Part shown: one piece after another, positions 1 through 64,000 of the stretch
Position numbering within the stretch: position 1 is the stretch's first letter
How the letters are laid out: every line of letters begins with the position of its first letter
Assembly: GCA_947455195.1 (NCBI GenBank)
Contig: CANGMI010000006.1
Coordinates: 186,001 to 250,000 of the forward strand
Length of the DNA stretch: 64,000 bases
Source of the DNA: Pseudomonadota bacterium
GTDB lineage: Bacteria; Pseudomonadota; Gammaproteobacteria; Burkholderiales; SG8-39
Direction of reading: 5' to 3'
Position numbers and translations under genes: made by a program
Notes under the pieces: model-generated
What the model was told of the DNA's origin: nothing
The model's input: only the letters and a program-made list of their open reading frames with translations
The model's database searches: none

Positions 1-138
1 CATGCCCAGCTGCACTACGGCCGCACCGAGCAGATCTTTGCCACCGGGCTGCACGAGTACCTGATGGCCTTCCTCGACAAGACCAGCCAGCTGGCCCAGG
101 AAATCACCGACCACTTCCTGGTGCCGGTGCAGCGCTGA
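1..138 (+). CDS. C-terminal end of an unidentified protein (cut by window edge)
   Basis: The frame is open from the left edge to a TGA at 136-138, giving the last 45 residues of a protein. The visible part reads as amphipathic helix, with an acidic-aromatic stretch (LHEYLMAFLDKT) and the C-terminus DHFLVPVQR. I do not recognise the family. It lies 36 bases upstream of the transglutaminase-DUF2126 gene on the same strand, so it could belong to the same transcription unit, but nothing visible shows a functional link. Confidence is for the frame being coding, from its position and lack of stops, not for any function. Confidence 0.5.
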   Translation, partial: HAQLHYGRTEQIFATGLHEYLMAFLDKTSQLAQEITDHFLVPVQR

Positions 139-174
139 CCGGCGCGCCCGCGCGCCACCGAACGGAGCTCGATC

Positions 175-3100
175 GTGTCGATCCAGGTTGCACTCAATCA
201 CGTGACGCAGTACCACTACGACCGCCCGGTGCTGCTCGGACCGCAGGTGGTGCGTCTGCGCCCGGCACCCCATGCACGCACCCGCATCCTGTCGTACTCG
301 ATGCGGGTCGAGCCGGGCAAGCACTTCATCAACTGGCAGCAGGACCCGCAATCGAACTACCAGGCCCGGCTGGTCTTCCCCGACCGCACCCGCGTGCTCC
401 GGGTCGAGATCGACCTCGTGGTCGAGATGGCCGTGTTCAATCCGTTTGACTTCTTTCTGGAGCCGCGCGCCGAACACTACCCGTTCGAATACGACAGCGA
501 TCAGGCCAGCGAGCTGGCGCCGTTTCGCAGCTGCCTGCCCCTGACACCGCGACTCGCAGCCCTTGTGGCTAGCGTGTCGCGCGAGCGCAGACCGATGATC
601 GACATGCTGGTCGAGATCAACCAGCGGCTGCAGGGCGAAGTGACCTACCTGATCCGGATGGAACCGGGCGTGCAGAGCCCGGAAGAAACCCTCACGCTTG
701 GCTCCGGGTCGTGCCGCGACTCGGCCTGGCTCTTCGTCCAGGTGGCCCGCCAGCTGGGGTTTGCCGCACGCTTTGCCTCGGGTTACCTGATTCAGCTGGC
801 GCCCGACCAGAAGTCGCTTGATGGGCCCTCGGGACCGACCCGCGACTTCACCGATCTGCATGCCTGGGCCGAGATCTACCTGCCGGGTGCCGGCTGGATC
901 GGCTTTGACCCCACCTCGGGCCTGCTCGCAGGCGAAGGGCATGTGCCCCTTGCGTGCACGCCCGAACCCGCCTCGGCGGCCCCGATCAGCGGCGCCGTCG
1001 AAGTGTGCGAGGTCGAGTTCTCGCACGCCATGCAGGTCACCCGCATTGCCGAGACGCCGCGCGTCACCCGCCCGTATACCGAGGCGCAGTGGGCGGCCAT
1101 CCATGCTCTGGGCTGCGCAGTCGACGATGATCTGGCGAGCCTCGATGTACGGCTCACCCAGGGCGGTGAGCCAACCTTCGTCTCGGTCGACGATCGCAAC
1201 GGTGCCGAATGGAATACCGAGGCCATGGGGCCCGACAAGCTCGCACGTGCAGAAGCACTCACCGCACGCCTGCGCGCACGTTACGCTCCCCAGGGCCTCA
1301 TGCACTACGGGCAAGGCAAGTGGTATCCCGGCGAGCAACTCCCGCGCTGGTCGCTCAACCTGTTCTGGCGCCGCGATGGTGAACCGATCTGGCGCGACCC
1401 GACGCTCGTGGCTGACGAGTCAACCGACTGCCCGGTCGACGAATCGACCGGTGCCGCCTTTCTCGCAGCGCTCGCCGCTCGCCTTGGGGTCAATCAGAGC
1501 TGCGTGTTCGAAGCCTTCGAGGACGCCTGGTACTACCTGTGGCGCGAGCGGCGCCTGCCCGCCAACGTCGACCCGTTCGACTCGCGCCTCGCCGACCCGC
1601 AGGAACGCGAGCGTCTGCGACGCATCTTCATGCGCGGCCTCGATCGGGTGGCAGGGCATGTCTTGCCGATCGGACGCGCCACCAGCGGACCACCGCGCTG
1701 GGTGAGCGGGCCCTGGTTCCTGCGCGAGCAGCGCTGCTACCTCGTGCCTGGTGACTCACCGATCGGCTACCGGCTGCCGATCGACTCGCAGCCCTGGGTC
1801 GAACAGAGCGACTACCCTTTCACGCATCCGATCGACCCGAGCGTCGAGCAGGCACCGCTGCCCCGCACCGGCGAGTGGCCTCTGAGCACGCGGCCGCCCA
1901 TGACCGCCCTCGCGAGCCCTGGCGGGGCCAGCCAGCCGTCGGTCGCGCGCGCGCCGACCCGCACCGGGCGCGACCTCATGAACGGTCGCCCGGTCGATGC
2001 GCGGCCCGCGCTCTTCGAGTCGGCCGCCTGGATCACCCGCACCGCGCTGTGTGCCGAGGTACGCGGCGGCATCCTGCACCTGTTCATGCCGCCCCTGGCG
2101 GCGCTCGAGGACTATCTCGACCTGGTGGCTGCCATCGAGGCAGTCGCGGCCTCGATGCGCCTGCCGGTGCGGCTCGAGGGCTACGAACCTCCCCGCGACC
2201 CGCGTCTCGCCCTGCTGCGAGTGACCCCCGACCCGGGCGTCATCGAAGTCAATGTGCAACCTGCTTCGAGCTGGACCGATCTGGTCGACCAGACCACCTT
2301 CCTTTACGCAGCGGCACGCGAATCGCGCCTCACCACCGAAAAGTTCATGCTTGACGGTCGCCATACGGGAACCGGAGGCGGCAATCACCTGGTCTTTGGC
2401 GGGGCAACCCCGAACGATTCGCCCTTCCTGCGCCGACCCGACCTGCTCGCCAGCCTGATCGCGTGCTGGCACAACCACCCCTCACTGTCGTATCTCTTTT
2501 CGGGTCTGTTCATCGGCCCGACCAGCCAGGCACCGCGCATCGACGAGGCACGGCACGAGTCGGTGTACGAGATGGAAATTGCCCTGTCGCAGATCACGCG
2601 CAAGGCGGGCGAACCGGTGTTGCCGTGGTTCATCGACCGGACGCTGCGCAATCTGCTGGTGGATGTCACCGGCAACACCCATCGGGCCGAGTTCTGCATC
2701 GACAAGCTCTACTCACCAGACAGCTCGACCGGCCGCCTCGGATTGCTCGAGATGCGTGGGTTCGAGATGCCCCCGCACGAGCGCATGAGTCTTGCGCAAC
2801 AACTCCTCGTGCGCGCACTGATTGCCCGCTTCTGGCAGCGGCCCTGGCGCCCGGCACGGCTGCAGCGCTGGGGCACCGAACTGCACGACCGCTTCATGCT
2901 GCCCTGGTTCATCTGGCAGGACTTCACCGACGTGCTGCACGATCTGAAGGAATCAGGCTACGACCTGGACCCAGCCTGGTTCGCACCCCACTTCGAGTTT
3001 CGCTTCCCGGTGCTGGGCGACTACGCCCTCGAAGGTATCCATCTGGAATTGCGCATGGCGCTCGAACCCTGGCACGTGATGGGAGAGGAAGGCGCGGCCG

Positions 3101-3561
3101 CGGGCGCGGTGCGCTATGTCGACGCCTCGCTCGAGCGCGTGCAACTGAAAGCCACGGGCTGGATCGAGGGGCGCCATCAGCTCACCTGCAACGGACGTGT
3201 GGTGCCGCTCGCTGCCACCGGCCGCACCGGCGAATTCGTGGCGGGCGTTCGCTACCGGGCCTGGAACGCGCCGTCAAGCCTGCATCCGGGCATCGGCAGC
3301 CACGCACCGCTCACGTTTGACCTCATCGACACATGGACAGGGCGCTCGCTCGGCGGCTGCCAGTATCATGTGGCCCATCCGGGCGGTCGCAACTACGTGA
3401 CCTTTCCGGTGAATGCCTACGAAGCCGAGGCTCGACGACTGGCCCGATTTGCCCGGTTCGGGCATACCCCGGGCCCGGTCTCTGCCACGCCAGAATCTCG
3501 CAATCCGGCTTATCCCTTCACGCTCGACCTGCGACGCGCACCGACACCCTACGACGCATGA
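175..3561 (+). CDS. Transglutaminase-like / DUF2126 fusion protein
   Basis: 1128 residues, GTG start preceded by GGAG. Residues 1 to about 95 match the bacterial transglutaminase N-terminal region. A transglutaminase/protease-like core follows, with a complete candidate triad: Cys180 in GSGSCRDSAW, His229 in DLHAWAEIY and Asp245 in GFDPTSG. From about residue 320 to the end the protein is a DUF2126-type region (start LTQGGEPTFVSVDD). Family knowledge: these proteins sit beside circularly permuted ATP-grasp and alpha-E genes and are predicted to make or remodel peptide or amide bonds; no substrate is established. The next gene starts one base after the stop, so the genes are co-transcribed. 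Length is normal for the fused form found in proteobacteria. Confidence 0.9.
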   Translation: MSIQVALNHVTQYHYDRPVLLGPQVVRLRPAPHARTRILSYSMRVEPGKHFINWQQDPQSNYQARLVFPDRTRVLRVEIDLVVEMAVFNPFDFFLEPRAEHYPFEYDSDQASELAPFRSCLPLTPRLAALVASVSRERRPMIDMLVEINQRLQGEVTYLIRMEPGVQSPEETLTLGSGSCRDSAWLFVQVARQLGFAARFASGYLIQLAPDQKSLDGPSGPTRDFTDLHAWAEIYLPGAGWIGFDPTSGLLAGEGHVPLACTPEPASAAPISGAVEVCEVEFSHAMQVTRIAETPRVTRPYTEAQWAAIHALGCAVDDDLASLDVRLTQGGEPTFVSVDDRNGAEWNTEAMGPDKLARAEALTARLRARYAPQGLMHYGQGKWYPGEQLPRWSLNLFWRRDGEPIWRDPTLVADESTDCPVDESTGAAFLAALAARLGVNQSCVFEAFEDAWYYLWRERRLPANVDPFDSRLADPQERERLRRIFMRGLDRVAGHVLPIGRATSGPPRWVSGPWFLREQRCYLVPGDSPIGYRLPIDSQPWVEQSDYPFTHPIDPSVEQAPLPRTGEWPLSTRPPMTALASPGGASQPSVARAPTRTGRDLMNGRPVDARPALFESAAWITRTALCAEVRGGILHLFMPPLAALEDYLDLVAAIEAVAASMRLPVRLEGYEPPRDPRLALLRVTPDPGVIEVNVQPASSWTDLVDQTTFLYAAARESRLTTEKFMLDGRHTGTGGGNHLVFGGATPNDSPFLRRPDLLASLIACWHNHPSLSYLFSGLFIGPTSQAPRIDEARHESVYEMEIALSQITRKAGEPVLPWFIDRTLRNLLVDVTGNTHRAEFCIDKLYSPDSSTGRLGLLEMRGFEMPPHERMSLAQQLLVRALIARFWQRPWRPARLQRWGTELHDRFMLPWFIWQDFTDVLHDLKESGYDLDPAWFAPHFEFRFPVLGDYALEGIHLELRMALEPWHVMGEEGAAAGAVRYVDASLERVQLKATGWIEGRHQLTCNGRVVPLAATGRTGEFVAGVRYRAWNAPSSLHPGIGSHAPLTFDLIDTWTGRSLGGCQYHVAHPGGRNYVTFPVNAYEAEARRLARFARFGHTPGPVSATPESRNPAYPFTLDLRRAPTPYDA

Positions 3562-3562
3562 C

Positions 3563-6106
3563 ATGAACCACGCAGCGGGGGAAGAGATGTTCGCCACCTA
3601 TCCGGTGGCGAAGGGATGTTTTGACGAGCTCCTCACCGGCACCGCTCGTCCGCGCGCCCATTGGTCGGCGCTGCACCGTGAACTGACCGCAACCAGTCCG
3701 GCGCACATCCGCGACCGGCTCGGTGCGGCCGAACGCCAGATTCGCGAGATCGGCATCACCTACAACGTCTACGCCGACCCCAAGGGCCACGATCGTCCCT
3801 GGGAGCTCGACGTGCTGCCGATGGTGATCTCGGCCGAGGAATGGGCCGCGATCGAGCAGGGCATCGCGCAGCGGGCGCGATTGCTGAACGCCGTGCTCGC
3901 CGACATCTACGGGGCGCAGACACTGTTGCGCGATGGCAGCGTCCCGGCCGGACTCATTCTCGGGCATAGCGGCTTTCTGCGCGCCGCCCATGGCGTTGCC
4001 GTACCGGGCGGCGTTCACCTGCACGCCTACGCGGCCGACCTGGCGCGCTCGCCTGACGGTCGGTGGTGGGTGCTGGCCGACCGCACCCAGGCGCCCTCGG
4101 GCGCCGGCTACGCGCTCGAGAACCGGCTGATCGTGCAACGGATCTTTCCCGATCTGTTCCGCTCGATGCGAGTGCCTCACCTGGCACGCTTCTTTGCAGC
4201 ACAGCGCGAGGCACTGATGAACTTCGCGCCCCGCGGTGAGGGCCAGCGCGGTGACGGCCCCACGCTCACCGTGCTCCTGACACCCGGCCCGTACAACGAA
4301 ACGTATTTCGAACATGCCTTCCTCGCACGCTACCTGGGGTTTCCGCTGGTCGAGGGAGGCGATCTGGTCGTGCGCGATGGTTGCGTCTGGCTCAAGACCA
4401 TCGCCGGCCTGAAGCGCGTACACGCCATCCTGCGCCGTCAGGACGACAGCTACTGCGACCCGCTCGAATTGCGGGCCGACTCGGCCCTCGGCGTGGCAGG
4501 ACTGCTCGATTGCGCGCGCCGGGGCACGGTACTGATTGCCAATGCGCTCGGATCGGGCGTTCTCGAATCAGGCGCGCTGCTCGGCTTCCTGCCGGCCCTG
4601 TCGCAACGATTGTTCGGCGAGGCACTGCAGATGCCTTCGGTAGCCACCTGGTGGTGTGGCCAGCAGGCGGCGCTCGAGGACGCCATCCGGAACATGGACC
4701 ATCTGGTCTTCAAGCCCGCCGACCCCGCCGACGCATTTGAACCCATCTTCGGGCAGGACCTCGACCGGGGCGGTCGCGAAGCGCTGCGTCAGCGCCTGTG
4801 TGCCCGGCCCGAGCGCTTCGTCGCCCAGGAACTCGTGCGGGTCTCGCAAGCGCCGGTCTTCACGCATGCCGGCGCCATCGGAGCACGCGGCATCGGCCTG
4901 CGCGTGTTTGCCGTGGCAACGCCGGCCGGGTACGCGGTGATGCCCGGTGGCCTGACCCGAGTCGCCGGCCGGGCCGACGCGCGGGTGGTGTCGATGCAGC
5001 GTGGTGGTGGCTCGAAAGACACCTGGATCCAGTCAAGCGCCGCCATCGATGCCTCATTCACCCTGCTGCACCACACGGTGAGTGCCGGTGACCTCATCCG
5101 CTCGGGCGCAGGCATCACCTCGCGGGTGGCCGAAAACCTGTACTGGTTCGGGCGCTACTCGGAGCGATGCGACGACACCGCGCGACTGCTTCGTATCGTG
5201 CTCAACCCCGCCCTGCACGACTCGGAAGACGATGGCAACGCACTTGCCCCGTTGCACGCCCTGTCGCGTCGATTCGGCTTGCTGGGCGAAGAGATCACCA
5301 GTCCGCTGGCGGTTGACCGCGCACTGCTGGCAGCCGCGACCACCACCGAGAACCCGCTGGGCCTCGCCGGCAACCTGAGGCAACTGGAACGCGTGGCCTT
5401 CAACCTGCGCGACCGCATGTCGGCTGACAACTGGCGAACCATCAACGGGCTCACCCGAGACCCCCTCTTCGGCCGCCCGCTGCCCTTGTCGGATACGCTC
5501 AACGGCCTCAATCGCATCGTGACTTCCCTGATGACCCTGGCCGGGTATGCCCTTGACGGCATGACGCGCGACCACGGCTGGCGCCTGCTGTCTCTCGGAC
5601 GGCGGCTGGAGCGACTGCTCTTTCAATGCCTCGCGCTCGAATCGGCGCTGGGCGAAGGCAGCGGCTCGGGCCTCGGATGGCTGCTCGAACTCGCCGACTC
5701 GGTGGTGACCTACCGCTCACGCTACCTGTCGCGCCCCGAGTGGCTGCCCGTCCTCGACCTCCTCGTCTGCGACAACGCCAACCCGCGTGCGATCGCGATG
5801 CAAGCCAAGGGCATCAAGGACTTTCTGCACCGACTCGAGGAGAGCTTCGGGCCCTGCGGACATGCCGACTTCGCACCCGCCGCTGCGGCACTCGAAGCGC
5901 TCGACCCGGCGACCGACCTGCACCCCGAATCGATACGACTGCGCAGTGCCATCCGCCAGATCGCGACTGCGGCCTACGCGGTCAACGACCGACTCGCCGA
6001 ACGCTTCTTCACCCATGTGCAGAGCCATCATTGGGCGAGCGCCGGGGCTGCGGGCGGTGCCGGGGCTGCAGTGGCACCCGACCTGACGACAGCAGACGCT
6101 GCCTGA
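3563..6106 (+). CDS. Circularly permuted ATP-grasp / alpha-E fusion protein
   Basis: 847 residues from ATG 3563; ATG 3587, just behind a purine-rich GGGGAAGAG, is an equally good start (839 residues). The frame is open further upstream inside the previous gene, but that part is not coding. Residues about 1-490 are a circularly permuted ATP-grasp domain (markers GITYNVYADPKGHDRPWE and DVLPMVISAEEW). From about 515 (SRVAENLYWFGRYSERC) to the C-terminus is an all-helical alpha-E domain. ATP-grasp enzymes activate carboxylates as acyl-phosphates for ligation, so with its transglutaminase neighbours this is inferred to form a peptide or amide ligase system. Its stop overlaps the start of the next gene by one base (TGATG). 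In many genomes the two domains are separate genes. Confidence 0.88.
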   Translation: MNHAAGEEMFATYPVAKGCFDELLTGTARPRAHWSALHRELTATSPAHIRDRLGAAERQIREIGITYNVYADPKGHDRPWELDVLPMVISAEEWAAIEQGIAQRARLLNAVLADIYGAQTLLRDGSVPAGLILGHSGFLRAAHGVAVPGGVHLHAYAADLARSPDGRWWVLADRTQAPSGAGYALENRLIVQRIFPDLFRSMRVPHLARFFAAQREALMNFAPRGEGQRGDGPTLTVLLTPGPYNETYFEHAFLARYLGFPLVEGGDLVVRDGCVWLKTIAGLKRVHAILRRQDDSYCDPLELRADSALGVAGLLDCARRGTVLIANALGSGVLESGALLGFLPALSQRLFGEALQMPSVATWWCGQQAALEDAIRNMDHLVFKPADPADAFEPIFGQDLDRGGREALRQRLCARPERFVAQELVRVSQAPVFTHAGAIGARGIGLRVFAVATPAGYAVMPGGLTRVAGRADARVVSMQRGGGSKDTWIQSSAAIDASFTLLHHTVSAGDLIRSGAGITSRVAENLYWFGRYSERCDDTARLLRIVLNPALHDSEDDGNALAPLHALSRRFGLLGEEITSPLAVDRALLAAATTTENPLGLAGNLRQLERVAFNLRDRMSADNWRTINGLTRDPLFGRPLPLSDTLNGLNRIVTSLMTLAGYALDGMTRDHGWRLLSLGRRLERLLFQCLALESALGEGSGSGLGWLLELADSVVTYRSRYLSRPEWLPVLDLLVCDNANPRAIAMQAKGIKDFLHRLEESFGPCGHADFAPAAAALEALDPATDLHPESIRLRSAIRQIATAAYAVNDRLAERFFTHVQSHHWASAGAAGGAGAAVAPDLTTADAA

Positions 6107-7029
6107 TGGGTACGCCGCGACCGACCGAACTGCCGCGCAGCCCGGTGGCAACGGTGCGCTATCGGGTCTGCCACGAGACGATCTACGACTATGCGCATCC
6201 GGTCACCAGTGCACGGCAACTGGCGCACCTGCAGCCGCGCACCACCGACTGGCAGAGCGTCTTTGCAAGCACCGTCCGGATCGATCCCGCCCCCGGTGAA
6301 CAATCGGAGGGACTCGACTACTTCGGAAACCGGGTGCTGCGCTTTGCGATCGATGGTGCGCACGAACGGCTGGCGGTCACCGCCTCGAGCGAACTCGAGG
6401 TGCGCCCTCACACCCCGACGCCCGGGTGCAGTTCCCCCCCCTGGCACAGCGCGGCGCGCCCACCGCTCGACCTGATGGCGCCCGGGGCACTCGACATCAT
6501 CCAGTTTCAGAACGGCTCGCCGATGGCACCAGCCCTGATCGAAGCCGGACGCTATGCTGCACGCAGTTTCGTCGGCGAGCGCCCCTGGCTCGAGGCCATG
6601 CTGGACCTCACCTGCCGCATCAAGTCCGAGTTCACCTACGACCCGAGCGCCACCACCGTCTCGACACCCGTGAGCGATGTGCTGAGCCGGCGCCGTGGCG
6701 TATGCCAGGATTTTGCGCATCTCATGTTGAGTGCACTGCGCGCGCTGCGGCTGCCGGCACGCTACGTGAGTGGCTACATCCGCAATGACCGCCCGGCCGG
6801 CACGTCAGAGGCACTCACCGGTGCCGATGCCTCGCATGCCTGGGTGTCAGCCTACTGCCCCGGACACGGGTGGGTCGACTTCGACCCCACCAACGGCAAG
6901 CTCGCAGATACCGAGTTCATCACCGCCGCATGGGGGCGCGACTTTTCCGACGTGACACCCTTGCGGGGCGTCGTGCTGGGCGAGGAAGGACAATCGCTCG
7001 AAGTACGGGTGACGGTTCGGGCGCTGTAG
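6106..7029 (+). CDS. Transglutaminase family protein
   Basis: 307 residues; the start ATG shares one base with the TGA of the ATP-grasp/alpha-E gene, indicating translational coupling. The frame continues upstream antiparallel to no sensible protein, so this start is preferred. N-terminal beta-rich domain (VRYRVCHETIYDYAHPV) then a transglutaminase core with Cys200 (RRRGVCQDFAH), His244 (DASHAWVSAY) and Asp260 (VDFDPTNGK), a full Cys-His-Asp set. It has no signal peptide and is likely cytoplasmic. It probably acts with the two preceding proteins as hydrolase or transferase for the product of the ATP-grasp enzyme; this is inferred from repeated co-occurrence of these families. Confidence 0.9.
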   Translation: MGTPRPTELPRSPVATVRYRVCHETIYDYAHPVTSARQLAHLQPRTTDWQSVFASTVRIDPAPGEQSEGLDYFGNRVLRFAIDGAHERLAVTASSELEVRPHTPTPGCSSPPWHSAARPPLDLMAPGALDIIQFQNGSPMAPALIEAGRYAARSFVGERPWLEAMLDLTCRIKSEFTYDPSATTVSTPVSDVLSRRRGVCQDFAHLMLSALRALRLPARYVSGYIRNDRPAGTSEALTGADASHAWVSAYCPGHGWVDFDPTNGKLADTEFITAAWGRDFSDVTPLRGVVLGEEGQSLEVRVTVRAL

Positions 7030-7087
7030 GCGCGCCGCGCGCCGCGCGTCTGCCCTCGCGGGTGCGGGCCGCCGAAAGGGGGCGCAC

Positions 7088-7128
7088 TTCTTGAAACCAG
7101 CCATTCGCACGATAATGCGGGCGAATGG
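7088..7128 (+). promoter_or_regulatory. Candidate promoter with inverted repeat upstream of yghU
   Basis: A perfect 8-base inverted repeat, CCATTCGC (7101-7108) and GCGAATGG (7121-7128), brackets GATAAT at 7111-7116. TTCTTG at 7088-7093 lies 17 bases upstream and would serve as a weak -35 box. A dyad placed across a -10 box is the usual geometry for a repressor site. No regulator gene is adjacent, so the binding protein is unknown. The rest of the 175-base gap before yghU shows only a GC-rich run after the transglutaminase stop. Confidence 0.4.
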
Positions 7129-7204
7129 CATCCACCGCTGTTGCGCTCCGACCCCGGACGCTGACATCCCGACCTGAACCCCCATCACACCGGCAGAGAC
7201 GATC

Positions 7205-8083
7205 ATGGCTGAACCCACCGAATACACCCCCCCGAAAGTCTGGACCTGGGTCAAGACCAGTGTCGGCCGATTTGCCACGATCAACCGGCCGATCGCCGGG
7301 CCCACGCACGACGAGGTCCTGCCCGTGGGCAAGCATCCGCTCCAGCTCTATTCGCTGGGCACGCCCAACGGCGTGAAGGTCACGATTCTCCTCGAGGAAC
7401 TGCTCGCCCTTGGCCACACCGGCGCCGAATACGACGCCTGGCTCATCAAGATCGGCGAAGGTGATCAGTTCGGCTCGGGCTTTGTCGACATCAACCCCAA
7501 CTCCAAGATCCCGGCGCTACTCGATCGCAGTGGCGCGCAACCGATTCGCGTGTTCGAGTCGGCCTCGATCCTCCTCTATCTGGCCGAGAAGTTCGATGCC
7601 TTCCTGCCCAAGGACATCGCGCTGCGCACCGAAACCATGAACTGGCTGTTCTGGCAGATGGGCAGTGCGCCCTATCTGGGCGGCGGGTTCGGCCACTTCT
7701 ACGCCTACGCACCGACCAAGATCGAATATGCGATCGACCGCTTCGCGATGGAAGTGAAACGCCAGCTCGATGTGCTCGATCGGCGTCTGGCCGACAACGC
7801 GTACCTCAACGGAGCCGACTACTCGATCGCCGACATGGCAGTGTTTCCCTGGTACGGCGGTCTGGTCAAGGGCTGGTCGTATGGTGCGGCCGAGTTCCTG
7901 AGCGTGCAGGACTACAAGCACGTCAACCGCTGGGCTGACGCCATCCTTGCGCGACCGGCCGTGCGTCGTGGGCGGATGGTGAACCGCATCAGTGGCACCC
8001 CCGCTGAACAACTGCGCGAACGCCATGACGCGAGCGACTTCGACACCCGCACCGAGGACAAGATCGGCCAGGCATCGAGCTGA
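7205..8083 (+). CDS. yghU: YghU-type glutathione-dependent disulfide-bond oxidoreductase
   Basis: 292 residues. The N-terminal segment (YTPPKVWTWVK, NRPIAGPTHDEVLPVGKHP) and the thioredoxin-like domain beginning LQLYSLGTPNGVKV are typical of the YghU/Nu-class glutathione transferases. These use a Thr-Pro-Asn-Gly motif (here residues 53-56) in place of a catalytic Ser or Cys. A helical GST C-terminal domain covers about residues 140-270, ending near YKHVNRWADAILARPAVRRG. Expected role: cytosolic glutathione-dependent disulfide reduction and peroxide handling. Monocistronic by context, converging on pgi with 34 bases between stops. Confidence 0.93.
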   Translation: MAEPTEYTPPKVWTWVKTSVGRFATINRPIAGPTHDEVLPVGKHPLQLYSLGTPNGVKVTILLEELLALGHTGAEYDAWLIKIGEGDQFGSGFVDINPNSKIPALLDRSGAQPIRVFESASILLYLAEKFDAFLPKDIALRTETMNWLFWQMGSAPYLGGGFGHFYAYAPTKIEYAIDRFAMEVKRQLDVLDRRLADNAYLNGADYSIADMAVFPWYGGLVKGWSYGAAEFLSVQDYKHVNRWADAILARPAVRRGRMVNRISGTPAEQLRERHDASDFDTRTEDKIGQASS

Positions 8084-8117
8084 TCGGGCAAGGCCTGGCT
8101 GCGCCAGCGCTCAGGCT

Positions 8118-9761
8118 TCAGGCCAGGCGCTGCCTGACTCGCGCGATCAGGGCCGTCGTCGACGCATCATGCGTGCGGGCAGACGTGGGTAGAGGGCTGC
8201 CGGCCTCGGCCGTAAGCTCGGGCAATATCCGGGCCGCGAGCACCTTGCCGAGTTCGACGCCCCACTGATCGAAGGCGTTCACCTGCCAGAGCGCGGCCTG
8301 CACGAAAACCTTGTGCTCGTAGAGTGCCACCAGCGCACCCAGGGTCTGCGGGTCGACCCGGTCGAGCATGAGCATGTTGCTCGGCCGGTTGCCGCCAAAG
8401 ACGCGGTGCGGAACGGCCTGCTCGAGTGCCTCGCCGGTCAGACCCGCGGCCGCCAGTTCGCGGCGCACCTCATCGGCGGTTCGGCCGCACATCAGGGCCT
8501 CGGCCTGGGCGAGGCAATTGGCCAGCAGAATCGGCTGGTGGCCCGGCAGAGTACCGGGCGCATCGATGGCAACGATGAAATCAACCGGTACCAGCTGGGT
8601 ACCCTGATGGATCATCTGGAACCACGCGTGCTGGGCATCGATGCCGGTATTGCCCCACACCACCGGGCTGGTCGGACGCGGGGTCGGGGTGCCATCGAGG
8701 CAAACCGACTTGCCGTTCGATTCCATCTCGAGCTGCTGCAGATGGGCAGGCAGGAGCGCCAGGCACTCGTTGTAGGGTGCCACCGCACAGGTGGCGGCCC
8801 CGAGCAGATCGGCATTCCAGATCCCGACCAGCGCCAGCAGCACCGGCAGATTGGCCTCCATCGGCGCCGTGCGGAAGTGCAGGTCCATGGCGTGCGCACC
8901 GTCGAGCATCTGGGAGAAGGCCTCGGGACCTACGGCAATCGCCACGGGCAGACCGATGGCCGACCACACCGAGTAACGCCCGCCCACCCAGTCTTCGAAG
9001 CCCAGCATCTGCGCCGGGTCGATGCCGAACTCGGCCACGGCCTGCGCATTGGAGGACAAGGCCACGAAATGACGCGCTATCGCGGCCTCGGGTACTCCGT
9101 TTGCCAGCAACCACGCCCGCGCCGAACGGGCATTGGTCATGGTTTCCTGGGTGGTGAAGCTCTTTGATGCCACGATGAAGAGCGTGGTCTCGGGTGCCAG
9201 CGGCGCCAGCACGCGCGCAAGTTCGCTGCCATCGACGGTCGAGACGAAATGCACCCTCGGGCTCGCAGCCGCCAGATGTCGCAAGGCCTGGCACGCCATG
9301 CGCGGGCCCAGCGCCGACCCACCGATACCCAGACTCACCACATCGGCAACGGGTTGGCCGGTATGCCCTCGCCAGTCGCCCGAGCGCACCGCACGTGCGA
9401 GCTCGGTCATGCGTTCACGCATGGCAAGTACATCGGGCATCACGTCGACACCCTCGACGGGCAGCGTGCCACCAGGCTGACGCAGCGCGACATGCAAGGC
9501 GGCTCGCCCCTCGGTCACGTTGACCGGCTCCCCGCGGAACATGGCCTCGATCCGGTCTGGCAGCAGGCTTGCGCGCGCCAGATCGAGCAGGCACTCGAGC
9601 GTACGATCGGTGAGCCGATTCTTCGAGTAGTCGAAGAGGATGCCGCAGGCTTCGCGCGTCATGCGCGCTGCGCGACCGGGGTCACGTTCGAACGCCTGGC
9701 GCAAGGACAATGTGGCGATGGCATCACGATGCGCAGCCAGCGCATCCCAGGCGCGCTTCAC
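8118..9761 (-). CDS. pgi: Glucose-6-phosphate isomerase
   Basis: 547 residues from the GTG at 9761, which overlaps the stop of corA as GTGA; a second GTG lies two codons upstream (9767). The longer open frame reaching 9926 lies inside corA and is not protein-like. This length equals the usual bacterial Pgi. Both family signatures are present: DWVGGRYSVWSAIG, and near the C-terminus FDQWGVELGK with the conserved Gln and Lys. The sugar-phosphate region VSLGIGGSALGPRM is intact. It interconverts glucose-6-phosphate and fructose-6-phosphate in the cytosol. Coupling to a metal-channel gene is unusual and suggests the corA promoter drives it. Confidence 0.96.
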   Translation of the reverse strand: MKRAWDALAAHRDAIATLSLRQAFERDPGRAARMTREACGILFDYSKNRLTDRTLECLLDLARASLLPDRIEAMFRGEPVNVTEGRAALHVALRQPGGTLPVEGVDVMPDVLAMRERMTELARAVRSGDWRGHTGQPVADVVSLGIGGSALGPRMACQALRHLAAASPRVHFVSTVDGSELARVLAPLAPETTLFIVASKSFTTQETMTNARSARAWLLANGVPEAAIARHFVALSSNAQAVAEFGIDPAQMLGFEDWVGGRYSVWSAIGLPVAIAVGPEAFSQMLDGAHAMDLHFRTAPMEANLPVLLALVGIWNADLLGAATCAVAPYNECLALLPAHLQQLEMESNGKSVCLDGTPTPRPTSPVVWGNTGIDAQHAWFQMIHQGTQLVPVDFIVAIDAPGTLPGHQPILLANCLAQAEALMCGRTADEVRRELAAAGLTGEALEQAVPHRVFGGNRPSNMLMLDRVDPQTLGALVALYEHKVFVQAALWQVNAFDQWGVELGKVLAARILPELTAEAGSPLPTSARTHDASTTALIARVRQRLA

Positions 9762-10738
9762 AACCACCCCGCACGCCGCAGGCGCAGGAAAAGCGCGACA
9801 CTTGCCACCAGCACCACGGCAAGCGCGATCGGATAGCCCCAGGTCCAGCCGAGCTCCGGCATGTTTCGAAAGTTCATTCCGTACAGACTGAAGACCATGG
9901 TCGGCACCGCCAGAATGGCCCCCCAACCGGCCAGTTGCTTGACGACTTCATTCTGGCCCACCGTCACCAGTGCCAGATTGACATGCATCGCATCGGTCAC
10001 CATTTCGCGCATCGTGTCGAGCGACTGCACGAGCCGGCGCACATGATCGTCGATATCGCGAAAGTAGACCTGCGCCTCGCGAGGTACGAGGTCGGCATGC
10101 AGGCGCATCAACTCGCCGCAGATCTCGCTCACCGGCGCAATCGCAGCATGCAGGCGCAACGCCTCACCTTTCAGATCGTACAGCGCCTCGAGCCGACCAC
10201 GATCGAAGCGTTCGGCAAAGAGCGACTCTTCCAGCTGCGAGAAACGCTGGCGCATCCCCTCGACGATCGGCCGGTAGTTGTCGACGACGAAGTCCATCAA
10301 GGCATACAGCACGAAGCCAGGCCCCCGGGCGAGGCGCGCCGGCTGGGTCTCGCACTGCTCCCGCACCCGGGCATAGGAATCCGACGGACCATGGCGCACC
10401 GACACGACGAAACGCTGGCCGATGAACAGATTGGTCTCTCCGAGGTGCAGGCCAGCGCCATCGTGTTGCGCGGTGTGCAGCACGACAAAGAGCGTGTCGC
10501 CATAGGCTTCCACCTTGGGGCGCTGATGATCGCCCGTAGCGTCCTCGATGGCCAGTTCATGCAAGCCGAACTCGCGCTGTACCGATCGCATGAGGTCAGG
10601 GTCCGGATCGTGCAGCCCGACCCAGACAAAGGTACCTTCACGCTCCAGGGCATCGCCGATCTCGTCAATCGAGATGCGGCCGAGCGACACCCCGTTGCGG
10701 TAGACGTTGCAGTTGACCACCATACTGCGCGCATCCAT
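9758..10738 (-). CDS. corA: CorA-type magnesium/cobalt channel
   Basis: 326 residues. A large cytoplasmic N-terminal domain is followed by two C-terminal membrane helices. The pore signature YGMNF lies at about residues 286-290 at the end of the first helix (QLAGWGAILAVPTMVFSLYGMN), and a second hydrophobic helix (PIALAVVLVASVALFL) ends the protein with a basic tail. CorA is a homopentameric inner-membrane channel for Mg2+ and sometimes Co2+ or Ni2+. It is the first gene of a corA-pgi unit with GTGA overlap. Confidence 0.95.
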   Translation of the reverse strand: MDARSMVVNCNVYRNGVSLGRISIDEIGDALEREGTFVWVGLHDPDPDLMRSVQREFGLHELAIEDATGDHQRPKVEAYGDTLFVVLHTAQHDGAGLHLGETNLFIGQRFVVSVRHGPSDSYARVREQCETQPARLARGPGFVLYALMDFVVDNYRPIVEGMRQRFSQLEESLFAERFDRGRLEALYDLKGEALRLHAAIAPVSEICGELMRLHADLVPREAQVYFRDIDDHVRRLVQSLDTMREMVTDAMHVNLALVTVGQNEVVKQLAGWGAILAVPTMVFSLYGMNFRNMPELGWTWGYPIALAVVLVASVALFLRLRRAGWL

Positions 10739-10773
10739 CAGGCCGCCTCGCGGGGTTGTCTGTTCGCGGCGCG

Positions 10774-10779
10774 AGTATA
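10774..10779 (-). promoter_or_regulatory. Candidate -10 box for corA-pgi
   Basis: On the minus strand the sequence reads TATACT, about 35 bases upstream of the corA ATG. A good -35 is not visible: the expected region falls in the last codons of the Rieske gene and reads TCGCCG. It is the only AT-rich element in the 50-base gap, so it is offered as the likely site, with low confidence. Confidence 0.3.
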
Positions 10780-10788
10780 GCCGCGCGT

Positions 10789-11823
10789 TCAGACCTCGGC
10801 GAGCGAAGGCCCGTGCATTTCCTCCTCGCCATCGCGGCGAAAGAGTTCGAGCAGTTTCTGCCGCATGACGAGCCCGGGTCGGTCAGTGTCCATGTGGAAC
10901 TCGACCCGACGCGTGGTGTCGATGCAGGCATCGGACTCGGTCGATTCGAGAATGCGCTTGTCCTCGAGCGTTACCGCACGATCGAAGGCGATGACCTCGG
11001 CCGCCGCCACCTGCTGTTCAGTGTCATTGCGATAGCACCACTGGACGACCATGATGCTCGCGTCATCGATGGGCGTCGCGCAGGTGATGATGTCGTGCTT
11101 GAGGCCGCCCGGGTAGCTGATGGCGAGCCGCCGGATGAACGGCATGTACCAGGTACCACGCATGGTCCGCACCGTCTCGGCACCCTCGGAACCGGTTACG
11201 GTACGGGCATTCTCGTCATGGTTCTTCACCGGTGTCTCGACCAGGGTTTCAAGGCCCCATTCGAGCGGCGTGATCTTCATGAGTGGCGGCTTTTCCTGTT
11301 CGCGCAGACCGAAGGTCTCGCGGTGCACGAAGGCGATATGCGACATATCGAACGAGTTCTCCATGAGGCGAAGACCGGCGCACTCCCAACGCTCGTAGAA
11401 CTGGTCGATCTGGCGTACGCCCTCCTGGCCGGCCTGCTCGAACTCGGGTATCGGGGTGTAGGGGTCTTCGAGCGCAACCCAGACATAGCCGTAGCGCGTC
11501 GCGCAGTGAAAGGCGCGGGTACGTGCGTTGGTCGGGATCGTCGATTCATCCTGCTGCGGGATGCGCACACAGCGCCCCGTCTGGTCGTAGGTCCAGCCGT
11601 GGTAGCCACAGACGATGTTGCCGTTCTCGCACCAGCCCAGCGACAACTGTGCCGTACGATGGCAGCAGCGGTCGCGCAAGGCCGCCGGCGCACCATCGGC
11701 GCCGAGGAAGAGCACGATCTTCTCCCCGAGGAGAGTGAAAGGCTTGGGGCCGCCGGTGAGTCGCTCGAGCGGAATCACCGGGTACCAGAAGTGGCGCAGC
11801 GATTTTTGTTGGGTGACCAGCAT
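10789..11823 (-). CDS. Rieske [2Fe-2S] aromatic-ring-hydroxylating-type oxygenase, alpha subunit
   Basis: 344 residues, ATG preceded by GGAG. The N-terminal Rieske domain has Cys53-x-His55 (DRCCHRTAQ) and Cys72-Gly-Tyr-His75 (CGYHGW), which bind the 2Fe-2S cluster. The catalytic domain has the mononuclear-iron motif ENSFDMSHIAFVHR (Asp159, His162, His167). Size and motif spacing fit the O- and N-demethylase/phenoxybenzoate-dioxygenase branch rather than the two-subunit toluene or naphthalene type. It needs a reductase, and none is present in the window. It is the last gene of a 12-gene minus-strand run with transport and amide-hydrolase genes, so a role in demethylating or hydroxylating a nitrogen compound is inferred. 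Confidence 0.88.
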   Translation of the reverse strand: MLVTQQKSLRHFWYPVIPLERLTGGPKPFTLLGEKIVLFLGADGAPAALRDRCCHRTAQLSLGWCENGNIVCGYHGWTYDQTGRCVRIPQQDESTIPTNARTRAFHCATRYGYVWVALEDPYTPIPEFEQAGQEGVRQIDQFYERWECAGLRLMENSFDMSHIAFVHRETFGLREQEKPPLMKITPLEWGLETLVETPVKNHDENARTVTGSEGAETVRTMRGTWYMPFIRRLAISYPGGLKHDIITCATPIDDASIMVVQWCYRNDTEQQVAAAEVIAFDRAVTLEDKRILESTESDACIDTTRRVEFHMDTDRPGLVMRQKLLELFRRDGEEEMHGPSLAEV

Positions 11824-11864
11824 GGAACGATCTCCGAGAACAGCAATGCGAATGGAAAAGCCGC

Positions 11865-12668
11865 TCAGGCAGGCGGCTGTTGAAACCGGTGCAGGTCGCC
11901 GATGAGGCGCACCCAGCCATCGGCCAGCGAATCGAGGAGTTCGGCGCCCTTCTCGGGGGTTGCCGCACAGGGGTCACCGAGCACACCGCTCTCGGTAAGG
12001 TCGTGGGTGAGCCAGGCAAAGGGCCTTGCACCCTCCATCGACAGGAGACCCTCGGCGGGCAGATTGCGCGGCCACTCGGCCTTCGCACGATCCATGCGTA
12101 CGGTCTGCGGAGCCAGCGCAAGCATGAGCGCCGTCTCGGCGGCGCCCGCATGAATGCCGTACTGCATCTCGCGCGCATCGAAAAGGCTGGCTGCGCAGTG
12201 AGGAACCGACCAGACGAAGAGCGGAAACACCGTGAGGTCGCGATGCCGCACCCGCGCATCACGCGCCGCGATCTCGACCACCTGCGGCTGGCCGCCATGC
12301 CCGTTGACCAGCGCCACCTTGCGAAAGCCGCTGCGGTGAAGCGAGTCGAGCACCTCGGCCAGAGTCGCAAGGAGGGTCTGGGCGCTCAGTGCCACGGTAC
12401 CGGGAAAATCGATGTGCTCGTTGGACTTGCCGTAACAGAGAGGCGCCGCGCACTGGCAGGGGATGTCATCGGGCAGACGCGCCAGGGCATGCCCGATCAC
12501 ACCCATCAGAATCACCGTGTCGACCGCTGCCGGCAGATGTGGCCCATGCTGCTCGATCGCACCCACGGGGACGATGACAAGCGTGCCTGCACGATCGGGC
12601 ATGGCCACAAGATCGGCGCTCGAGCGCCAGGGCAGGAAGCGGTCAGGCGGAATCCAGGTGTTGAGCAT
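11865..12668 (-). CDS. Creatininase-family amidohydrolase
   Basis: 267 residues. Creatininase-fold metal site: Glu39 and His41 in VGAIEQHGPHLP, Asp50 in AAVDTVI, and His124 in VNGHGG; a further conserved Glu lies near residue 176 (GAAETALM). The family hydrolyses cyclic or linear amide C-N bonds (creatinine, formamidopyrimidine intermediates, mycofactocin peptide) using two divalent metals. Here it lies between a cupin (20-base gap upstream) and a Rieske oxygenase (41-base gap downstream) in the same operon as an AtzE-like amidase, so ring opening of a cyclic amide is a reasonable inference. The exact substrate is not visible in sequence. Confidence 0.88.
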   Translation of the reverse strand: MLNTWIPPDRFLPWRSSADLVAMPDRAGTLVIVPVGAIEQHGPHLPAAVDTVILMGVIGHALARLPDDIPCQCAAPLCYGKSNEHIDFPGTVALSAQTLLATLAEVLDSLHRSGFRKVALVNGHGGQPQVVEIAARDARVRHRDLTVFPLFVWSVPHCAASLFDAREMQYGIHAGAAETALMLALAPQTVRMDRAKAEWPRNLPAEGLLSMEGARPFAWLTHDLTESGVLGDPCAATPEKGAELLDSLADGWVRLIGDLHRFQQPPA

Positions 12669-12688
12669 GGCGTCAGTGTCTCATCCGA

Positions 12689-13126
12689 TCAGATTCGCGC
12701 GAGCACGCGCCGGTCTTCATCATCGAGTCGTTCGGGTTGGCCACCACGGACAAGGGCCGCGAAATCCTCATCGGGCACCATCGTGGTGAGACAGTAGAGA
12801 CGGGTCGAGCCGGTATTGATGACCACGTGCTCGGCCCCGGCACGCACCAGAAAGCTGTCGCCGGCAGCCACCGCAAACTCGCGCCCGTCACACCTCGCGA
12901 GGCCTTGGCCATGCAGTACCAGAAAGAGTTCATCGGCTGCGCGATGCGTGTTGGGGGGTGTCGCGCCCCCGACATCGAAGATCTCGATCACGGTGATGAA
13001 ACTCACGCCATCACTGACCGGGTCGCTCACGATGGCAAATCGATTGCTGTCCGTGGGTGCGATCCGGTACACCGGGTACTCGGCCAGCCGGCGCGCCACC
13101 GCAACATCGGGCCGGGCGGCATTCAC
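12689..13126 (-). CDS. Small cupin-domain protein
   Basis: 145 residues from the GTG at 13126, which overlaps the stop of the isochorismatase gene as GTGA. A longer open frame reaches 13177 but lies within that gene. It has a single cupin barrel: the first metal motif is around NTHRAADELFLVLHG, followed by GREFAVAAGDSFLVRAG and AEHVVINTG. The residues His, Glu and a later His suit a metal-binding cupin, but the family covers isomerases, dioxygenases and non-enzymatic sensors. Cytosolic, no signal peptide. Tight coupling argues for a step in, or sensing of, the pathway encoded by the operon. Confidence 0.75.
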   Translation of the reverse strand: MNAARPDVAVARRLAEYPVYRIAPTDSNRFAIVSDPVSDGVSFITVIEIFDVGGATPPNTHRAADELFLVLHGQGLARCDGREFAVAAGDSFLVRAGAEHVVINTGSTRLYCLTTMVPDEDFAALVRGGQPERLDDEDRRVLARI

Positions 13127-13911
13127 GTGCTCAACGCCTCGATGAGCGGTGCGGAGTTCAGCGTGAAGCCGAAACACTGGCGCACGTTGTAGAGCGTTGC
13201 CTGCCAGCAGTAACCGGGCGATGTCGTGGCACAGCAGTCCTCGAGCATCAGCGTGTCATAGCCGAGGAAGTTGGCATCCATGAGCGTTGCCAGCACGCAC
13301 TGGTCGGCATTCACGCCAGCAAACAGGGGAGTGGTGATGCCCAGATTGCGCAGGATGCTGTCCAGTGGTGTGTCCCAGAATCCGCTCATCCGGTACTTGG
13401 CCACATGGAAATCCTCTGGCGCGGCCTCGAGGCCATCGACGATCGCGGCCGACGCGCTGTCGAGTTCGAGCACGCGCGCGCCGTCACCCCGCGCTGGCAG
13501 CACATCACCGAGTCCGACGCTCCGACCATCGGGGTTGTAGACATGCAGCAGAGCGGGCGACAGGTTGGCCCGATCGGGGCGGTTGCCCCAGTTGACCCAG
13601 ATGACCGGTATCCGGTGAGCCCGCAACACCGGAAGGAGTCGCGCGAGCGGACCGATCGGGCGCCGCGCGGGTGTCACATCGACCCCGATGTGGGCGAGCC
13701 AGCCGTCGGGGGAACAGAAGTCGTTCTGCATGTCGACCACGATGAGGGCGGTCTTCGCCGCATCGATGACGACCCGCTGGGGCAGGGCCTCGAGCGAGAG
13801 CGCACGCACCGGCCGTGCCGGCCTCGTCATGTCGACCGTGCCCGTGCTCACCTGCCAGTCATTGCCCGCGCGCAAGCCCAGTGCGCGCGGTTCGACGCCA
13901 ACGGTCATCAC
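13123..13911 (-). CDS. Isochorismatase-fold cysteine hydrolase
   Basis: 262 residues; the first codon is GTG directly followed by ATG (13908), and either could start translation. The catalytic triad is complete: Asp60 (LIVVDMQNDFCS), Lys172 (HVAKYRMSGF) and Cys205 (GVNADQCVLATL). The fold includes N-carbamoylsarcosine amidase, ureidoacrylate amidohydrolase (RutB) and biuret hydrolase; all release ammonia or a carbamoyl group from ureido or amide compounds. The 33-residue Lys-Cys spacing is typical of these hydrolases. It is coupled to the cupin by GTGA and lies 11 bases after the NMT1-type binding protein. A ureide-like intermediate is inferred as substrate. Confidence 0.88.
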   Translation of the reverse strand: MMTVGVEPRALGLRAGNDWQVSTGTVDMTRPARPVRALSLEALPQRVVIDAAKTALIVVDMQNDFCSPDGWLAHIGVDVTPARRPIGPLARLLPVLRAHRIPVIWVNWGNRPDRANLSPALLHVYNPDGRSVGLGDVLPARGDGARVLELDSASAAIVDGLEAAPEDFHVAKYRMSGFWDTPLDSILRNLGITTPLFAGVNADQCVLATLMDANFLGYDTLMLEDCCATTSPGYCWQATLYNVRQCFGFTLNSAPLIEALST

Positions 13912-13922
13912 TGGAGTTCCAT

Positions 13923-14984
13923 TCAGGGCATCACCTTGAGATCGCGCACGAACTGCAGCGTGTAGGCCTGACGACAGTCGACTTCAGGCTTGAGAAGCGA
14001 CTGTGAAACCATGTAGTCGCAGGTCTTCTTCCAGCGTTCGTCAGTCATGATACCAATGCCCAGTCGAGCAGCATCGCCTCCGGTGAGGAGGCGGTACTCC
14101 TTCAGCTTGGCCACCGCGTAGGCCAACTGCTCCTCGGTCATGTTGGTGTTGTCCTTGCGGATCAGCGCGTTGCCGGGGGCCGGGTCGGTGATGTACGACT
14201 TCCAGCCCTCGACCGAAGCCCGTACGAATCGGGCGATGACATCGGTGCGCTCGCGCACGGCCTTCTGGGTCGTCACCATTGTGGTGCCGTAGGGTGGATA
14301 GCCCTGGTCGGCAAACAGGAAGTACTTCACCTTGACGTTGTTGCGATCGGCCTGGAACGGCTCCGACGACAGATAAGCCTGCTGGGCGAGCAGCCGATCG
14401 GCAAAGAAGGGCTGGAGGTTGAAGGTGTAGGGCCGCAACTGCTCATCACCAAAACCATAGCGGGCCTTGAGCCACGGCCACCAGGTGGACCGTGCGGTCG
14501 CAGCCGCCAGGATGGTACGCCCCTTCAGGGCGGCCAGACTCTCGACATCGTCATGGGTCATGATGCCTTGCAGATCCTGCTGGAAGGAGGTACCCACGGT
14601 GATCACCGGCATGCCCTGCTCGAGACCCTTCAGAACCTGGAAGTCGTAGCCCATGATCACATCGGCCACACCACCGAGCATCTGCTGCATGCCATTGACC
14701 TGCGGCCCGCCCATCCGGATGGTGACATCGAGCCCGGCACGGCGATACAGACCGGTGGCCAGTGCCTGGTAGAAGCCACCATGCTCGGCCTGGGCGTACC
14801 AGCTCGTCATGAAGGTGAGCGTGTCGGCAGCGACGACCTGGGTACTCGCGATCGCGAGCAAGGCAGCACCCACGACCGAGGCTCTCGCTCGATGCAGCCG
14901 CGAACGTGGCGCATCGGCGATGCGGGAGGGCCTGCAGGACACTGGGTTCAAGGCGATGGTGGACCGGTTGCTGGCTTTGGACAC
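13923..14984 (-). CDS. NMT1/THI5-like (SsuA/ThiY-type) periplasmic binding protein
   Basis: 353 residues, GTG start behind GGGAG. A long basic N-terminus (to about residue 35) precedes a hydrophobic stretch, SVVGAALLAIASTQVVAA, so it is exported. The mature part begins DTLTFMTSWYAQAEHGGFYQA, a hallmark of NMT1/ABC-type binding proteins for pyrimidine-like, taurine or thiamine-precursor ligands. GGVADVIMGYDFQVLKG and IARFVRASVEGWKSY follow as in the family. No cognate SsuB/SsuC-type ATPase or permease is nearby; the only transporter components in the operon belong to the dipeptide family. It may use a transporter elsewhere. Confidence 0.87.
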   Translation of the reverse strand: MSKASNRSTIALNPVSCRPSRIADAPRSRLHRARASVVGAALLAIASTQVVAADTLTFMTSWYAQAEHGGFYQALATGLYRRAGLDVTIRMGGPQVNGMQQMLGGVADVIMGYDFQVLKGLEQGMPVITVGTSFQQDLQGIMTHDDVESLAALKGRTILAAATARSTWWPWLKARYGFGDEQLRPYTFNLQPFFADRLLAQQAYLSSEPFQADRNNVKVKYFLFADQGYPPYGTTMVTTQKAVRERTDVIARFVRASVEGWKSYITDPAPGNALIRKDNTNMTEEQLAYAVAKLKEYRLLTGGDAARLGIGIMTDERWKKTCDYMVSQSLLKPEVDCRQAYTLQFVRDLKVMP

Positions 14985-15004
14985 GAGAATCTCCCGAGTG
15001 AGGG

Positions 15005-16441
15005 TCAGAAACGTTGCGCGGTGGCGTTGGCGAGGCCCGATTGCTCGAGCGCCGCTGCGGCACGAAGGCAGAGGTCTTCTCGCCAGGGCCGCGCGATGAG
15101 TTGCACCGAAAGGGGTAGCGCCCCGCCACCGGCACCCGGTACCGGGACGGCCGCCACCGGCAGTCCGGCAAAGGAAATCGGCTGGGTCAGCAAACCGAGG
15201 TTGGCACGCGAGGGCATCTCGACGCCGTTGAGCGTCATGGTCTCCGTGCCGATCGGCCAGGCGGGCACCGGTGTTGCAGGGGCGATGAGCACGTCGACAT
15301 CGTCAAGGGCCGCCAGCACCTGCTCGCAATACCAGCGCCGGATACGGTGCGCCCGCAGCACCCACGCGGCCGGGATCAGTACGCCCGCAAGCCAGCGCTC
15401 GCGCAGCACCGGGTCGAAATCATCGAGGCGGGTACGGATATCCTCGATGTGCTGGCTCGCCCCTTCGGCCGCGGTGATGACGAATGCCGCACCGCGTGCA
15501 ATGTCGGTAGAAGGCAACGCCACCCGTCGATCGGCACCGAGTACCCCGGCCACCTGCTCGACCAGGGCTCGGGCAAGCGGCCCGGCGTTCTGTTCGAAAT
15601 AGCCCCCCAGCACACCGATTCGCAGCCCCCGTGTGCCGGCAGCGAGGCCGGGCACCACGGGCTCGGCGGCACGCTGTGCACAGGCCGGATCGCGGGCATC
15701 CCCGCCCTGCATGGCGTCATAGGCAAGGGCAAGGTCGGCCACGCTGCGCGCAAAAGGCCCGACATGGTCGAGGCTGGCGACAAAGGGCACCGATCCGGCG
15801 CGCGACAGGCGACCAAAGGTCGGCTTGAGGCCGAATACGCCACACATCGACGAGGGCACCCGAATCGAACCGTTCGTGTCCGTACCGAGGGTCAGCGCGG
15901 CAAGACCCGCGGCAACCGCCGCCGCCGAGCCACCCGATGAGCCCCCCGCGATACGACTGCGATCGCGCGGATTGCGCGTGGCGCCATCGTGGGTGTTTTC
16001 GGTCGTGAATCCGTAGGCGTACTCATCCATGTTGAGTGCACCCAGCGGAATGGCACCTGCCGCCACGAGGCGCTCCACCACCGTTGCGTCACGCCGAGCC
16101 GGGGCATGTTCGCGATGAATGCGCGAACCTGCCACCGTCGTGACGCCTTCGAGATCGAAGAGGTTCTTGACGGCAAAAGGGACCCCCGCCAGCGGCGGCA
16201 AGGTTTCGCCCCGTGCACGCCGCGCATCGATGGCCGCAGCCGCTGCCAGGGCACGATCGGCCGTGACCGTCGTGAAGCAGTTGAGGAGCGGGTCGACAGA
16301 CGCGATCCGATCGAGCGCCGCCCGAGTGACCTCGAGGGCGCTCATGGCACCCGTAGCCACGCCTTGCGCCACTTCGGTCGCTGTCAGGGCCCAGACATCA
16401 CCGCGCCTGGCCGCCTCGACCGCCGGATTCGACGAGGCCAT
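15005..16441 (-). CDS. AtzE-family amidase (amidase-signature hydrolase)
   Basis: 478 residues, ATG with AGGGAGG six bases upstream. Amidase-signature catalytic Ser-cisSer-Lys set: Lys92 (GVPFAVKNLFD), cis-Ser168 (AGGSSGGSAAAV) and nucleophile Ser192 (LGTDTNGSIRVPSS), with the 24-residue spacing typical of the family. Immediately upstream (one-base gap) is an AtzG-like small subunit; the AtzE-AtzG pair is known from cyanuric acid degradation, where it hydrolyses 1-carboxybiuret, and both derive from GatA and GatC. No cyanuric acid hydrolase, AtzH or allophanate hydrolase is present, so another amide or ureide substrate is likely. Confidence 0.9.
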   Translation of the reverse strand: MASSNPAVEAARRGDVWALTATEVAQGVATGAMSALEVTRAALDRIASVDPLLNCFTTVTADRALAAAAAIDARRARGETLPPLAGVPFAVKNLFDLEGVTTVAGSRIHREHAPARRDATVVERLVAAGAIPLGALNMDEYAYGFTTENTHDGATRNPRDRSRIAGGSSGGSAAAVAAGLAALTLGTDTNGSIRVPSSMCGVFGLKPTFGRLSRAGSVPFVASLDHVGPFARSVADLALAYDAMQGGDARDPACAQRAAEPVVPGLAAGTRGLRIGVLGGYFEQNAGPLARALVEQVAGVLGADRRVALPSTDIARGAAFVITAAEGASQHIEDIRTRLDDFDPVLRERWLAGVLIPAAWVLRAHRIRRWYCEQVLAALDDVDVLIAPATPVPAWPIGTETMTLNGVEMPSRANLGLLTQPISFAGLPVAAVPVPGAGGGALPLSVQLIARPWREDLCLRAAAALEQSGLANATAQRF

Positions 16442-16442
16442 G

Positions 16443-16706
16443 TCAGCCTCCCTCAGGACGGAAGACCGCCGCCGACTCGAGGTCTTCGGGCAACTCGAAG
16501 CGCATCAGCCCGGCCGCAATCGCGGCAATGCGCTGGAACTGCACCTCGACGCCCGCTTCGAGGGCGACTGGTATCGCCACCCCGACCAGTGCGGCCAGCA
16601 CCGGGGTCACCGGTGCCGCGGGGCTTGCTGTCGTCACAGCCGGCCGGGCGATCGACCCGGCAGGGTCAGCCGAAGCCGGGGTGTGAGGCGATTGCTCGGA
16701 TGCCAT
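16443..16706 (-). CDS. AtzG-like (DUF4089) small subunit of the amidase
   Basis: 87 residues. The first half is a low-complexity Ala/Pro/Thr-rich extension. From about residue 35 it matches AtzG/DUF4089: LVGVAIPVALEAGVEVQFQRIAA and the C-terminal F-x-LP...PVFRP-like ending (MRFELPEDLESAAVFRPE). AtzG is a GatC-like helical hairpin that wraps and stabilises AtzE. Its start codon overlaps the stop of the upstream ATPase by one base, and its stop is one base from the amidase start, so translation of the complex is coupled. The N-terminal extension is longer than usual. Confidence 0.85.
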   Translation of the reverse strand: MASEQSPHTPASADPAGSIARPAVTTASPAAPVTPVLAALVGVAIPVALEAGVEVQFQRIAAIAAGLMRFELPEDLESAAVFRPEGG

Positions 16707-17521
16707 CAGTGCTTCTCCCTCGTTGCAAGACTCGCCACGGGTGGCGCCGGAATGGCTGCTACCAGGGCCTGGGTGTACTCGTGGGTGGGGGTCTGAAAGA
16801 CCTGATCGACCGGGCCTGCCTCGACGACCTGACCGGCGCGCATCACCACCACCCGACGGGTGATGAGGCGCACCACATTGAGGTCATGCGAAACAAAGAG
16901 CATCGCCAGACCCAGTTCACGTTGCAGTCGCGCCAGCAGCGCAAGCACCGTGGCCTGTACCGACACGTCGAGGGCGGCGGTAGGCTCATCGAGCACGAGC
17001 AGCCGTGGGCGCGACACCAGTGCCCGCGCGATGCCGACCCGAGCCTTCTGCCCACCGGAGAGCTGATGCGGATACCGGTCGAGCAGCGCCGCGGCCAGAT
17101 CGACCTGTGCGGCCACCTCATGCACCCGATCGCGGCGTGCGGCGGCGCTCATGTCCCGCAGGTCGGGCAAGGCGCGCAGGGGTTCGGCGATGGCATCGGC
17201 GACACGCAGGCGCGGGTCAAGGCTGTCATTGGCATCCTGGAAGACCAGCTGGATGGCAGAGCGCAATCGGTGGGTGTTGAACCGCTTCGCAGGAACCGCG
17301 CCGATCGGCTCGCCCTCGAAACGGATGGTCCCCTCGGTCGGATCGAGGAGGCGCACGATCATGCGCGAGAGCGTCGACTTGCCACTGCCCGACTCGCCCA
17401 CCACACCCACCGACTCACCGGCGCCCACCGTGAGGCTCACGGCATCCACGGCGCGCAGCACGCGTCCGCCCCGCAGCGCGAAGCGGCGACTGACCTGATC
17501 GACTTCGAGCAGGTTCAGCAT
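16706..17521 (-). CDS. Dipeptide/oligopeptide-type ABC transporter ATPase (DppF/OppF-like)
   Basis: 271 residues. Walker [10 protein letters not shown] (near residue 43), Q-loop LVFQDANDSLDPR, signature LSGGQKARVGIARAL, Walker B LLVLDEPTAALD and switch His in FVSHDLNVV are all intact. Typical DppF features are the Q-loop wording and EAGPVDQVFQTPTHEYTQALVAAIP near the C-terminus. It overlaps the preceding ATPase gene by seven bases and AtzG by one. With DppD, B, C and the family-5 binding protein it forms a complete importer in the inner membrane. Confidence 0.93.
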   Translation of the reverse strand: MLNLLEVDQVSRRFALRGGRVLRAVDAVSLTVGAGESVGVVGESGSGKSTLSRMIVRLLDPTEGTIRFEGEPIGAVPAKRFNTHRLRSAIQLVFQDANDSLDPRLRVADAIAEPLRALPDLRDMSAAARRDRVHEVAAQVDLAAALLDRYPHQLSGGQKARVGIARALVSRPRLLVLDEPTAALDVSVQATVLALLARLQRELGLAMLFVSHDLNVVRLITRRVVVMRAGQVVEAGPVDQVFQTPTHEYTQALVAAIPAPPVASLATREKH

Positions 17522-18570
17522 GGGTTGTGGCAGGCCACGTGGTGGCCCTCGCCCATGTCACGCGTGACGAGCGCCCCTGCACAGGCGGGCAGCACCCGGT
17601 CACAGCGTTCACTGAACCGGCATGGGGACAGGTCGGTGCGCGTGAGATCGGGCAGTTGCCCGGGCACCGACACCAGCGACTCGATCGAGCGCGCTCCATA
17701 CGGCGTCGATGCGAGCAGCCGCGCCGTATACGGGTGGCGCGGTCGAGCAAAGAGCTCGGCCGCGGGCGCCGTCTCGACCAGATGACCGGCATGCATGACG
17801 GCAATGCGGTCACAATGCGCACCCGCAAGCCCCAGGTCGTGCGTGACCAGAATCGTCGCCATACCGCTTTCACGCGCAATGCGGGCGATGAGCGCCATGA
17901 TGGCCGCCTGAGTGGTCACGTCGAGCCCGGTGGTGGGTTCATCGGCAATGAGCAGTGCCGGCTCGCAGGCCAGCGCCATGGCAATCATCACGCGCTGGCA
18001 CTGCCCGCCCGAGAGTTCGAACGGATAAGCGTGATAGCGGGCTTCGGGATCTGCGATCTGTACCCGGCGCAAGGCATCAATCGCGCGGGCCTGCAACGCA
18101 TGCCGCGGGGTAGCCGTATGCCGCAGCAGCACGTCCTCGATCTGGTGGCCCACACGCCTGATCGGATTGAGCGCGGCACGCGGATTCTGGAACACCATCG
18201 CCAATTCACGACCGCGCACGCTCGAGCGCTCGGCTTCGCTCGAGCCGAGCAGGTCAAAGCCGCCAAAGGAGGCACTGCCCGCCGTCACTCGGGCATTGGC
18301 CTCCAGGATGCCGAGCAGCGCGAGAAAGAGAACCGACTTGCCGGAACCCGACTCGCCGACGATGCCCAGGGTCTCGCCCCGATCGACATGAAGGCTCACG
18401 CCGTCGAGAACGCGCGCGACGCCCGTGCGGGTCTGGAACTGCAGGTGCAGATCACGTACGTCAAGGAGCGGCACCCGCGCGGGTTTCGCCGGGTCGGGTG
18501 TCTGATGGGCCGAGACCGCCCCAGCCGGTCGCGCCTGCCCGGCTATCGATGGCGATTGCGCAGCGTTCAT
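17515..18570 (-). CDS. Dipeptide/oligopeptide-type ABC transporter ATPase (DppD/OppD-like)
   Basis: 351 residues with an unconserved N-terminal extension of about 30 residues rich in Pro and Ala. Walker [10 protein letters not shown] (near residue 73), [15 protein letters not shown] signature, Walker [13 protein letters not shown] and switch LVTHDLGLA are present. The C-terminal oligopeptide-transporter domain has the cysteine cluster [14 protein letters not shown]...CHNPC that binds an iron-sulfur cluster in some DppD proteins. It overlaps the permease gene by four bases (ATGA). It pairs with the DppF-like ATPase to energise the importer. Confidence 0.93.
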
Positions 18571-19382
18571 GTGCGTCGCCTCGGGTCAATGAGATCGCGC
18601 AGGCCATCCCCGAGCAGGTTGAACGAGAACACGGCCAGCATCAGCGCGAGGCCCGGAAAGAACGCCACCCACCACTCGCCCGAGACGATCAACTGTGCGC
18701 CATCGGCCACCATGATGCCCCACTCTGCAGCGGGCGGTCGCACCCCCAGCCCGATGAAAGAGAGGCCGGCGGCATTGAGGATGGCCCAACCCATGTTGAG
18801 CGAAATCTGCACCATCATCGGCGGCAGGATGTTGGGAAACAGATGCGTGACGAGGATGCGCGCATCGCTCGCGCCCGAGAGGCGTGCCGCCTCGACATAG
18901 CCGGCCTCGCGCCGCACGTTGACCTCGGCCCGCGCCACGCGAATGTAGAAGGGCAGGTTGATGAGCGCAGTGGCGATCACGATGTTGGCCACCGTGTTGC
19001 CCATGGCGGCCACGACACCCATCGCCAGCACGAAGAGCGGAAACGCCATGATGGTGTCGGCCAGTCGGCTGATGATCCGGTCGTGCCAGCCACCGTGAAA
19101 GCCGGCGAGGCATCCGAGCGTGGCACCGATGACGAATGAAACCGCCACGGCAGCCACCGCGATGCCGAAATCCAGACGCGTGGCCACGATGACACGCGAC
19201 AGGATGTCGCGCCCGAGCGCATCGGTACCGAACCAGTGAGCCGCGTCGGGCGGCGAGAGCGAGGCCCCGGCGCTGGTCGACAAGGGGTCATAGGGCACCA
19301 GCCAGGGTCCGAACAGAGCCAGCAGCACGAAGAGCGCAAAGAGGCTGGCCGCCACCACGGTAAGCAGGTTTTCGCGTCGCAC
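18567..19382 (-). CDS. Dipeptide/oligopeptide-type ABC transporter permease (DppC-like)
   Basis: 271 residues, GTG start three bases after the DppB-like stop. N-terminal helix VVAASLFALFVLLALFGPWL, then a periplasmic loop (HWFGTDALGRDILSRV, diagnostic of DppC/OppC) and five more hydrophobic segments. The coupling loop EAARLSGASDARILVTHLFPN contacts the ATPases. It forms the translocation path with the DppB-like permease. Confidence 0.93.
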   Translation of the reverse strand: MRRENLLTVVAASLFALFVLLALFGPWLVPYDPLSTSAGASLSPPDAAHWFGTDALGRDILSRVIVATRLDFGIAVAAVAVSFVIGATLGCLAGFHGGWHDRIISRLADTIMAFPLFVLAMGVVAAMGNTVANIVIATALINLPFYIRVARAEVNVRREAGYVEAARLSGASDARILVTHLFPNILPPMMVQISLNMGWAILNAAGLSFIGLGVRPPAAEWGIMVADGAQLIVSGEWWVAFFPGLALMLAVFSFNLLGDGLRDLIDPRRRT

Positions 19383-19385
19383 GAC

Positions 19386-20432
19386 TCAGGCCTCGAAGCG
19401 CGCACGCGGATCGACCACACCATAGGCAAGATCGATCACGAGGTTGAGGAGCACGTAGAGCGCGGCAAGCACCAGCACGAAGCCCTGCACCGGGGCATAG
19501 TCGGAAGCCACCAGCGCCTCGAGGGCGTAGGAACCCACACCGGGCCAGGCAAAGACCTTCTCGACGAGGATGCTCGAGCCGAGCAGAAACGAGAACACCA
19601 TGCCAAGCGTGGTCACCACCGGCAGCAGGGCGTTGCGCAGGGCATAGACGTAGAGCACCCGAGCGCGCGACAGGCCGACTGCGCGGGCGGTTCGCACGAA
19701 ATCTGACGACAGCACGCCCAGCATTGACGCCCGCGTCATGCGCGAGATCGGCGCGATGACAAAGAGCGCAAGGGTGATTGCCGGCAGCGCAATCTGCCCG
19801 GCCACGGCAGCCAGCAGTTCCGCGTCGGCGTCGAGCAGGGCATCGATGAGATAGAAGCCGGTGACCGCTTGCGGGGGCGAGAAGGCCGGGTCGAGCCGAC
19901 CTGTCGGCGGGGGTGCCCAGCCCAGCAGGAAATAGAAGACATAGGCGAGGAGCAGGCCGGTAAAGAAGGTCGGAAGCGAAACCCCTGCGGTGGCGATCAC
20001 CCGGCACAGGTGATCGACCATGGAGCCCGGACGAGTGGCTGCCAGTACCCCGAGGGGCACCGCGATGAGGGTTGCCAGCACGAGCGCGACCAGCGTGAGT
20101 TCAAGCGACGCCGGCAAGCGCTCGACGAGTTCGGTGGCTACCGGCCGGCCGGTGGATATCGAATTGCCCAGGTCACCCTGAGCCAGATCCCTCAGGTACA
20201 GACCGAACTGCGTGGCGAGGCCGCGATCGAGTCCGAGCGCATGACGCACCTCCTCGATCGCCTCGCGCGACGCGGCCGGGCCGGCGAAATAGGCCGCCGG
20301 ATCGCCCGGCAGGGCCCGGGTGAGGAGGAAGGTGACGATGACGACACCAAGCAGATTGGGCAAGGCTGCAGCGAGACGCCGCAGCACGAAAGCCACGCCT
20401 GCCCGGGCCGCCAGAAGGCGCTGGGCGTTCAT
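19386..20432 (-). CDS. Dipeptide/oligopeptide-type ABC transporter permease (DppB-like)
   Basis: 348 residues. The N-terminal helix LRRLAAALPNLLGVVIVTFLL and the motif TRALPGDPAAYFAG are standard for DppB/OppB. A periplasmic loop (GDLGNSISTGRPVATEL) and further membrane helices follow; the coupling loop is ARAVGLSRARVLYVYALRNALLP. The segment between helices 3 and 4 (PTGRLDPAFSPPQAVTGFYLIDALL) matches the family. It lies 17 bases downstream of the binding-protein gene. Confidence 0.93.
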   Translation of the reverse strand: MNAQRLLAARAGVAFVLRRLAAALPNLLGVVIVTFLLTRALPGDPAAYFAGPAASREAIEEVRHALGLDRGLATQFGLYLRDLAQGDLGNSISTGRPVATELVERLPASLELTLVALVLATLIAVPLGVLAATRPGSMVDHLCRVIATAGVSLPTFFTGLLLAYVFYFLLGWAPPPTGRLDPAFSPPQAVTGFYLIDALLDADAELLAAVAGQIALPAITLALFVIAPISRMTRASMLGVLSSDFVRTARAVGLSRARVLYVYALRNALLPVVTTLGMVFSFLLGSSILVEKVFAWPGVGSYALEALVASDYAPVQGFVLVLAALYVLLNLVIDLAYGVVDPRARFEA

Positions 20433-20449
20433 GATCGAGGCCGCGCCGC

Positions 20450-22069
20450 TCAGCCCTTAGAGAGCTGGCGGAAATCGGGCTGCAGATGGAACCAGTAACG
20501 GTAGCCCTGAATCTGCTTTTGCATCGCCACATCGAGCGCCGGTTGCGCGAGGGGTACCCGCGGCATGTCGGTCCACGCCATGTCGATGAAGCCACGCACC
20601 TCGTCGTCATAGCGCTTCTTGTCTGGTTCGAAGCGCGATGCGTCGATGAGCTTGTCCATGGCCGGGTTCTGATAGCTCATGGTGTTGAACACCGCATCCT
20701 GACCGTGATAGGCCCAGAAGAAGAAGTAATCGGGGAAGTTGAGCCAGCCTCCGAACCGGTTGAGAATGAGGGGCATGTCCTTCTTGAGGAGCGCACCACG
20801 CCAGTTGGCACCGGGCACCTTGTTGATCTGGACCTTGATGCCGATGAGCGCCAGCGACTCCTGAATGAGGATGCAGGCCGGCTCCGACACGGTGGCATTG
20901 CCCAGGTCGTAGGACAGCGTGGTCTCGAAGCCGTTCTCGAAACCAGCCTCCTTCATCAGGGCACGCGCCCTGGGGACATCATAGGTGTAGGGATGCGGCT
21001 GCGGCCAGCTCGCATTCGGCGCTTTGGCCGGCCCGCCCCACATGCGCTCGCCGCGACCGTACATGGCGTTGTCGAACACGCGCTCATAGGGTACGGCATG
21101 GGCTACCGCCTGACGCACCTTGGGATTGTCGAAAGGCGCCGTCTTGACGTTCATGCCCAGATACCAGAGGGCATTCTCGATCGGTACGCTCGCGACCTTG
21201 ACGTTGCCCTTTTCCTGGGCGATCTCGAGGAAATCCTTGGGCGGCAATTCCCAGGTCATGTCGATGTCGCCCTTTTGCAACAGGGCACGACGATTGCCGG
21301 CCGAGGGGACGTCGCGCTGCACGACGCGGCGAATCTTCGGCATCGGGCCGCACTTCCACTCGTCGTTGCGCACGTAGACGATCTCCTGCCCCGGACGCCA
21401 GCTCTCGAGCCGGTAGGCACCGCCCCCGGCGACATTGTTCTTGGTCCATTCCAGGCCCCAGGGATCGCGCTCGGTGCAGTGCTTCTTCACCAGCTCGGCG
21501 TTGAAGATCGAGGGCACCGGCGTCGCCAGATCGGGCAACAGCAACTTGTCCTTGCGCAGGTAATCGATGCGGAAGGTGTAATCGTCGACCACCACGAACT
21601 GCTCGGGCTTCTCGATCGAGCCTGCCTTCAGCTGAAAGGTCGGAAAGCCGCCCACGGTAACCGCCCGATCGAGCGACCACTTGACATCGCGCGCCGTGAC
21701 TGGCGCGCCATCGTGAAACCGCGCATTGCGCCGTAGCTTGAAGGTGCAGCTCATGCCATCGGAGGCCACTTGCCAGGATTCGGCGAGTTCGGGTTCGAGC
21801 TTGTTCAGGTCGTAGCTCATCACCCCGTTGGCGAGGCGCCGGGCCCCGAACGTGATGAGACGGTCGTAGCAGACCCACGACACGCCATAGGCGGGCCGGT
21901 TGGCTCCAACCGTATGGATGTCCAGCGAGTTGGGGCCCAGCTCGTTGGCAATCACCAGAAGGTCGCGGCGACGATCGCTCTGGGCGAGAGCCTCCAGCGG
22001 GAAGGTCGCCGGCAGGGCGGAGAGGCCGGCGAGAACCGAGGATGACTGCAGAAAGTCGCGACGTTTCAC
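20450..22069 (-). CDS. Family-5 extracellular solute-binding protein with twin-arginine signal
   Basis: 539 residues from the GTG at 22069, preceded by GGAG; the frame stays open to 22726 but that part does not resemble the family. The N-terminus VKRRDFLQSSSVLAGLSALPA is a twin-arginine (Tat) signal, so the protein is folded before export. The mature protein follows the SBP_bac_5 pattern: LEPELAESWQVASDGMSCTFKLR, HDGAPVTARDVKWSLDR, VAHAVPYERVFDNAMYGRGE and GFENGFETTLSYD. Family members bind di/oligopeptides, but also opines, nickel-chelates and other amines. It is the first gene of the 12-gene run. A Tat signal is less common than Sec in this family and may indicate a bound cofactor or fast folding. 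Confidence 0.92.
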   Translation of the reverse strand: MKRRDFLQSSSVLAGLSALPATFPLEALAQSDRRRDLLVIANELGPNSLDIHTVGANRPAYGVSWVCYDRLITFGARRLANGVMSYDLNKLEPELAESWQVASDGMSCTFKLRRNARFHDGAPVTARDVKWSLDRAVTVGGFPTFQLKAGSIEKPEQFVVVDDYTFRIDYLRKDKLLLPDLATPVPSIFNAELVKKHCTERDPWGLEWTKNNVAGGGAYRLESWRPGQEIVYVRNDEWKCGPMPKIRRVVQRDVPSAGNRRALLQKGDIDMTWELPPKDFLEIAQEKGNVKVASVPIENALWYLGMNVKTAPFDNPKVRQAVAHAVPYERVFDNAMYGRGERMWGGPAKAPNASWPQPHPYTYDVPRARALMKEAGFENGFETTLSYDLGNATVSEPACILIQESLALIGIKVQINKVPGANWRGALLKKDMPLILNRFGGWLNFPDYFFFWAYHGQDAVFNTMSYQNPAMDKLIDASRFEPDKKRYDDEVRGFIDMAWTDMPRVPLAQPALDVAMQKQIQGYRYWFHLQPDFRQLSKG

Positions 22070-22378
22070 GAGAATGATCTCCAGAAAGAGGCAGGCCCTG
22101 CCGTACGCACGGAGCCCCACGGCGTCGACTTCAGCAACACGTGTGCCACACCCGGCACCATCGCCCGCAACACGCTGGTCGGGGACACCATCGGTGTACT
22201 CGCACGCCCTGACGCAGCGAAGATGACAGGCGACATCTGCCCACTCGTGCAGGGACATCGGCCCCTCTCCGAAGCCGCACGGGATGCGCCAGACATCGCA
22301 TCGGGCAGTGGCAAGAAAAGACAATCTGATCCATGATTGCCATTCGGATCGTCGATGTTTGACGGAACCGTAGCTTCG

Positions 22379-22395
22379 CGCACCAGATTGGTGCG
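22379..22395. promoter_or_regulatory. Perfect 7-base inverted repeat in the divergent promoter region
   Basis: CGCACCA-GAT-TGGTGCG is a perfect dyad with a three-base centre, about 60 bases upstream of the hfq-like ATG and about 310 upstream of the transporter operon start. The 386-base region between these divergent genes holds no protein-like frame and must contain both promoters. I could not settle on convincing -35/-10 pairs for either direction. The dyad has the length and spacing of a homodimeric regulator site. Confidence 0.4.
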
Positions 22396-22455
22396 ACAAA
22401 TGACCCAATACCTGTTCCCGGTGCGATCCTCGCGCCCCCTGCTTCAACCAAGCAC

Positions 22456-22950
22456 ATGCCGCAACGCCCGCTGGAATTCGAGAATCGTGTTCAGGAACCC
22501 TTCCTGAACGAACTGCGCAAGTCACGGCGCACCGTTCATGTGTACCTGCGCAGCGGCGCACGACTGGAAGGCGTGCTCGCCTCATTCGACGCCCACATGA
22601 TCCAGATCCGTGGCAGCGAACAACAGACGGTCTACAAGCACGAGATCGTCTCGATCCTGCGCGCCCCCTTCGGCAAGCCCAAGGGGGCCGGCCCCCGCAT
22701 GAGCGCGCATCGCCCGTCCGGGGCACGCAGCCCCGAACGACGCGACGATGCCTGGCAGAGCGCCATCGACTACCGAGGTGCCGCCGATGACCTCGCCGCG
22801 CGACCCCGGCGGGAGCCGGTGATTTCGCGCAAGCCGACCATCATCACGCGTGTCAGCGAGGCCGCGCCGCCTGCGGCACCCGCCGATCCGAATCGACCGC
22901 GACTGAGCTTGAGCCTCAAGCGACGCAAGGAAACGGACGGCCAGGCCTAG
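22456..22950 (+). CDS. hfq: Divergent Hfq RNA chaperone with long C-terminal tail
   Basis: 164 residues. Residues about 10-70 form the Sm-like core: QEPFLNELRKSRRTVHVYL (proximal-face Gln; Arg-rich rim), SGARLEGVLASFDAHMIQIRG and the hallmark YKHEIVSI in place of the usual YKHAISTV. The remaining 95 or so residues are Pro/Arg/Ala-rich, probably disordered, and much longer than the tail of typical betaproteobacterial Hfq. It is not in the usual hfq-hflX context and stands alone, divergent from the transporter operon, so it may be a second Hfq. Key RNA-binding residues are retained, so activity as a small-RNA chaperone is plausible. Confidence 0.85.
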   Translation: MPQRPLEFENRVQEPFLNELRKSRRTVHVYLRSGARLEGVLASFDAHMIQIRGSEQQTVYKHEIVSILRAPFGKPKGAGPRMSAHRPSGARSPERRDDAWQSAIDYRGAADDLAARPRREPVISRKPTIITRVSEAAPPAAPADPNRPRLSLSLKRRKETDGQA

Positions 22951-23069
22951 GCCGTTTCGACCTGCCTGGACGCGAGCCAGAGTACCCCCGAAAGCGGTTC
23001 GGCCCTGTAGCGGCGCGTCCTGGGGTGACCTATCATCCCCGCTCACTCAGACACCAGGGAGACACACGC

Positions 23070-23630
23070 ATGTCATCGGCCAGCAACGGACCCTCGTCCT
23101 CCAGCGGCAGCGGCGCGGGAACGTTTCCGCCAATCCGTCGCGTCGTCACCGGGCATGACACCGCCGGTGTCGCAAAGGCACTCATCGACGGGCCGGCCAC
23201 CAACGCCAAGTACCCGGCCTCGGGTACCGTCTCGACGCTGATGTGGTGTACCGATCAGATGCCCACCGACATCTCGATCGGCATCACCCCCGAAGACATG
23301 GGCGCGCGCATCATCGGTACCGCGCCGCCGGCCCATGGGTCGCGCTTCTGCATCATCGACTTCCCACCGGGCGCGCCCGCCATCATGCACCGCACCGAGA
23401 CGCTCGATTACGTGATCGTGCTCGCCGGCGAGATCGACATGGACATGGACGACTCCACCGTGCATCTCAAGGCGGGCGAAGTGCTGATCCAGCGTGGCAC
23501 CAATCACGCCTGGGCGAACCGGGGCAGCGTACCGGCGCGCGTGGCCTTCGTCCTGCTCGATGCACAACCCCTCGGCATCGGCCACCCGGTACAGGGTACG
23601 CACAATGCCAGCACCGAAGGACACCGCTGA
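23070..23630 (+). CDS. Cupin-domain protein
   Basis: 186 residues from ATG 23070, which has GGGAG ten bases upstream; an in-frame ATG at 23025 lacks such a site. After a Ser-rich N-terminus, residues about 85-170 form a cupin barrel: metal motif APAIMHRTETLDYVIVLAGE then LKAGEVLIQRGTNHAWANRG with His and Glu in place. Cytosolic. It is followed after one base by a carboxymuconolactone-decarboxylase-like gene, so the two are coupled. Function could be isomerisation, dioxygenation or ligand sensing; sequence alone does not decide. Confidence 0.82.
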   Translation: MSSASNGPSSSSGSGAGTFPPIRRVVTGHDTAGVAKALIDGPATNAKYPASGTVSTLMWCTDQMPTDISIGITPEDMGARIIGTAPPAHGSRFCIIDFPPGAPAIMHRTETLDYVIVLAGEIDMDMDDSTVHLKAGEVLIQRGTNHAWANRGSVPARVAFVLLDAQPLGIGHPVQGTHNASTEGHR

Positions 23631-23631
23631 C

Positions 23632-24177
23632 ATGGGCCGCGTACCCGATCTGACCCCAGGCGAGATGGACGCCGAGCAGGCGCGCATTCATGAGGAGATC
23701 GCCCGGCCGCGTGGCGGCGTCGTGGCCGGGCCCTTCGCGATCTGGCTGCGCAACCCGGCCGTGGCCGACCGAGCCAATCAGTTCGGCAACGCGCTGCGAC
23801 TGCACGGCAAGCTGGACAAACGGCTCTTTGAACTCATGGTGCTCGTGATTGCACGCCACTGGGGCGCCCAGTACGAGTGGCATGCCCACGAGAAACAGGC
23901 GCTGGCCAACGGCATCTCGCCCGCCATCGTCGAGGCCATTCGCGCGCATCAGGTACCGCCATTTGCAGCCGACGACGAACGCCTCATCTACGAAGTCGTG
24001 CGTGAAATGAACGATACCCGGCACCTGAGCCAGGCCACCTATGACCGTGCGCTTGCAGCCCTGGGGCTTGATCTGCTGATCGAACTCATTACCTCGATCG
24101 GCTTCTACACCATGGTGGCCATGGTGCTGAACGGCTTTGATGCACCGGTGCCCGGCGGCAAGCGCCCGCTGCCCTGA
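23632..24177 (+). CDS. Carboxymuconolactone decarboxylase / AhpD-like protein
   Basis: 181 residues from ATG 23632, with GAAGGA about ten bases upstream inside the previous gene; an in-frame ATG at 23605 is an alternative. The helical AhpD-like fold is suggested by LDKRLFELMVLVIARHWGAQYEWHAHEKQALANGIS. The proton-relay residues Glu and two His (EWHAHEK) are present, but the Cys-x-x-Cys of true AhpD peroxidases is absent. This favours a lyase or decarboxylase-like role over peroxide reduction. It is coupled to the cupin gene; the pair resembles gene sets for ring-cleavage products of aromatics. Confidence 0.83.
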   Translation: MGRVPDLTPGEMDAEQARIHEEIARPRGGVVAGPFAIWLRNPAVADRANQFGNALRLHGKLDKRLFELMVLVIARHWGAQYEWHAHEKQALANGISPAIVEAIRAHQVPPFAADDERLIYEVVREMNDTRHLSQATYDRALAALGLDLLIELITSIGFYTMVAMVLNGFDAPVPGGKRPLP

Positions 24178-24258
24178 TCGGGGAGTCCCGGAGACGACAC
24201 CGGCGAATCCTGCTGCAGGCCGCACCGGGCCCGGGGCAACAGACGCGGGTGACACGGC

Positions 24259-24289
24259 GCAAGGCACAGGGCGCAAGCCAGTGCCTTGC
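24259..24289. terminator. Inverted repeat between convergent genes
   Basis: GCAAGGCAC (24259-24267) and GTGCCTTGC (24281-24289) are perfect 9-base arms with a 13-base loop, in the 126 bases between two convergent stop codons. There is no T-run on either side, so intrinsic termination is uncertain. Position makes a shared terminator the simplest reading. Confidence 0.35.
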
Positions 24290-24303
24290 AACGGCGACAG
24301 CGC

Positions 24304-25665
24304 CTAGTAGGCGGTCTTCACCACCCGACCGCTCGGCTCGATGAACCAGCGTTCGCTCGCGAAGGGCTTGCCCGACAGGCGAGCACTCATCCAGTCGGCT
24401 GCGTACGCCGACGGCGATGGACCGAGGTTGGCCGAGGGCACGCCACCCACGGCGTGGCGGGCGTCCGCGTAGATGAGCAATTGCTTCGGCCCGCGCATGG
24501 TCTTCATCATCCGCTCGGTATGCTCGAGCGGGCTCAGCTCATCGGCCTCGCCCCCGATGCACAGGTAAGGGCAGCGCAGGTTGTCGACATGCCCTTCCCA
24601 GGTGATGTCGCGACGGAAGCGATCGAACTGCGCTTCATCGGTGATGCCCGACATGTACATGAAGCGCATCTTGAAGGTGGGCGACGCCTCCTCGAAGATC
24701 GTGTGGCATCCCGGCTCGAGGCAGGTATTGGCGACCGCGATCGCCTTGAACCGCGACTCGGCGCTGCAGGCAATCGTCGAGAACATCGAACCGAAACTGC
24801 TCCCCACGATGCCGACGCGCGCCGGGTCGATCTCGGGCCTCGCGAGCATCCAGTCCATGGTGGCGCGGCCAGTGGCCTGCCAGGCCGGCACGCTCACGTG
24901 GATGTTGTTGACCGCGGCCTCGTACTGACCCGGGCCTTCGACCACCAGCACGGCTATGCCGCGCGAAAGCCAGCGATCGCCGTACATCGCGACAGACCCT
25001 TCCTTGAATCCGTCCATGCCCGGAATCGACACGACGGCAGGAATGCGCCCGCCCGTGTAACCCGGTGGCAGATGAAACCAGCCCGGCAGCCGCTGCCCGC
25101 CGGGCAGGGTCACGAAGGCAGCCTCGACACGGTGATCCGCGAGGCGCGCATAGGCCAGGTAGCACTCGCGCTTGCGCGTGTTGTTGGCCAGGTTGTGCTC
25201 GCTGTTGGTCTCGAACGTCCACTGCGAGGCAGCCCACAGAATGGCCGCGATGAAGAAGTTCTCCCGTGCCCAGACCGGGTTGCCCGCCGATTCGGCTTCT
25301 CGGGCAATGGCCTCGCGCCGCCGCGCGGCGGCTTCGAAGGCCGGCGAGATGTCGGCATACTTCTGCACGCGCGCACGAATGGCGGCGAAATCGGCATTGG
25401 CTTCGGGTCCGCAGGGGGCGTTGTAGAGCACGCTGCGCGGCTGATCCCAGTCGATGCCGTTCGCCCGGATGACGTTGTCGAGTAGCCAGCGCTGCTCCAT
25501 CCAGCGTCGGGTCATCGGCCCATGATGAGTACCCGTTGCGGCGCCCGCCAGGGCGCCCGGCGCACTGGCGGGCGTGGCTGCCGTTGCGGCACTGCCCGCA
25601 GCAGCGCCTGTGGCCGCACCGGCGGCGAGAAGGGTCGATTGCAGAAAGTCGCGGCGATTGCCCAT
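24304..25665 (-). CDS. Tat-exported alpha/beta hydrolase (FrsA / dihydroxypseudooxynicotine-hydrolase-like)
   Basis: 453 residues from ATG 25665, preceded by AGGAG. The N-terminus MGNRRDFLQSTLLAAGAATG is a twin-arginine signal followed by an Ala/Gly-rich linker. A helical cap region (about 50-190) precedes the hydrolase core. Catalytic residues: nucleophile Ser290 in GSSFGS, Asp375 in GGEADELSPL and His404 in DARHAVGG; Glu243 in VEGPGQYEA corresponds to the extra acid of the C-C-bond hydrolases of this group. Expected to hydrolyse an ester, amide or C-C bond outside the cytoplasm. Transcribed after the other alpha/beta hydrolase gene with a 128-base gap. Confidence 0.82.
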   Translation of the reverse strand: MGNRRDFLQSTLLAAGAATGAAAGSAATAATPASAPGALAGAATGTHHGPMTRRWMEQRWLLDNVIRANGIDWDQPRSVLYNAPCGPEANADFAAIRARVQKYADISPAFEAAARRREAIAREAESAGNPVWARENFFIAAILWAASQWTFETNSEHNLANNTRKRECYLAYARLADHRVEAAFVTLPGGQRLPGWFHLPPGYTGGRIPAVVSIPGMDGFKEGSVAMYGDRWLSRGIAVLVVEGPGQYEAAVNNIHVSVPAWQATGRATMDWMLARPEIDPARVGIVGSSFGSMFSTIACSAESRFKAIAVANTCLEPGCHTIFEEASPTFKMRFMYMSGITDEAQFDRFRRDITWEGHVDNLRCPYLCIGGEADELSPLEHTERMMKTMRGPKQLLIYADARHAVGGVPSANLGPSPSAYAADWMSARLSGKPFASERWFIEPSGRVVKTAY

Positions 25666-25793
25666 GGTGCTTGTCTCCTGGTGATCGACGGGCACGTGTA
25701 TCCGTGCTCCGGGCTGATGCTCGAAACGACCCTCTCACCCGGTGAGGCGAGAGGACATCCAAGGCGAATGGTGCAGCCGTAAGGCCACCGGCA

Positions 25794-26651
25794 TCAACTG
25801 ATCGGACGGGGCGCGAGGGCCCAGTCGACCCGCTGCAACAGACCCGACAGGATGGTGGCAATTTCAACCGGCTTCTCGCGCGGTGTCAGGTGCCGCCCGC
25901 CTGGCAACACTTCGAGGGTCGAACCCGCGATTGCTTCATGCATCGCGGTCGCCATGGCCACCGGCGTGGCGTAGTCATCCTCGCCGACCACCACCGCCGT
26001 GGGCACCTTGATGCCGGGCAAGGCCCAGCGCAGATCGGCCGTGCCGAGCATCTCGCAGGTGGCGGCGTAACAGACCGGGTCGTTGGCGCAGAAAAGTTCC
26101 ACCAGTTCGCGCACCGCAGCGGGATGTCCGTTGCGAAACGCCTCGCCAAACCAGCGCGTCATCTGGAAGTCGACCAGGGATGACAGGCCTTTGGTGCGGG
26201 CTGCCTCACCGCGCTCGCGCCACTGGCTGGGCGCATTCTCGCCATACCATGCGGTGGTATCGATCAGCCCCAGCGCGCGCAGGCGGCTCGGATGATGGGC
26301 CGCAAACGCAAGCGCCACGCACCCTCCCATCGAGCATCCCGCCACGGCCGCATCAGCCCAGCCAACATGATCGAGGAGTTCGGCCAGATCACGCGCAAAG
26401 CCCTCGGTGGTGTACACCGCATGCGGGCGCGATGAGCGCCCATGGCCGCGGCAATCGAGCGTCAGAACCTGCGCCTCGCGGGCGAGGATCGGCACGACCT
26501 CCTGCCAGAGCGCATCTCCCAGGGCCAGAGAGTGCACGAGCGCAATGCGCGGCACGCTCGCAGCCGAAGCGCCAGGGACCGGTGCCGGTGCCGCGCTGAG
26601 GGCGTAATCGATGGAACAGCCGTCGGAAGTGGTGTAGGCGTGACGTTGCAT
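25794..26651 (-). CDS. Alpha/beta hydrolase, 3-oxoadipate enol-lactonase (PcaD)-like
   Basis: 285 residues from ATG 26651; the frame is open to 26909 but the extra part is not protein-like. Alpha/beta hydrolase core: oxyanion region LVHSLALGDALWQ, TLDCRGHGRSSRP, nucleophile Ser107 in GCSMGG, acid Asp225 or Asp226 in VVGEDDYATP and His254 in GGRHLTP. This pattern is close to PcaD-type lactonases and related esterases. Cytosolic, no signal. With the nearby carboxymuconolactone-decarboxylase-like protein it suggests a ring-cleavage pathway, but the other pca genes are absent. Confidence 0.8.
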   Translation of the reverse strand: MQRHAYTTSDGCSIDYALSAAPAPVPGASAASVPRIALVHSLALGDALWQEVVPILAREAQVLTLDCRGHGRSSRPHAVYTTEGFARDLAELLDHVGWADAAVAGCSMGGCVALAFAAHHPSRLRALGLIDTTAWYGENAPSQWRERGEAARTKGLSSLVDFQMTRWFGEAFRNGHPAAVRELVELFCANDPVCYAATCEMLGTADLRWALPGIKVPTAVVVGEDDYATPVAMATAMHEAIAGSTLEVLPGGRHLTPREKPVEIATILSGLLQRVDWALAPRPIS

Positions 26652-26836
26652 GGTGCTTGAAACCCTGATGGCAAGAGTACGTCCGACTCTAGCAGAAGCA
26701 AAGTATCGCGAACGCGCCAGTCGGCACGGCGCAGCCCCCGACGGCGCGGGTGCGCGCGGGCAGGTCCCGGGACACGCGTGCCTCGCGACCCGGGTGGGGA
26801 AGGCATGCACCCATCGTGCTACGCTCGAACGATTGT

Positions 26837-26865
26837 TGCTGCAGCGGGCGAAGACCCCTGCAGCA
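26837..26865 (+). promoter_or_regulatory. Stem-loop just upstream of the Bug binding-protein gene
   Basis: TGCTGCAG (26837-26844) and CTGCAGCA (26858-26865) are perfect 8-base arms; allowing one bulged C, three more G-C pairs close a CGAAGA loop. It ends 28 bases before the ATG, so it would lie in the leader RNA or overlap the promoter. The 242-base divergent gap that holds it has no other clear element. Could be an operator or an mRNA-stabilising hairpin. Confidence 0.3.
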
Positions 26866-26893
26866 CCCTTCCTGAAGACCTCGCCGTCGTACC

Positions 26894-27892
26894 ATGAACG
26901 TGCCTTCAAAAAACCCGCGAAGCGCCGTGCTGCGCCGCGCCCTCCGCTGCCTCTCCGGGTGCGCAGTCGCGCTCGTCTGTGCAGGCGCCACCGCGCAGGA
27001 CTACCCGACCCGCGCCATCCGCCTGATCGTTCCCAACTCCCCGGGCGGCGCTACCGACACCGCAGCGCGACTGGTGGCACCGCTCATGGCAGAGCGATTG
27101 CGCCAGCCGATCGTGATCGAGAATCGGGTCTCGGCCGGTGGGGTCACGGCCACCAATGCCATCGCCCAGACCCCGGGTGACGGCTACACGCTCCTGATGG
27201 TCTTCGACAGCTTCACCACCAACCCGTGGCTCTTTCCCAACGTGCAGTACGACCCGGTGCGCGACTTCGCCCCGGTGACGCTGGTAGCCTATGCCGCTCA
27301 GGTCTTCGTGGCGCATCCGTCGCTGGGCGTGCGCACGATCGACGACTGGGTGCGCCTCGCCCGCAACCGCGGCACCGCACTGGCCGTAGCCACCGCAGGT
27401 GCCGGTACATCGAGCCGTCTTTCCTTCGAACTCTTCCGGCAGGCCGCCGGCATCGAACCGACCGTGGTGCACTACAAGGGCGGAAGCCCGGCCCTGAACG
27501 ATCTGCTCGGCGGGCAGGTTGGCGCGATGTTCGTCAATCTGGGCCTCGTACTGCCCCATCTGCGCAACGGCCACCTGATAGCGCTCGGGGTCAGTTCGCC
27601 TCGACGCACGTCCCTGTTGCCCGAGACCCCGGCGATCGCCGAAAGCTACCCCGGGTTCGAGGCACTGACCTGGGTCGGGCTGCTGACGCAGGCGCAGACA
27701 CCGCGCCCAGTCGTCGAGCAGTTGCACGCAACGCTGAGCGCGGTGCTTGCCCTGCCGGCGGTGCGCGAGAAATTCAGCCTGCAGGGCAGTGAAGTCATCG
27801 CCGGCGGCCCCGAGGAGTTTGCCGCCCTCATCCGCCGGGAATACACCCGGTGGGGGCGCGTGATCCGCGAACGACGCGTCACGCTCGACTGA
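26894..27892 (+). CDS. Bug-family (tripartite tricarboxylate transporter) solute-binding protein
   Basis: 332 residues with a Sec-type signal (basic start, then CLSGCAVALVCAGATAQ, cleavage near residue 35). The mature protein begins DYPTRAIRLIVPNSPGGATDT, the classic Bug opening, followed by RLRQPIVIENRVSAGG, AGAGTSSRLSFELFRQAAGI and VVHYKGGSPALNDLLGGQV. The family is greatly expanded in Burkholderiales, usually without adjacent TctA/TctB, as here. Ligands are small carboxylates or amides; the specific one cannot be read from sequence. Context with hydrolases and a monooxygenase suggests uptake of an aromatic or related acid. Confidence 0.92.
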   Translation: MNVPSKNPRSAVLRRALRCLSGCAVALVCAGATAQDYPTRAIRLIVPNSPGGATDTAARLVAPLMAERLRQPIVIENRVSAGGVTATNAIAQTPGDGYTLLMVFDSFTTNPWLFPNVQYDPVRDFAPVTLVAYAAQVFVAHPSLGVRTIDDWVRLARNRGTALAVATAGAGTSSRLSFELFRQAAGIEPTVVHYKGGSPALNDLLGGQVGAMFVNLGLVLPHLRNGHLIALGVSSPRRTSLLPETPAIAESYPGFEALTWVGLLTQAQTPRPVVEQLHATLSAVLALPAVREKFSLQGSEVIAGGPEEFAALIRREYTRWGRVIRERRVTLD

Positions 27893-27928
27893 GGTGTCCT
27901 GCGGGCGTGAATCGGCCGGGGCACGCGA

Positions 27929-29167
27929 TCAGCGTACCAGCGAAGCGCGCCTTGCCAGCGTATCGCGCTCGAACCCGGCAACGCGCTTGTAGCGATCGCC
28001 GACGGCCGCGAGTTCCTCGGCACCAATCACATCCTCGATGCGCTCGAACGGGCGATCGCCGGTCCGTTCATGCACGAGCCGCAGGATGGTGTCGGGCGGC
28101 GCGGCACGATTCATCAGCACGACGTCGTTCGCAGGCTTGAGCCGCGCGGCTTCATAGGCGAGGAGCGCAGCCGTTGGTGTGGCCTCGCGCTGCAGGCACC
28201 CGGCCAGGGTGCGCGCGTCGATGATGCCCTGCACGGCACCATTGCCGCCACGTGGGTACATCGGATGCGCCGCATCCCCAACCAGCGTTACCCGACCATG
28301 CGTCCAGCGTTCGAGCGGGTCACGATCGACCATCGGATATTCGAGCACCTGCTCGGCCTGCTCGAGGAGTGCTGCTGCGTCGAGCCAGTCGAAGCGGAAA
28401 GTCGAGAAGGTCGGCAGCACGTCATCGAGGCGGCCGTTTCGGTTCCAGTCGACCATCGCTGCCTCCGGCGATCGGATCTCGGCCGTCCAGTTGATCAGTT
28501 GCGTGCCATCCGGGTCGGTACCGGGCTGAATCGGGTAGATGACGATCTTGCCGACATCGAGCCAGCCGATCTGCACCATGCTCGTGCCGCTGAGAAAGGG
28601 CCGGGCTCGCGTCGCCCCCCGCCACATGTTGATGCCATGGAAGGCGGGGGGACCTTCGTCGGGGTTGAGGGCCTGCCGCACCACCGAGTGGATGCCATCA
28701 CAGCCGATCGCAACCGAGCCCCGCACGCTGTTCCCGTTGGCGAAGCGTACCGTGACCCCGTCGGCATCCTGATCGATGCCCACGCATCGGTGATCGAGCA
28801 GGACACGCTCGGCACCGAGGCGTTCGTACACCGCAGCAAGTTGCACCGCGTGCAGTTCGCCGCGATGGATCGACAACTGCGGCCAGGCGTAGCCAGCAGC
28901 GCGCCCGCGCGGCTCGCGCGTGATGAGCTGACCGAATCGGTTGTAGAACCCCATCTCGCTAGTCGCGACCGCAACGCGCTCGAGCGCCTCACCGAGTCCC
29001 AGTTCGGTCAGTTCTCGAACCCCGTGCGGCTGCAGATTGATGCCCACACCGAGCTTGCGGATCTCGGGGGCAGCCTCGAAGACCCTGCAACCGATACCCA
29101 CCTGATGGAGGCTGAGCGCCAGGGTGAGGCCGGTGATACCAGCCCCGATGATGATGACGTCTTGCAT
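27929..29167 (-). CDS. FAD-dependent aromatic monooxygenase (PhzS / salicylate-hydroxylase-like)
   Basis: 412 residues. N-terminal dinucleotide-binding motif IIIGAGITGLTLAL, ribose-binding Glu in CRVFEAAPEI, the conserved GCDGIHSVVRQ motif near residue 155, and the second FAD motif GRVTLVGDAAHPMYPRGGNGA near residue 290. Group A flavoprotein monooxygenases use NAD(P)H and O2 to hydroxylate phenols or heteroaromatics. Ends 36 bases from the convergent Bug-protein stop. No regulator or ring-cleavage dioxygenase adjoins it, so the substrate is open. Confidence 0.9.
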   Translation of the reverse strand: MQDVIIIGAGITGLTLALSLHQVGIGCRVFEAAPEIRKLGVGINLQPHGVRELTELGLGEALERVAVATSEMGFYNRFGQLITREPRGRAAGYAWPQLSIHRGELHAVQLAAVYERLGAERVLLDHRCVGIDQDADGVTVRFANGNSVRGSVAIGCDGIHSVVRQALNPDEGPPAFHGINMWRGATRARPFLSGTSMVQIGWLDVGKIVIYPIQPGTDPDGTQLINWTAEIRSPEAAMVDWNRNGRLDDVLPTFSTFRFDWLDAAALLEQAEQVLEYPMVDRDPLERWTHGRVTLVGDAAHPMYPRGGNGAVQGIIDARTLAGCLQREATPTAALLAYEAARLKPANDVVLMNRAAPPDTILRLVHERTGDRPFERIEDVIGAEELAAVGDRYKRVAGFERDTLARRASLVR

Positions 29168-29194
29168 GCGCGTGCTGCCCGCAAGCGGGCCCTT

Positions 29195-29758
29195 TCATTG
29201 AACCAGTCGAGAACTGCGTGGCACGCCAGCCAGCAGGAACTGCAACTGGTCAGCCAGCACACGCCGATTGGCTAGGATAAGCCCTTCATGACGATTCGGG
29301 GCGTAGGCCACGAAAAGGGGCAAATGGCCCCACTCTTCCGGCGTGCGATCAGACTTGGCATGATTGCAGCGACGGCAGGCGGCCAGCACGTTGGTCCAGG
29401 CATGCGGGCCACCCCGCGATACCGGCATGATGTGGTCGGTCGTGAGTTCGGTCTCCTCGAAGTGCAGGCCGCAATAGGCACACAGGCTGCGGTCGCGCCG
29501 GATGAGGCTGCGGCGAGTGAGCGGTGGCACGGCAGCCTGCCCGCGCGGGTTGCTCCACTTGCCCTTCACGGCAATGATCGGGTGCAGGGGCATCAACGTA
29601 CGACGTGCCAGGAGACGGTTGTAGCCGCCCCGGAAAGTGATCCAGGGTTCGCCGAGCGTCCAGGCCACCGAATCCGTGGCGTAAAGCGACGCCGCCGCCT
29701 CCGGCGATATCCATCGCTCGGGCATTCCGGCCACATCAAGCTTGAGCACATGCGCCAC
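29195..29758 (-). CDS. HNH endonuclease family protein
   Basis: 187 residues. The C-terminal half carries a zinc-finger HNH module: Cys93-x2-Cys96 (CAYCGLHF), Asp108-His109 (TTDHIMPVSRGG), Asn123 (WTNVLAAC) and Cys128-x2-Cys131 with His133 (CRRCNHAKSD). The N-terminal 80 residues (ATDSVAWTLGEPWITFRGGYNRLL) match the conserved lead-in of stand-alone chromosomal HNH proteins in proteobacteria rather than restriction enzymes. Likely a DNA nuclease of unknown role, possibly repair. It lies 27 bases upstream of the monooxygenase on the same strand. No methyltransferase accompanies it, which argues against a restriction system. Confidence 0.87.
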   Translation of the reverse strand: MAHVLKLDVAGMPERWISPEAAASLYATDSVAWTLGEPWITFRGGYNRLLARRTLMPLHPIIAVKGKWSNPRGQAAVPPLTRRSLIRRDRSLCAYCGLHFEETELTTDHIMPVSRGGPHAWTNVLAACRRCNHAKSDRTPEEWGHLPLFVAYAPNRHEGLILANRRVLADQLQFLLAGVPRSSRLVQ

Positions 29759-29945
29759 GGTGCGACCTCATCTGGTGCGGTGGACAGCTGACTCCCTCCG
29801 GGACAAGAGTAACAGGTCGGCTCGAGCACGCACAATCGCGAGCACGGCGCGACAAGCGTCAGATCAACGCAAGGCGGCAGCGCCGGCGTGGAGGCGCTCG
29901 CTCTACAATCACAGGCTCGCCGCCGCCCTCCGAGCCCTGTCGCCC

Positions 29946-31124
29946 ATGCCCGCTCTCGAACAGTTCTTCAGCCCCTGCCCGCGCGGCCTCGAAGCCGTGC
30001 TCGCCAGCGAGCTCGAACCTCTCGGGGCCCAGGCTCTGCGGCCTTTGCCCGGCGGGGTTCAGTGGCAGGGCTCGATCGAAGCCTGCTACCGCGCCAACCT
30101 GTGGAGTCGGACCGCATCGCGGGTACTCATGCGGGTGGGTGCAGGCAGCTACCGCCATGAAGACGACCTCTACCGCGCCGCGCGCACGATCGACTGGCAG
30201 GCGCGCTTCGACGTCGAACGCACCCTCCGGGTGGACGTGACGGCCATTCGCTCACCGCTTGCCAGCATCGACTTCGCTGTACTGCGCATCAAGGATGCCA
30301 TCTGCGATCAGTTCCGCGAACGCTGTGGCGATCGACCCTCGATCGATACGCGCAACCCCGACGTGCGCGTGAGCGCTTTCATCGACGAGCGTGAGGCGGT
30401 GTTCTACCTGGACACCTCGGGTGAACCGCTCTTCAAGCGCGGTTACCGGCGCGCCCGTCGGGAAGCGCCGCTGAAGGAAAATCTCGCCGCCGGGCTCATT
30501 CTCCTCTCGGGATGGAATCCCGAGGAAGACGCGTTCTTCGACCCGATGTGCGGCAGTGGCACCCTTGTCATGGAAGCTGCGCTGCTCGCAACCTGTACCG
30601 CGCCCGGCGCCCGACGGGGGTTCGGATTCGAGGCCCTGCGGGGCCATGACCGTCGTCTGTGGCAACGGATTCGCGACGAGGCGGCGGCCGGCGTACGGGC
30701 ACACCTGGCACACCCGATCGTGGCAGCCGATCGCGATCGCGGGTGCGTGCACGATCTCGAGGCATCGCTCGATGCGTTCGCGCTCAGCGGGGTCGTCACC
30801 TGCCGGGTCGGCGATGTGCTCGACGCCGAGGCGCCAGCGGCACAGGGGGTATGGCTCACCAACCCACCCTACGGCGTACGCATGGGCACCGAGGAAGCGC
30901 TGAGCGGTCTCTTCAAGGCGCTTGGGGGCGTGCTCAAGCGAGGCTTTGCCGGGTGGCGCTGCCTCTTCATCACGGCCGACATGAAGCTCCCTCGCCAGCT
31001 CGGTCTGCACGAATCGCGCCGCACGCCGATCTTCAACGGACGCCTCGAGTGCCGCCTGTTCGAATTCAAGATGGTAGCCGGCAGCCTGCGGCGGCGCAGC
31101 CCCGAGGCCGCCCCACCGCCCTAG
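29946..31124 (+). CDS. rlmL: THUMP-domain 23S rRNA (guanine-N2) methyltransferase, RlmL-like
   Basis: 392 residues from ATG 29946; the frame is open to 29742, but the family begins at MPALEQFFSPCPRGLEAVL. THUMP RNA-binding domain about residues 60-155. The methyltransferase has the SAM motif DPMCGSGTLVMEA (near 199) and catalytic TNPPYG (near 304). It corresponds to the N-terminal RlmL half of the gammaproteobacterial RlmKL fusion and should methylate G2445 of 23S rRNA. The stop TAG is within a CTAG shared with the converging pilU stop. Confidence 0.9.
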   Translation: MPALEQFFSPCPRGLEAVLASELEPLGAQALRPLPGGVQWQGSIEACYRANLWSRTASRVLMRVGAGSYRHEDDLYRAARTIDWQARFDVERTLRVDVTAIRSPLASIDFAVLRIKDAICDQFRERCGDRPSIDTRNPDVRVSAFIDEREAVFYLDTSGEPLFKRGYRRARREAPLKENLAAGLILLSGWNPEEDAFFDPMCGSGTLVMEAALLATCTAPGARRGFGFEALRGHDRRLWQRIRDEAAAGVRAHLAHPIVAADRDRGCVHDLEASLDAFALSGVVTCRVGDVLDAEAPAAQGVWLTNPPYGVRMGTEEALSGLFKALGGVLKRGFAGWRCLFITADMKLPRQLGLHESRRTPIFNGRLECRLFEFKMVAGSLRRRSPEAAPPP

Positions 31125-32272
31125 CGCTGGAGGCCGAGGTCGACGGCTCCGGTCAACGCATCAGCCCCGCGCCCACGCACCATCGACTGGCGCGAGTTCA
31201 GCTTGATGTTGATGCGCAGATCGTTGACCGAATCGGCGTTGCGCAAGGCATCGTCATAGGCGATGAGACCTGCCTCGTGCAGTTCGAACAGATGCTGGTC
31301 GAAACTCTGCATGCCGTACTCGCGCATCTTTCGCATCTGCTCGCGCAGGTGCGGCAGGTCGCCCTTGAAGATGAGGTCGGACATGAGTGGCGTGTTGATC
31401 AGCACTTCCACCGCGGCCACCCGCCCGACGCCGGACCGGCGCGGCACCAACCGCTGCGAGATGACGGCGCGCAGGTTGAAGGCAAGGTGCATGAAGATCT
31501 GGCCGCGACGGTCTTCGCCAAACATGTTCACGATGCGGTCGATGGCCTGATAGGCGTTGGTCGAGTGCATCGTGGCGATGCACAGGTGACCCGTCTCGGC
31601 GAAGGAGATCGCATGCTCGACCGCGTCGCGATCGCGCAGTTCGCCCATGACGATCACGTCGGGTGCCTGGCGCATCGCATTTCTCAGGGCCACACCCCAG
31701 CTCTCGGTGTCTGACCCGATCTCGCGCTGGGTGATGATCGACTTGCGATGAACGTGCACGAATTCGATCGGGTCCTCGATCGTGATGATGTGATCGTTGG
31801 CATTCCTGTTACGGTGATCGACCATGGCCGCGCAGGAGGTGGACTTGCCGGCACCGGTGGCGCCCACGACCAGCGCGATGCCGCTGCGCGCCAGAGCGAT
31901 CTCGCCGATCACCGCCGGCATCGCCAGTTCGGTCAGCGAGGGCACCCGCTCCTGGATGGCTCGCATCACGATGCCAGTGCAGCCCTGCTGCAGGAAGACA
32001 TTGACCCTGAAACGGCCAACCCCCGCCACACCAAGGGCGAAATTCGATTCATGGCTGGCGTCGAATTCGGCGCACTGGCGCGGCGACATGATCGCTTCAG
32101 CGAGGCTGCGGGTCTGTGCCGCGTCCAGCGATTGCTGCCCCAGCGCGTGGAGCTGACCATCGAGCTTCACGGCAGGGGGAAAGCCTGCCGTCAGGAAGAG
32201 GTCGGAAGCGCGCCGTTCCACCATCACCCGCAGCATTTCGGTGACCACTGAACTGGCCTGCTCATTTTTCAT
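31121..32272 (-). CDS. pilU: Type IV pilus retraction ATPase PilU
   Basis: 383 residues. N-terminal PAS-like domain (ASDLFLTAGFPPAVKLDG), then the RecA-like secretion ATPase: Walker A GATGAGKST at 137-145, Asp box ITIEDPIEFVH, Walker B DVIVMGELRD and His box TGHLCIATMHSTNAYQAIDR. The CAAMVDHRNRN and LFELHEAGLI segments distinguish PilU from PilT. A C-terminal tail of about 30 residues follows the core. PilU helps PilT power pilus retraction for twitching and DNA uptake. It lies 50 bases downstream of pilT in the same unit. Confidence 0.95.
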   Translation of the reverse strand: MKNEQASSVVTEMLRVMVERRASDLFLTAGFPPAVKLDGQLHALGQQSLDAAQTRSLAEAIMSPRQCAEFDASHESNFALGVAGVGRFRVNVFLQQGCTGIVMRAIQERVPSLTELAMPAVIGEIALARSGIALVVGATGAGKSTSCAAMVDHRNRNANDHIITIEDPIEFVHVHRKSIITQREIGSDTESWGVALRNAMRQAPDVIVMGELRDRDAVEHAISFAETGHLCIATMHSTNAYQAIDRIVNMFGEDRRGQIFMHLAFNLRAVISQRLVPRRSGVGRVAAVEVLINTPLMSDLIFKGDLPHLREQMRKMREYGMQSFDQHLFELHEAGLIAYDDALRNADSVNDLRINIKLNSRQSMVRGRGADALTGAVDLGLQR

Positions 32273-32322
32273 CGCTATGGGCTCCAGCGGGACGTTACGC
32301 TTGGGCTTGGACAGGGTCGGAT

Positions 32323-33360
32323 CTAGAAGCTGTCGCGGTTCTGGGCATTGGCATACGCTTCGTCGAGCGAGATGAGGTTTCGAGTCACCAGATCGCGCAG
32401 GTTCTGGTCGAGTGTCTGCATGCCATGCTGCTGACCGGACTGCATCGCTGAATAGATCTGGGCGAGCTTGTTTTCCCGGATGAGGTTGCGCACGGCGGGT
32501 GTCGCCACGAGGATGTCGTGGGCGGCCATGCGCGCATCGCCGTCACGGGTCTTGACCAGCACCTGCGAGATGACCGCGCGCAGGCTCTCGGAGAGCATCG
32601 TTCTGACCATGTCTTTTTCGGCCGCCGGGAAGACATCGATCACGCGGTCGATCGTCTTCGCGGCCGAACTCGTGTGCAGCGTGCCGAACACGAGGTGTCC
32701 CGTTTCGGCGCCGGTCAGGGCCAGCCGGATCGTCTCCAGGTCGCGCATTTCGCCGACCATGATCACGTCGGGGTCCTCGCGCAAGGCCGCCCGCAGCGCA
32801 TTGGCAAACGAGTGCGTGTTCGGGCCGAGTTCGCGCTGATTGACCAGACAGCGCTTCGATTCGTGAACGAACTCGATCGGATCCTCGACCGTGAGGATAT
32901 GACCGTAGACGCTCTCGTTGAAGTGGTTGATCATCGCCGCCATGGTGGTCGACTTGCCCGACCCGGTCGGGCCGGTGATCAGCACCAGACCCCGGGGCAA
33001 GGTCGACAGGTCGGCAAATACGGCCGGGGCCCCCAGCTCACGCAACGACAGCACCCGGGTCGGGATGGTTCGCATCACCGCCGCAATGCCGCGCTGCTGG
33101 CCGAACACGTTGACCCGAAACCGGGCAAGACCCGGGATGCTGAACGAGAAATCGCACTCGAGCGATTCCTCGAAATACTTGCGCTGCTCGTCGGTCATGA
33201 TGTCGTAGACCATGGCGCGCGCTTCTTCGGCGCTCATCGGCGGCAGGTTGATGCGTCGGACGTCGCCGTTCACGCGGATCATTGGCGGAACACCGGCTGA
33301 CAGCATCAAGTCCGAGGCCTTGCTCTTGACCACGAACGCGAGCAGTTCGGAGATATCCAT
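32323..33360 (-). CDS. pilT: Type IV pilus retraction ATPase PilT
   Basis: 345 residues from ATG 33360; the frame is open to 34041 but that part is antisense to yggS. Walker A GPTGSGKST at 130-138, Asp box TVEDPIEFVH, Walker B DVIMVGEMRD, His box TGHLVFGTLHTSSAAKTIDRV and the retraction-specific C-terminal AIRNLIRE-like motif (AVRNLIRENK) are present. Hexameric cytosolic motor that depolymerises pili. Divergent from yggS with 105 bases between; the start lies in a short AT-rich stretch and has no strong ribosome site. Confidence 0.96.
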   Translation of the reverse strand: MDISELLAFVVKSKASDLMLSAGVPPMIRVNGDVRRINLPPMSAEEARAMVYDIMTDEQRKYFEESLECDFSFSIPGLARFRVNVFGQQRGIAAVMRTIPTRVLSLRELGAPAVFADLSTLPRGLVLITGPTGSGKSTTMAAMINHFNESVYGHILTVEDPIEFVHESKRCLVNQRELGPNTHSFANALRAALREDPDVIMVGEMRDLETIRLALTGAETGHLVFGTLHTSSAAKTIDRVIDVFPAAEKDMVRTMLSESLRAVISQVLVKTRDGDARMAAHDILVATPAVRNLIRENKLAQIYSAMQSGQQHGMQTLDQNLRDLVTRNLISLDEAYANAQNRDSF

Positions 33361-33465
33361 ATAATTCCGCAGAAGGGTGGTGCGATCGGACGTTCGGGAT
33401 GCCAGTACGCTCGTCACGCGCCCCACATCGAAGAGCCTCGGGAAAAGCAACAAATCGCAATCATT

Positions 33466-34209
33466 ATGTCTGCAATGGAAAACCGTCTGCAAGCCGTGCG
33501 GGACCAGATCGTGAAGGCTGCCACCCATGCCGGGCGATCCCCGACAGCGATCCGGCTGGTTGCCGTGAGCAAGACCCAGCCCGCGGCAGCAGTACGGGCT
33601 GCGTGGAACGAGGGCCAGCGCGACTTTGGCGAGAACTACGTGCAGGAGGCCATTGCCAAGATGAGCGAACTGGCCGATCTGGACATCACCTGGCATTTCA
33701 TCGGCCCTATCCAGAGCAACAAGACCCGCCTCATCGCGAGTCACTTTGACTGGGTCCACTCGATCGATCGGCTGTCGGTCGCCGAGCGTTTGTCGGCGCA
33801 ACGGCCCGCAGGGCGGCCCCCGATCGACGCCTGCATCCAGGTGAACGTCAGTGGCGAAGCGTCCAAGAGCGGCTGCACACCGGCTGAAGCGAGCGCACTG
33901 GTAGCTGCCGCGTCGCGACTGCCGGGCCTTCGCGTCCGCGGACTGATGACGGTGCCCGAACCGGACTTGCCCGCCGCGCAGCAGCGCGAGCAACTCGAAG
34001 CGCTGCGCGCGCTGCAACACGCGATCAACGGTGACGGACACCCGCTTGACACCCTGTCGATGGGCATGTCGGCCGATCTGGATGCCGCGATCGCCGCCGG
34101 CAGTACGATCGTGCGCATCGGCACTGCGATATTCGGTGCGCGCACGGTGAGCCCCGACAGGGCATCATCTGCCCCGACGCTCACGCCCTCCCCGGACACC
34201 CTCTCATGA
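33466..34209 (+). CDS. yggS: YggS/PLPBP pyridoxal-phosphate homeostasis protein
   Basis: 247 residues; ATG 33475 is a possible alternative start. PLP-binding Lys36 in LVAVSKTQPA, then RDFGENYVQEA, WHFIGPIQSNK, QVNVSGEASKSG and LSMGMSADLDAAI, matching the single-domain alanine-racemase-like fold. Cytosolic PLP carrier with no known catalytic activity. A C-terminal tail of about 20 residues is Pro/Ser/Thr-rich. It overlaps proC by four bases (ATGA), the common proteobacterial arrangement. Confidence 0.96.
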   Translation: MSAMENRLQAVRDQIVKAATHAGRSPTAIRLVAVSKTQPAAAVRAAWNEGQRDFGENYVQEAIAKMSELADLDITWHFIGPIQSNKTRLIASHFDWVHSIDRLSVAERLSAQRPAGRPPIDACIQVNVSGEASKSGCTPAEASALVAAASRLPGLRVRGLMTVPEPDLPAAQQREQLEALRALQHAINGDGHPLDTLSMGMSADLDAAIAAGSTIVRIGTAIFGARTVSPDRASSAPTLTPSPDTLS

Positions 34210-35027
34210 AGATCAGCTTCATCGGCGGCGGCAACATGGCCGCCGCCCTCATCGGCGGCTTGGTCGCGCGCGGCTTTGCCGCCCCTTCGATCCAGGTGGT
34301 CGAACGGCTGGCCGACGCCCGCGAACGGCTGGCGGCCACGCACGGTGTCACCTGCGCGGCCGACGCGGATGCCATCGTTCCCGGCTCGGACGTGATCGTG
34401 CTCGCCGTGAAGCCCCAGCAACTCGCTGGGGTGGCACGTACGCTCGCGCCTCTCGTCGGGCGCGCCGTGGTGATCTCGATTGCCGCGGGCATGCGCCTCG
34501 CCGATATCCGGCGCTGGCTCGGCGGTGATCCGACGCTGGCCCTGGTGCGCGCCATGCCCAACACCCCTGCCCTCATCGGCATGGGCATCACCGGCCTGTA
34601 CGCCGGGCCCGAAGTCGACCCCGCCGCGCGTACGCTCGCCGAGCGCATTCTCGCGGCGGCTGGCAAGGTGACCTGGGTCGAGCGCGAACAGCTGCTCGAT
34701 CCGGTAACCGCCGTCTCGGGGAGCGGTCCGGCCTATGTGTTCTACTTCCTCGAAGCGATGCAGGCCGCAGGCACCGCGCTGGGCCTCACCGCCGACACGG
34801 CACGAGAACTCGCGCTGGAAACCTTTCGGGGCGCAGCCGAACTGGCCGCCCGGTCGACCGAAGACTTTGCCACGCTGCGCGAGCGCGTGACCTCACCCGG
34901 CGGCACCACCGAACGCGCCCTCGCCAGCATGACCGGCGATGGCGTTGCTGAAGCCATCGGGCGGGCGCTGATGGCCGCCAACACCCGCGCTGCCGAACTG
35001 GCCGACCAGCTCGGACGTACGGCCTGA
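34206..35027 (+). CDS. proC: Pyrroline-5-carboxylate reductase
   Basis: 273 residues. NAD(P)-binding opening FIGGGNMAAALIGGL, conserved AVKPQQLAGVARTLAP, VRAMPNTPALIGMGITGLY, and the helical domain signature VSGSGPAYVFYFLEAM ... VTSPGGTTERALA. Catalyses the last step of proline synthesis in the cytosol. Coupled to yggS upstream; yggT follows after 42 bases. Confidence 0.97.
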   Translation: MKISFIGGGNMAAALIGGLVARGFAAPSIQVVERLADARERLAATHGVTCAADADAIVPGSDVIVLAVKPQQLAGVARTLAPLVGRAVVISIAAGMRLADIRRWLGGDPTLALVRAMPNTPALIGMGITGLYAGPEVDPAARTLAERILAAAGKVTWVEREQLLDPVTAVSGSGPAYVFYFLEAMQAAGTALGLTADTARELALETFRGAAELAARSTEDFATLRERVTSPGGTTERALASMTGDGVAEAIGRALMAANTRAAELADQLGRTA

Positions 35028-35069
35028 AGCCCCCCGCGCAGGCTGCCCCCCAACGACCGGAGAAACGCC

Positions 35070-35645
35070 ATGTCGAGCGCGCTGACCCAGATCGCCGCCT
35101 TGCTGATCGACGCCACCTGCGGCGTGCTGGTCTACCTGGCGCTGCTGCGCTTCCTCATGCAATGGCGTCGTGCCTCGTTCTACAACCCGCTGGGCTCGTT
35201 CGTGCTCGGCCTCACCGATTGGGCCGTGCGCCCGATCCGGCGGGTCGTCCCGATCTCGCGTGGCATCGACTGGTCCACCCTGCTGGTGGCTCTGGCCACC
35301 GAGATGGTGATCGTGCTCGCACGCTCGCACCTGCACCTGATCGGATCAGCGACCGAATTGTCCCCACTGGCCTGGGTCTGCGTGTCGCTCGTCTGGCTCG
35401 CACGCGACCTGCTCGGACTGCTGATCTTCCTGGTGATCGTCGATGTGCTGATGTCCTGGCTCAATCCGTCGACCCCGGTGGCACCGGTGGTGGCCACGAT
35501 CGTGCGGCCCTTCGGACAAGCCGTGCGGCGTTTCGTGCAACCGATCGGTGGCATCGACCTTGCACCCTGGGTGCTCGTTGTCCTTCTCGATATCGGCATG
35601 ATCGCGCTGGGGCAGATCGGGCTCATCGTGCGCCAGGCGCTCTGA
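35070..35645 (+). CDS. yggT: YggT-family membrane protein
   Basis: 191 residues. Two YggT repeats, each with paired hydrophobic segments: LIDATCGVLVYLALLRFLMQW and LTDWAVRPIRRVVP in the first; LLGLLIFLVIVDVLMSWL and IVRPFGQAVRRFVQPIGGIDLAPWV in the second. Integral inner-membrane protein of uncertain function, linked in other bacteria to osmotic tolerance and cell division positioning. ATG is preceded by CCGGAGAAAC. Its stop overlaps the next start (TGATG). Confidence 0.93.
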   Translation: MSSALTQIAALLIDATCGVLVYLALLRFLMQWRRASFYNPLGSFVLGLTDWAVRPIRRVVPISRGIDWSTLLVALATEMVIVLARSHLHLIGSATELSPLAWVCVSLVWLARDLLGLLIFLVIVDVLMSWLNPSTPVAPVVATIVRPFGQAVRRFVQPIGGIDLAPWVLVVLLDIGMIALGQIGLIVRQAL

Positions 35646-35941
35646 TGCTGCAGCGCCAACCCGGTGGCTGGTCGCTCAAGGTGCGGGTGCAACCGGGCGC
35701 CGCACGAAGCGAAGTGTGCGGTCCGCACGGCGATGCCCTGCGCGTCCGGCTCTCTGCGCAAGCCATCGAAGGCCGTGCCAACAAGGCGCTCATCGATTTC
35801 ATCGCCGAGGCACTCGATGTGCCGCGACGCTCGATCACGATCATCGCAGGCGAACATGCACGCGACAAACGCCTGCGAATCCGCTGTGAGACGCTCGATC
35901 CGGCACGCCTCGGGCCCGAGTGGCGGGCACTCGCCGGCTGA
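35645..35941 (+). CDS. yggU: YggU/DUF167-family protein
   Basis: 98 residues from the ATG at 35645, which overlaps the yggT stop by one base; a longer frame within yggT is not coding. The DUF167 core is clear: LKVRVQPGAARSEVCG, LRVRLSAQAIEGRANKALIDFIA, RRSITIIAGEHARDKRLRI. Small cytosolic protein of unknown function, nearly always next to yggT. Followed by 59 bases and the convergent pyrC' gene. Confidence 0.94.
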   Translation: MLQRQPGGWSLKVRVQPGAARSEVCGPHGDALRVRLSAQAIEGRANKALIDFIAEALDVPRRSITIIAGEHARDKRLRIRCETLDPARLGPEWRALAG

Positions 35942-36000
35942 CGCGCACTGACGACGAGCGGCGCGTCACACCCACTGGCCAACCGCGGGCCAGCAGCCCC

Positions 36001-37299
36001 TCAGCCGCCGTAGACGATCTGCCCACCGACCACGGTGGCACGCACCCGGCCAGGCAGTGTCTGCCCGATGAAGGGTGAGTTCTTGCCCTGGCTGTGCAGC
36101 CCGGCCACCGTCACGGGCGTTTGGCCGTCAGGGTCAAAGACACACAGGTCAGCCGGCGCTGTCGGCACGATCCGGCCCATGTTCATGCCCAGCACGCGCG
36201 CCGGGCCCGTCGTGAGTCGGGCAAGCACCACCGGCAAGGGCAATCCCGACTCGAGTCCCCAGCGCAGGGCGAGCGACAGCAGGAGCTCGACCCCGCTCGC
36301 GCCAGGCAGCGCCTCGCCAAAAGGCAGCTGCTTCTCGTCATCGTCCAGCGGGCGGTGGTCGGAACAGACGGCGTCGATGGTGCCGTCGGCCAGCCCCGTG
36401 CGCAAGGCATTCCGATCGGCCACGCTGCGAAGCGGCGGGGCCAGATGCATCATCGAATCGAAATGCCCGATGTCCTCCTCCGACAGGTGAAGATGGGCAG
36501 CACTCACATCGGCCGTGATCGCCAGGCCATCGGCACGAGCAGCTCGAATCATCGCGACCGCCTCGGCGGTGGAAATACGGCACAGATGCACCCGAGCACC
36601 GGTCATGCGCGCCAGACGCAGCATGCGATCGAGGTCGATGGTCTCGGCAGCGGCTGGAATGGCCGGCAGCCCGAGGCGGGTGGCCACCTCACCCTCATGT
36701 GCCACACCGTTGCGCGAAAGCCACGCGTCCTGGGGCCGCAACCAGACGCAATAACCGAAGGTGGCCGCGTACTGCATGGCGCGATAGAGCACCTGGGTGT
36801 CGACCACGGCGGCATCCGCCTGCGAAAACGCGACGCAACCGGCGGCCGCGAGTTCGGCCATCTCGACAAGACGCTCGCCGCCCAGACGTGCGGTAAGCGC
36901 ACCCAGCGGATGCACGCGAGCAAGACCGGCCTGCTGCGCGCGATACCGCAACATGTCGACCAGGCCCGGTTCGTCGAGCGGTGGATCCGTGTCGGGCGGG
37001 CAGGCCACCGATGTGACCCCACCAGCCACCGCAGCCAGCAACTCGGCGCGCAGCGAACCCTTGTGTTCATGCCCCGGCTCACGCAAGCGCACCGACAGGT
37101 CGATCAGACCCGGCGCCACCACACAACCGTGTGCCTCCAGCGTGCGCTCGGCACTGAAACCGGCCGGTGCGGCACCGATGGCGATGATCTGACCAGCGGC
37201 AACATGGACATCGGCCAGCCGATCGACACCCGTGCCCGGATCAACCAGCCGGCCGCCCGTGATGGTCAGCGTCTCCCCGGTGATGAAGCCTGCGCTCAT
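36001..37299 (-). CDS. pyrC: Dihydroorotase-like protein PyrC' (probably non-catalytic)
   Basis: 432 residues, amidohydrolase fold: [57 protein letters not shown] and [21 protein letters not shown]. The metal-binding His-x-His expected in the DLHVHLREPG motif is replaced by Ser-Val-Arg, and the SDHAPH motif reads SDHRPL. This matches the PyrC' pseudo-dihydroorotases that scaffold aspartate transcarbamoylase in Pseudomonas and relatives. A working dihydroorotase should exist elsewhere in the genome. It overlaps pyrB by four bases (ATGA). Confidence 0.92.
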
Positions 37300-38258
37300 G
37301 ATCCCCCCGCCAGTATCGACATGACCGCCATGCGCACCGCGATGCCGAAGGTAACCTGCGGCAGAATCACCGACTGCCCACCATCGGCGACCGGCGAGTC
37401 GATCTCGACGCCGCGGTTCATCGGGCCCGGATGCATCACGATGGCATCGGGACGCGCCAGCGCGAGCCGTTCGGCCGTCAGGCCATAGGTCTTGAAGAAC
37501 TCCTGTGCCGAAGGCAGCAATGGGCCCCGCATGCGCTCGTTCTGCAGTCGCAACATGACGATGACGTCAACATCGCGCAGCCCCTCATCGACGTCATGAA
37601 ACACCCTCACGCCCATGCCTTCGATGCCAGCCGGCAGCAGGGTCTGCGGTGCTATCACGCGCAGGTCGGGCGTCCCCAGCGTGCGCAGCACCTGGATCAG
37701 CGAGCGTGCCACCCGCGAGTGCAGGATGTCGCCCACGATGGCTACCGACAGGCGCGAAAAGTCGCGCTTGTAATGACGGATGGTGTAGGCATCGAGCAGG
37801 CCCTGCGTCGGATGGGCATGGCGCCCGTCGCCAGCATTGACCACGTGAATGTGCGGTTGGGCGCGCACATGGCGGGCGATGAGATGCGGCGCGCCCGACT
37901 GTGCGTGGCGCACCACGAACATGTCGGCATTCATCGCCGCCAGGTTGTCGATGGTATCGAGCAGGCTCTCGCCCTTCGTGGTCGAGGAGGTGTTCACGTT
38001 GAGATTGATCACGTCGGCCGAGAGGCGCTTGGCGGCAATTTCAAACGTGGTGCGGGTACGGGTGGAATTCTCGAAAAAGAGGTTGAAGACCGACTTGCCG
38101 CGCAGCAGGGGCACCTTCTTCACATCGCGCTCGCCGATCCCGACAAACGAGCTGGCGGTATCGAGAATGTGCAGCACGATCTCGCGCGGCAGCCCCTCGA
38201 TGGTGAGCAGGTGCTGCAGGGCTCCGCGGGCATTGAGTTGCGGGTTCTCCAGACTCAT
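37296..38258 (-). CDS. pyrB: Aspartate carbamoyltransferase catalytic subunit
   Basis: 320 residues from ATG 38258, which overlaps the pyrR stop by four bases; a longer frame to 38393 is not protein-like. Carbamoyl-phosphate site [13 protein letters not shown], then [34 protein letters not shown] and [13 protein letters not shown]. First committed step of pyrimidine synthesis. As in other class A enzymes, it probably assembles with PyrC' encoded next. Likely controlled by PyrR. Confidence 0.96.
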
Positions 38259-38827
38259 CGACCCGACCCTCCTGCCGCGTCCGCGCCACCCGGGGCACCC
38301 GACACCGCGGCAGTCGTGTTGCCCGCGTCGATCCGCGCCTCGAGCGCGAGCGCGAGCACACCCTGCGAGTCGCGGCGCAATTCGAGCGAGCAACCCGGTG
38401 GTACCGGTACCGTGGCCCCGACAAACTGCGCGGCGACCGGCAGCTGGCGCTCGTCGCGATCGGCCAGCACGACCAGACGCACCCGTCGCGGACGACCATA
38501 GTCGAAGAGCTCGTTGAGCGCCGCACGCGTCGTGCGCCCGGTGTAGAGCACATCGTCGACCAGCAGGATGTCGGCCCCTTCGACATCAAAGGGGATGCGA
38601 CTGGGTTTCACGCTCGCCTTCAACCCCGAGCTCGAGTAATCGTCGCGGTAGAACGAGATGTCAACCAGGCCCAGAGGCACCGACAGTCCGAGCGCCTGGT
38701 GCAGGCGTTCGGCAACCCAGGCGCCGCCGGTGGCGATGCCGACCATGGCCGTTGCCGGGCCGACCTGGGGTCGGAGGTGGTCGATGAGCTGGTCGATGAG
38801 CGTTTCAGCGTTGGGGAGCATGGACAT
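38255..38827 (-). CDS. pyrR: PyrR bifunctional pyrimidine regulator / uracil phosphoribosyltransferase
   Basis: 190 residues from ATG 38827; ATG 38821 is an alternative. The start region overlaps the ruvX 3' end by 23 bases. PRPP-binding motif [18 protein letters not shown] and [30 protein letters not shown] are typical of PyrR. It has a Pro/Gly/Ala-rich C-terminal tail of about 20 residues beyond the core. PyrR senses UMP and PRPP and in other bacteria binds pyr mRNA; here it is cotranscribed with pyrB and pyrC'. Confidence 0.94.
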
Positions 38828-39269
38828 GGGAACCGTCGGAGGCATCAGGAACAAGGCCGGCATCGAGCCAGTCCTGGAGAATGTGCTGGGCGGCAATCGG
38901 GTGGGTGAGATGCTTGTCGGCCCGGCCACCGCGCCCGGCCGCACGCAGCGATTCGGCCGCCGCCGCCGAACTGAGGCGCTCGTCGACGTAATGGACCGGA
39001 CGGCCGAACTGAGCCTCGAGGCCGGCACCAAACTGCCGGACTGCGGCAGCGAGCGCATGCTCGGCACCATCATCGCGGGTGGGCATCCCCACCACGAATT
39101 CACCCGGTTGCCAGTCACGCACCAGCGCCGCAATCGAACGCATCCGGTCGGCACTGGCACGTGCATCGATGGTGGTGAGCGGGTGTGCCATGCGCGGCCC
39201 GCAATCGCCGATGGCAACGCCGGTCCAGCGTTCGCCGAAATCAAAGGCCATCACGGTGGCCTCAGGCAT
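38805..39269 (-). CDS. ruvX: Holliday junction resolvase-like / pre-16S rRNA nuclease RuvX (YqgF)
   Basis: 154 residues from ATG 39269, overlapping the yqgE stop by eight bases (ATGCCTGA). RNase-H-like fold: [43 protein letters not shown] and the C-terminal [13 protein letters not shown]. The acidic residues Asp in FDFG, Glu in DERLS and the terminal Asp are conserved. It trims the 5' end of 16S rRNA precursor and may act on DNA junctions. Operon position yqgE-ruvX-pyrR is typical of Burkholderiales. Confidence 0.94.
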
Positions 39270-39822
39270 GGCCCGCCCCGTCGTGCAGACGCGAGAAGTC
39301 GATGCCCAGTTCGCCCATCGCGGCGTCCAGACGACGCTCGGGCGGCACATCGAACAGGATGTCGTGCGCCGCAGGCACGGTGAGCCAGGCATTCTGCCCG
39401 ATTTCCTGCTCGAGCTGCCCGGCACCCCAGCCGGCGTAACCCAGAGAGATCAGCACCCGTGACGGCCCGGTACCGGCAGCCAGCGCCTGCAGGATGTCAC
39501 GCGAGGTGGTGAGCCAGAGCCGGTCGCGCACGGCCAGTGTCGACTTCCAGGCGCCCCGCGGGCGGTGCAGCACGAATCCGCGATCCTGCTGAACCGGGCC
39601 GCCGTAGTAGACCGGCTGGTCGGCCAGACCATCGCTCGCGATCGGGATGTCGACCTGCTCGAGGAGTCCCCCCAGCGTCATGTCGATCGGTCGGTTGACG
39701 ACGATGCCCAGCGCGCCTCGGTCGTTGTGCTCGCAGATATAGGTCAGCGTGCGCGAAAAACCGGGGTCAGCCATGCCAGGCATGGCGATCAGGAGGTGAT
39801 CAGTCAGGTCAACGGTAGACAC
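39262..39822 (-). CDS. yqgE: YqgE/AlgH family protein
   Basis: 186 residues from GTG 39822; the family consensus begins at [17 protein letters not shown], so the longer frame to 39942 is not used. Conserved segments: [34 protein letters not shown] and [19 protein letters not shown]. Cytosolic protein of unknown biochemical role, once called AlgH. First gene of the yqgE-ruvX-pyrR-pyrB-pyrC' run. TACAAT on the minus strand ends six bases before the start codon, so the transcript may be nearly leaderless. Confidence 0.94.
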
Positions 39823-39884
39823 GGCTCGATTGTACACGCGCGAACAGGGCAGCCCCTGGGCCTGGATCATGTTAGCGTCGGGGC

Positions 39885-41339
39885 ATGCCCTCCGCTCTGG
39901 TCTGGTTCCGTCGCGACCTGCGGGTCGACGATCATGCCGCACTTCACCACGCGCTCGCCGGATTCGAGACGGTGTGGTGCGTGTTCGTCTTCGACACGCG
40001 CATCCTCCAGGCGCTGCCGGCAGCAGCCCATCGCCGCGCGCTGCTCCTGCATGCGGCCTGCCGGGAACTGCACGAACTGCTCGCCTTGCGCGGCGGCGGA
40101 CTCATCGTGCGCCACGGCGAGGCCGTCGCCGAGATCGTGGCCACCGCCCGTGCACTCGGCGTGGCAAGCGTCATGGCCAATCGCGATTACGAACCGGAAG
40201 CCATCGCGCGCGATCGCGCCGTCGGCGTGGCGCTGGCCGCCGAGGGTATCGGTTTTCGGACCTTCAAGGACCAGGTGGTGTTCGAGCACACCGAAATCGC
40301 CACGCTGTCGGGCACGCCGTTCAGTGTCTTCACCCCCTATCGCAAGGCCTGGATGAAGCGTCTGGCGAGCATCGGGAACGCAGCACACGCACCGCTCGAG
40401 ACGGCCGCGCTACCGGGGCGCCTGGCCGCGCCCCTGGTCGGCGCCGGCGTCATCGGCGTGCCCGAGCCAGCCGCACTGGGCATCCGGGCACCCGAGTCCG
40501 CTGCCCCCGGTCTCGTGCCGGGGGCCGCTGCAGGCGCACGCCGGTTCCACGAGTTTCTCGATCGGATCGATGACTACGACGAACGACGTGACTTCCCGGC
40601 GATCAAGGGACCCTCGTACCTGTCGACCGATCTGCGCTTCGGAACCGTGTCGATCCGCAGCCTTGCGCGTGCCGCAGCGGCGAGGTCCTCGAGCGGTGCC
40701 GCCACGTGGCTGTCGGAACTCATCTGGCGCGAGTTCTATTTCATGATTCTCGCCGAGCACCCGCGGGTCACGACGCGTGCGTTCCGTCCCGAATACGAGC
40801 ATCTGGTCTTCGAGAACAACGAAACGCACTGGGCCGCCTGGTGCGAGGGCAGAACCGGCTACCCGATCGTGGATGCGGCGATGCGCCAGCTCAATACCAG
40901 CGGCTACATGCACAACCGCCTGCGCATGATCGTTGCCTCGTTTCTGGTGAAAGACCTGCAGATCGACTGGCGCCATGGCGAGAACTACTTCAGGATGCAC
41001 CTGAACGACCACGACCTGTCAGCCAACAATGGCGGCTGGCAGTGGGCCGCCTCCACCGGATGCGATTCGCAGCCCTACTTCAGAATCTTCAACCCGGTGA
41101 CCCAGTCGCAACGCTTTGACCCGCAGGGTCGATTCATTCGCCGCTACGTGCCCGAACTGGCGGCTGTTCCGGAACGCTGGATCCACGCGCCCTGGGAGAT
41201 GCCACCCATCGAACAGACAACCCTCGGTTGCCAGATCGGGCGCGACTATCCAGCCCCGATCGTCGACCATGCGAGCGCCCGCGCGCAAACCCTCGAGCGG
41301 TACCGGCTCGCGCGCGAGACCGCTGCGGGCAGGGGCTGA
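39885..41339 (+). CDS. phrB: Deoxyribodipyrimidine photolyase (class I CPD)
   Basis: 484 residues. N-terminal antenna-binding alpha/beta domain ([20 protein letters not shown]) and C-terminal FAD domain with class I signatures [30 protein letters not shown] and [25 protein letters not shown]. Uses blue light to split cyclobutane pyrimidine dimers. A flexible, Ala/Pro-rich linker around residues 175-215 joins the domains. Divergent from yqgE with 62 bases between; monocistronic. Confidence 0.96.
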
Positions 41340-41402
41340 TCGACCGGCGAGGCACCCACCACCGCTGGCGCCACCCTTGCTCGAAATCGTCAGGCAACAG
41401 GA

Positions 41403-44400
41403 TCAGAGGGCAGCCGCCGGCTGTGCCGCCGGTGTCGGCCGTCCGATCAGCCGGCGCAGGTGACCGACGAGCTCATCCTCCCGATAGGGCTTGCCCAGGA
41501 AGACGTCGACACCCAGCTCGAGCGCGAGGCGCTGATGCTTGTCAGCGGTGCGCGAGCTGATCATGATGATGGGCACCTTCATCAGTCGCGGGTCGGCCCG
41601 CAGATGCCGCACCAGATCGAAGCCGTCCATGCGCGGCATCTCGATGTCGACCAGCATCACCGCCGGAACCGTCCGACGAGCCATCTCGAGCGCCTCGACC
41701 CCGTCGCGCGCGCTCTCGGCAGCGAAGCCCTCCCGATCGAGCAGCCGCTCGGTCGCTCGCCGCACGGTCAGCGAGTCATCCACGACCATGATGAGAGGCC
41801 TTTCCGGCGCGGCTTGGGGAGAGGGCACACCGATCGTTGGCACCTCGATCGGGCGTTGCGCCAGCAGAACCGGGTTGAGGATCAGGACGATCTCGCCCGA
41901 CCCGAGCACCGTGGCACCGGTAATGCCGCCGATTCGGGCCAGCAACGGCCCGGTATTCTTCACCACGATTTCCTGATTGCCGATCACCTGATCGACCTGA
42001 ATCGCTGCACCGCTGGCACCGGCACGCACGAAGAGCACACTGGCCACGGCCGCCTCGGGCAAGGCCGCCAGCGGATCGCCCAGGCGGTGGGGCAGATAGA
42101 AGTACGGCACGCTGCGGCCGCTGGGCGCGCGTGCGACACCGTCACGCCGGCACTCGATGAGCTCTTCGCCGCGCAACTGCCGGACCTCTTCGACCAGACT
42201 CGCCGGAATCACGTAGCGACCACCCCCTGCGGCGACCAGCACGGTCTGGGTGACGATGAGGGTGAGCGGCAAGTCGATCGACACCCGGGTACCGCGATCG
42301 CGCTCGAAAGTCAGCGCCACCCGGCCACCGGCCGCCGCAATGTCGGCACGCACGATATCCATGCCGATACCACGTCCGGCCAGGGGTGTGACCTCGTCAG
42401 CCGTGCTGAACCCGCTCTGGAAGACGAGTTCGGCAACCCGCGCATCATCGGAGTCGACATCGGCGGGCAGCAGCCCCTGCGCCACCGCGCGTGCCTTGAT
42501 GCGATCGACGGCGAGGCCGCGGCCATCATCGGCAATGTCGATGCCGACCTGATTGCCCTCGGAGCGCACATCGATCGTGATGCGACCGACATCGGGTTTT
42601 CCCTGCGCCCGTCGGGTCTCGACATCCTCGATGCCATGCACGACAGCATTGCGCAGGATGTGCTCGAGCGGACCCGTCAGACGCTCGAGAACCGATCGGT
42701 CGAGTTCGACCTGACCATTGCGCACCTCCATCACGGCCTGGCGTCCGGTTTCGCGTGCCGCCTGACGAACGACCCGATGCATGCGTTCGATGACCGCCGA
42801 GACAGGCAGCATGCGAACGCGCAGCAGATCCTGCTGCAGATCCCGCGCAAGACGCTGCTGCGCGGCGAGGGCCGACTCGGCTTCATCGACCACCCGACCG
42901 ATGCTTGACTGCACCGTGCCCACGTCGTTGACGCTCTCGGCCATCATCCGGGTGAGTTCCTGAAACCGGGTAAAACGGTCGAATTCGAGCGGGTCGAACT
43001 GACGGTCGTCGGCCAGGAGCGTGCGCGACTGCATCTGCGTCTCGGCCTGAATCTCGATCTCGCGCATCTGCTGGCGCAGACGCTGCACGTTCTCGGTCAG
43101 GTCCGAGAGGGCCATCTTCAGGTTGCGCACTTCGCCATCGATGCGACTGCGCACGATCGACACTTCGCCCACGGCATTGACCAGCCGGTCGACCATGTCG
43201 GCCCGCACCCGCAACACGGCGATGCGGTCGACCTCGAATTGCTGAGGGTCGTCACTCTCGGCGGCATCGGCGGGCGCGGTTGCGCTCGCCGCTGCATCGG
43301 TGGCAGCGCTCCAGGACGCCTGTGGCCTGCCGGCCGTAACCGGCACCGAAACCTCCACCATGCCCGGCGCCATGACCTGCACATCCCTCGCAGGCAGGCT
43401 CGATTCCGGGATCGGAGCGAGAGCCCGTGCAGCACCTTGCGTGGGGCCGGCGTCCAGCGCGCCCTCACCGGCTGGGCGGGCCGCCTCATCAATGCCGCCG
43501 CCAGACAAGGCGAAGCCCGCGAGGTCGGGCTGGAGAATCTGGTCAAAGAGAGCGCTCGCCCGGTCGTAGAGCATCAGCAATTGCTCGATGGTCTGGCGAA
43601 CCGACGCCGGGTCGCTGTCAACCGCATCGACCAGCGTTTCCATGTCGTGCAGGGCGGCCCCCAGGCGCAGGGCGCCTGCGGTGCGGGCACTGCCCTTGAG
43701 CGTATGCAGCGCACGCTTCAAGGCACGCGCATGCTCGCCATCGTGCGGCGCGTAGTCCCACGCCCGCAAGGCGGCCCCCAGGCGCGGCAACAGTTCCTGC
43801 GCCTCATCGACGAGGAATGGCAGCAGGCCGGCATCGAGCAGATCGAGCTCCTCCGGTGCTGCGGCAGGGCGGCCGCTGGCCTCCGATGCAGACGCGCGCT
43901 CGCCCGACTCGAGCCCGACCTGTGCCCGGCCATCGTCTCCAGCTCCGAGGGTCGGCGGGGCAAGGTCGAGCGGCGCGAGGTCGGCGTCATCACCCTCGTC
44001 GGGTTCGAGCAGCGGGTTGTCGTACAACGACGCGGTGGGAGGGGCGAGGGGCAGCAATTGCGTCACCAGCGTCACGGCGGCGACCGGTTCGCCGCCGCCG
44101 CGAACGAGTTCGATCATGTCGCGCAGCACGCCCACCGCCGCGATGAACAGCGATTGCACCGGCACGGGCACGGGCTCGGACACACCGCTCATCGCCCCTT
44201 CGAGTGCCATGGCGAGCCCACTCACCGCCGGGTAACCGGCGGTAGCGGCAATACCCGCCATCGTGTGGGCAGCGCGCTGTGCATCGGCCGACACCGAGCG
44301 GGTCGCCGGCAGGCTCACCGTCACACTCGAGAGCCGCTCGACCAGTCCGGTGGCTTCCTCGATGAAGATGCGGAAGAGCCGCGTCTGATCGCGCGCATCC

Positions 44401-46817
44401 GACACGCCCAGCGGCTTCTGACGCAAGGCATCAGCCATGGCGCGCAGCGGTAAACCTGCGTCGACCGGTTGCCCGGCCGCGAGTGCCGTGAAGAGCCGAT
44501 CGAAATAGTGCGCAGCCGCATCCAGAACGCCGAGCAGGGCATCGCTCGCCGGATAGGTAGCCTCGATGAAGTGGTCGAGCAGCCGTTCGATCGCGTAAGC
44601 CGTTTCGCCGGCATCCAGCAAACCGACCATGCGGCCGGAACCCTTGAGCGTGTGAAAGGCGCGTCGCAGGGTGACCAGCCCGGCTGCATGGGCGGGCTGC
44701 TCGTGCAGCGCCGTGCGTGCCTGGTGGATCGTCGCAAGAACGTCGACCGCCTCCCGCCGATAAATCGCGAGCAACTCGGCGTCGATTGCTTCCGGCGAGG
44801 ATTCGGCCAAGGCCTCGACCTCACGCGAAGGCGCCGGCACGGGCTCGGTCGCAGCCGCGATCTGTCGCATCAAGGCTTCGAGCGCGGGCTTGTCATCGGT
44901 CGCCCCGCTGCGGCCCATCAGACTGAGCGCCTGAACCGCGCGACGCTCCAGGTCCGGGTCGGAGACGATGGCTGCATCCTGCTGGATCGCCTCCAGCGTC
45001 AGCCGCAGCGTTTCGCGGCGGCCCTCATCGGCGGGTTCATCGAGCCATGCGTCGAGTCTCTGCTGCGTCACCCGCTGCAACTCGGCCATCTCCATCTCGA
45101 CACTCGAGGCGGCCACCACGCCCGGGTCGGCATCACCCCGCTGTACCGGCGTCAGGGCCTGATCGAAATCGGCCGGGCCATGTTGCAGGGCCTCGGCATG
45201 GGCGCCGATCGCCGAGAGCACCTGCGCCACATGCTCGAAGTCATCGAGCAGAGGAAGATACCGCGTGCCGGCAAAGGCCCGCACGCGCGCGAGCGACTCG
45301 TCGACCCGGTCGGCGGCCGAGACTTCACCCAGCACCCTGAATGCGCCAGCAACCTGTGCAAGGAGGCCATCGACCCCGGTGAGCAGTGCGCGGCGGGTGT
45401 GATCACGGAAGAACCCGTCGAGCGCCTTCTCGACCGAGCGCAGGTTGACCTGCACCTCGGCAACCAGTTGCGCAATCGCCATGCGGTTCTGGGCGCGACG
45501 CACGACTTCGACGAGAATCGGGGCGGGCGCCCTGAGAACACCGTCATCGCCCTCGCGCCAGCGGCGCATGCGGTCGATCAGCGTCTGAAGCTGCTCGCTG
45601 AATTCAGTCGACAGCGGTTCGGGCGCCAGCAGGGCATCCTCCAGAAGAAGGAGCCCGGTTGCCACCTCGAGCGCGACCGAATCATCGATCGGACCCGGTA
45701 CTTCGAGAAACTTGTCGGCAACGGCCAGCATTTCTTCAGCAACGCGCGACAACGCCCACCGTCCCAGCCCCGCACTGCGATCGCGCAGGAGCACGGCCTG
45801 CTCGCAGAACGGCGCCACCACCGGGGTAAATCCGGAGGCATAACGAGTCCAGGCGGACTTGGCGCTCTGCACCACTTCCTTCAAGGCCCGCAGACGGGGC
45901 AAGGCCGCAGCGTCGGCATCCGCCAGTTCGTAGGTCTCGGGCACTGACCCGGCCAGCCGGAAGAGCAGTTGCACTTCGCGCAAGGCAGCGGTGGCCGGGT
46001 AGGTGCGCGCAACGTGGAACAGCACTTCGCGCGCCAGCCGTTCGGCAACGACCGGCGCCCCGGTCTGGGCACGGGCCTGCTGACGCTCCAGTCGCAACCA
46101 GAGCCGCGCGAGCGCACCCTCCTCGGTGACCAGACTCTCGCCAACGGCTTCGGCAAGCGCACTCGCCGCCTTCCAGAACCCGCGCACGGCGGGCAAGCGC
46201 TCGACTCGCCCGATGGCGGCCAGCGCACGGGACATTTCGAGCAGCCCTTGCGGGTCTCGCTCGCGCAGCCAGCGCAGCAAACCAACACCATAACGCGCGC
46301 GCTCACGCCGGATGAAACGCCGACGTTGCACCGGATCGACCGGACGAGCCAGCAGGCGCTCGCGCTCGGCCGCAGCTACCACCGGCACCAGTGGCGGGAA
46401 GTACAGGTCGACCGGATCAGCCTCGGACTGACGGCGTACCTGGCGCATGTCGCGATAGACCCCGAACAGACGCAAGGCATGGGCAGGCTGTCCGGCCAGC
46501 AGTTGCTCGAGAAAGGTCGACAGCGAACTGGCGCCACGATCGGCCAGGGCCACGAGCGACGCATCGGCAGCATTCTGCGTCAGGGTATCGAGCAGCGCCT
46601 CGAGCTCCGCCGATACCTGCGCCGGGCCCTCGAGGCCGATGAGCAGCAGCACACCCGAGACCTGATGCACCTGCCCGCGTACAAGGCTCAGGGCGGCGAC
46701 ATCGGGAGCCCCAGCAGCCGCCGAGCGGATGGCGGCAAGCGCGCGACCCAGCGCGAGATCGATCTCGCCCTTGACCCAGGCCAACGGACCGATGTCGAAC
46801 TGTGCGTCCTTGTTCAT
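41403..46817 (-). CDS. chpA: ChpA/PilL: CheA-type hybrid histidine kinase for type IV pili
   Basis: 1804 residues from ATG 46817. Order: FimL-like N-terminal region (VRGQVHQVSGVLLLIGL); phosphotransfer domains with His near 720 (AFHTLKGSGRM), 850 (AAHTMAGIAATAG) and 1037 (ALHTLKGSARTAG); Pro/Ala linker; CheA dimerisation segment near 1205; ATPase domain with NAVVHGIEDVETRR near 1390 and DDGRGLAVD, GRGIGMDIVRAD; CheW-like domain; C-terminal receiver with Asp near 1723 (MLVDIEMPRMDG). It receives signals from PilJ and phosphorylates PilG and PilH to control pilus extension and retraction. The number of phosphotransfer domains is below that of Pseudomonas ChpA. Starts 34 bases after pilJ; ends 63 bases from phrB. 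Confidence 0.94.
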   Translation of the reverse strand: MNKDAQFDIGPLAWVKGEIDLALGRALAAIRSAAAGAPDVAALSLVRGQVHQVSGVLLLIGLEGPAQVSAELEALLDTLTQNAADASLVALADRGASSLSTFLEQLLAGQPAHALRLFGVYRDMRQVRRQSEADPVDLYFPPLVPVVAAAERERLLARPVDPVQRRRFIRRERARYGVGLLRWLRERDPQGLLEMSRALAAIGRVERLPAVRGFWKAASALAEAVGESLVTEEGALARLWLRLERQQARAQTGAPVVAERLAREVLFHVARTYPATAALREVQLLFRLAGSVPETYELADADAAALPRLRALKEVVQSAKSAWTRYASGFTPVVAPFCEQAVLLRDRSAGLGRWALSRVAEEMLAVADKFLEVPGPIDDSVALEVATGLLLLEDALLAPEPLSTEFSEQLQTLIDRMRRWREGDDGVLRAPAPILVEVVRRAQNRMAIAQLVAEVQVNLRSVEKALDGFFRDHTRRALLTGVDGLLAQVAGAFRVLGEVSAADRVDESLARVRAFAGTRYLPLLDDFEHVAQVLSAIGAHAEALQHGPADFDQALTPVQRGDADPGVVAASSVEMEMAELQRVTQQRLDAWLDEPADEGRRETLRLTLEAIQQDAAIVSDPDLERRAVQALSLMGRSGATDDKPALEALMRQIAAATEPVPAPSREVEALAESSPEAIDAELLAIYRREAVDVLATIHQARTALHEQPAHAAGLVTLRRAFHTLKGSGRMVGLLDAGETAYAIERLLDHFIEATYPASDALLGVLDAAAHYFDRLFTALAAGQPVDAGLPLRAMADALRQKPLGVSDARDQTRLFRIFIEEATGLVERLSSVTVSLPATRSVSADAQRAAHTMAGIAATAGYPAVSGLAMALEGAMSGVSEPVPVPVQSLFIAAVGVLRDMIELVRGGGEPVAAVTLVTQLLPLAPPTASLYDNPLLEPDEGDDADLAPLDLAPPTLGAGDDGRAQVGLESGERASASEASGRPAAAPEELDLLDAGLLPFLVDEAQELLPRLGAALRAWDYAPHDGEHARALKRALHTLKGSARTAGALRLGAALHDMETLVDAVDSDPASVRQTIEQLLMLYDRASALFDQILQPDLAGFALSGGGIDEAARPAGEGALDAGPTQGAARALAPIPESSLPARDVQVMAPGMVEVSVPVTAGRPQASWSAATDAAASATAPADAAESDDPQQFEVDRIAVLRVRADMVDRLVNAVGEVSIVRSRIDGEVRNLKMALSDLTENVQRLRQQMREIEIQAETQMQSRTLLADDRQFDPLEFDRFTRFQELTRMMAESVNDVGTVQSSIGRVVDEAESALAAQQRLARDLQQDLLRVRMLPVSAVIERMHRVVRQAARETGRQAVMEVRNGQVELDRSVLERLTGPLEHILRNAVVHGIEDVETRRAQGKPDVGRITIDVRSEGNQVGIDIADDGRGLAVDRIKARAVAQGLLPADVDSDDARVAELVFQSGFSTADEVTPLAGRGIGMDIVRADIAAAGGRVALTFERDRGTRVSIDLPLTLIVTQTVLVAAGGGRYVIPASLVEEVRQLRGEELIECRRDGVARAPSGRSVPYFYLPHRLGDPLAALPEAAVASVLFVRAGASGAAIQVDQVIGNQEIVVKNTGPLLARIGGITGATVLGSGEIVLILNPVLLAQRPIEVPTIGVPSPQAAPERPLIMVVDDSLTVRRATERLLDREGFAAESARDGVEALEMARRTVPAVMLVDIEMPRMDGFDLVRHLRADPRLMKVPIIMISSRTADKHQRLALELGVDVFLGKPYREDELVGHLRRLIGRPTPAAQPAAAL

Positions 46818-46851
46818 GCCATGGATGTCCGGGAGCCGTGTTCGATTGGGG

Positions 46852-49308
46852 TCAGGCGAGCTTGAAGTTCGCCACCGAATCCTGGAGCAGGCCGGCCAGC
46901 GCCGCGAGTTCCCCGACCGAGTCCACGGTCTGCCGCGTACCCTCACTGGTCTGGCGATTGATCGCCAGGATGTTCTGTATGTTCGACGTCACCTCAGTCG
47001 CCGTTCGCACCTGATCCTGCGTCGATTGCGAGATGCCTTCGATCAGACTGGCAAGACGGCGCGACACCTCACCGATCTCGGCCAGCGCCTTGCCTGCAGC
47101 ATCAGACAGCCGTGCCCCCTCGACCACCTGCTGCGTGCTGCGCTCCATGGCGGCCACGGCATCCTGGGTGTCGGTCTGGATGGTGCGAACGATGGTGGAT
47201 ATCTGCCCGGTGGCACCGGCCGAGCGCTCGGCGAGTCGCTGCACCTCTTCGGCAACCACGGTAAAGCCACGCCCGGCCTCGCCCGCTGCGGCTGCCTGAA
47301 TCGCAGCGTTCAGGGCCAGTACCTGGGTTCGCTCGGTAATGTCGGAGATCAGCGAAACGATCTCGCCGATCTGCTGGGAGGATTCGCCCAGCCGCTTGAT
47401 CCGTTTGGCCGTGTCCTGGATCTGCCCGCGGAGCTCGTTCATGCCCGATATCGAATTGTGCACGGCGAGGGCACCCTGCTCGGCAGCCATCAGCGATTGC
47501 TGCGCCACATCGGCGGAGCGCGTTGCACTGCTCGAAACCTCCTCGATCGAACGGCTCATCGACACGATCGATTCGCTGGCACCGCGGATCTGGTCGGACT
47601 GCGACTCGGTTGCGACGAGCAGATCAGCCGAGGTCCGGTTGGCTTGAGCCGAGGCCGTTGCCATCTGTTCGGCGGCCACGTTGATTCGGGCGACCAGATC
47701 GGAGAGGCCCTCGATCGTGTAGTTGATCGAGTCGGCGATCGCGCCCGTCATGTCATCGGATACGGTCGCCCGCACGCTCAGGTCGCCCTCGGCGAGGCTG
47801 GCCATCTCGTTCATCAGGCGCAGGATGGCCTCTTCCTGGCCTCCGCTACGCGCCTGGGCCTCGCTTGCGCGCGATGCTTCGAGGGCCCGGTTGTGACGAA
47901 CCAGCATCACCCCGAGCGCAACTGCCGCCAGCAGCAGCAGCGCCAGCGGTATCAGCCACAGGCGCGCACCGCTGGCCTGATCGCGGTAGGCCTGGGAGAG
48001 CGCCGCGACCCGATCGAGCAAGCTGCTGGACTGCTCGATGAAAGCGCGAGTGGCCTCGCGCCCGCTCATGACCCCGGGCAGCCCTTCGACAATGGTGCGC
48101 ACGGCCGGTGCCGTCTCGTTCCAGACCGCCTCGAGCGCCTGCAACTGCTGTGACGTCTCGGCATCGCGAGCGGGGCCAACCCGCAACGCGGTGCTGCCAG
48201 TGATGAGCCCCCGCGTGATGTCGGAGAAGAGCGCTGCGTCACGCTCGAGGATTCGCGCGCTGTCACGATCGATGACGCTACCCACGACCAGCGCGTTGGC
48301 GTTCCGGTCGATACGCTGGACAAGCAGGCCAAGTTGTCCCGCCAGCGAGACCTCGCGTGCCGAGGGTGCCGATTGCAGCTTGGCCGCAGCGACCCGCTCG
48401 GAGTGGTCGAGCAGGGCAGCAGTGCGCCCGTTGAGAACCGCCAGGGCCTCGACGGCCTTGGTGAGCGGCCCCTGAGCGGCCAGCAGGGCCCCCAGTTGCG
48501 GATCGGCCTTGTCCCACTGGGCGCCCACATCGGCCAGAGGCATCTCGGCGCTGCCACTCGTGGCCGAGGCGCTGATCGACTCGACTTCACCGCCACTTGC
48601 CAGCGCTGAAAGGAGCGCGCCAAACTCGCCCTGACTCGACCGCAACTCGGTGGCTGCCGCGACCGTGCCCAGCGACACCTGCTGGGCCGCCTTGGCCATG
48701 CGCTGGGACAGCATTTCCATCCGCGTGGCGGCGGCCAGATTCGCGGTGGCCGCGCCAGTGCGGTGGTTCATCCACAGCCCGACCAGAGCCATCACCACCA
48801 GCGTCGTGACGAGCGCACGGCGCAACAGGGCCAGCCGCTCGACCAGCGACGGGGTATCGACCGGGCCTGGCGCCGCCTCGATCGGGCTGATCACGCTGGG
48901 GGTAGGGTCGGCCGGCGCCGGGGCGGCAGCGGGTAGCCCGCCAGAGGTCGACGGCACCTGGGTCGATGGCGCAGGCAGGTCTGGTTTGGCTGTCGCCGCC
49001 GAGGCAACCGCCCCGTCGGGGGCAGGCCAGTTGAGCGGCAGCGCGCTGGCGGCTGTATCCCCTTGCGCCTGCGACCCGGAGAATTCGAACGAGGTCGACT
49101 CCGGACCTCGCGCCTCGGCATGCAGGGCAAACATGAGCGCCGAGTGCTGCGCCTTGCGGTCGCCCTCTGCACGCGTGAACGGGCCGGCCAGATCGGAATC
49201 GGTGGGTGCAAGCAGGCGTTTGACCCGATCGTCGGCATCGTCCGAGCGACCGAGCAGTCGATTGATCAAGCCTCCCAACCGGCCAGAACCGGCTTTCCTG
49301 GTCACCAT
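46852..49308 (-). CDS. pilJ: PilJ: methyl-accepting chemotaxis protein of the pilus system
   Basis: 818 residues. A Pro/Ala-rich cytoplasmic N-terminal stretch of about 160 residues precedes the first membrane helix ([15 protein letters not shown], about 164-180). The periplasmic part has PilJ-type sensing segments ([19 protein letters not shown]). The second helix is [20 protein letters not shown] (about 449-468), then HAMP and a signalling domain with hairpin [24 protein letters not shown] near 660-690. The long N-terminal extension is larger than in Pseudomonas PilJ. It signals to ChpA through PilI. Confidence 0.94.
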
Positions 49309-49354
49309 GTCGTCTACGCTCCAACAACTGAGCCGGTCCCCGGCCGGGGATGAC

Positions 49355-49876
49355 TCAGAAACCTGTATGAAGAAACTCGCTGCCGTGTGCCAGTGCCGGC
49401 ACCGACAACTCGTGCCACAGCACGCCGTCGGCCGAGCGCAGGCGCTGGTTCAAGCCGTCGGGCCGTGAGGCAGGGGCTTCATCGACCGTGACGAAACCCT
49501 CGATCGAGCGCAATCCGATCACCCGATCGACCAGCAATGCGGCGCCGAGACGAAACCGGTCGGCGAGAAGTACGAGCCGGGAGCCCGGATCGATACGGGC
49601 CAGTGCACCGGATGCCATGCATCCCAGGTCGACCACCGAAAAGAGATTGCCGCGCACATTGACCAGACCGCGGTACCAGGGACGCGCCAGAGGAACCCCG
49701 ACGATCGGAACGACCGACACCACCTCCTGGGCTTCCTCGAGGCGCATGAACCACGAGAGCCCCCCGGCTTCGAAAGCGAGTCGCGACGAACGGGCCGGAT
49801 CTTCGGTGCTGGCGTTGCGCAGGCGCTCGAACAGGGCCTGCTGAAACTCGCGGAGGGTCTGGGTGCCGCCACTCAT
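49355..49876 (-). CDS. pilI: PilI: CheW-like adaptor
   Basis: 173 residues from ATG 49876, overlapping the pilH stop as ATGA; the frame is open to 49987 inside pilH. CheW fold: [67 protein letters not shown]. Couples PilJ to ChpA. Followed after 46 bases by pilJ. Confidence 0.92.
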
Positions 49877-50265
49877 GCGGTCGGGGACTGAGGCGAGGTG
49901 CCGGACAGTTGCGCGATGCGCGCCAGAAGGCGGGCCTGGTCGATCGGCTTCGTGAGGTAATCGACGGCACCCTGGCGCATGCCCCACACCACATCGGTCT
50001 TCATCGACTTGCTGGTGCAGAGAATCACCGGGATATCACGGGTCGCCGAATCTCGCGCGATCGCTCGTGTGGCCTGAAAACCGTTGGTGCCCGGCATCAC
50101 GACGTCCATCAGGACCAGATCCGGGCGATTGTTGCGGCACTGGAGAATGGCGTCGTCGCCACTCTGCGCGGTCGACACCTCGTAGCCAGCGCGCATGAGG
50201 CAATCGGACAGGACATAGCGGTCGGTGGCCGAATCGTCCACCACGAGGACACGTCGTATCGTCAT
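49873..50265 (-). CDS. pilH: PilH: CheY-like response regulator
   Basis: 130 residues, receiver domain only. Acidic pocket VLVVDDSATD, phosphoacceptor Asp54 in LVLMDVVMPGTNGFQ, conserved Ser/Thr in LCTSKS and Lys in YLTKPID. In the Pil-Chp system PilH opposes or tunes PilG output. Overlaps pilG and pilI by four bases each (ATGA), so stoichiometry is set by coupling. Confidence 0.94.
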   Translation of the reverse strand: MTIRRVLVVDDSATDRYVLSDCLMRAGYEVSTAQSGDDAILQCRNNRPDLVLMDVVMPGTNGFQATRAIARDSATRDIPVILCTSKSMKTDVVWGMRQGAVDYLTKPIDQARLLARIAQLSGTSPQSPTA

Positions 50266-50729
50266 TGAGGGCTACCCGGGGTTGTGCTGAGGGACTGCGG
50301 CCGATCGCTCGGCGCGCGCGCGCGCTGGGACGCGACATGCCGAAGCACGGCTCGCAGCAGGGTCTCGCTGGTAAAGGGCTTGGTGAGGTACTCGTCGGAG
50401 CCCACCATCCGGCCGCGAGCGCGATCGAACAGGCCATCCTTGGATGAGAGCATCACGACCGGGATGCCGGCGAAGCGTGGATTGCGCTTGATGATGGCGC
50501 AGGTCTGATAGCCGTCGAGGCGCGGCATCACGATGTCGCAGAAGACGATGTCCGGGGCGTGATCGGCCACCTTGGCGAGCGCATCGAAGCCATCCTCGGA
50601 GAGAATGACCTGACACCCGGCCTGAACCAGGAATACCTCAGCACTGCGCCGGATGGTGATCGAGTCATCGATGACCATCACTTTCAACCCGGACAGGTCG
50701 ACGGCGCCTCCGGAGTCCAGAGTAGCCAC
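50262..50729 (-). CDS. pilG: PilG: CheY-like response regulator
   Basis: 155 residues, GTG start with GAGG upstream. Receiver domain MVIDDSITIRRSAE, phosphoacceptor Asp65 in IVFCDIVMPRLDGYQ, VVMLSSKDGLFDRARG and Lys in YLTKPFT, closely matching PilG. A Ser/Pro-rich tail of about 25 residues follows. PilG promotes pilus assembly and cAMP synthesis in Pseudomonas. First gene of pilGHIJ-chpA. Confidence 0.94.
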   Translation of the reverse strand: MATLDSGGAVDLSGLKVMVIDDSITIRRSAEVFLVQAGCQVILSEDGFDALAKVADHAPDIVFCDIVMPRLDGYQTCAIIKRNPRFAGIPVVMLSSKDGLFDRARGRMVGSDEYLTKPFTSETLLRAVLRHVASQRARAPSDRPQSLSTTPGSPQ

Positions 50730-50821
50730 AGCCTCACCTCAATACTCGTCGCAAGAAACAGCATGAATACCGGTAACCGGCATTTCGGTTTTCGACGCAT
50801 CTCTGTCGGATGCGTGCCGCC

Positions 50822-50851
50822 AGTATGCACCAGACCGCAGACAGGTTCCAA
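50822..50851 (-). promoter_or_regulatory. Candidate sigma-70 promoter for pilGHIJ-chpA
   Basis: On the minus strand TTGGAA (50846-50851) and CATACT (50822-50827) are separated by 18 bases, about 93 bases upstream of the pilG start. The leader also holds the near-palindrome ACCGGTAACCGG. It is the best -35/-10 pair in the 293-base divergent gap between pilG and the methyltransferase gene; the rest of the gap shows no gene. Confidence 0.45.
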
Positions 50852-51022
50852 TCGTGAGTCACTCGCAAGCGGGGCCCACGAGGTCTGCCACTGGCCTGCC
50901 GCCTCGCGTCGAGCGGCCGATGCGGCATAATCGACACGCGCGGTGGGCCCGCCGCGCCCCTGCCGGGTCCGACACGGCCCCGACTGGAATCGACCACGGC
51001 GCCACCCGACTCGGGAAAAGCG

Positions 51023-51775
51023 ATGATCCGATCACGCATGAAGAGCACCGCGTTGTGCCTGCTGGCCCTGGGCATCCTCGCCGGCTGTACGGTGCCTGCA
51101 CCCTCGCCCGATCCGCAAGCGCTGGCACGCTCGGTCGTGGCCCAGCCCGACCGCTCCGAAGCTGACCGGCAGACCGACCTGCGCCGTCGCCCGGTCGAAC
51201 TGCTCGTCTTCGCCGGCATCCAGCCCGGGATGAAGGTGCTCGATCTGGGGACAGGTGGCGGTTACAGCACCGAACTGCTCGCCCGTGCGGTCGGCCCCGA
51301 GGGCGTGGTCTACGGCCATGATGCCGCACCGATCAACGAACGCGCGGCCGCATCCTTCGCGCGGCGCCTGTCCGGCACGGGCATGAGCCGCGTCGTGCGC
51401 GTGCTGCGTGCGTTTGACGATCCGCTGCCCCCCGGTACGCCCGCGCTCGACCGGATCACTCTCTTCAATGTCTACCACGACCTCCCGGCCAAGCCGGTCG
51501 ATCGGGCGCACATGAATCAACGACTGTTCGACGCGCTCAAGCCGGGGGGACTCCTCCTCATCACCGACCATTCGGCGGTCGCCGGGGCTGGCATCGAGAC
51601 CGGTCGCACCCTGCACCGCATCGACGAGGGTCTGGTGCGGCGCGAACTGGAAGCGGCAGGGTTTCGCTTCGTCGCCAGCGCCGATTTCCTGCGCCACCCC
51701 GAAGACGCTCGTACGGTTCGGATTGCACCCACGCTGCCGGTGGACGAGTTCGTCCTCAAGTTCGTTCGTCCGTAA
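51023..51775 (+). CDS. Predicted lipoprotein with class I SAM-dependent methyltransferase domain
   Basis: 250 residues; ATG 51038 is a possible alternative start. The N-terminus is a lipoprotein signal: basic start, TALCLLALGILA, then the lipobox L19-A-G-Cys22. The mature part has a Rossmann methyltransferase fold with motif I KVLDLGTGGGYS (about 71-82), an acidic residue after the next strand (YGHDAAPIN), and a C-terminal segment LKPGGLLLITDHSAV. A SAM-dependent enzyme outside the cytoplasm would lack SAM, so the fold may bind something else or the signal may anchor it elsewhere. Monocistronic and divergent from pilG. Confidence 0.85.
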   Translation: MIRSRMKSTALCLLALGILAGCTVPAPSPDPQALARSVVAQPDRSEADRQTDLRRRPVELLVFAGIQPGMKVLDLGTGGGYSTELLARAVGPEGVVYGHDAAPINERAAASFARRLSGTGMSRVVRVLRAFDDPLPPGTPALDRITLFNVYHDLPAKPVDRAHMNQRLFDALKPGGLLLITDHSAVAGAGIETGRTLHRIDEGLVRRELEAAGFRFVASADFLRHPEDARTVRIAPTLPVDEFVLKFVRP

Positions 51776-51794
51776 TTCAGCCGGGCGGGCGCCA

Positions 51795-51817
51795 GGCGCG
51801 CCGTCACGACGCGCGCC
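51795..51817 (+). terminator. GC-rich hairpin after the lipoprotein gene
   Basis: GGCGCGCCGT-CACG-ACGCGCGCC forms a near-perfect stem with one mismatch, starting 20 bases after the stop. No T-run follows, so it could be a weak or Rho-assisted terminator. Confidence 0.3.
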
Positions 51818-51880
51818 CGCACTTCTGCCCCCAGCCCCAACACCCGCCCCAGGTCGGCAGGCCCGCTCAGCCGCGGCCCT

Positions 51881-51909
51881 TGTCTGCCCTTGTCTGCCCT
51901 TGTCTGCCC
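51881..51909. repeat. Three-copy 10-base tandem repeat
   Basis: The unit TGTCTGCCCT occurs three times in tandem, the last copy ending in A instead of T, between the lipoprotein gene and metH. It is non-coding. Copy number is likely to vary between strains by slippage, and it sits 55-85 bases upstream of the metH -10 box. Confidence 0.85.
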
Positions 51910-51945
51910 ACGAATTGCCCACTGCATCCCACTAACGCCCACCTC

Positions 51946-51969
51946 GTTGCGCCGCAACATGCCTATAAT
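51946..51969 (+). promoter_or_regulatory. Candidate metH promoter with palindrome
   Basis: TATAAT at 51964-51969 is a consensus -10 box 37 bases before the metH ATG. Immediately upstream, GTTGCG-C-CGCAAC (51946-51958) is a perfect 13-base palindrome occupying the spacer. No good -35 is seen at the right distance (ACCTCG), so an activator might be needed. I saw no cobalamin-riboswitch-like structure in the 231-base gap. Confidence 0.45.
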
Positions 51970-52006
51970 CCGCGCCGGCCCAACCTGACACCCTCCACCC
52001 CAAGGC

Positions 52007-55000
52007 ATGCAGCCCGATCAGACCGCCCTGCTGACCCGTAGCCTGCGTGAGCGCATCCTCATTCTGGATGGCGCCATGGGCACCATGATCCAGCAGCACC
52101 ATCTGGACGAAGCGGGTTATCGCGGCGAGCGCTTTGCCGATCACGGCCACGACCAGCGCGGCAACAACGACCTGCTGGTACTCACGCAACCGGCCCTGGT
52201 GACCGCCATTCACCGCGCGTACCTCGAGGCCGGCGCAGACATCATCGAAACCAACACCTTCAATGCCACAGCGCCAGCCATGGCCGACTACGGCATGGAG
52301 GGCCATGTCGCCGAGATCAACCGAACGGCAGCGCGCATCGCGCGCGAGACCACGGACGCCTTCATGCGGGAGCATCCGGGCCGGCCGCGCTTTGTAGCCG
52401 GCGCGATCGGCCCCACCAACAAGACCGCCTCGATCTCGCCCGACGTGAACGACCCGGGCTTTCGCAACATCGATTTCGACACGCTGGTTGCAGCGTATCG
52501 CGAGGCGGTGCACGCGCTGATCGAGGGTGGCGTCGACCTGCTGCTGCTCGAGACGGTGTTCGACACGCTGAACGCCAAGGCCGCTGTCTTTGCCATCGAA
52601 GAGGTCTTCGAGACACTCGGGCAACGACTGCCCCTCATCATCTCGGGCACCATCACCGATCAGTCAGGGCGCACCCTCACCGGCCAGACACCGGCCGCAT
52701 TCTGGTACTCGCTACGCCATGCGCGCCCACTCGCCGTGGGGTTCAACTGCGCCTTCGGCGCACAGCTCATGCGCCCCTTCATCGAAGAGCTCGCAGGCAT
52801 CGCCGAGACCTTCGTCAGTGCCTACCCCAACGCCGGGCTGCCCAATCCCCTGGCAGAAACCGGTTACGACGAAACGCCGGCGCAGACCGCCGAGTACCTG
52901 CGCGATTTCGTCGACAGCGGTTTCGTGAACATCGTCGGCGGATGCTGCGGCACCACCCCGGCACATATCCGGGCCCTTGCCGAGGCCGTGGCCAACCGGC
53001 CACCGCGCGTCGTGCCGGTGTTGTCCCCACGTCTGCGCCTGTCGGGCCTCGAAGCCTTCGAGGTGGGCCCCGAATCGCTCTTCGTGAATATCGGCGAGCG
53101 CACCAATGTCACCGGGTCGAAGGCTTTTGCGCGACTCATCCTCGCCGGTGACTACACCTCGGCACTGGCGGTGGCCCGACAGCAGGTCGAGAACGGTGCG
53201 CAGGTGATCGACGTCAACATGGACGAGGCGATGCTCGACTCGGAGCGCGCCATGGTCACGTTTCTCAACCTGCTCGCCGCCGAACCCGACATCTCGCGCG
53301 TGCCGGTCATGATCGACAGCTCGCGCTGGAGCGTGATCGAAGCGGGCCTCAGGTGCGTGCAAGGCAAGGCCGTCGTCAACTCGATCTCGCTCAAGGAGGG
53401 CGAAGCCGCCTTCCTTGCGCAGGCCCGTCTGGCGCGCCGCTACGGTGCCGCAGTCGTGGTGATGGCCTTCGATGAATCGGGGCAGGCCGACACGTTCGAT
53501 CGTCGAATCGCCATTGCCCGACGCAGCCATGACCTGCTGGTCAGCGAGGCCGGCCTCGCCCCCGAAGACATCATCTTCGACCCCAACATCTTTGCCGTCG
53601 CCACCGGGCTGCCCGAGCACGACAACTACGCGGTCGACTTCATTCGTGCGACCGAGTGGATTCGCGCCAACCTGCCCCACACCCAGGTGTCCGGTGGCGT
53701 GTCGAACCTGTCGTTCTCGTTTCGCGGCAACGATCGGGTCCGCGAGGTCATGCACTCGGCCTTTCTTTACCACGCGGTACGCGCCGGCATGAGCATGGGC
53801 ATCGTCAATGCCGGCCAGCTCGCCGTCTACGAGAGCCTGCCACCGGAACTCCTCGAGCCGATTGAAGACGTGCTCTTCAATCGCCGACCCGATGCCACCG
53901 AGCGTCTGGTGGCCTTTGCCGAAACGGTCCGGCAGGACGGCCGGCAAGCGGTCGAGTCCGACGCCGCCTGGCGCAGCCTCGGGGTTGCCGAGCGCCTGTC
54001 GCATGCACTCGTGCACGGCATCGCGACCCATGTGGTCGAAGATACCGAAGAGGCCCGCCGCGCTGCCTCGCAGCCGATCGAGGTGATCGAAGGGCCCCTC
54101 ATGGACGGCATGAGCGTGGTCGGCGACCTCTTTGGCGCGGGCAAGATGTTTCTGCCGCAGGTCGTGAAATCGGCCCGGGTGATGAAACAGGCCGTCGCGC
54201 ACCTGGTGCCCTTCATCGAGGCCGAGAAGGCGCGCTCGGGCGATACCCGAGCCAAGGGTCGCATCGTGATCGCCACCGTGAAGGGTGACGTGCACGACAT
54301 CGGCAAGAACATCGTGGCCGTCGTGCTCCAGTGCAACAACTACGAGGTGATCAACCTCGGCGTGATGGTGCCGGCGCAGCGCATCATCCAGACCGCCCTG
54401 GAAGAGCGGGCCGACATCATCGGACTGTCGGGGCTCATCACCCCATCGCTCGAGGAGATGGCCCACGTGGCACGCGAGATGCAGCGCGCCGGGCTCTCGA
54501 TTCCGCTCCTCATCGGGGGGGCGACCACCTCTCGCGTACACACGGCCGTCAAGATCGCGCAGCACTACCCTGCGGGTGTGACGGTCTACGTCCCCGATGC
54601 CTCGCGCGCGGTAGGCGTGTGCTCATCGCTCCTCTCGGACGAGCAGCGTGAACCGTGGATCGCCGAATTGCGCGCCGATTACGAGCGTATTCGCACCCAG
54701 CATGCCAACCGCGTCGCGGCGCCACTCGTCTCGATCGAGGCCGCGCGAGCCAACCGCCCGGTCATCGACTGGGCCGCACAGCCGCCGCAGGCCCCGCGCC
54801 AGCCCGGTCGTCATGTCTGGCTCGATTACCCGCTCGGCGATCTGGCACCCTTCATCGACTGGAGTCCATTCTTCCAGACCTGGGATCTGGCTGGCAGTTT
54901 CCCGCGCATCCTCGATGACGCCGTGGTCGGCACCCAGGCGCGCTCGGTGTATGCCGATGCCCGCCAGATGCTGCAATCGATCATTGCCGGCCGGTGGCTG

Positions 55001-55705
55001 CGCGCCAGCGCGGTGGTGCTCCTCGCGCCCGCCAATTCGGTGGGTGATGACATCGAGATCTACACCGACGAATCGCGCACCAGCGTCGCCGGTACCTGGT
55101 ACAACCTGCGCCAGCAGGCCACCAAGGCGGCCGACCGCAGCAGTCTGTGCCTCGCCGATTACGTGGCACCAAAGTCCTCGGGCATCGCTGATCACATCGG
55201 CCTGTTCGCGGTCACGGCAGGCCTCGCCACCGAAGCGCGCGAACGCATCTTCGAGGCCGCCCATGATGACTACAGCGCCATCATGTTCAAGGCACTCGCC
55301 GATCGTCTGGCCGAGGCGTTCGCCGAGCACCTGCACCAGCGGGTGCGGCGCGAGTTGTGGGGCTACGCGCCCGACGAGTCACTCCCGGTGGCAGACCTCA
55401 TCGCCGAACGCTACCAGGGCATCCGGCCGGCCCCGGGCTACCCGGCCTGCCCCGACCATTGCGCAAAGGCGATGCTGTTCGATCTGCTCGATGCGCGCGC
55501 CATCGGCATGGAACTCACCGAGAGCTTTGCGATGACACCAGCCGCCAGTGTCTCGGGCTTCTATCTCGCGCACCCCGAGAGCCACTACTTCGCGGTTGGC
55601 CGCGTGGATCGCGATCAGGTCAACGACTATGCCCGCCGTCAGGGCGCTGACCCGGTCGAGACCGAGCGCTGGCTCGCGCCGGTGCTCGGTTACGACCCGG
55701 GCTGA
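52007..55705 (+). CDS. metH: Cobalamin-dependent methionine synthase, full length
   Basis: 1232 residues, all four modules in one chain. Homocysteine module with zinc ligands Cys248 (GFNCAFG) and Cys313-Cys314 ([11 protein letters not shown]); pterin-binding module ([43 protein letters not shown]); cobalamin module with lower-ligand His763 in [12 protein letters not shown]-dependent reactivation module to the C-terminus ([12 protein letters not shown]). Transfers methyl from methyltetrahydrofolate to homocysteine. Burkholderiales often split metH in two; here it is undivided. The 3' end overlaps the convergent cobA by 16 bases. Confidence 0.97.
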
Positions 55706-56538
55706 CCGACTGCCGTCGACGGCTGCATCACCCGCTGCGCGCCCGATTGAACCCCTGATGGCAACCCTGAGTCCACCGCCGGGTCTGCCTTGGCCTGCGC
55801 GGGCAGGTCACCCAGTGCGGCCTCCCCGAGGGCGGCCACGGCGCCGATGACCAGAATCGCCGGGCTCGCGAGTTGCGCCGCCGCGATGTCATCCACGAGC
55901 CGTGCCAGCGTCGAGCGCAGACCCCGCTCACCCGGCTGGGTGGCATCCTGCACCACCGCTGCGGGGGTGTCTGCAGCCAGTCCACCGGCCAGCAGTCGCT
56001 CGACGATCGATGGCGCATTGGCCATACCCATGTAGATGACCAGGGTGAGGCCACTGCGGGCCAGCACCTCCCAGTCCGGTGCCTGATCGTGGGCCGGGTG
56101 GCCGGTGACCAACACCACCCCCGAACTCGCGCCCCGATGGGTCACCGGAATGCCCAGCGCCGCCGGTGCCGCGATGCCCGAGGTGATGCCATGAACCACC
56201 TCGACATCGACACCGGCGGCACGCAATGTCAGCACCTCCTCGCCACCGCGGCCAAACACGAAAGGGTCGCCCCCCTTGAGCCGGACCACACGCCGACCGG
56301 CGAGTGCATCACGCACCATGCGCTGCTCGATGAAGGCCTGTGGGGTCGAGCGACATCCACCGCGCTTGCCGACCTCGACGATGCGGGCGCCGGAGCGCAC
56401 GTGGACGAGCACGGCGCGATTGACCAACGCATCCACCAGCACCACGTCAGCTTCGCCCAGGACCCGTACTGCCTTCAGCGTCAGCAGTTCCGGATCGCCC
56501 GGGCCCGCACCCACCAGCGAGACCTTGCCCGCGCTCAC
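55690..56538 (-). CDS. cobA: Uroporphyrinogen-III C-methyltransferase
   Basis: 282 residues. Opening [63 protein letters not shown] and [18 protein letters not shown] are the SUMT signatures. It makes precorrin-2 for siroheme or cobalamin. The last 40 or so residues (Pro/Gln/Ser-rich) are not conserved and are where it overlaps metH. Translationally coupled to ybiB by ATGA. Adjacency to B12-dependent metH is suggestive but may reflect siroheme use. Confidence 0.94.
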
Positions 56539-57497
56539 GAGTTCACCTCGCGACCCACGATACGACCGATTGCGAACGCCTGTGCGGCGATTGCGGGCGG
56601 CACCGGGGCGTCGCCGGCCAACACCGTCTCGATCCAGCGCGCCGTCGTGTCAGCATCGATGGCGGGGGGCAGTTCAGGCATCACGGCAACGGTGCCATCG
56701 GCGGCTTCCACCACGGTCTCGATCCGGCCCCCATGCAACCAGTCGATGCGCTGCGCTCGTCGTGCATGGGCGACCGCCTCGCCTTCACAGCCGCGCATGA
56801 GAAGCACCGGAGACGGATGCGCGGCATAGAACGCCTGCATCGCAGCCAGGTACTCGGGATGCGTGACCGACACCAGCCTCAGCGCAGCCGAATCGATCGG
56901 CAGCATCTTCGCGAGGGTATGGGCCGAGTTGCGCACCCCCATCGACTCGCGCAGCGCGAGAAGTCGCGCAAGACCAGGGCTGAGCGATGCGGTGGACACG
57001 AGCGCAAGGCCGCCGGCATCGAGCGCCTGGCTCGCGGCATCCACATCGGGGGATTCGACAAGACCCATCCGGGCCAGAACCTCAGCCGTCGTCACGCGCC
57101 CGCTCTGGGTGGCCATGCCGTGCATCAGCACGGCACAGCCAGCGCGGGCGAGCAACCCGGCGAGCAAGGGCACGAGGTTGGGCAGGTGCCGGGCACCGTT
57201 GTAGGTCGGGATAACCACCAGCGGCCGGGTGCGCGGCCTGGGCACCGGCACCATGCGCGCGGCAACCGCCTCGAGAAAGCCGGCCAGTTCCTCGGTTGAC
57301 TCACCCTTGATGCGCCAGGCCAGCAGCAACGCCCCCAGCGCGAGGTCAGGCACCCCGCCATCGAGCATGGCACCAAACACGCGGCAAGCCGAGGCGCGCG
57401 ACAGGGCGCGGGCAGAATGCGACCCGCGACCCACCTCGCGCACGGCAGCCACGATCTCTTCGCGCGAAAGTGCCTCGGCGGCATGCACCTCATTCAT
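56535..57497 (-). CDS. ybiB: YbiB / TrpD2-type nucleic-acid-binding protein
   Basis: 320 residues from ATG 57497; an upstream in-frame ATG (57527) has no better site. The glycosyltransferase-3 (TrpD-like) fold is seen in GALLLAWRIKGESTEELAGFL, VVIPTYNGARHLPNLVPLLA, VLMHGMATQSGRVTTAEVL and GVRNSAHTLAKML. Anthranilate phosphoribosyltransferase motifs for PRPP are altered (TYNGARH instead of GTGGD), as in YbiB proteins that bind DNA or RNA and are SOS-linked in E. coli. First gene of ybiB-cobA; divergent from the RidA gene. Confidence 0.9.
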   Translation of the reverse strand: MNEVHAAEALSREEIVAAVREVGRGSHSARALSRASACRVFGAMLDGGVPDLALGALLLAWRIKGESTEELAGFLEAVAARMVPVPRPRTRPLVVIPTYNGARHLPNLVPLLAGLLARAGCAVLMHGMATQSGRVTTAEVLARMGLVESPDVDAASQALDAGGLALVSTASLSPGLARLLALRESMGVRNSAHTLAKMLPIDSAALRLVSVTHPEYLAAMQAFYAAHPSPVLLMRGCEGEAVAHARRAQRIDWLHGGRIETVVEAADGTVAVMPELPPAIDADTTARWIETVLAGDAPVPPAIAAQAFAIGRIVGREVNS

Positions 57498-57717
57498 CAC
57501 TGACCCGATCCTCGATCTGCGTATCACCGGCGACGGCCGGGGGCACGACCCGCCCCACCCTGGCCGCGATCATGCACCAGATGAGCACCAGCGTCCTGCA
57601 GGGTCATGCAACCGAGCCGCGGGCCGATTCGCCTCATCCCGGCATCGAAAGCGCCGTTTGACCGATAATCGGGGCCCCGGCACGGCCGGCTCAACTCATC
57701 ACCTTACCGAGAACGCA

Positions 57718-58065
57718 ATGAACATCATCCGTCATGAACCGGGCGCCATCCTGTCGTCAGCCGTCGAATACGGCAATCTGGTCTTCGTCGCCGGCACGGT
57801 CGCCGATGACACCACGCAAGACGCCGAGGGTCAGGCGCGGCAGATTCTCGCCCAGATCGATGCCCTGCTTGCCAAGGCGGGCACCAGCAAGTCGCGTATT
57901 CTGATGGCCAATATCTGGGTCACCGACATCCGCAATCGCGATGGCGTGAACAAGGCCTGGCTCGAGTGGGTCGACCCGGCCAACACGCCGGCCCGCGCAA
58001 CCGTCGAGGCGAAACTGGCCGGCCCCGACATGCTGGTCGAGATCTCCTGCATCGCCGGCAAGTGA
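57718..58065 (+). CDS. RidA (YjgF/YER057c)-family protein
   Basis: 115 residues from ATG 57718; the frame upstream to 57229 is antisense to ybiB. YjgF fold: ILSSAVEYGNLVFVAGTVADD, ILAQIDALLAKAGTSKSRIL, and the C-terminal ARATVEAKLAGPDMLVEISCIAG with the key Arg93 and Glu110 of deaminating RidA proteins. Likely a cytosolic enamine/imine deaminase or related Rid subfamily member. A GATAAT at 57664-57669 may serve as -10. Confidence 0.92.
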   Translation: MNIIRHEPGAILSSAVEYGNLVFVAGTVADDTTQDAEGQARQILAQIDALLAKAGTSKSRILMANIWVTDIRNRDGVNKAWLEWVDPANTPARATVEAKLAGPDMLVEISCIAGK

Positions 58066-58172
58066 TCCACCGCCACCGGGCAGCACCTTCGAGGTCCGGT
58101 GGGCCGGGCTTGCGGCCGTACACAGGCCTGCTGAGCGCGGCAAGACTCGCGAAGAGAGCACGGGTCAAGGTG

Positions 58173-58766
58173 ATGCGAGCCGTCGCGGCACTGGGCGTGG
58201 CGGCACTGGGTTCGATGACCCTGGCCGGCTGCAGTCCGTCGCTCGACTGGCACACCTTCAGCTGGCCGGCTGGGGGCTTCAGTGTCGTCCTGCCCGGACG
58301 CCCGGTCGAGGAAACGCGTGAGGTGAAGCTCGGGGACATCACCCTGATGCTCCATCTCTTCTCGGTGCGGGTCGACGATCGGATCTGGGCGGCCGGCTAC
58401 GCCGATCTGCCGACCGGGCTCGACCCCGGACAACGCCGGGCGCTGCTCGATGAGGCGGCGAGCGCTTACACGCGAAATGTCGGCGCTGCGCCCCAGCCAT
58501 CGGCCCGCGAGGTCGGGGCGCCACCCGACGAGGGGGCAGGGGCCTCCGGCGCTCAGCGGCAGGGCACACCCGATACGGCCAGCCTCGAATGTCGTCGGGT
58601 CGATGCGCAAGGACAGGTGGCAGGACGCAACATGGCCCTCGCCGCGCGCCTGTGCGCAAGCGCCACACGGTATTACCCGCTGATCTCCATCGGTCAGACC
58701 CTCGCACCTGCAGGCACGGTAGCGAGCGATATCGCGAACTTTCTCGGGTCGCTGAGCCTTCGGTAG
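58173..58766 (+). CDS. Hypothetical lipoprotein
   Basis: 197 residues from ATG 58173 (GTG 58170 is adjacent), with AAGG a few bases upstream. Lipoprotein signal: MRAVAALGVAALGSMTLAGC, lipobox Leu-Ala-Gly-Cys20. The mature part begins with a beta-rich segment (WHTFSWPAGGFSVVLPGRPVE, LHLFSVRVDDRIWAAGYADLP), followed by a Pro/Gly/Ala-rich low-complexity middle (about 105-140), and a Cys-containing end (LECRRVDAQ, AARLCASATRYYPLIS). No family recognised beyond resemblance to short lipoproteins with a beta sandwich. It may be cotranscribed with the RidA gene (107-base gap). Confidence 0.75.
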   Translation: MRAVAALGVAALGSMTLAGCSPSLDWHTFSWPAGGFSVVLPGRPVEETREVKLGDITLMLHLFSVRVDDRIWAAGYADLPTGLDPGQRRALLDEAASAYTRNVGAAPQPSAREVGAPPDEGAGASGAQRQGTPDTASLECRRVDAQGQVAGRNMALAARLCASATRYYPLISIGQTLAPAGTVASDIANFLGSLSLR

Positions 58767-58785
58767 CTGAGGCCCGCCCGCCAGG

Positions 58786-58814
58786 AAAACGGGATCCCCG
58801 TTCGGGGATCCCGT
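58786..58814 (-). terminator. Strong hairpin terminator
   Basis: An 11-base perfect stem, ACGGGATCCCC (58789-58799) and GGGGATCCCGT (58804-58814), closes a GTTC loop. On the minus strand it is followed by four T (complement of 58786-58789), so it fits an intrinsic terminator for leftward transcription from the two small orphan genes. It also lies 22 bases after the rightward lipoprotein stop and may stop both, though no T-run follows on the plus strand. Confidence 0.65.
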
Positions 58815-58859
58815 CAATACGACAAGACTGGAAGACAGCAGAAACACCGGGTCAAGCCA

Positions 58860-59108
58860 TCACGAAGGTGCACCTCGACGAGCGGGCGCCTTGGGCGCGA
58901 CCCGCGATCGCCGCACCGGCGACCTGCGCGGCAGAGGACGCGCACGCCTCAGCCGCGACAGCCAGGCTGCAAGCCGACGTGCGCCGCGTCGCAACCGCGC
59001 AAGACACCAGGGCATGCCGGCAACAACCAACGCGCGCGCGCCCTCCTGGAGACGCACAAGGCACCATGCAAGCAGCATGACCCAGAGAATGGACTCGAAG
59101 ATCCTCAT
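58860..59108 (-). CDS. Small orphan protein, hydrophobic N-terminus and Arg-rich tail
   Basis: 82 residues, ATG overlapping the upstream stop as ATGA, with GGGGAG eight bases before it. N-terminal hydrophobic helix MRIFESILWVMLLAWCLVRL, a second amphipathic segment (ALVVAGMPWCLARL), then a highly basic Arg/Pro tail. Could be a small membrane protein with positive cytoplasmic tail. Unknown family. Support for being real: coupling to the upstream frame, good ribosome site and a strong terminator 45 bases downstream. Against: the region is GC-rich with overlapping open frames, and the basic tail could arise from GC bias. Confidence 0.42.
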   Translation of the reverse strand: MRIFESILWVMLLAWCLVRLQEGARALVVAGMPWCLARLRRGARRLAAWLSRLRRARPLPRRSPVRRSRVAPKAPARRGAPS

Positions 59109-59485
59109 GAGGGTTCGCTCCCCGGAGCAGCCGCCGGGACAGCAGCCGCTGACGGGCGACGCCTGCCTCGAATCGACCGCTGAGTCGACCGCTGGCTCGG
59201 GCGCCGCCGACCCGGCTGCAGCCCTTCGACAGCACCAGCCGTGACCGGATTGACCACAGGCTCGGGCACGCACTGCGGCACAGGCCTTGCCTGGGGCGAG
59301 CCTTCCGATGCGGCGTCAGTCCGGGCATGCCCGGACGAGGATCGACCCTTGCGGAGCCGACGCAGACGACGCAGGTGGCGCTGCAGCGCGACGAGCACTT
59401 TCGGGGAGTGGTGGAAGAAGAAATCAAACAGCTTGATGAGCGATGCAACGATGATGAGTTCAGGTTCGTAATCGTGAAATTCCAT
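59105..59485 (-). CDS. Orphan protein with hydrophobic, Phe-rich N-terminus
   Basis: 126 residues from ATG 59485, with GGAG seven bases upstream. It opens MEFHDYEPELIIVASLIKLF followed by DFFFHHSPKVLVALQRHLRRLRRLRK: an acidic start, one hydrophobic helix, a Phe/His patch and a basic amphipathic helix. Residues after about 50 are low-complexity, Arg/Pro/Ser/Ala-rich. No family recognised. The frame continues upstream to 59830 without a better start. Its stop overlaps the start of the next small gene (ATGA), which supports a two-gene unit. The 411 bases between this gene and the ligase stop hold no other plausible gene or clear promoter. Confidence 0.45.
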   Translation of the reverse strand: MEFHDYEPELIIVASLIKLFDFFFHHSPKVLVALQRHLRRLRRLRKGRSSSGHARTDAASEGSPQARPVPQCVPEPVVNPVTAGAVEGLQPGRRRPSQRSTQRSIRGRRRPSAAAVPAAAPGSEPS

Positions 59486-59896
59486 GCGAGGCTCCGATGC
59501 GAGATGAAGGCAATCGGCGCAAGCGCAGACCACGCACCCGACCGGGGCGATGGCAACGCCCGTACCGGGTGGATGGAGAAAAGCGGCAGCAAGGTTTGAA
59601 CGACGCAAACAACGACAGCGATCAATCAACGACGGCACCAGCCCGGCATGCCTCAAACGACAGGCAGAGGCCGGGTAACAGCAAGGCAGGGTGAAACACG
59701 AACAGGAGGAGAACGACGGCGGGACCAGCAGAGCAGGAAAGGACTGACGGATGCGAGTGGCCAGTTCGCAGGTTGGGTCGCAAGGACACAGGCACAAAAG
59801 CGATGGGGCGCACGAGCCGCCCCTCGACAAGGTCAGGTTCGGTCAGCCTCCGAGATGCGTCAACATCCGTCGCCCGAGGCGCCCTGCCAGCGCTCG

Positions 59897-61450
59897 TCAG
59901 CGCTGGTCGGCGCCTGCCGTGCCTTCACCCAGCAATCGTTCCCGCAGACGAAACCGCTGCACCTTGCCCGTGGGCGTACGCGGCAGTTCGTCCACCACAC
60001 GGATCCAGCGCGGCAGGCTGTGTCGTGGCAGACGATCGCGCAGACCCGCATCGATGCGGGTCACCCGATCGACGGCATGCAGATCGAGGCTTGGGGCCGG
60101 CACGATGAAGAGGGCCAGTCGGTCAAAGCCGTCCTCATCGGGTACCACCACGCACGCCGCTTCGGTGGCGAGTCCGCCCGCGAGGGCAGCCTCCTCGACT
60201 TCGCCCGGCTTCACCCATTGACCGGCCACCTTCAGCAGTTCATCGGCTCGCCCCTGATGCCAGAAATGCCCCTCGGCATCGGTCGTGAAGAGATCATTGG
60301 TACAGAACCATCCGCGCTCGAAGGCACGGACGTTGAATTCCTCGCGGTGATAGCGCAAGGCGATGGTCGGGTGATGCAGCCAGAGTACCCCGGGCTCGCC
60401 GGGCGCCGCGGGAGCACCGCCCACCGCACGCAGCGAGGCTCGAACACCCGGCAGCAGTTCGCCACAACTGCCCAGGCGCTCGCGACCCGGATAGTTGGCG
60501 ATGGCATTGCAGTAGGTTTCCGACATGCCGTAACAGCCCGCCAGCGGATGGCCGCTCACGGCCAGCCATTCGTTGGCAACGGCGTCCGGTACGCGCTCGC
60601 CCCCGGTATAGAAGAATTCGACGCTGTGAAAGGGCTCGAGTCGCTCGCGGGGCATCGCGAGCAACCGCCGGAAGAAACTCGGCACGCTCATGAAGAGCCG
60701 CGGACGGTGACGCACAACCTGCTCCAGGGCCCGCTCAGGCTCGGCCCACGCGGCATTGAGAACGGTCGTGGCACCCAGACGGAGCGGACCCAGCAGCGCA
60801 TTGTCCAGGGCGAAGGCAAAGAAGAGCTTGGACGTCGACAGCACGGTGTCACCGACAGCGATGCCGACCACCTCGCGCAGCAGGTGCCCAGACCCGGCGC
60901 AACTCGCATGCGAGTGAACGATGCCCTTGGGCGGCCCGGTTGTCCCCGACGAATAGAGCCAGAAAGCCGGGTCTGACGCCGCGCACGGCAGACTCGCCGT
61001 CATCTCGGGCACACGCACGCAGGCCGCTTCGAAGTCATTCGCGACGATCAAGCGCGCACCGGCCAAGCCCGGTGCCTCGCCCACCCGGTCGATCAGTGCG
61101 TCTTCAACCAGCCACAGCGTCGCGGCACTGTCGGTGGCGATGAAGGCGTAATGCTCGGCCGACAGGCGCGTGTTGATCGCCATCGGTACCGCACCCAGCT
61201 TGATCGCACCCAGAAAGGCGGCGCACCAGTGAGCGCCATCATCCATGAGAATCGCGACGCGCTCGCCGGGGCGAACCCCGGCGGCGGCGATCACGGCCGC
61301 CGCCTGTCCGACAAGACGCCGCAGTGCCCCATGGGTAAAGACGCGAGGCGCTGCGACGAGGCCGGCATCGGATGCATACGCGATCAGCGCAGGCTCGTCG
61401 GGCCGGGCAAGCCCGGCCCGCAGGATTTCATCGCAGGCATTCATCATCAC
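59897..61450 (-). CDS. Benzoate-CoA-ligase-family acyl-CoA synthetase (AMP-forming)
   Basis: 517 residues, three tandem Met codons at the start (61450, 61447, 61444). ANL superfamily: P-loop WLYSSGTTGPPKGIVHSH near residue 165, SKLFFAFALDNALLGPL (typical of benzoate/hydroxybenzoate-CoA ligases), CYGMSETYCNAIANYPG, GWFCTNDLFTTDAEG and the C-terminal catalytic Lys in RTPTGKVQRFRLR. It activates an aromatic acid to its CoA thioester using ATP. Last gene of a leftward set with a PaaA-like di-iron protein (77-base gap) and an NDP-forming synthetase, indicating CoA-linked aromatic degradation. Confidence 0.92.
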   Translation of the reverse strand: MMMNACDEILRAGLARPDEPALIAYASDAGLVAAPRVFTHGALRRLVGQAAAVIAAAGVRPGERVAILMDDGAHWCAAFLGAIKLGAVPMAINTRLSAEHYAFIATDSAATLWLVEDALIDRVGEAPGLAGARLIVANDFEAACVRVPEMTASLPCAASDPAFWLYSSGTTGPPKGIVHSHASCAGSGHLLREVVGIAVGDTVLSTSKLFFAFALDNALLGPLRLGATTVLNAAWAEPERALEQVVRHRPRLFMSVPSFFRRLLAMPRERLEPFHSVEFFYTGGERVPDAVANEWLAVSGHPLAGCYGMSETYCNAIANYPGRERLGSCGELLPGVRASLRAVGGAPAAPGEPGVLWLHHPTIALRYHREEFNVRAFERGWFCTNDLFTTDAEGHFWHQGRADELLKVAGQWVKPGEVEEAALAGGLATEAACVVVPDEDGFDRLALFIVPAPSLDLHAVDRVTRIDAGLRDRLPRHSLPRWIRVVDELPRTPTGKVQRFRLRERLLGEGTAGADQR

Positions 61451-61527
61451 GGCACCATCATCGCGCGAACAGCGAGGATCAGACCACGCCGGCCGCCCTC
61501 AGGCAACTGGCCTGCGACGGGTTCGCG

Positions 61528-62247
61528 TCAGTGCAGCAGCTCGGGCGGCAGTTCGGGCAAGGTCAGCCCGAGATCGGCCGCAGCCGCCTGCGCGCGTGCA
61601 ACGTAATCGGCACGCATTTCCTCGTTGGTACGCAGCTTGATGCCCAGCTCGCGAAAGAGCGCATTGTTCTTCGAGCGCGATGCGCCGAAGAAGGCCGGCA
61701 CCACCGGGAACACGCGATTCACGGCAGCCTGGAAACGCGCCTTGCTCTCCGGATCCTTCAACAGTTCGCGACCAAACTGCATGCCGAAGTCGTGATGGAA
61801 CTTTTCCTCGGGCATGGTGCTGCGCGCGAGGTTGCGCAAGGGCAGGAAACTGCAATGCAGCAGATCTTCGACCTGCAGGATCTCGGCCAGGTCACCAAAG
61901 GCCTTGATCGCCACGAACTCTTCCCAGGTGGTGAGCGGGAAGTCGAACATGTTCAGCGGCTTCTTCGAGGTCTTCTCGGGCAGCATGCGGTCTTCGTCGA
62001 TGCCGATCTGGCGACCAAGGTCGAAGAACTTGCAGTGGTGGCCATACTCTTCCATCGCCACGCGGCAGGTCAGCCACTTGGCATAGGGGTGGGGCGCGAG
62101 GGCCACGGCGGGCTCGTCGAACACCCGGGCACCCTGCAGTTCGTTGATCGCGTGGCTCACGACGAGCTTCTCGATCGAGGTGCGGTACTCGGGGCTTTGC
62201 TGGGCAAAGTCCTGCGTGGTCTTCACTTGCGGGTGGGCGTCAGCCAT
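61528..62247 (-). CDS. PaaA-like ferritin-fold di-iron protein (phenylacetate-catabolic family)
   Basis: 239 residues, AGGAG before ATG. Four-helix di-iron site: Glu36 (SHAINELQGAR), Glu67-x2-His70 (AMEEYGHH), Glu127 (LQVEDLLH) and Glu148-x2-His151 (PEEKFHHD). This set matches PaaA of phenylacetyl-CoA epoxidase, where it binds two irons and epoxidises the aromatic ring of the CoA ester; it is shorter than PaaA (about 310 residues). PaaB, C, D, E partners are not in the window. Placed between two CoA-ligase genes, it probably oxygenates an acyl- or aroyl-CoA. Confidence 0.85.
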   Translation of the reverse strand: MADAHPQVKTTQDFAQQSPEYRTSIEKLVVSHAINELQGARVFDEPAVALAPHPYAKWLTCRVAMEEYGHHCKFFDLGRQIGIDEDRMLPEKTSKKPLNMFDFPLTTWEEFVAIKAFGDLAEILQVEDLLHCSFLPLRNLARSTMPEEKFHHDFGMQFGRELLKDPESKARFQAAVNRVFPVVPAFFGASRSKNNALFRELGIKLRTNEEMRADYVARAQAAAADLGLTLPELPPELLH

Positions 62248-62340
62248 GGTGGTTCTCCTGTGAATGCGTCGTGCGTGTGTGTATCGAATGGGTATCGCAG
62301 GGGTGAATCGTGTGTGCCTTTGCGGTGCCGTTGCGACCGG

Positions 62341-63744
62341 TCAGCGTCGCGAGTCGCCGCTCGCGCCGAGCATGTCGCGGTAGCGCGCGCAATAGCCCGC
62401 GGCAACGGCCATTTCCTCGCCATCGTCAAAGGCCGGAATGCCGGCACCTTCGAGCGTGCCGAACCAGCCGCTGCGGTCCTCGAGCGTGCCCATCATCGCG
62501 TGCATCATCGGCACCTTCGCAGCGGCTGCGATGCGTGCCAGCGTCGCCACGACCGGCGCGGCGTCGACCATGAAGGGCACCACGTGCAGACCAAGCACCA
62601 GATCGAAGGCAGGACGCGCGATTGCCAGTGACCGCTCGAAGACCATGCCGAATCGATCCTCGCGGGCATCGGCGAGGAGGTCGAGCGGGTTGGCCACTGC
62701 GGCTTCGGGCGGCAATGCCGCGCGCAGCTCATCGGTGAGCATCGTGGGCAACTCGGCCATCAGCAGACCCTCACGCGCGGCCGCATCCGTGGTGAGCACA
62801 CCGGGCCCGCCCGAGTTGGACAGCATCAGGACACGCCGGCCCAGCCCGCGCGGAAAGGCGCCCAGGCCCTTGGCCGCCACCAGCAGGCGACGCAGGTTCT
62901 CGACCTTGAGAACACCCGCTTCGGCGAGCATGGCATCGAGCTCGTCGTCAGGCATCGCGGCCGACCCGGTGTGCCGCGCCACGGCGCCTGTGCCCGGGGG
63001 CGTGCGCCCGCCCACCAGCGCAATGATGGGCTTGTCGCGCGAGATGGCACGTGCGCTCTCGAGAAAGCGCTTCGGATCGCCGAAGGACTCGACGTAGAGC
63101 GCGATGACCCGGCACAGCGGATCGGCGCCGTAGTGCTCCATGTACTCGGTGATGCCGAGTTGCACCGCGTTGCCCACCGAAATGATCGAGCCGAAGGGCA
63201 GATTCATCTCGTGACTCTTGGCGATCACCTGCTCGGCGATGGCGCCCGATTGCGAGATGAAGGCCACCGGGCCGCCACGCGGCATGGCGCGCAGGAAGGC
63301 GGCTGCAAAGGGCCGGGCCGGATCGAGCTGGTCGATCACCCCGGCACAGTTGGGTCCCGCGACCGTGAGGCCATGCTCGGCAATGAGCGCGCGCAGCTCG
63401 CGATCGCGCGCGAGCCCCACCTCACCGGCTTCGGCGAAACCACCGGGCAGGATGAGGAGGTTGCGATGCCCGGTTGCAGCCGCTTCCCGAACCGCATCGA
63501 CGATGGCATCGGGCCGAATGACGATGACCGCCAGATCGGCGGGCGGCGATACCTCGGCCAGACTCGTGGCCACTGGCAGATCGAAGAGGGTGCCGCCACG
63601 CGGATTCACCGGAATGACGCGCCCGCCGTAGCCCGCGAGATTCAGATTGCGGAGCACGGCGCCGCCGGAACTTGTCAGGCGTTCGGCAGCCCCCACCACA
63701 GCAACGCTGGCGGGACGAAGAAGGGCACTCAGATCGGTGGTCAT
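62341..63744 (-). CDS. NDP-forming acyl-CoA synthetase, alpha-type subunit
   Basis: 467 residues from ATG 63744; the frame is open to 63918 without family similarity. CoA-binding Rossmann domain SVAVVGAAERLTSSGGAVLRN, RVIPVNPRGG, then ligase-CoA domains with FISQSGAIAEQ, SVGNAVQLGITEYMEHY and the phosphorylatable His in ARHTGSAAMPDDE. This is the acetate-CoA ligase (ADP-forming)/Pat-like alpha arrangement, without the ATP-grasp beta domain, so a partner subunit is needed. It lies 93 bases upstream of the PaaA-like gene. It could make or recycle the CoA ester used by the operon. Confidence 0.9.
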   Translation of the reverse strand: MTTDLSALLRPASVAVVGAAERLTSSGGAVLRNLNLAGYGGRVIPVNPRGGTLFDLPVATSLAEVSPPADLAVIVIRPDAIVDAVREAAATGHRNLLILPGGFAEAGEVGLARDRELRALIAEHGLTVAGPNCAGVIDQLDPARPFAAAFLRAMPRGGPVAFISQSGAIAEQVIAKSHEMNLPFGSIISVGNAVQLGITEYMEHYGADPLCRVIALYVESFGDPKRFLESARAISRDKPIIALVGGRTPPGTGAVARHTGSAAMPDDELDAMLAEAGVLKVENLRRLLVAAKGLGAFPRGLGRRVLMLSNSGGPGVLTTDAAAREGLLMAELPTMLTDELRAALPPEAAVANPLDLLADAREDRFGMVFERSLAIARPAFDLVLGLHVVPFMVDAAPVVATLARIAAAAKVPMMHAMMGTLEDRSGWFGTLEGAGIPAFDDGEEMAVAAGYCARYRDMLGASGDSRR

Positions 63745-63763
63745 GGATGGTCTGGTTTCACAG

Positions 63764-64000
63764 TCAGAAGATGGCGAGACGCCCGTCGTAGACCCCCAAC
63801 AGCCAGCGGCCCCCGGCATAGAGCGAATACTTGCGAATGAAAGGATGTGCCTCATCGCAACCGGCAAGCACGGCCAGTTCATGGTGATAGGCCGCATACG
63901 AAGCGGCACCGGCCGCAACGCGAGTCATGCCAGGATCGCTGTTTCCGCAGCGCGCGGCAGCCACCGCCGCGGCACCATGGAGAAGGTCGTTCAGCCGGAT
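63764..64000 (-). CDS. C-terminal part of an unidentified protein (cut by window edge)
   Basis: Open to the right edge with no stop; 78 residues visible, ending GGRWLLGVYDGRLAIF. The end reads EAHPFIRKYSLYAGGRWLLGVY, a mix of aromatic and basic residues that looks like a folded C-terminal domain. An internal GTG (63964) could be read as a start but there is no reason to prefer it. Family not recognised. It is 19 bases upstream of the NDP-forming synthetase on the same strand, so probably in the same operon. It does not look like the missing ATP-grasp beta subunit. Confidence 0.55.
   Translation of the reverse strand: MRLNDLLHGAAAVAAARCGNSDPGMTRVAAGAASYAAYHHELAVLAGCDEAHPFIRKYSLYAGGRWLLGVYDGRLAIF

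Follow-up and report, generated by a model that had tools for sequence, protein, structure and literature searches.

Several CoA-linked routes to gentisate rely on flavoprotein hydroxylases, namely salicyl-CoA 5-hydroxylase, the 4-hydroxybenzoyl-CoA route with an NIH shift in Brevibacillus, and benzoyl-CoA 3-monooxygenase, and these routes run from CoA activation through hydroxylation and a thioesterase step to gentisate. In the benABCD system, BenAB is a Rieske oxygenase acting on the free acid and BenD is a short-chain dehydrogenase/reductase (SDR). Di-iron epoxidases act in box and paa; among aerobic aromatic pathways that depend on CoA, these are the two with such enzymes discussed in the sections of PMC4498308 used here; according to those sections, BoxA is a reductase with two [4Fe-4S] clusters, and the ring is opened by BoxC and BoxD.

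We analysed a window of 64,000 nucleotides (positions 186,001 to 250,000 of contig CANGMI010000006.1), at whose right end the initial annotation had described one leftward set made of a benzoate-CoA-ligase-like enzyme, a short PaaA-like protein with all iron ligands, and an NDP-forming acyl-CoA synthetase (ACD) alpha subunit. All three genes were confirmed on the minus strand. The AMP-forming aryl/acyl-CoA ligase (59897-61450, 517 aa, PF00501) is the last gene of the operon, preceded by the PaaA-like di-iron oxygenase catalytic subunit (61528-62247, 239 aa, PF05138) and by the ACD alpha subunit (TIGR02717), whose open frame extends to 63918 and whose ATG start puts the gene at 62341-63744 (467 aa). 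At the edge, 63764-64000 encodes the C-terminal part of a small conserved partner protein, CL3, also on the minus strand; its whole gene lies at 63764-64264 (166 aa) and crosses the right edge. The operon continues rightward with CL3, an SDR resembling MFE-2 and a BenC/MmoC-type reductase, followed by a divergent MarR gene. The window thus truncates the operon, with the CL3 gene, the SDR and the reductase mostly or wholly beyond its edge, and the genes inside the window form the downstream part.

The PaaA-like protein matched PF05138 at 94.2 bits (gathering cut-off 28.5) and the PaaA model TIGR02156 at only 69.2 bits, below the equivalog cut-off of 280; the BoxB model TIGR03225 was absent from its two NCBIfam matches at E 0.01. 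Residues E36, E67, H70, D119, E148 and H151 aligned with the PaaA iron ligands E42, E72, H75, D126, E155 and H158, as given in the part of PMC4498308 consulted, and all six were invariant in the 82 loci of our comparison set. The column of the PaaA bridge lysine (Lys68) held valine in 79 of these loci and isoleucine in the other 3, with no lysine. The AF2 model (pLDDT 95.5) had PaaA, SSO1313, PaaC and BoxB as its nearest folds; the PaaA double mutant with benzoyl-CoA (4ii4_A; Z 28.5, rmsd 2.3, 236 aligned residues, 23% identity) and wild-type PaaA (3pvr_A; Z 28.1) tied as the closest. The phylogeny that the initial annotation had proposed as a check placed these proteins in a clade of their own, apart from PaaA and PaaC (support 100/99), and the scores were bimodal, at least 384 bits within the clade and at most 89.3 bits for other matches. 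A plasmid search gave 149 records with matches, all below 60% identity, and for a second clade query plasmids gave no match at E 1e-20.

Compared with PaaABC(D)E, the locus shares the PF05138 family, the fold, the six iron ligands, the CoA-thioester setting and a flavin/[2Fe-2S] reductase in the operon. The di-iron protein is shorter than PaaA (239 versus 309 aa, a difference that is mostly C-terminal) and lacks the bridge lysine. The module has neither PaaB nor PaaC and carries SDR and CL3 in addition, and no paa-type ring-opening genes were present among the frames scanned, while many relatives have a gentisate dioxygenase (GDO) instead. The ferredoxin domain of the reductase is N-terminal here and C-terminal in PaaE, as the latter is described in the relevant part of PMC4498308. 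With BoxAB (Z 21.6) the module has in common a di-iron enzyme that, going by the same part of PMC4498308, acts on aroyl-CoA without a PaaC partner; there BoxA is another type of reductase, and ring opening does not pass through gentisate. Sulfolobus SSO1313 (PDB 4mud; Z 25.5) is likewise PaaA-like and, at 235 residues, also without the long C-terminal part; in this comparison of structure and sequence alone it is 21% identical to the di-iron protein.

CL3 was encoded on the same strand within 3 kb of the di-iron gene in 68/82 loci. It was undetected in the other 14, at least one of which (L103) ends shortly after the di-iron gene. Of the 299 genomes in a phylum sample, the 3 with the di-iron clade all had CL3 and the 296 others all lacked it; among relatives it occurred in 7 of 9 genomes with the clade and 0 of 52 without. 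No Pfam or NCBIfam family matched CL3, and searches against PHROGs and PDB sequences gave nothing of weight. For its homologue in locus L101, the AF2 model (pLDDT 94.5) had no match among PDB structures at E 0.001 or better. A degenerate PaaC was rejected as the identity of CL3, since profile comparison with the di-iron alignment gave about 0.1% probability and no PDB structure matched at that threshold. VIA-align placed the CL3 model at Z 11.3 to one chain of an Rhs2 toxin-immunity complex, from which we draw no function. CL3 is a testable new protein family and a candidate oxygenase partner.

The SDR gene adjoined the di-iron gene in 80/82 loci, the reductase gene in 76/82, and both in 74/82. 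The closest structure to the SDR was the (3R)-hydroxyacyl-CoA dehydrogenase of MFE-2 (2et6), and its S-Y-K residues were kept in 78 of the 78 loci covered. The reductase has the domain order Fer2-FAD-NAD, and its best matches, BenC (211.7 bits, cut-off 430) and MmoC (182.1 bits, cut-off 500), both fell below their cut-offs. In having a reductase closest to BenC, and a reductase and an SDR beside the oxygenase, the module resembles benABCD, whereas its oxygenase is di-iron and CoA-linked rather than a Rieske enzyme for the free acid.

The ligase scored 227.7 bits against PF00501, and its best NCBIfam matches were HbdA (NF053567; 366.3 bits, cut-off 1000) and benzoate-CoA ligase (TIGR02262; 324.8 bits, cut-off 375.25), both below cut-off; its closest solved structures were benzoate-CoA ligases. 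The ligase beside locus L036, which represents a second ligase type, best matched broad acyl-CoA ligase models. The ACD alpha subunit scored 340.2 bits against TIGR02717, below the cut-off of 567.15, with 2csu as the closest PDB entry, then 8wzu and 4xyl. The histidine of its RHTGS motif (H258 of the trimmed query), which we take to be the catalytic histidine of NDP-forming acyl-CoA synthetase alpha subunits, was kept in 39/39 ACD alpha matches. No dedicated beta subunit was found in the window genome, where ATP-grasp_5 gave weak matches only (best 36.1 bits); the best match reached 132-308 bits in five of seven other carriers.

The initial annotation had held that phenylacetate and box pathways do not have this combination, and that a complete paa or box set immediately to the right would speak against a new route. 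Ten frames were scanned over the 10 kb to the right of the window, and these comprised CL3, the SDR, the reductase, phoR, phoB, phoU, an acyltransferase and frames without a family, in addition to the MarR gene, with no paa or box gene among them; the reading therefore stood. In the window genome (98% complete), the PaaA-like protein itself was the one PF05138 match over cut-off, PaaB gave no match, and an intact BoxB of 475 aa (TIGR03225, 895.6 bits) lay on another contig, so that benzoate has another route there. A distinct CoA-dependent di-iron route is therefore well supported as a matter of genomics. PaaB was also not found in 7 of the 8 carrier genomes tested, and the eighth (G051) has PaaB plus its own PaaA-like gene elsewhere in the genome. 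The claim that the PaaBCDE partners are missing held for PaaB and PaaC, which were not found in the window genome, and not for partners in general, since just past the window edge there are genes for an SDR, for a small partner protein and for a reductase dedicated to the system. Likewise, of the suggested novel epoxidase-type route, the distinct route is what the genomic data support; "epoxidase-type" we infer from fold and ligands.

The operon is widespread in bacteria, and its carriers include Reyranella and other Alphaproteobacteria. A GDO gene lay on the same strand within 2 kb downstream in 27/82 loci, and at least one locus was GDO-adjacent in 20 of the 35 clusters formed at 90% di-iron identity. 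The full set with GDO, FAA hydrolase, ACD alpha and isomerase-type GST was seen in 4/82 loci (L031, L032, L046 and L069). GDO exceeded its curated cut-off in 8/8 hand-picked module genomes, chosen as 6 without and 2 with an adjacent GDO, and in 17/299 genomes of the phylum sample. Within this even sample it was present in 3/3 genomes with the di-iron clade versus 14/296 others (Fisher p 1.5e-4). The gentisate statistic covers 3 genomes of the even sample plus the 8 hand-picked ones, uncorrected for relatedness. In the window genome, the GDO copy over cut-off (509.8 bits, cut-off 442.1) lay outside the operon, on contig C1, with an amidase gene nearby. The stretch around it gave no match to the FAA-hydrolase, isomerase, SDR, reductase or di-iron queries, and the two GDO stretches of this genome gave none to isomerase or fumarylpyruvate hydrolase. 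In Reyranella-type loci, neighbours included an alpha/beta hydrolase and an M81-type protein, with no ligase match and no aromatic-specific neighbour among the queries; as the neighbours differ, the substrate could differ between groups.

Taken as a whole, the operon probably encodes a third kind of aerobic aromatic pathway that depends on CoA, in which an aromatic acid is degraded in the form of its CoA thioester, the di-iron enzyme oxygenates this aroyl-CoA, and the product feeds gentisate. The ligase would make the aroyl-CoA; the PaaA-like subunit with CL3 may then put one oxygen on the CoA-bound ring, as fold, ligands and co-occurrence suggest, with the [2Fe-2S]-FAD reductase as a dedicated carrier that would pass electrons from NADH to the di-iron subunit. 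The MFE-2-like dehydrogenase may oxidise or rearomatise the CoA-bound intermediate, and the acid may be released by a thioesterase, none of which was seen in the window operon, or by ACD alpha. Gentisate 1,2-dioxygenase, isomerase and hydrolase would turn the product into fumarate and pyruvate. Both the operons of relatives and the co-occurrence across genomes support gentisate as the exit, which is the most likely end of the route; among possible substrates, hydroxybenzoates (salicylate, 3- or 4-hydroxybenzoate) are the likeliest. Against this best reading count the position of GDO outside the window operon, the neighbours of the Reyranella-type loci, the few genomes behind the gentisate statistic and the 14 loci in which CL3 was undetected; in addition, monooxygenation of hydroxybenzoyl-CoA alone requires no SDR, and the ligase scores under the HbdA and benzoate-CoA ligase cut-offs. 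The logic would be that of the flavin-hydroxylase gentisate routes, with di-iron protein, reductase, SDR and CL3 in place of a flavoprotein.

More specifically, although we put this forward tentatively, this third pathway alongside box and paa may have a minimal di-iron aroyl-CoA oxygenase, made of a PaaA-like subunit and the hitherto undescribed small subunit CL3, that draws on a BenC-type reductase of its own and, together with an SDR specific for CoA compounds, converts hydroxybenzoyl-CoA to gentisyl-CoA, while ACD alpha recovers the thioester energy otherwise wasted by a thioesterase. If true, such a branch would illustrate how compact a di-iron ring oxygenase of the CoA-dependent kind can be, and would correct genes labelled phenylacetate catabolism by Pfam family name. 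No description of the module was found in searches of the open PMC library, which leaves its absence from print unproven.

The need for an SDR would be explained if the di-iron enzyme and CL3 formed an arene epoxide or dihydrodiol of the aroyl-CoA, which a BenD-like SDR would dehydrogenate back to dihydroxybenzoyl-CoA; the trio would then resemble BenC-BenD-BenAB with the Rieske enzyme swapped for a di-iron one. The BenC- and MmoC-like reductase with its Fer2-FAD-NAD order fits this, as does the almost constant adjacency of an SDR that resembles enzymes oxidising CoA-bound hydroxyls. However, an ordinary 2,3- or 1,2-dihydrodiol does not yield gentisate (2,5-dihydroxy), and in the portion of PMC4498308 drawn on here the epoxides of PaaA and BoxB are isomerised or opened rather than becoming dihydrodiols, so we regard the dihydrodiol route as rather unlikely.

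An equally CoA-bound but non-aromatic substrate is improbable in our view. The di-iron enzyme would hydroxylate an aliphatic or alicyclic acyl-CoA and the SDR oxidise the alcohol, with GDO a neighbour by chance or for a later step; the (3R)-hydroxyacyl-CoA dehydrogenase likeness of the SDR, the broad acyl-CoA ligase beside L036 and the Reyranella-type neighbourhoods point this way. Against it stand the adjacency of GDO in 27/82 loci and its presence in 8/8 module genomes versus 17/299, the closeness of the window ligase to aryl-CoA ligases, and the fold, closest to PaaA, SSO1313, PaaC and BoxB, where PaaA and BoxB take arylacetyl- or aroyl-CoA (PMC4498308, in the part cited). That the protein is a divergent but ordinary PaaA or BoxB remnant is very hard to credit: the PF05138 match, the complete ligands and the PaaA fold would agree with it, but it is already contradicted by the TIGR02156 score, the separate clade with bimodal scores, the replacement of the bridge lysine by V/I in 82/82 loci, the lack of PaaB in 7/8 carriers and the intact BoxB elsewhere in the window genome.

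A divergent MarR gene was present in 59/82 loci, and the operator TTGTTTG-N5-CAAACAA was observed with at most 2 mismatches in 47/52 regions versus 28/1040 random windows. Predicted binding to this site would make the MarR-type protein, very likely, the repressor of the operon. A sigma-70 scan returned no promoter at its threshold. By eye, TTGACA, 17 bases and TACTTT on the reductase strand directly past the operator are suggestive of one.

The three genes that the initial annotation had assigned to an unusual CoA-linked aromatic operon, perhaps a novel epoxidase-type route, were confirmed on the minus strand of the window (G000:C6:186001-250000, where G000 is its genome) by their coordinates and family matches. 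Sequence searches placed a benzoate-CoA-ligase-like enzyme at 59897-61450, a PaaA-like di-iron protein at 61528-62247, and an NDP-forming acyl-CoA synthetase (ACD) alpha subunit at 62341-63744, counted from its ATG. The upstream part of the operon, mostly right of the window in stretch L002, encodes in turn CL3 (a 166-aa protein with no match in Pfam and NCBIfam searches), a short-chain dehydrogenase (SDR) and a Fer2-FAD-NAD reductase. Next is a divergent gene of the MarR type, at about 12393-12899 of L002 with an uncertain start, which scored 90.7 bits with the Saro_0803-family model, under its cut-off of 200. Beyond it, on the same strand, are phoR, phoB and phoU (L002:12954-16090), so that the module adjoins phosphate regulon regulators.

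A complete paa or box set to the right would have made this a known pathway, and not one of the ten frames scanned in L002 was a paa or box gene. In the whole genome, only one protein exceeded the PF05138 cut-off, and the genome search gave no match to PaaB. A full BoxB (895.6 bits) is encoded on contig C4, and the frame beside it resembles BoxA by eye, so the organism has a separate route for benzoate.

Residues E36, E67, H70, D119, E148 and H151 of the di-iron protein aligned with the six iron ligands of PaaA, as listed in PMC4498308, and all six were invariant in the 82 compared loci. D44, E45, R62, H71, E122 and E127 were also invariant across the di-iron clade. The AlphaFold model (pLDDT 95.5) was matched by PaaA chains at Z 27.7 to 28.5, the best being the PaaA double mutant 4ii4_A (rmsd 2.3, 236 residues), followed by SSO1313 (Z 25.5), PaaC (22.7) and BoxB (21.6). 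Identity as PaaA or BoxB was rejected. The protein scored 69.2 bits with the PaaA model versus a cut-off of 280, and the position of the bridge lysine of PaaA (Lys68 in the same paper) was V or I in 82/82 loci. Scores across 299 Pseudomonadota genomes were bimodal: three genomes reached 384-436 bits, and none of the other 25 with a match exceeded 89.3. The check proposed with the annotation, a phylogeny of the PaaA-like protein, separated 14 clade rows (support 100/99) from 19 PaaA rows and PaaC in a maximum-likelihood tree, for which the program's warning of long branches leaves the deeper placement unsure. A second group of short PaaA-like proteins from the same bacterial family (L014 and L022, also L015, L017 and L025, around 1501-2187) formed a cluster of five rows at 94/96, and L014 and L022 carry Q at the ligand histidine position of PaaA H75.

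To compare the module across genomes, GTDB contigs were scanned, and the best 80 of 223 relatives were kept, labelled as largely Alphaproteobacteria with a few Betaproteobacteria and one Eremiobacterota. Removal of six (five duplicates and L071) and addition of eight further stretches gave the 82 loci, whose neighbouring genes were named by family searches. Upstream of the di-iron gene, the SDR was found in 80 loci and the reductase in 76, both together in 74. CL3 lay within 3 kb in 68 and a divergent MarR gene was found in 59; a thioesterase of either of two types lay within 6 kb in 49, ACD alpha was on the same strand in 32, and a ligase of either of two types was present in 16. Gene order varied, with CL3 and ACD alpha lying ahead of the di-iron gene in the window genus and CL3 behind it in most others. 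In Reyranella-type loci (e.g. L041, L044, L085), several genes in addition to the module recurred at similar distances: one for an M81/MlrC-like protein, one for an alpha/beta hydrolase, and two that we take to be racemase-like and deacetylase-like. On L067, a Candidatus Eremiobacterota MAG contig and so labelled outside Pseudomonadota, one clade member is accompanied by an SDR and by a weak match to a ligase; its presence there may reflect transfer or mis-binning.

CL3 co-occurred exactly with the di-iron clade in the 299-genome sample (the 3 carriers), and among 61 relatives it was found in 7/9 carriers versus 0/52 others (Fisher p = 2.3e-7 and 8.3e-8, respectively, uncorrected for relatedness). 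It was undetected in 14/82 loci and is therefore not universal. Its fold was predicted confidently (pLDDT 94.5), and Foldseek against the PDB gave no match at E 0.001. We infer that CL3 serves the di-iron enzyme as a subunit or assembly partner. One copy, in another clade-carrying genome (G051:C3:55285-55824, L158), has one in-frame TGA, so that either the gene is broken or the assembly is wrong at this point.

In 27/82 loci, a gentisate 1,2-dioxygenase (GDO) gene on the same strand lay no more than 2 kb downstream; when the di-iron proteins were clustered at 90% identity, 20 of the 35 clusters included such a locus. One representative GDO matched TIGR02272 at 478 bits (cut-off 442). In L031, L032, L046 and L069, GDO, FAA hydrolase, ACD alpha and a GST of the maleylacetoacetate-isomerase model formed one run. 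All eight module genomes tested had a GDO over the cut-off, six of them without adjacency, so a GDO may still lie elsewhere in the genome. The base rate was 17/299 genomes, including all 3 module carriers of that sample (p = 1.5e-4). In G000, one GDO exceeds the cut-off; it is encoded on contig C1, away from the module and close to an amidase gene, and FAA-hydrolase and isomerase queries gave no match in that stretch. The two strongest GDO-like genes of G000, in G000:C7:88000-107000 (L152) and G000:C1:758000-774000 (L151), each lie only a few kb from amidase genes, a hint that another part of the genome deals with an amide-linked aromatic substrate.

Operon content, the ligand set, the reductase cysteines, the SDR catalytic residues and the co-occurrences were established from sequence. 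In the proposed mechanism, the ligase would form an aroyl-CoA, electrons would pass from the reductase to the di-iron centre, and one oxygen would be placed on the ring; the acid would then be freed by a thioesterase or ACD alpha, and the ring opened by gentisate dioxygenase. The nearest solved relative of the SDR is the (3R)-hydroxyacyl-CoA dehydrogenase of MFE-2, which makes a CoA-bound hydroxyl its likely target. This step is the weak point of the mechanism; simple hydroxylation of a hydroxybenzoyl-CoA needs no dehydrogenase. ACD alpha retains the HTG histidine, but G000 gave only weak ATP-grasp_5 matches, which suggests an orphan, or a subunit partnered by another ATP-grasp protein. In PMC9765128, 3-hydroxybenzoate is converted to gentisate by a monooxygenase, apparently on the free acid, and searches of the open PMC literature gave no paper describing this gene set. 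We rated the genomic support as good for the module being a putative new form of the CoA-dependent di-iron aromatic oxygenases.

In 52 loci the MarR and reductase genes are divergent, and 33 of these contain exact copies of the arms TTGTTTG and CAAACAA around a spacer of varying sequence. With up to two mismatches the arms were found in 47/52 loci versus 28/1040 random windows, which were drawn from the same loci and so may contain the true site. The site in G000 reads TTGTTTGGTATTCAAACTA.
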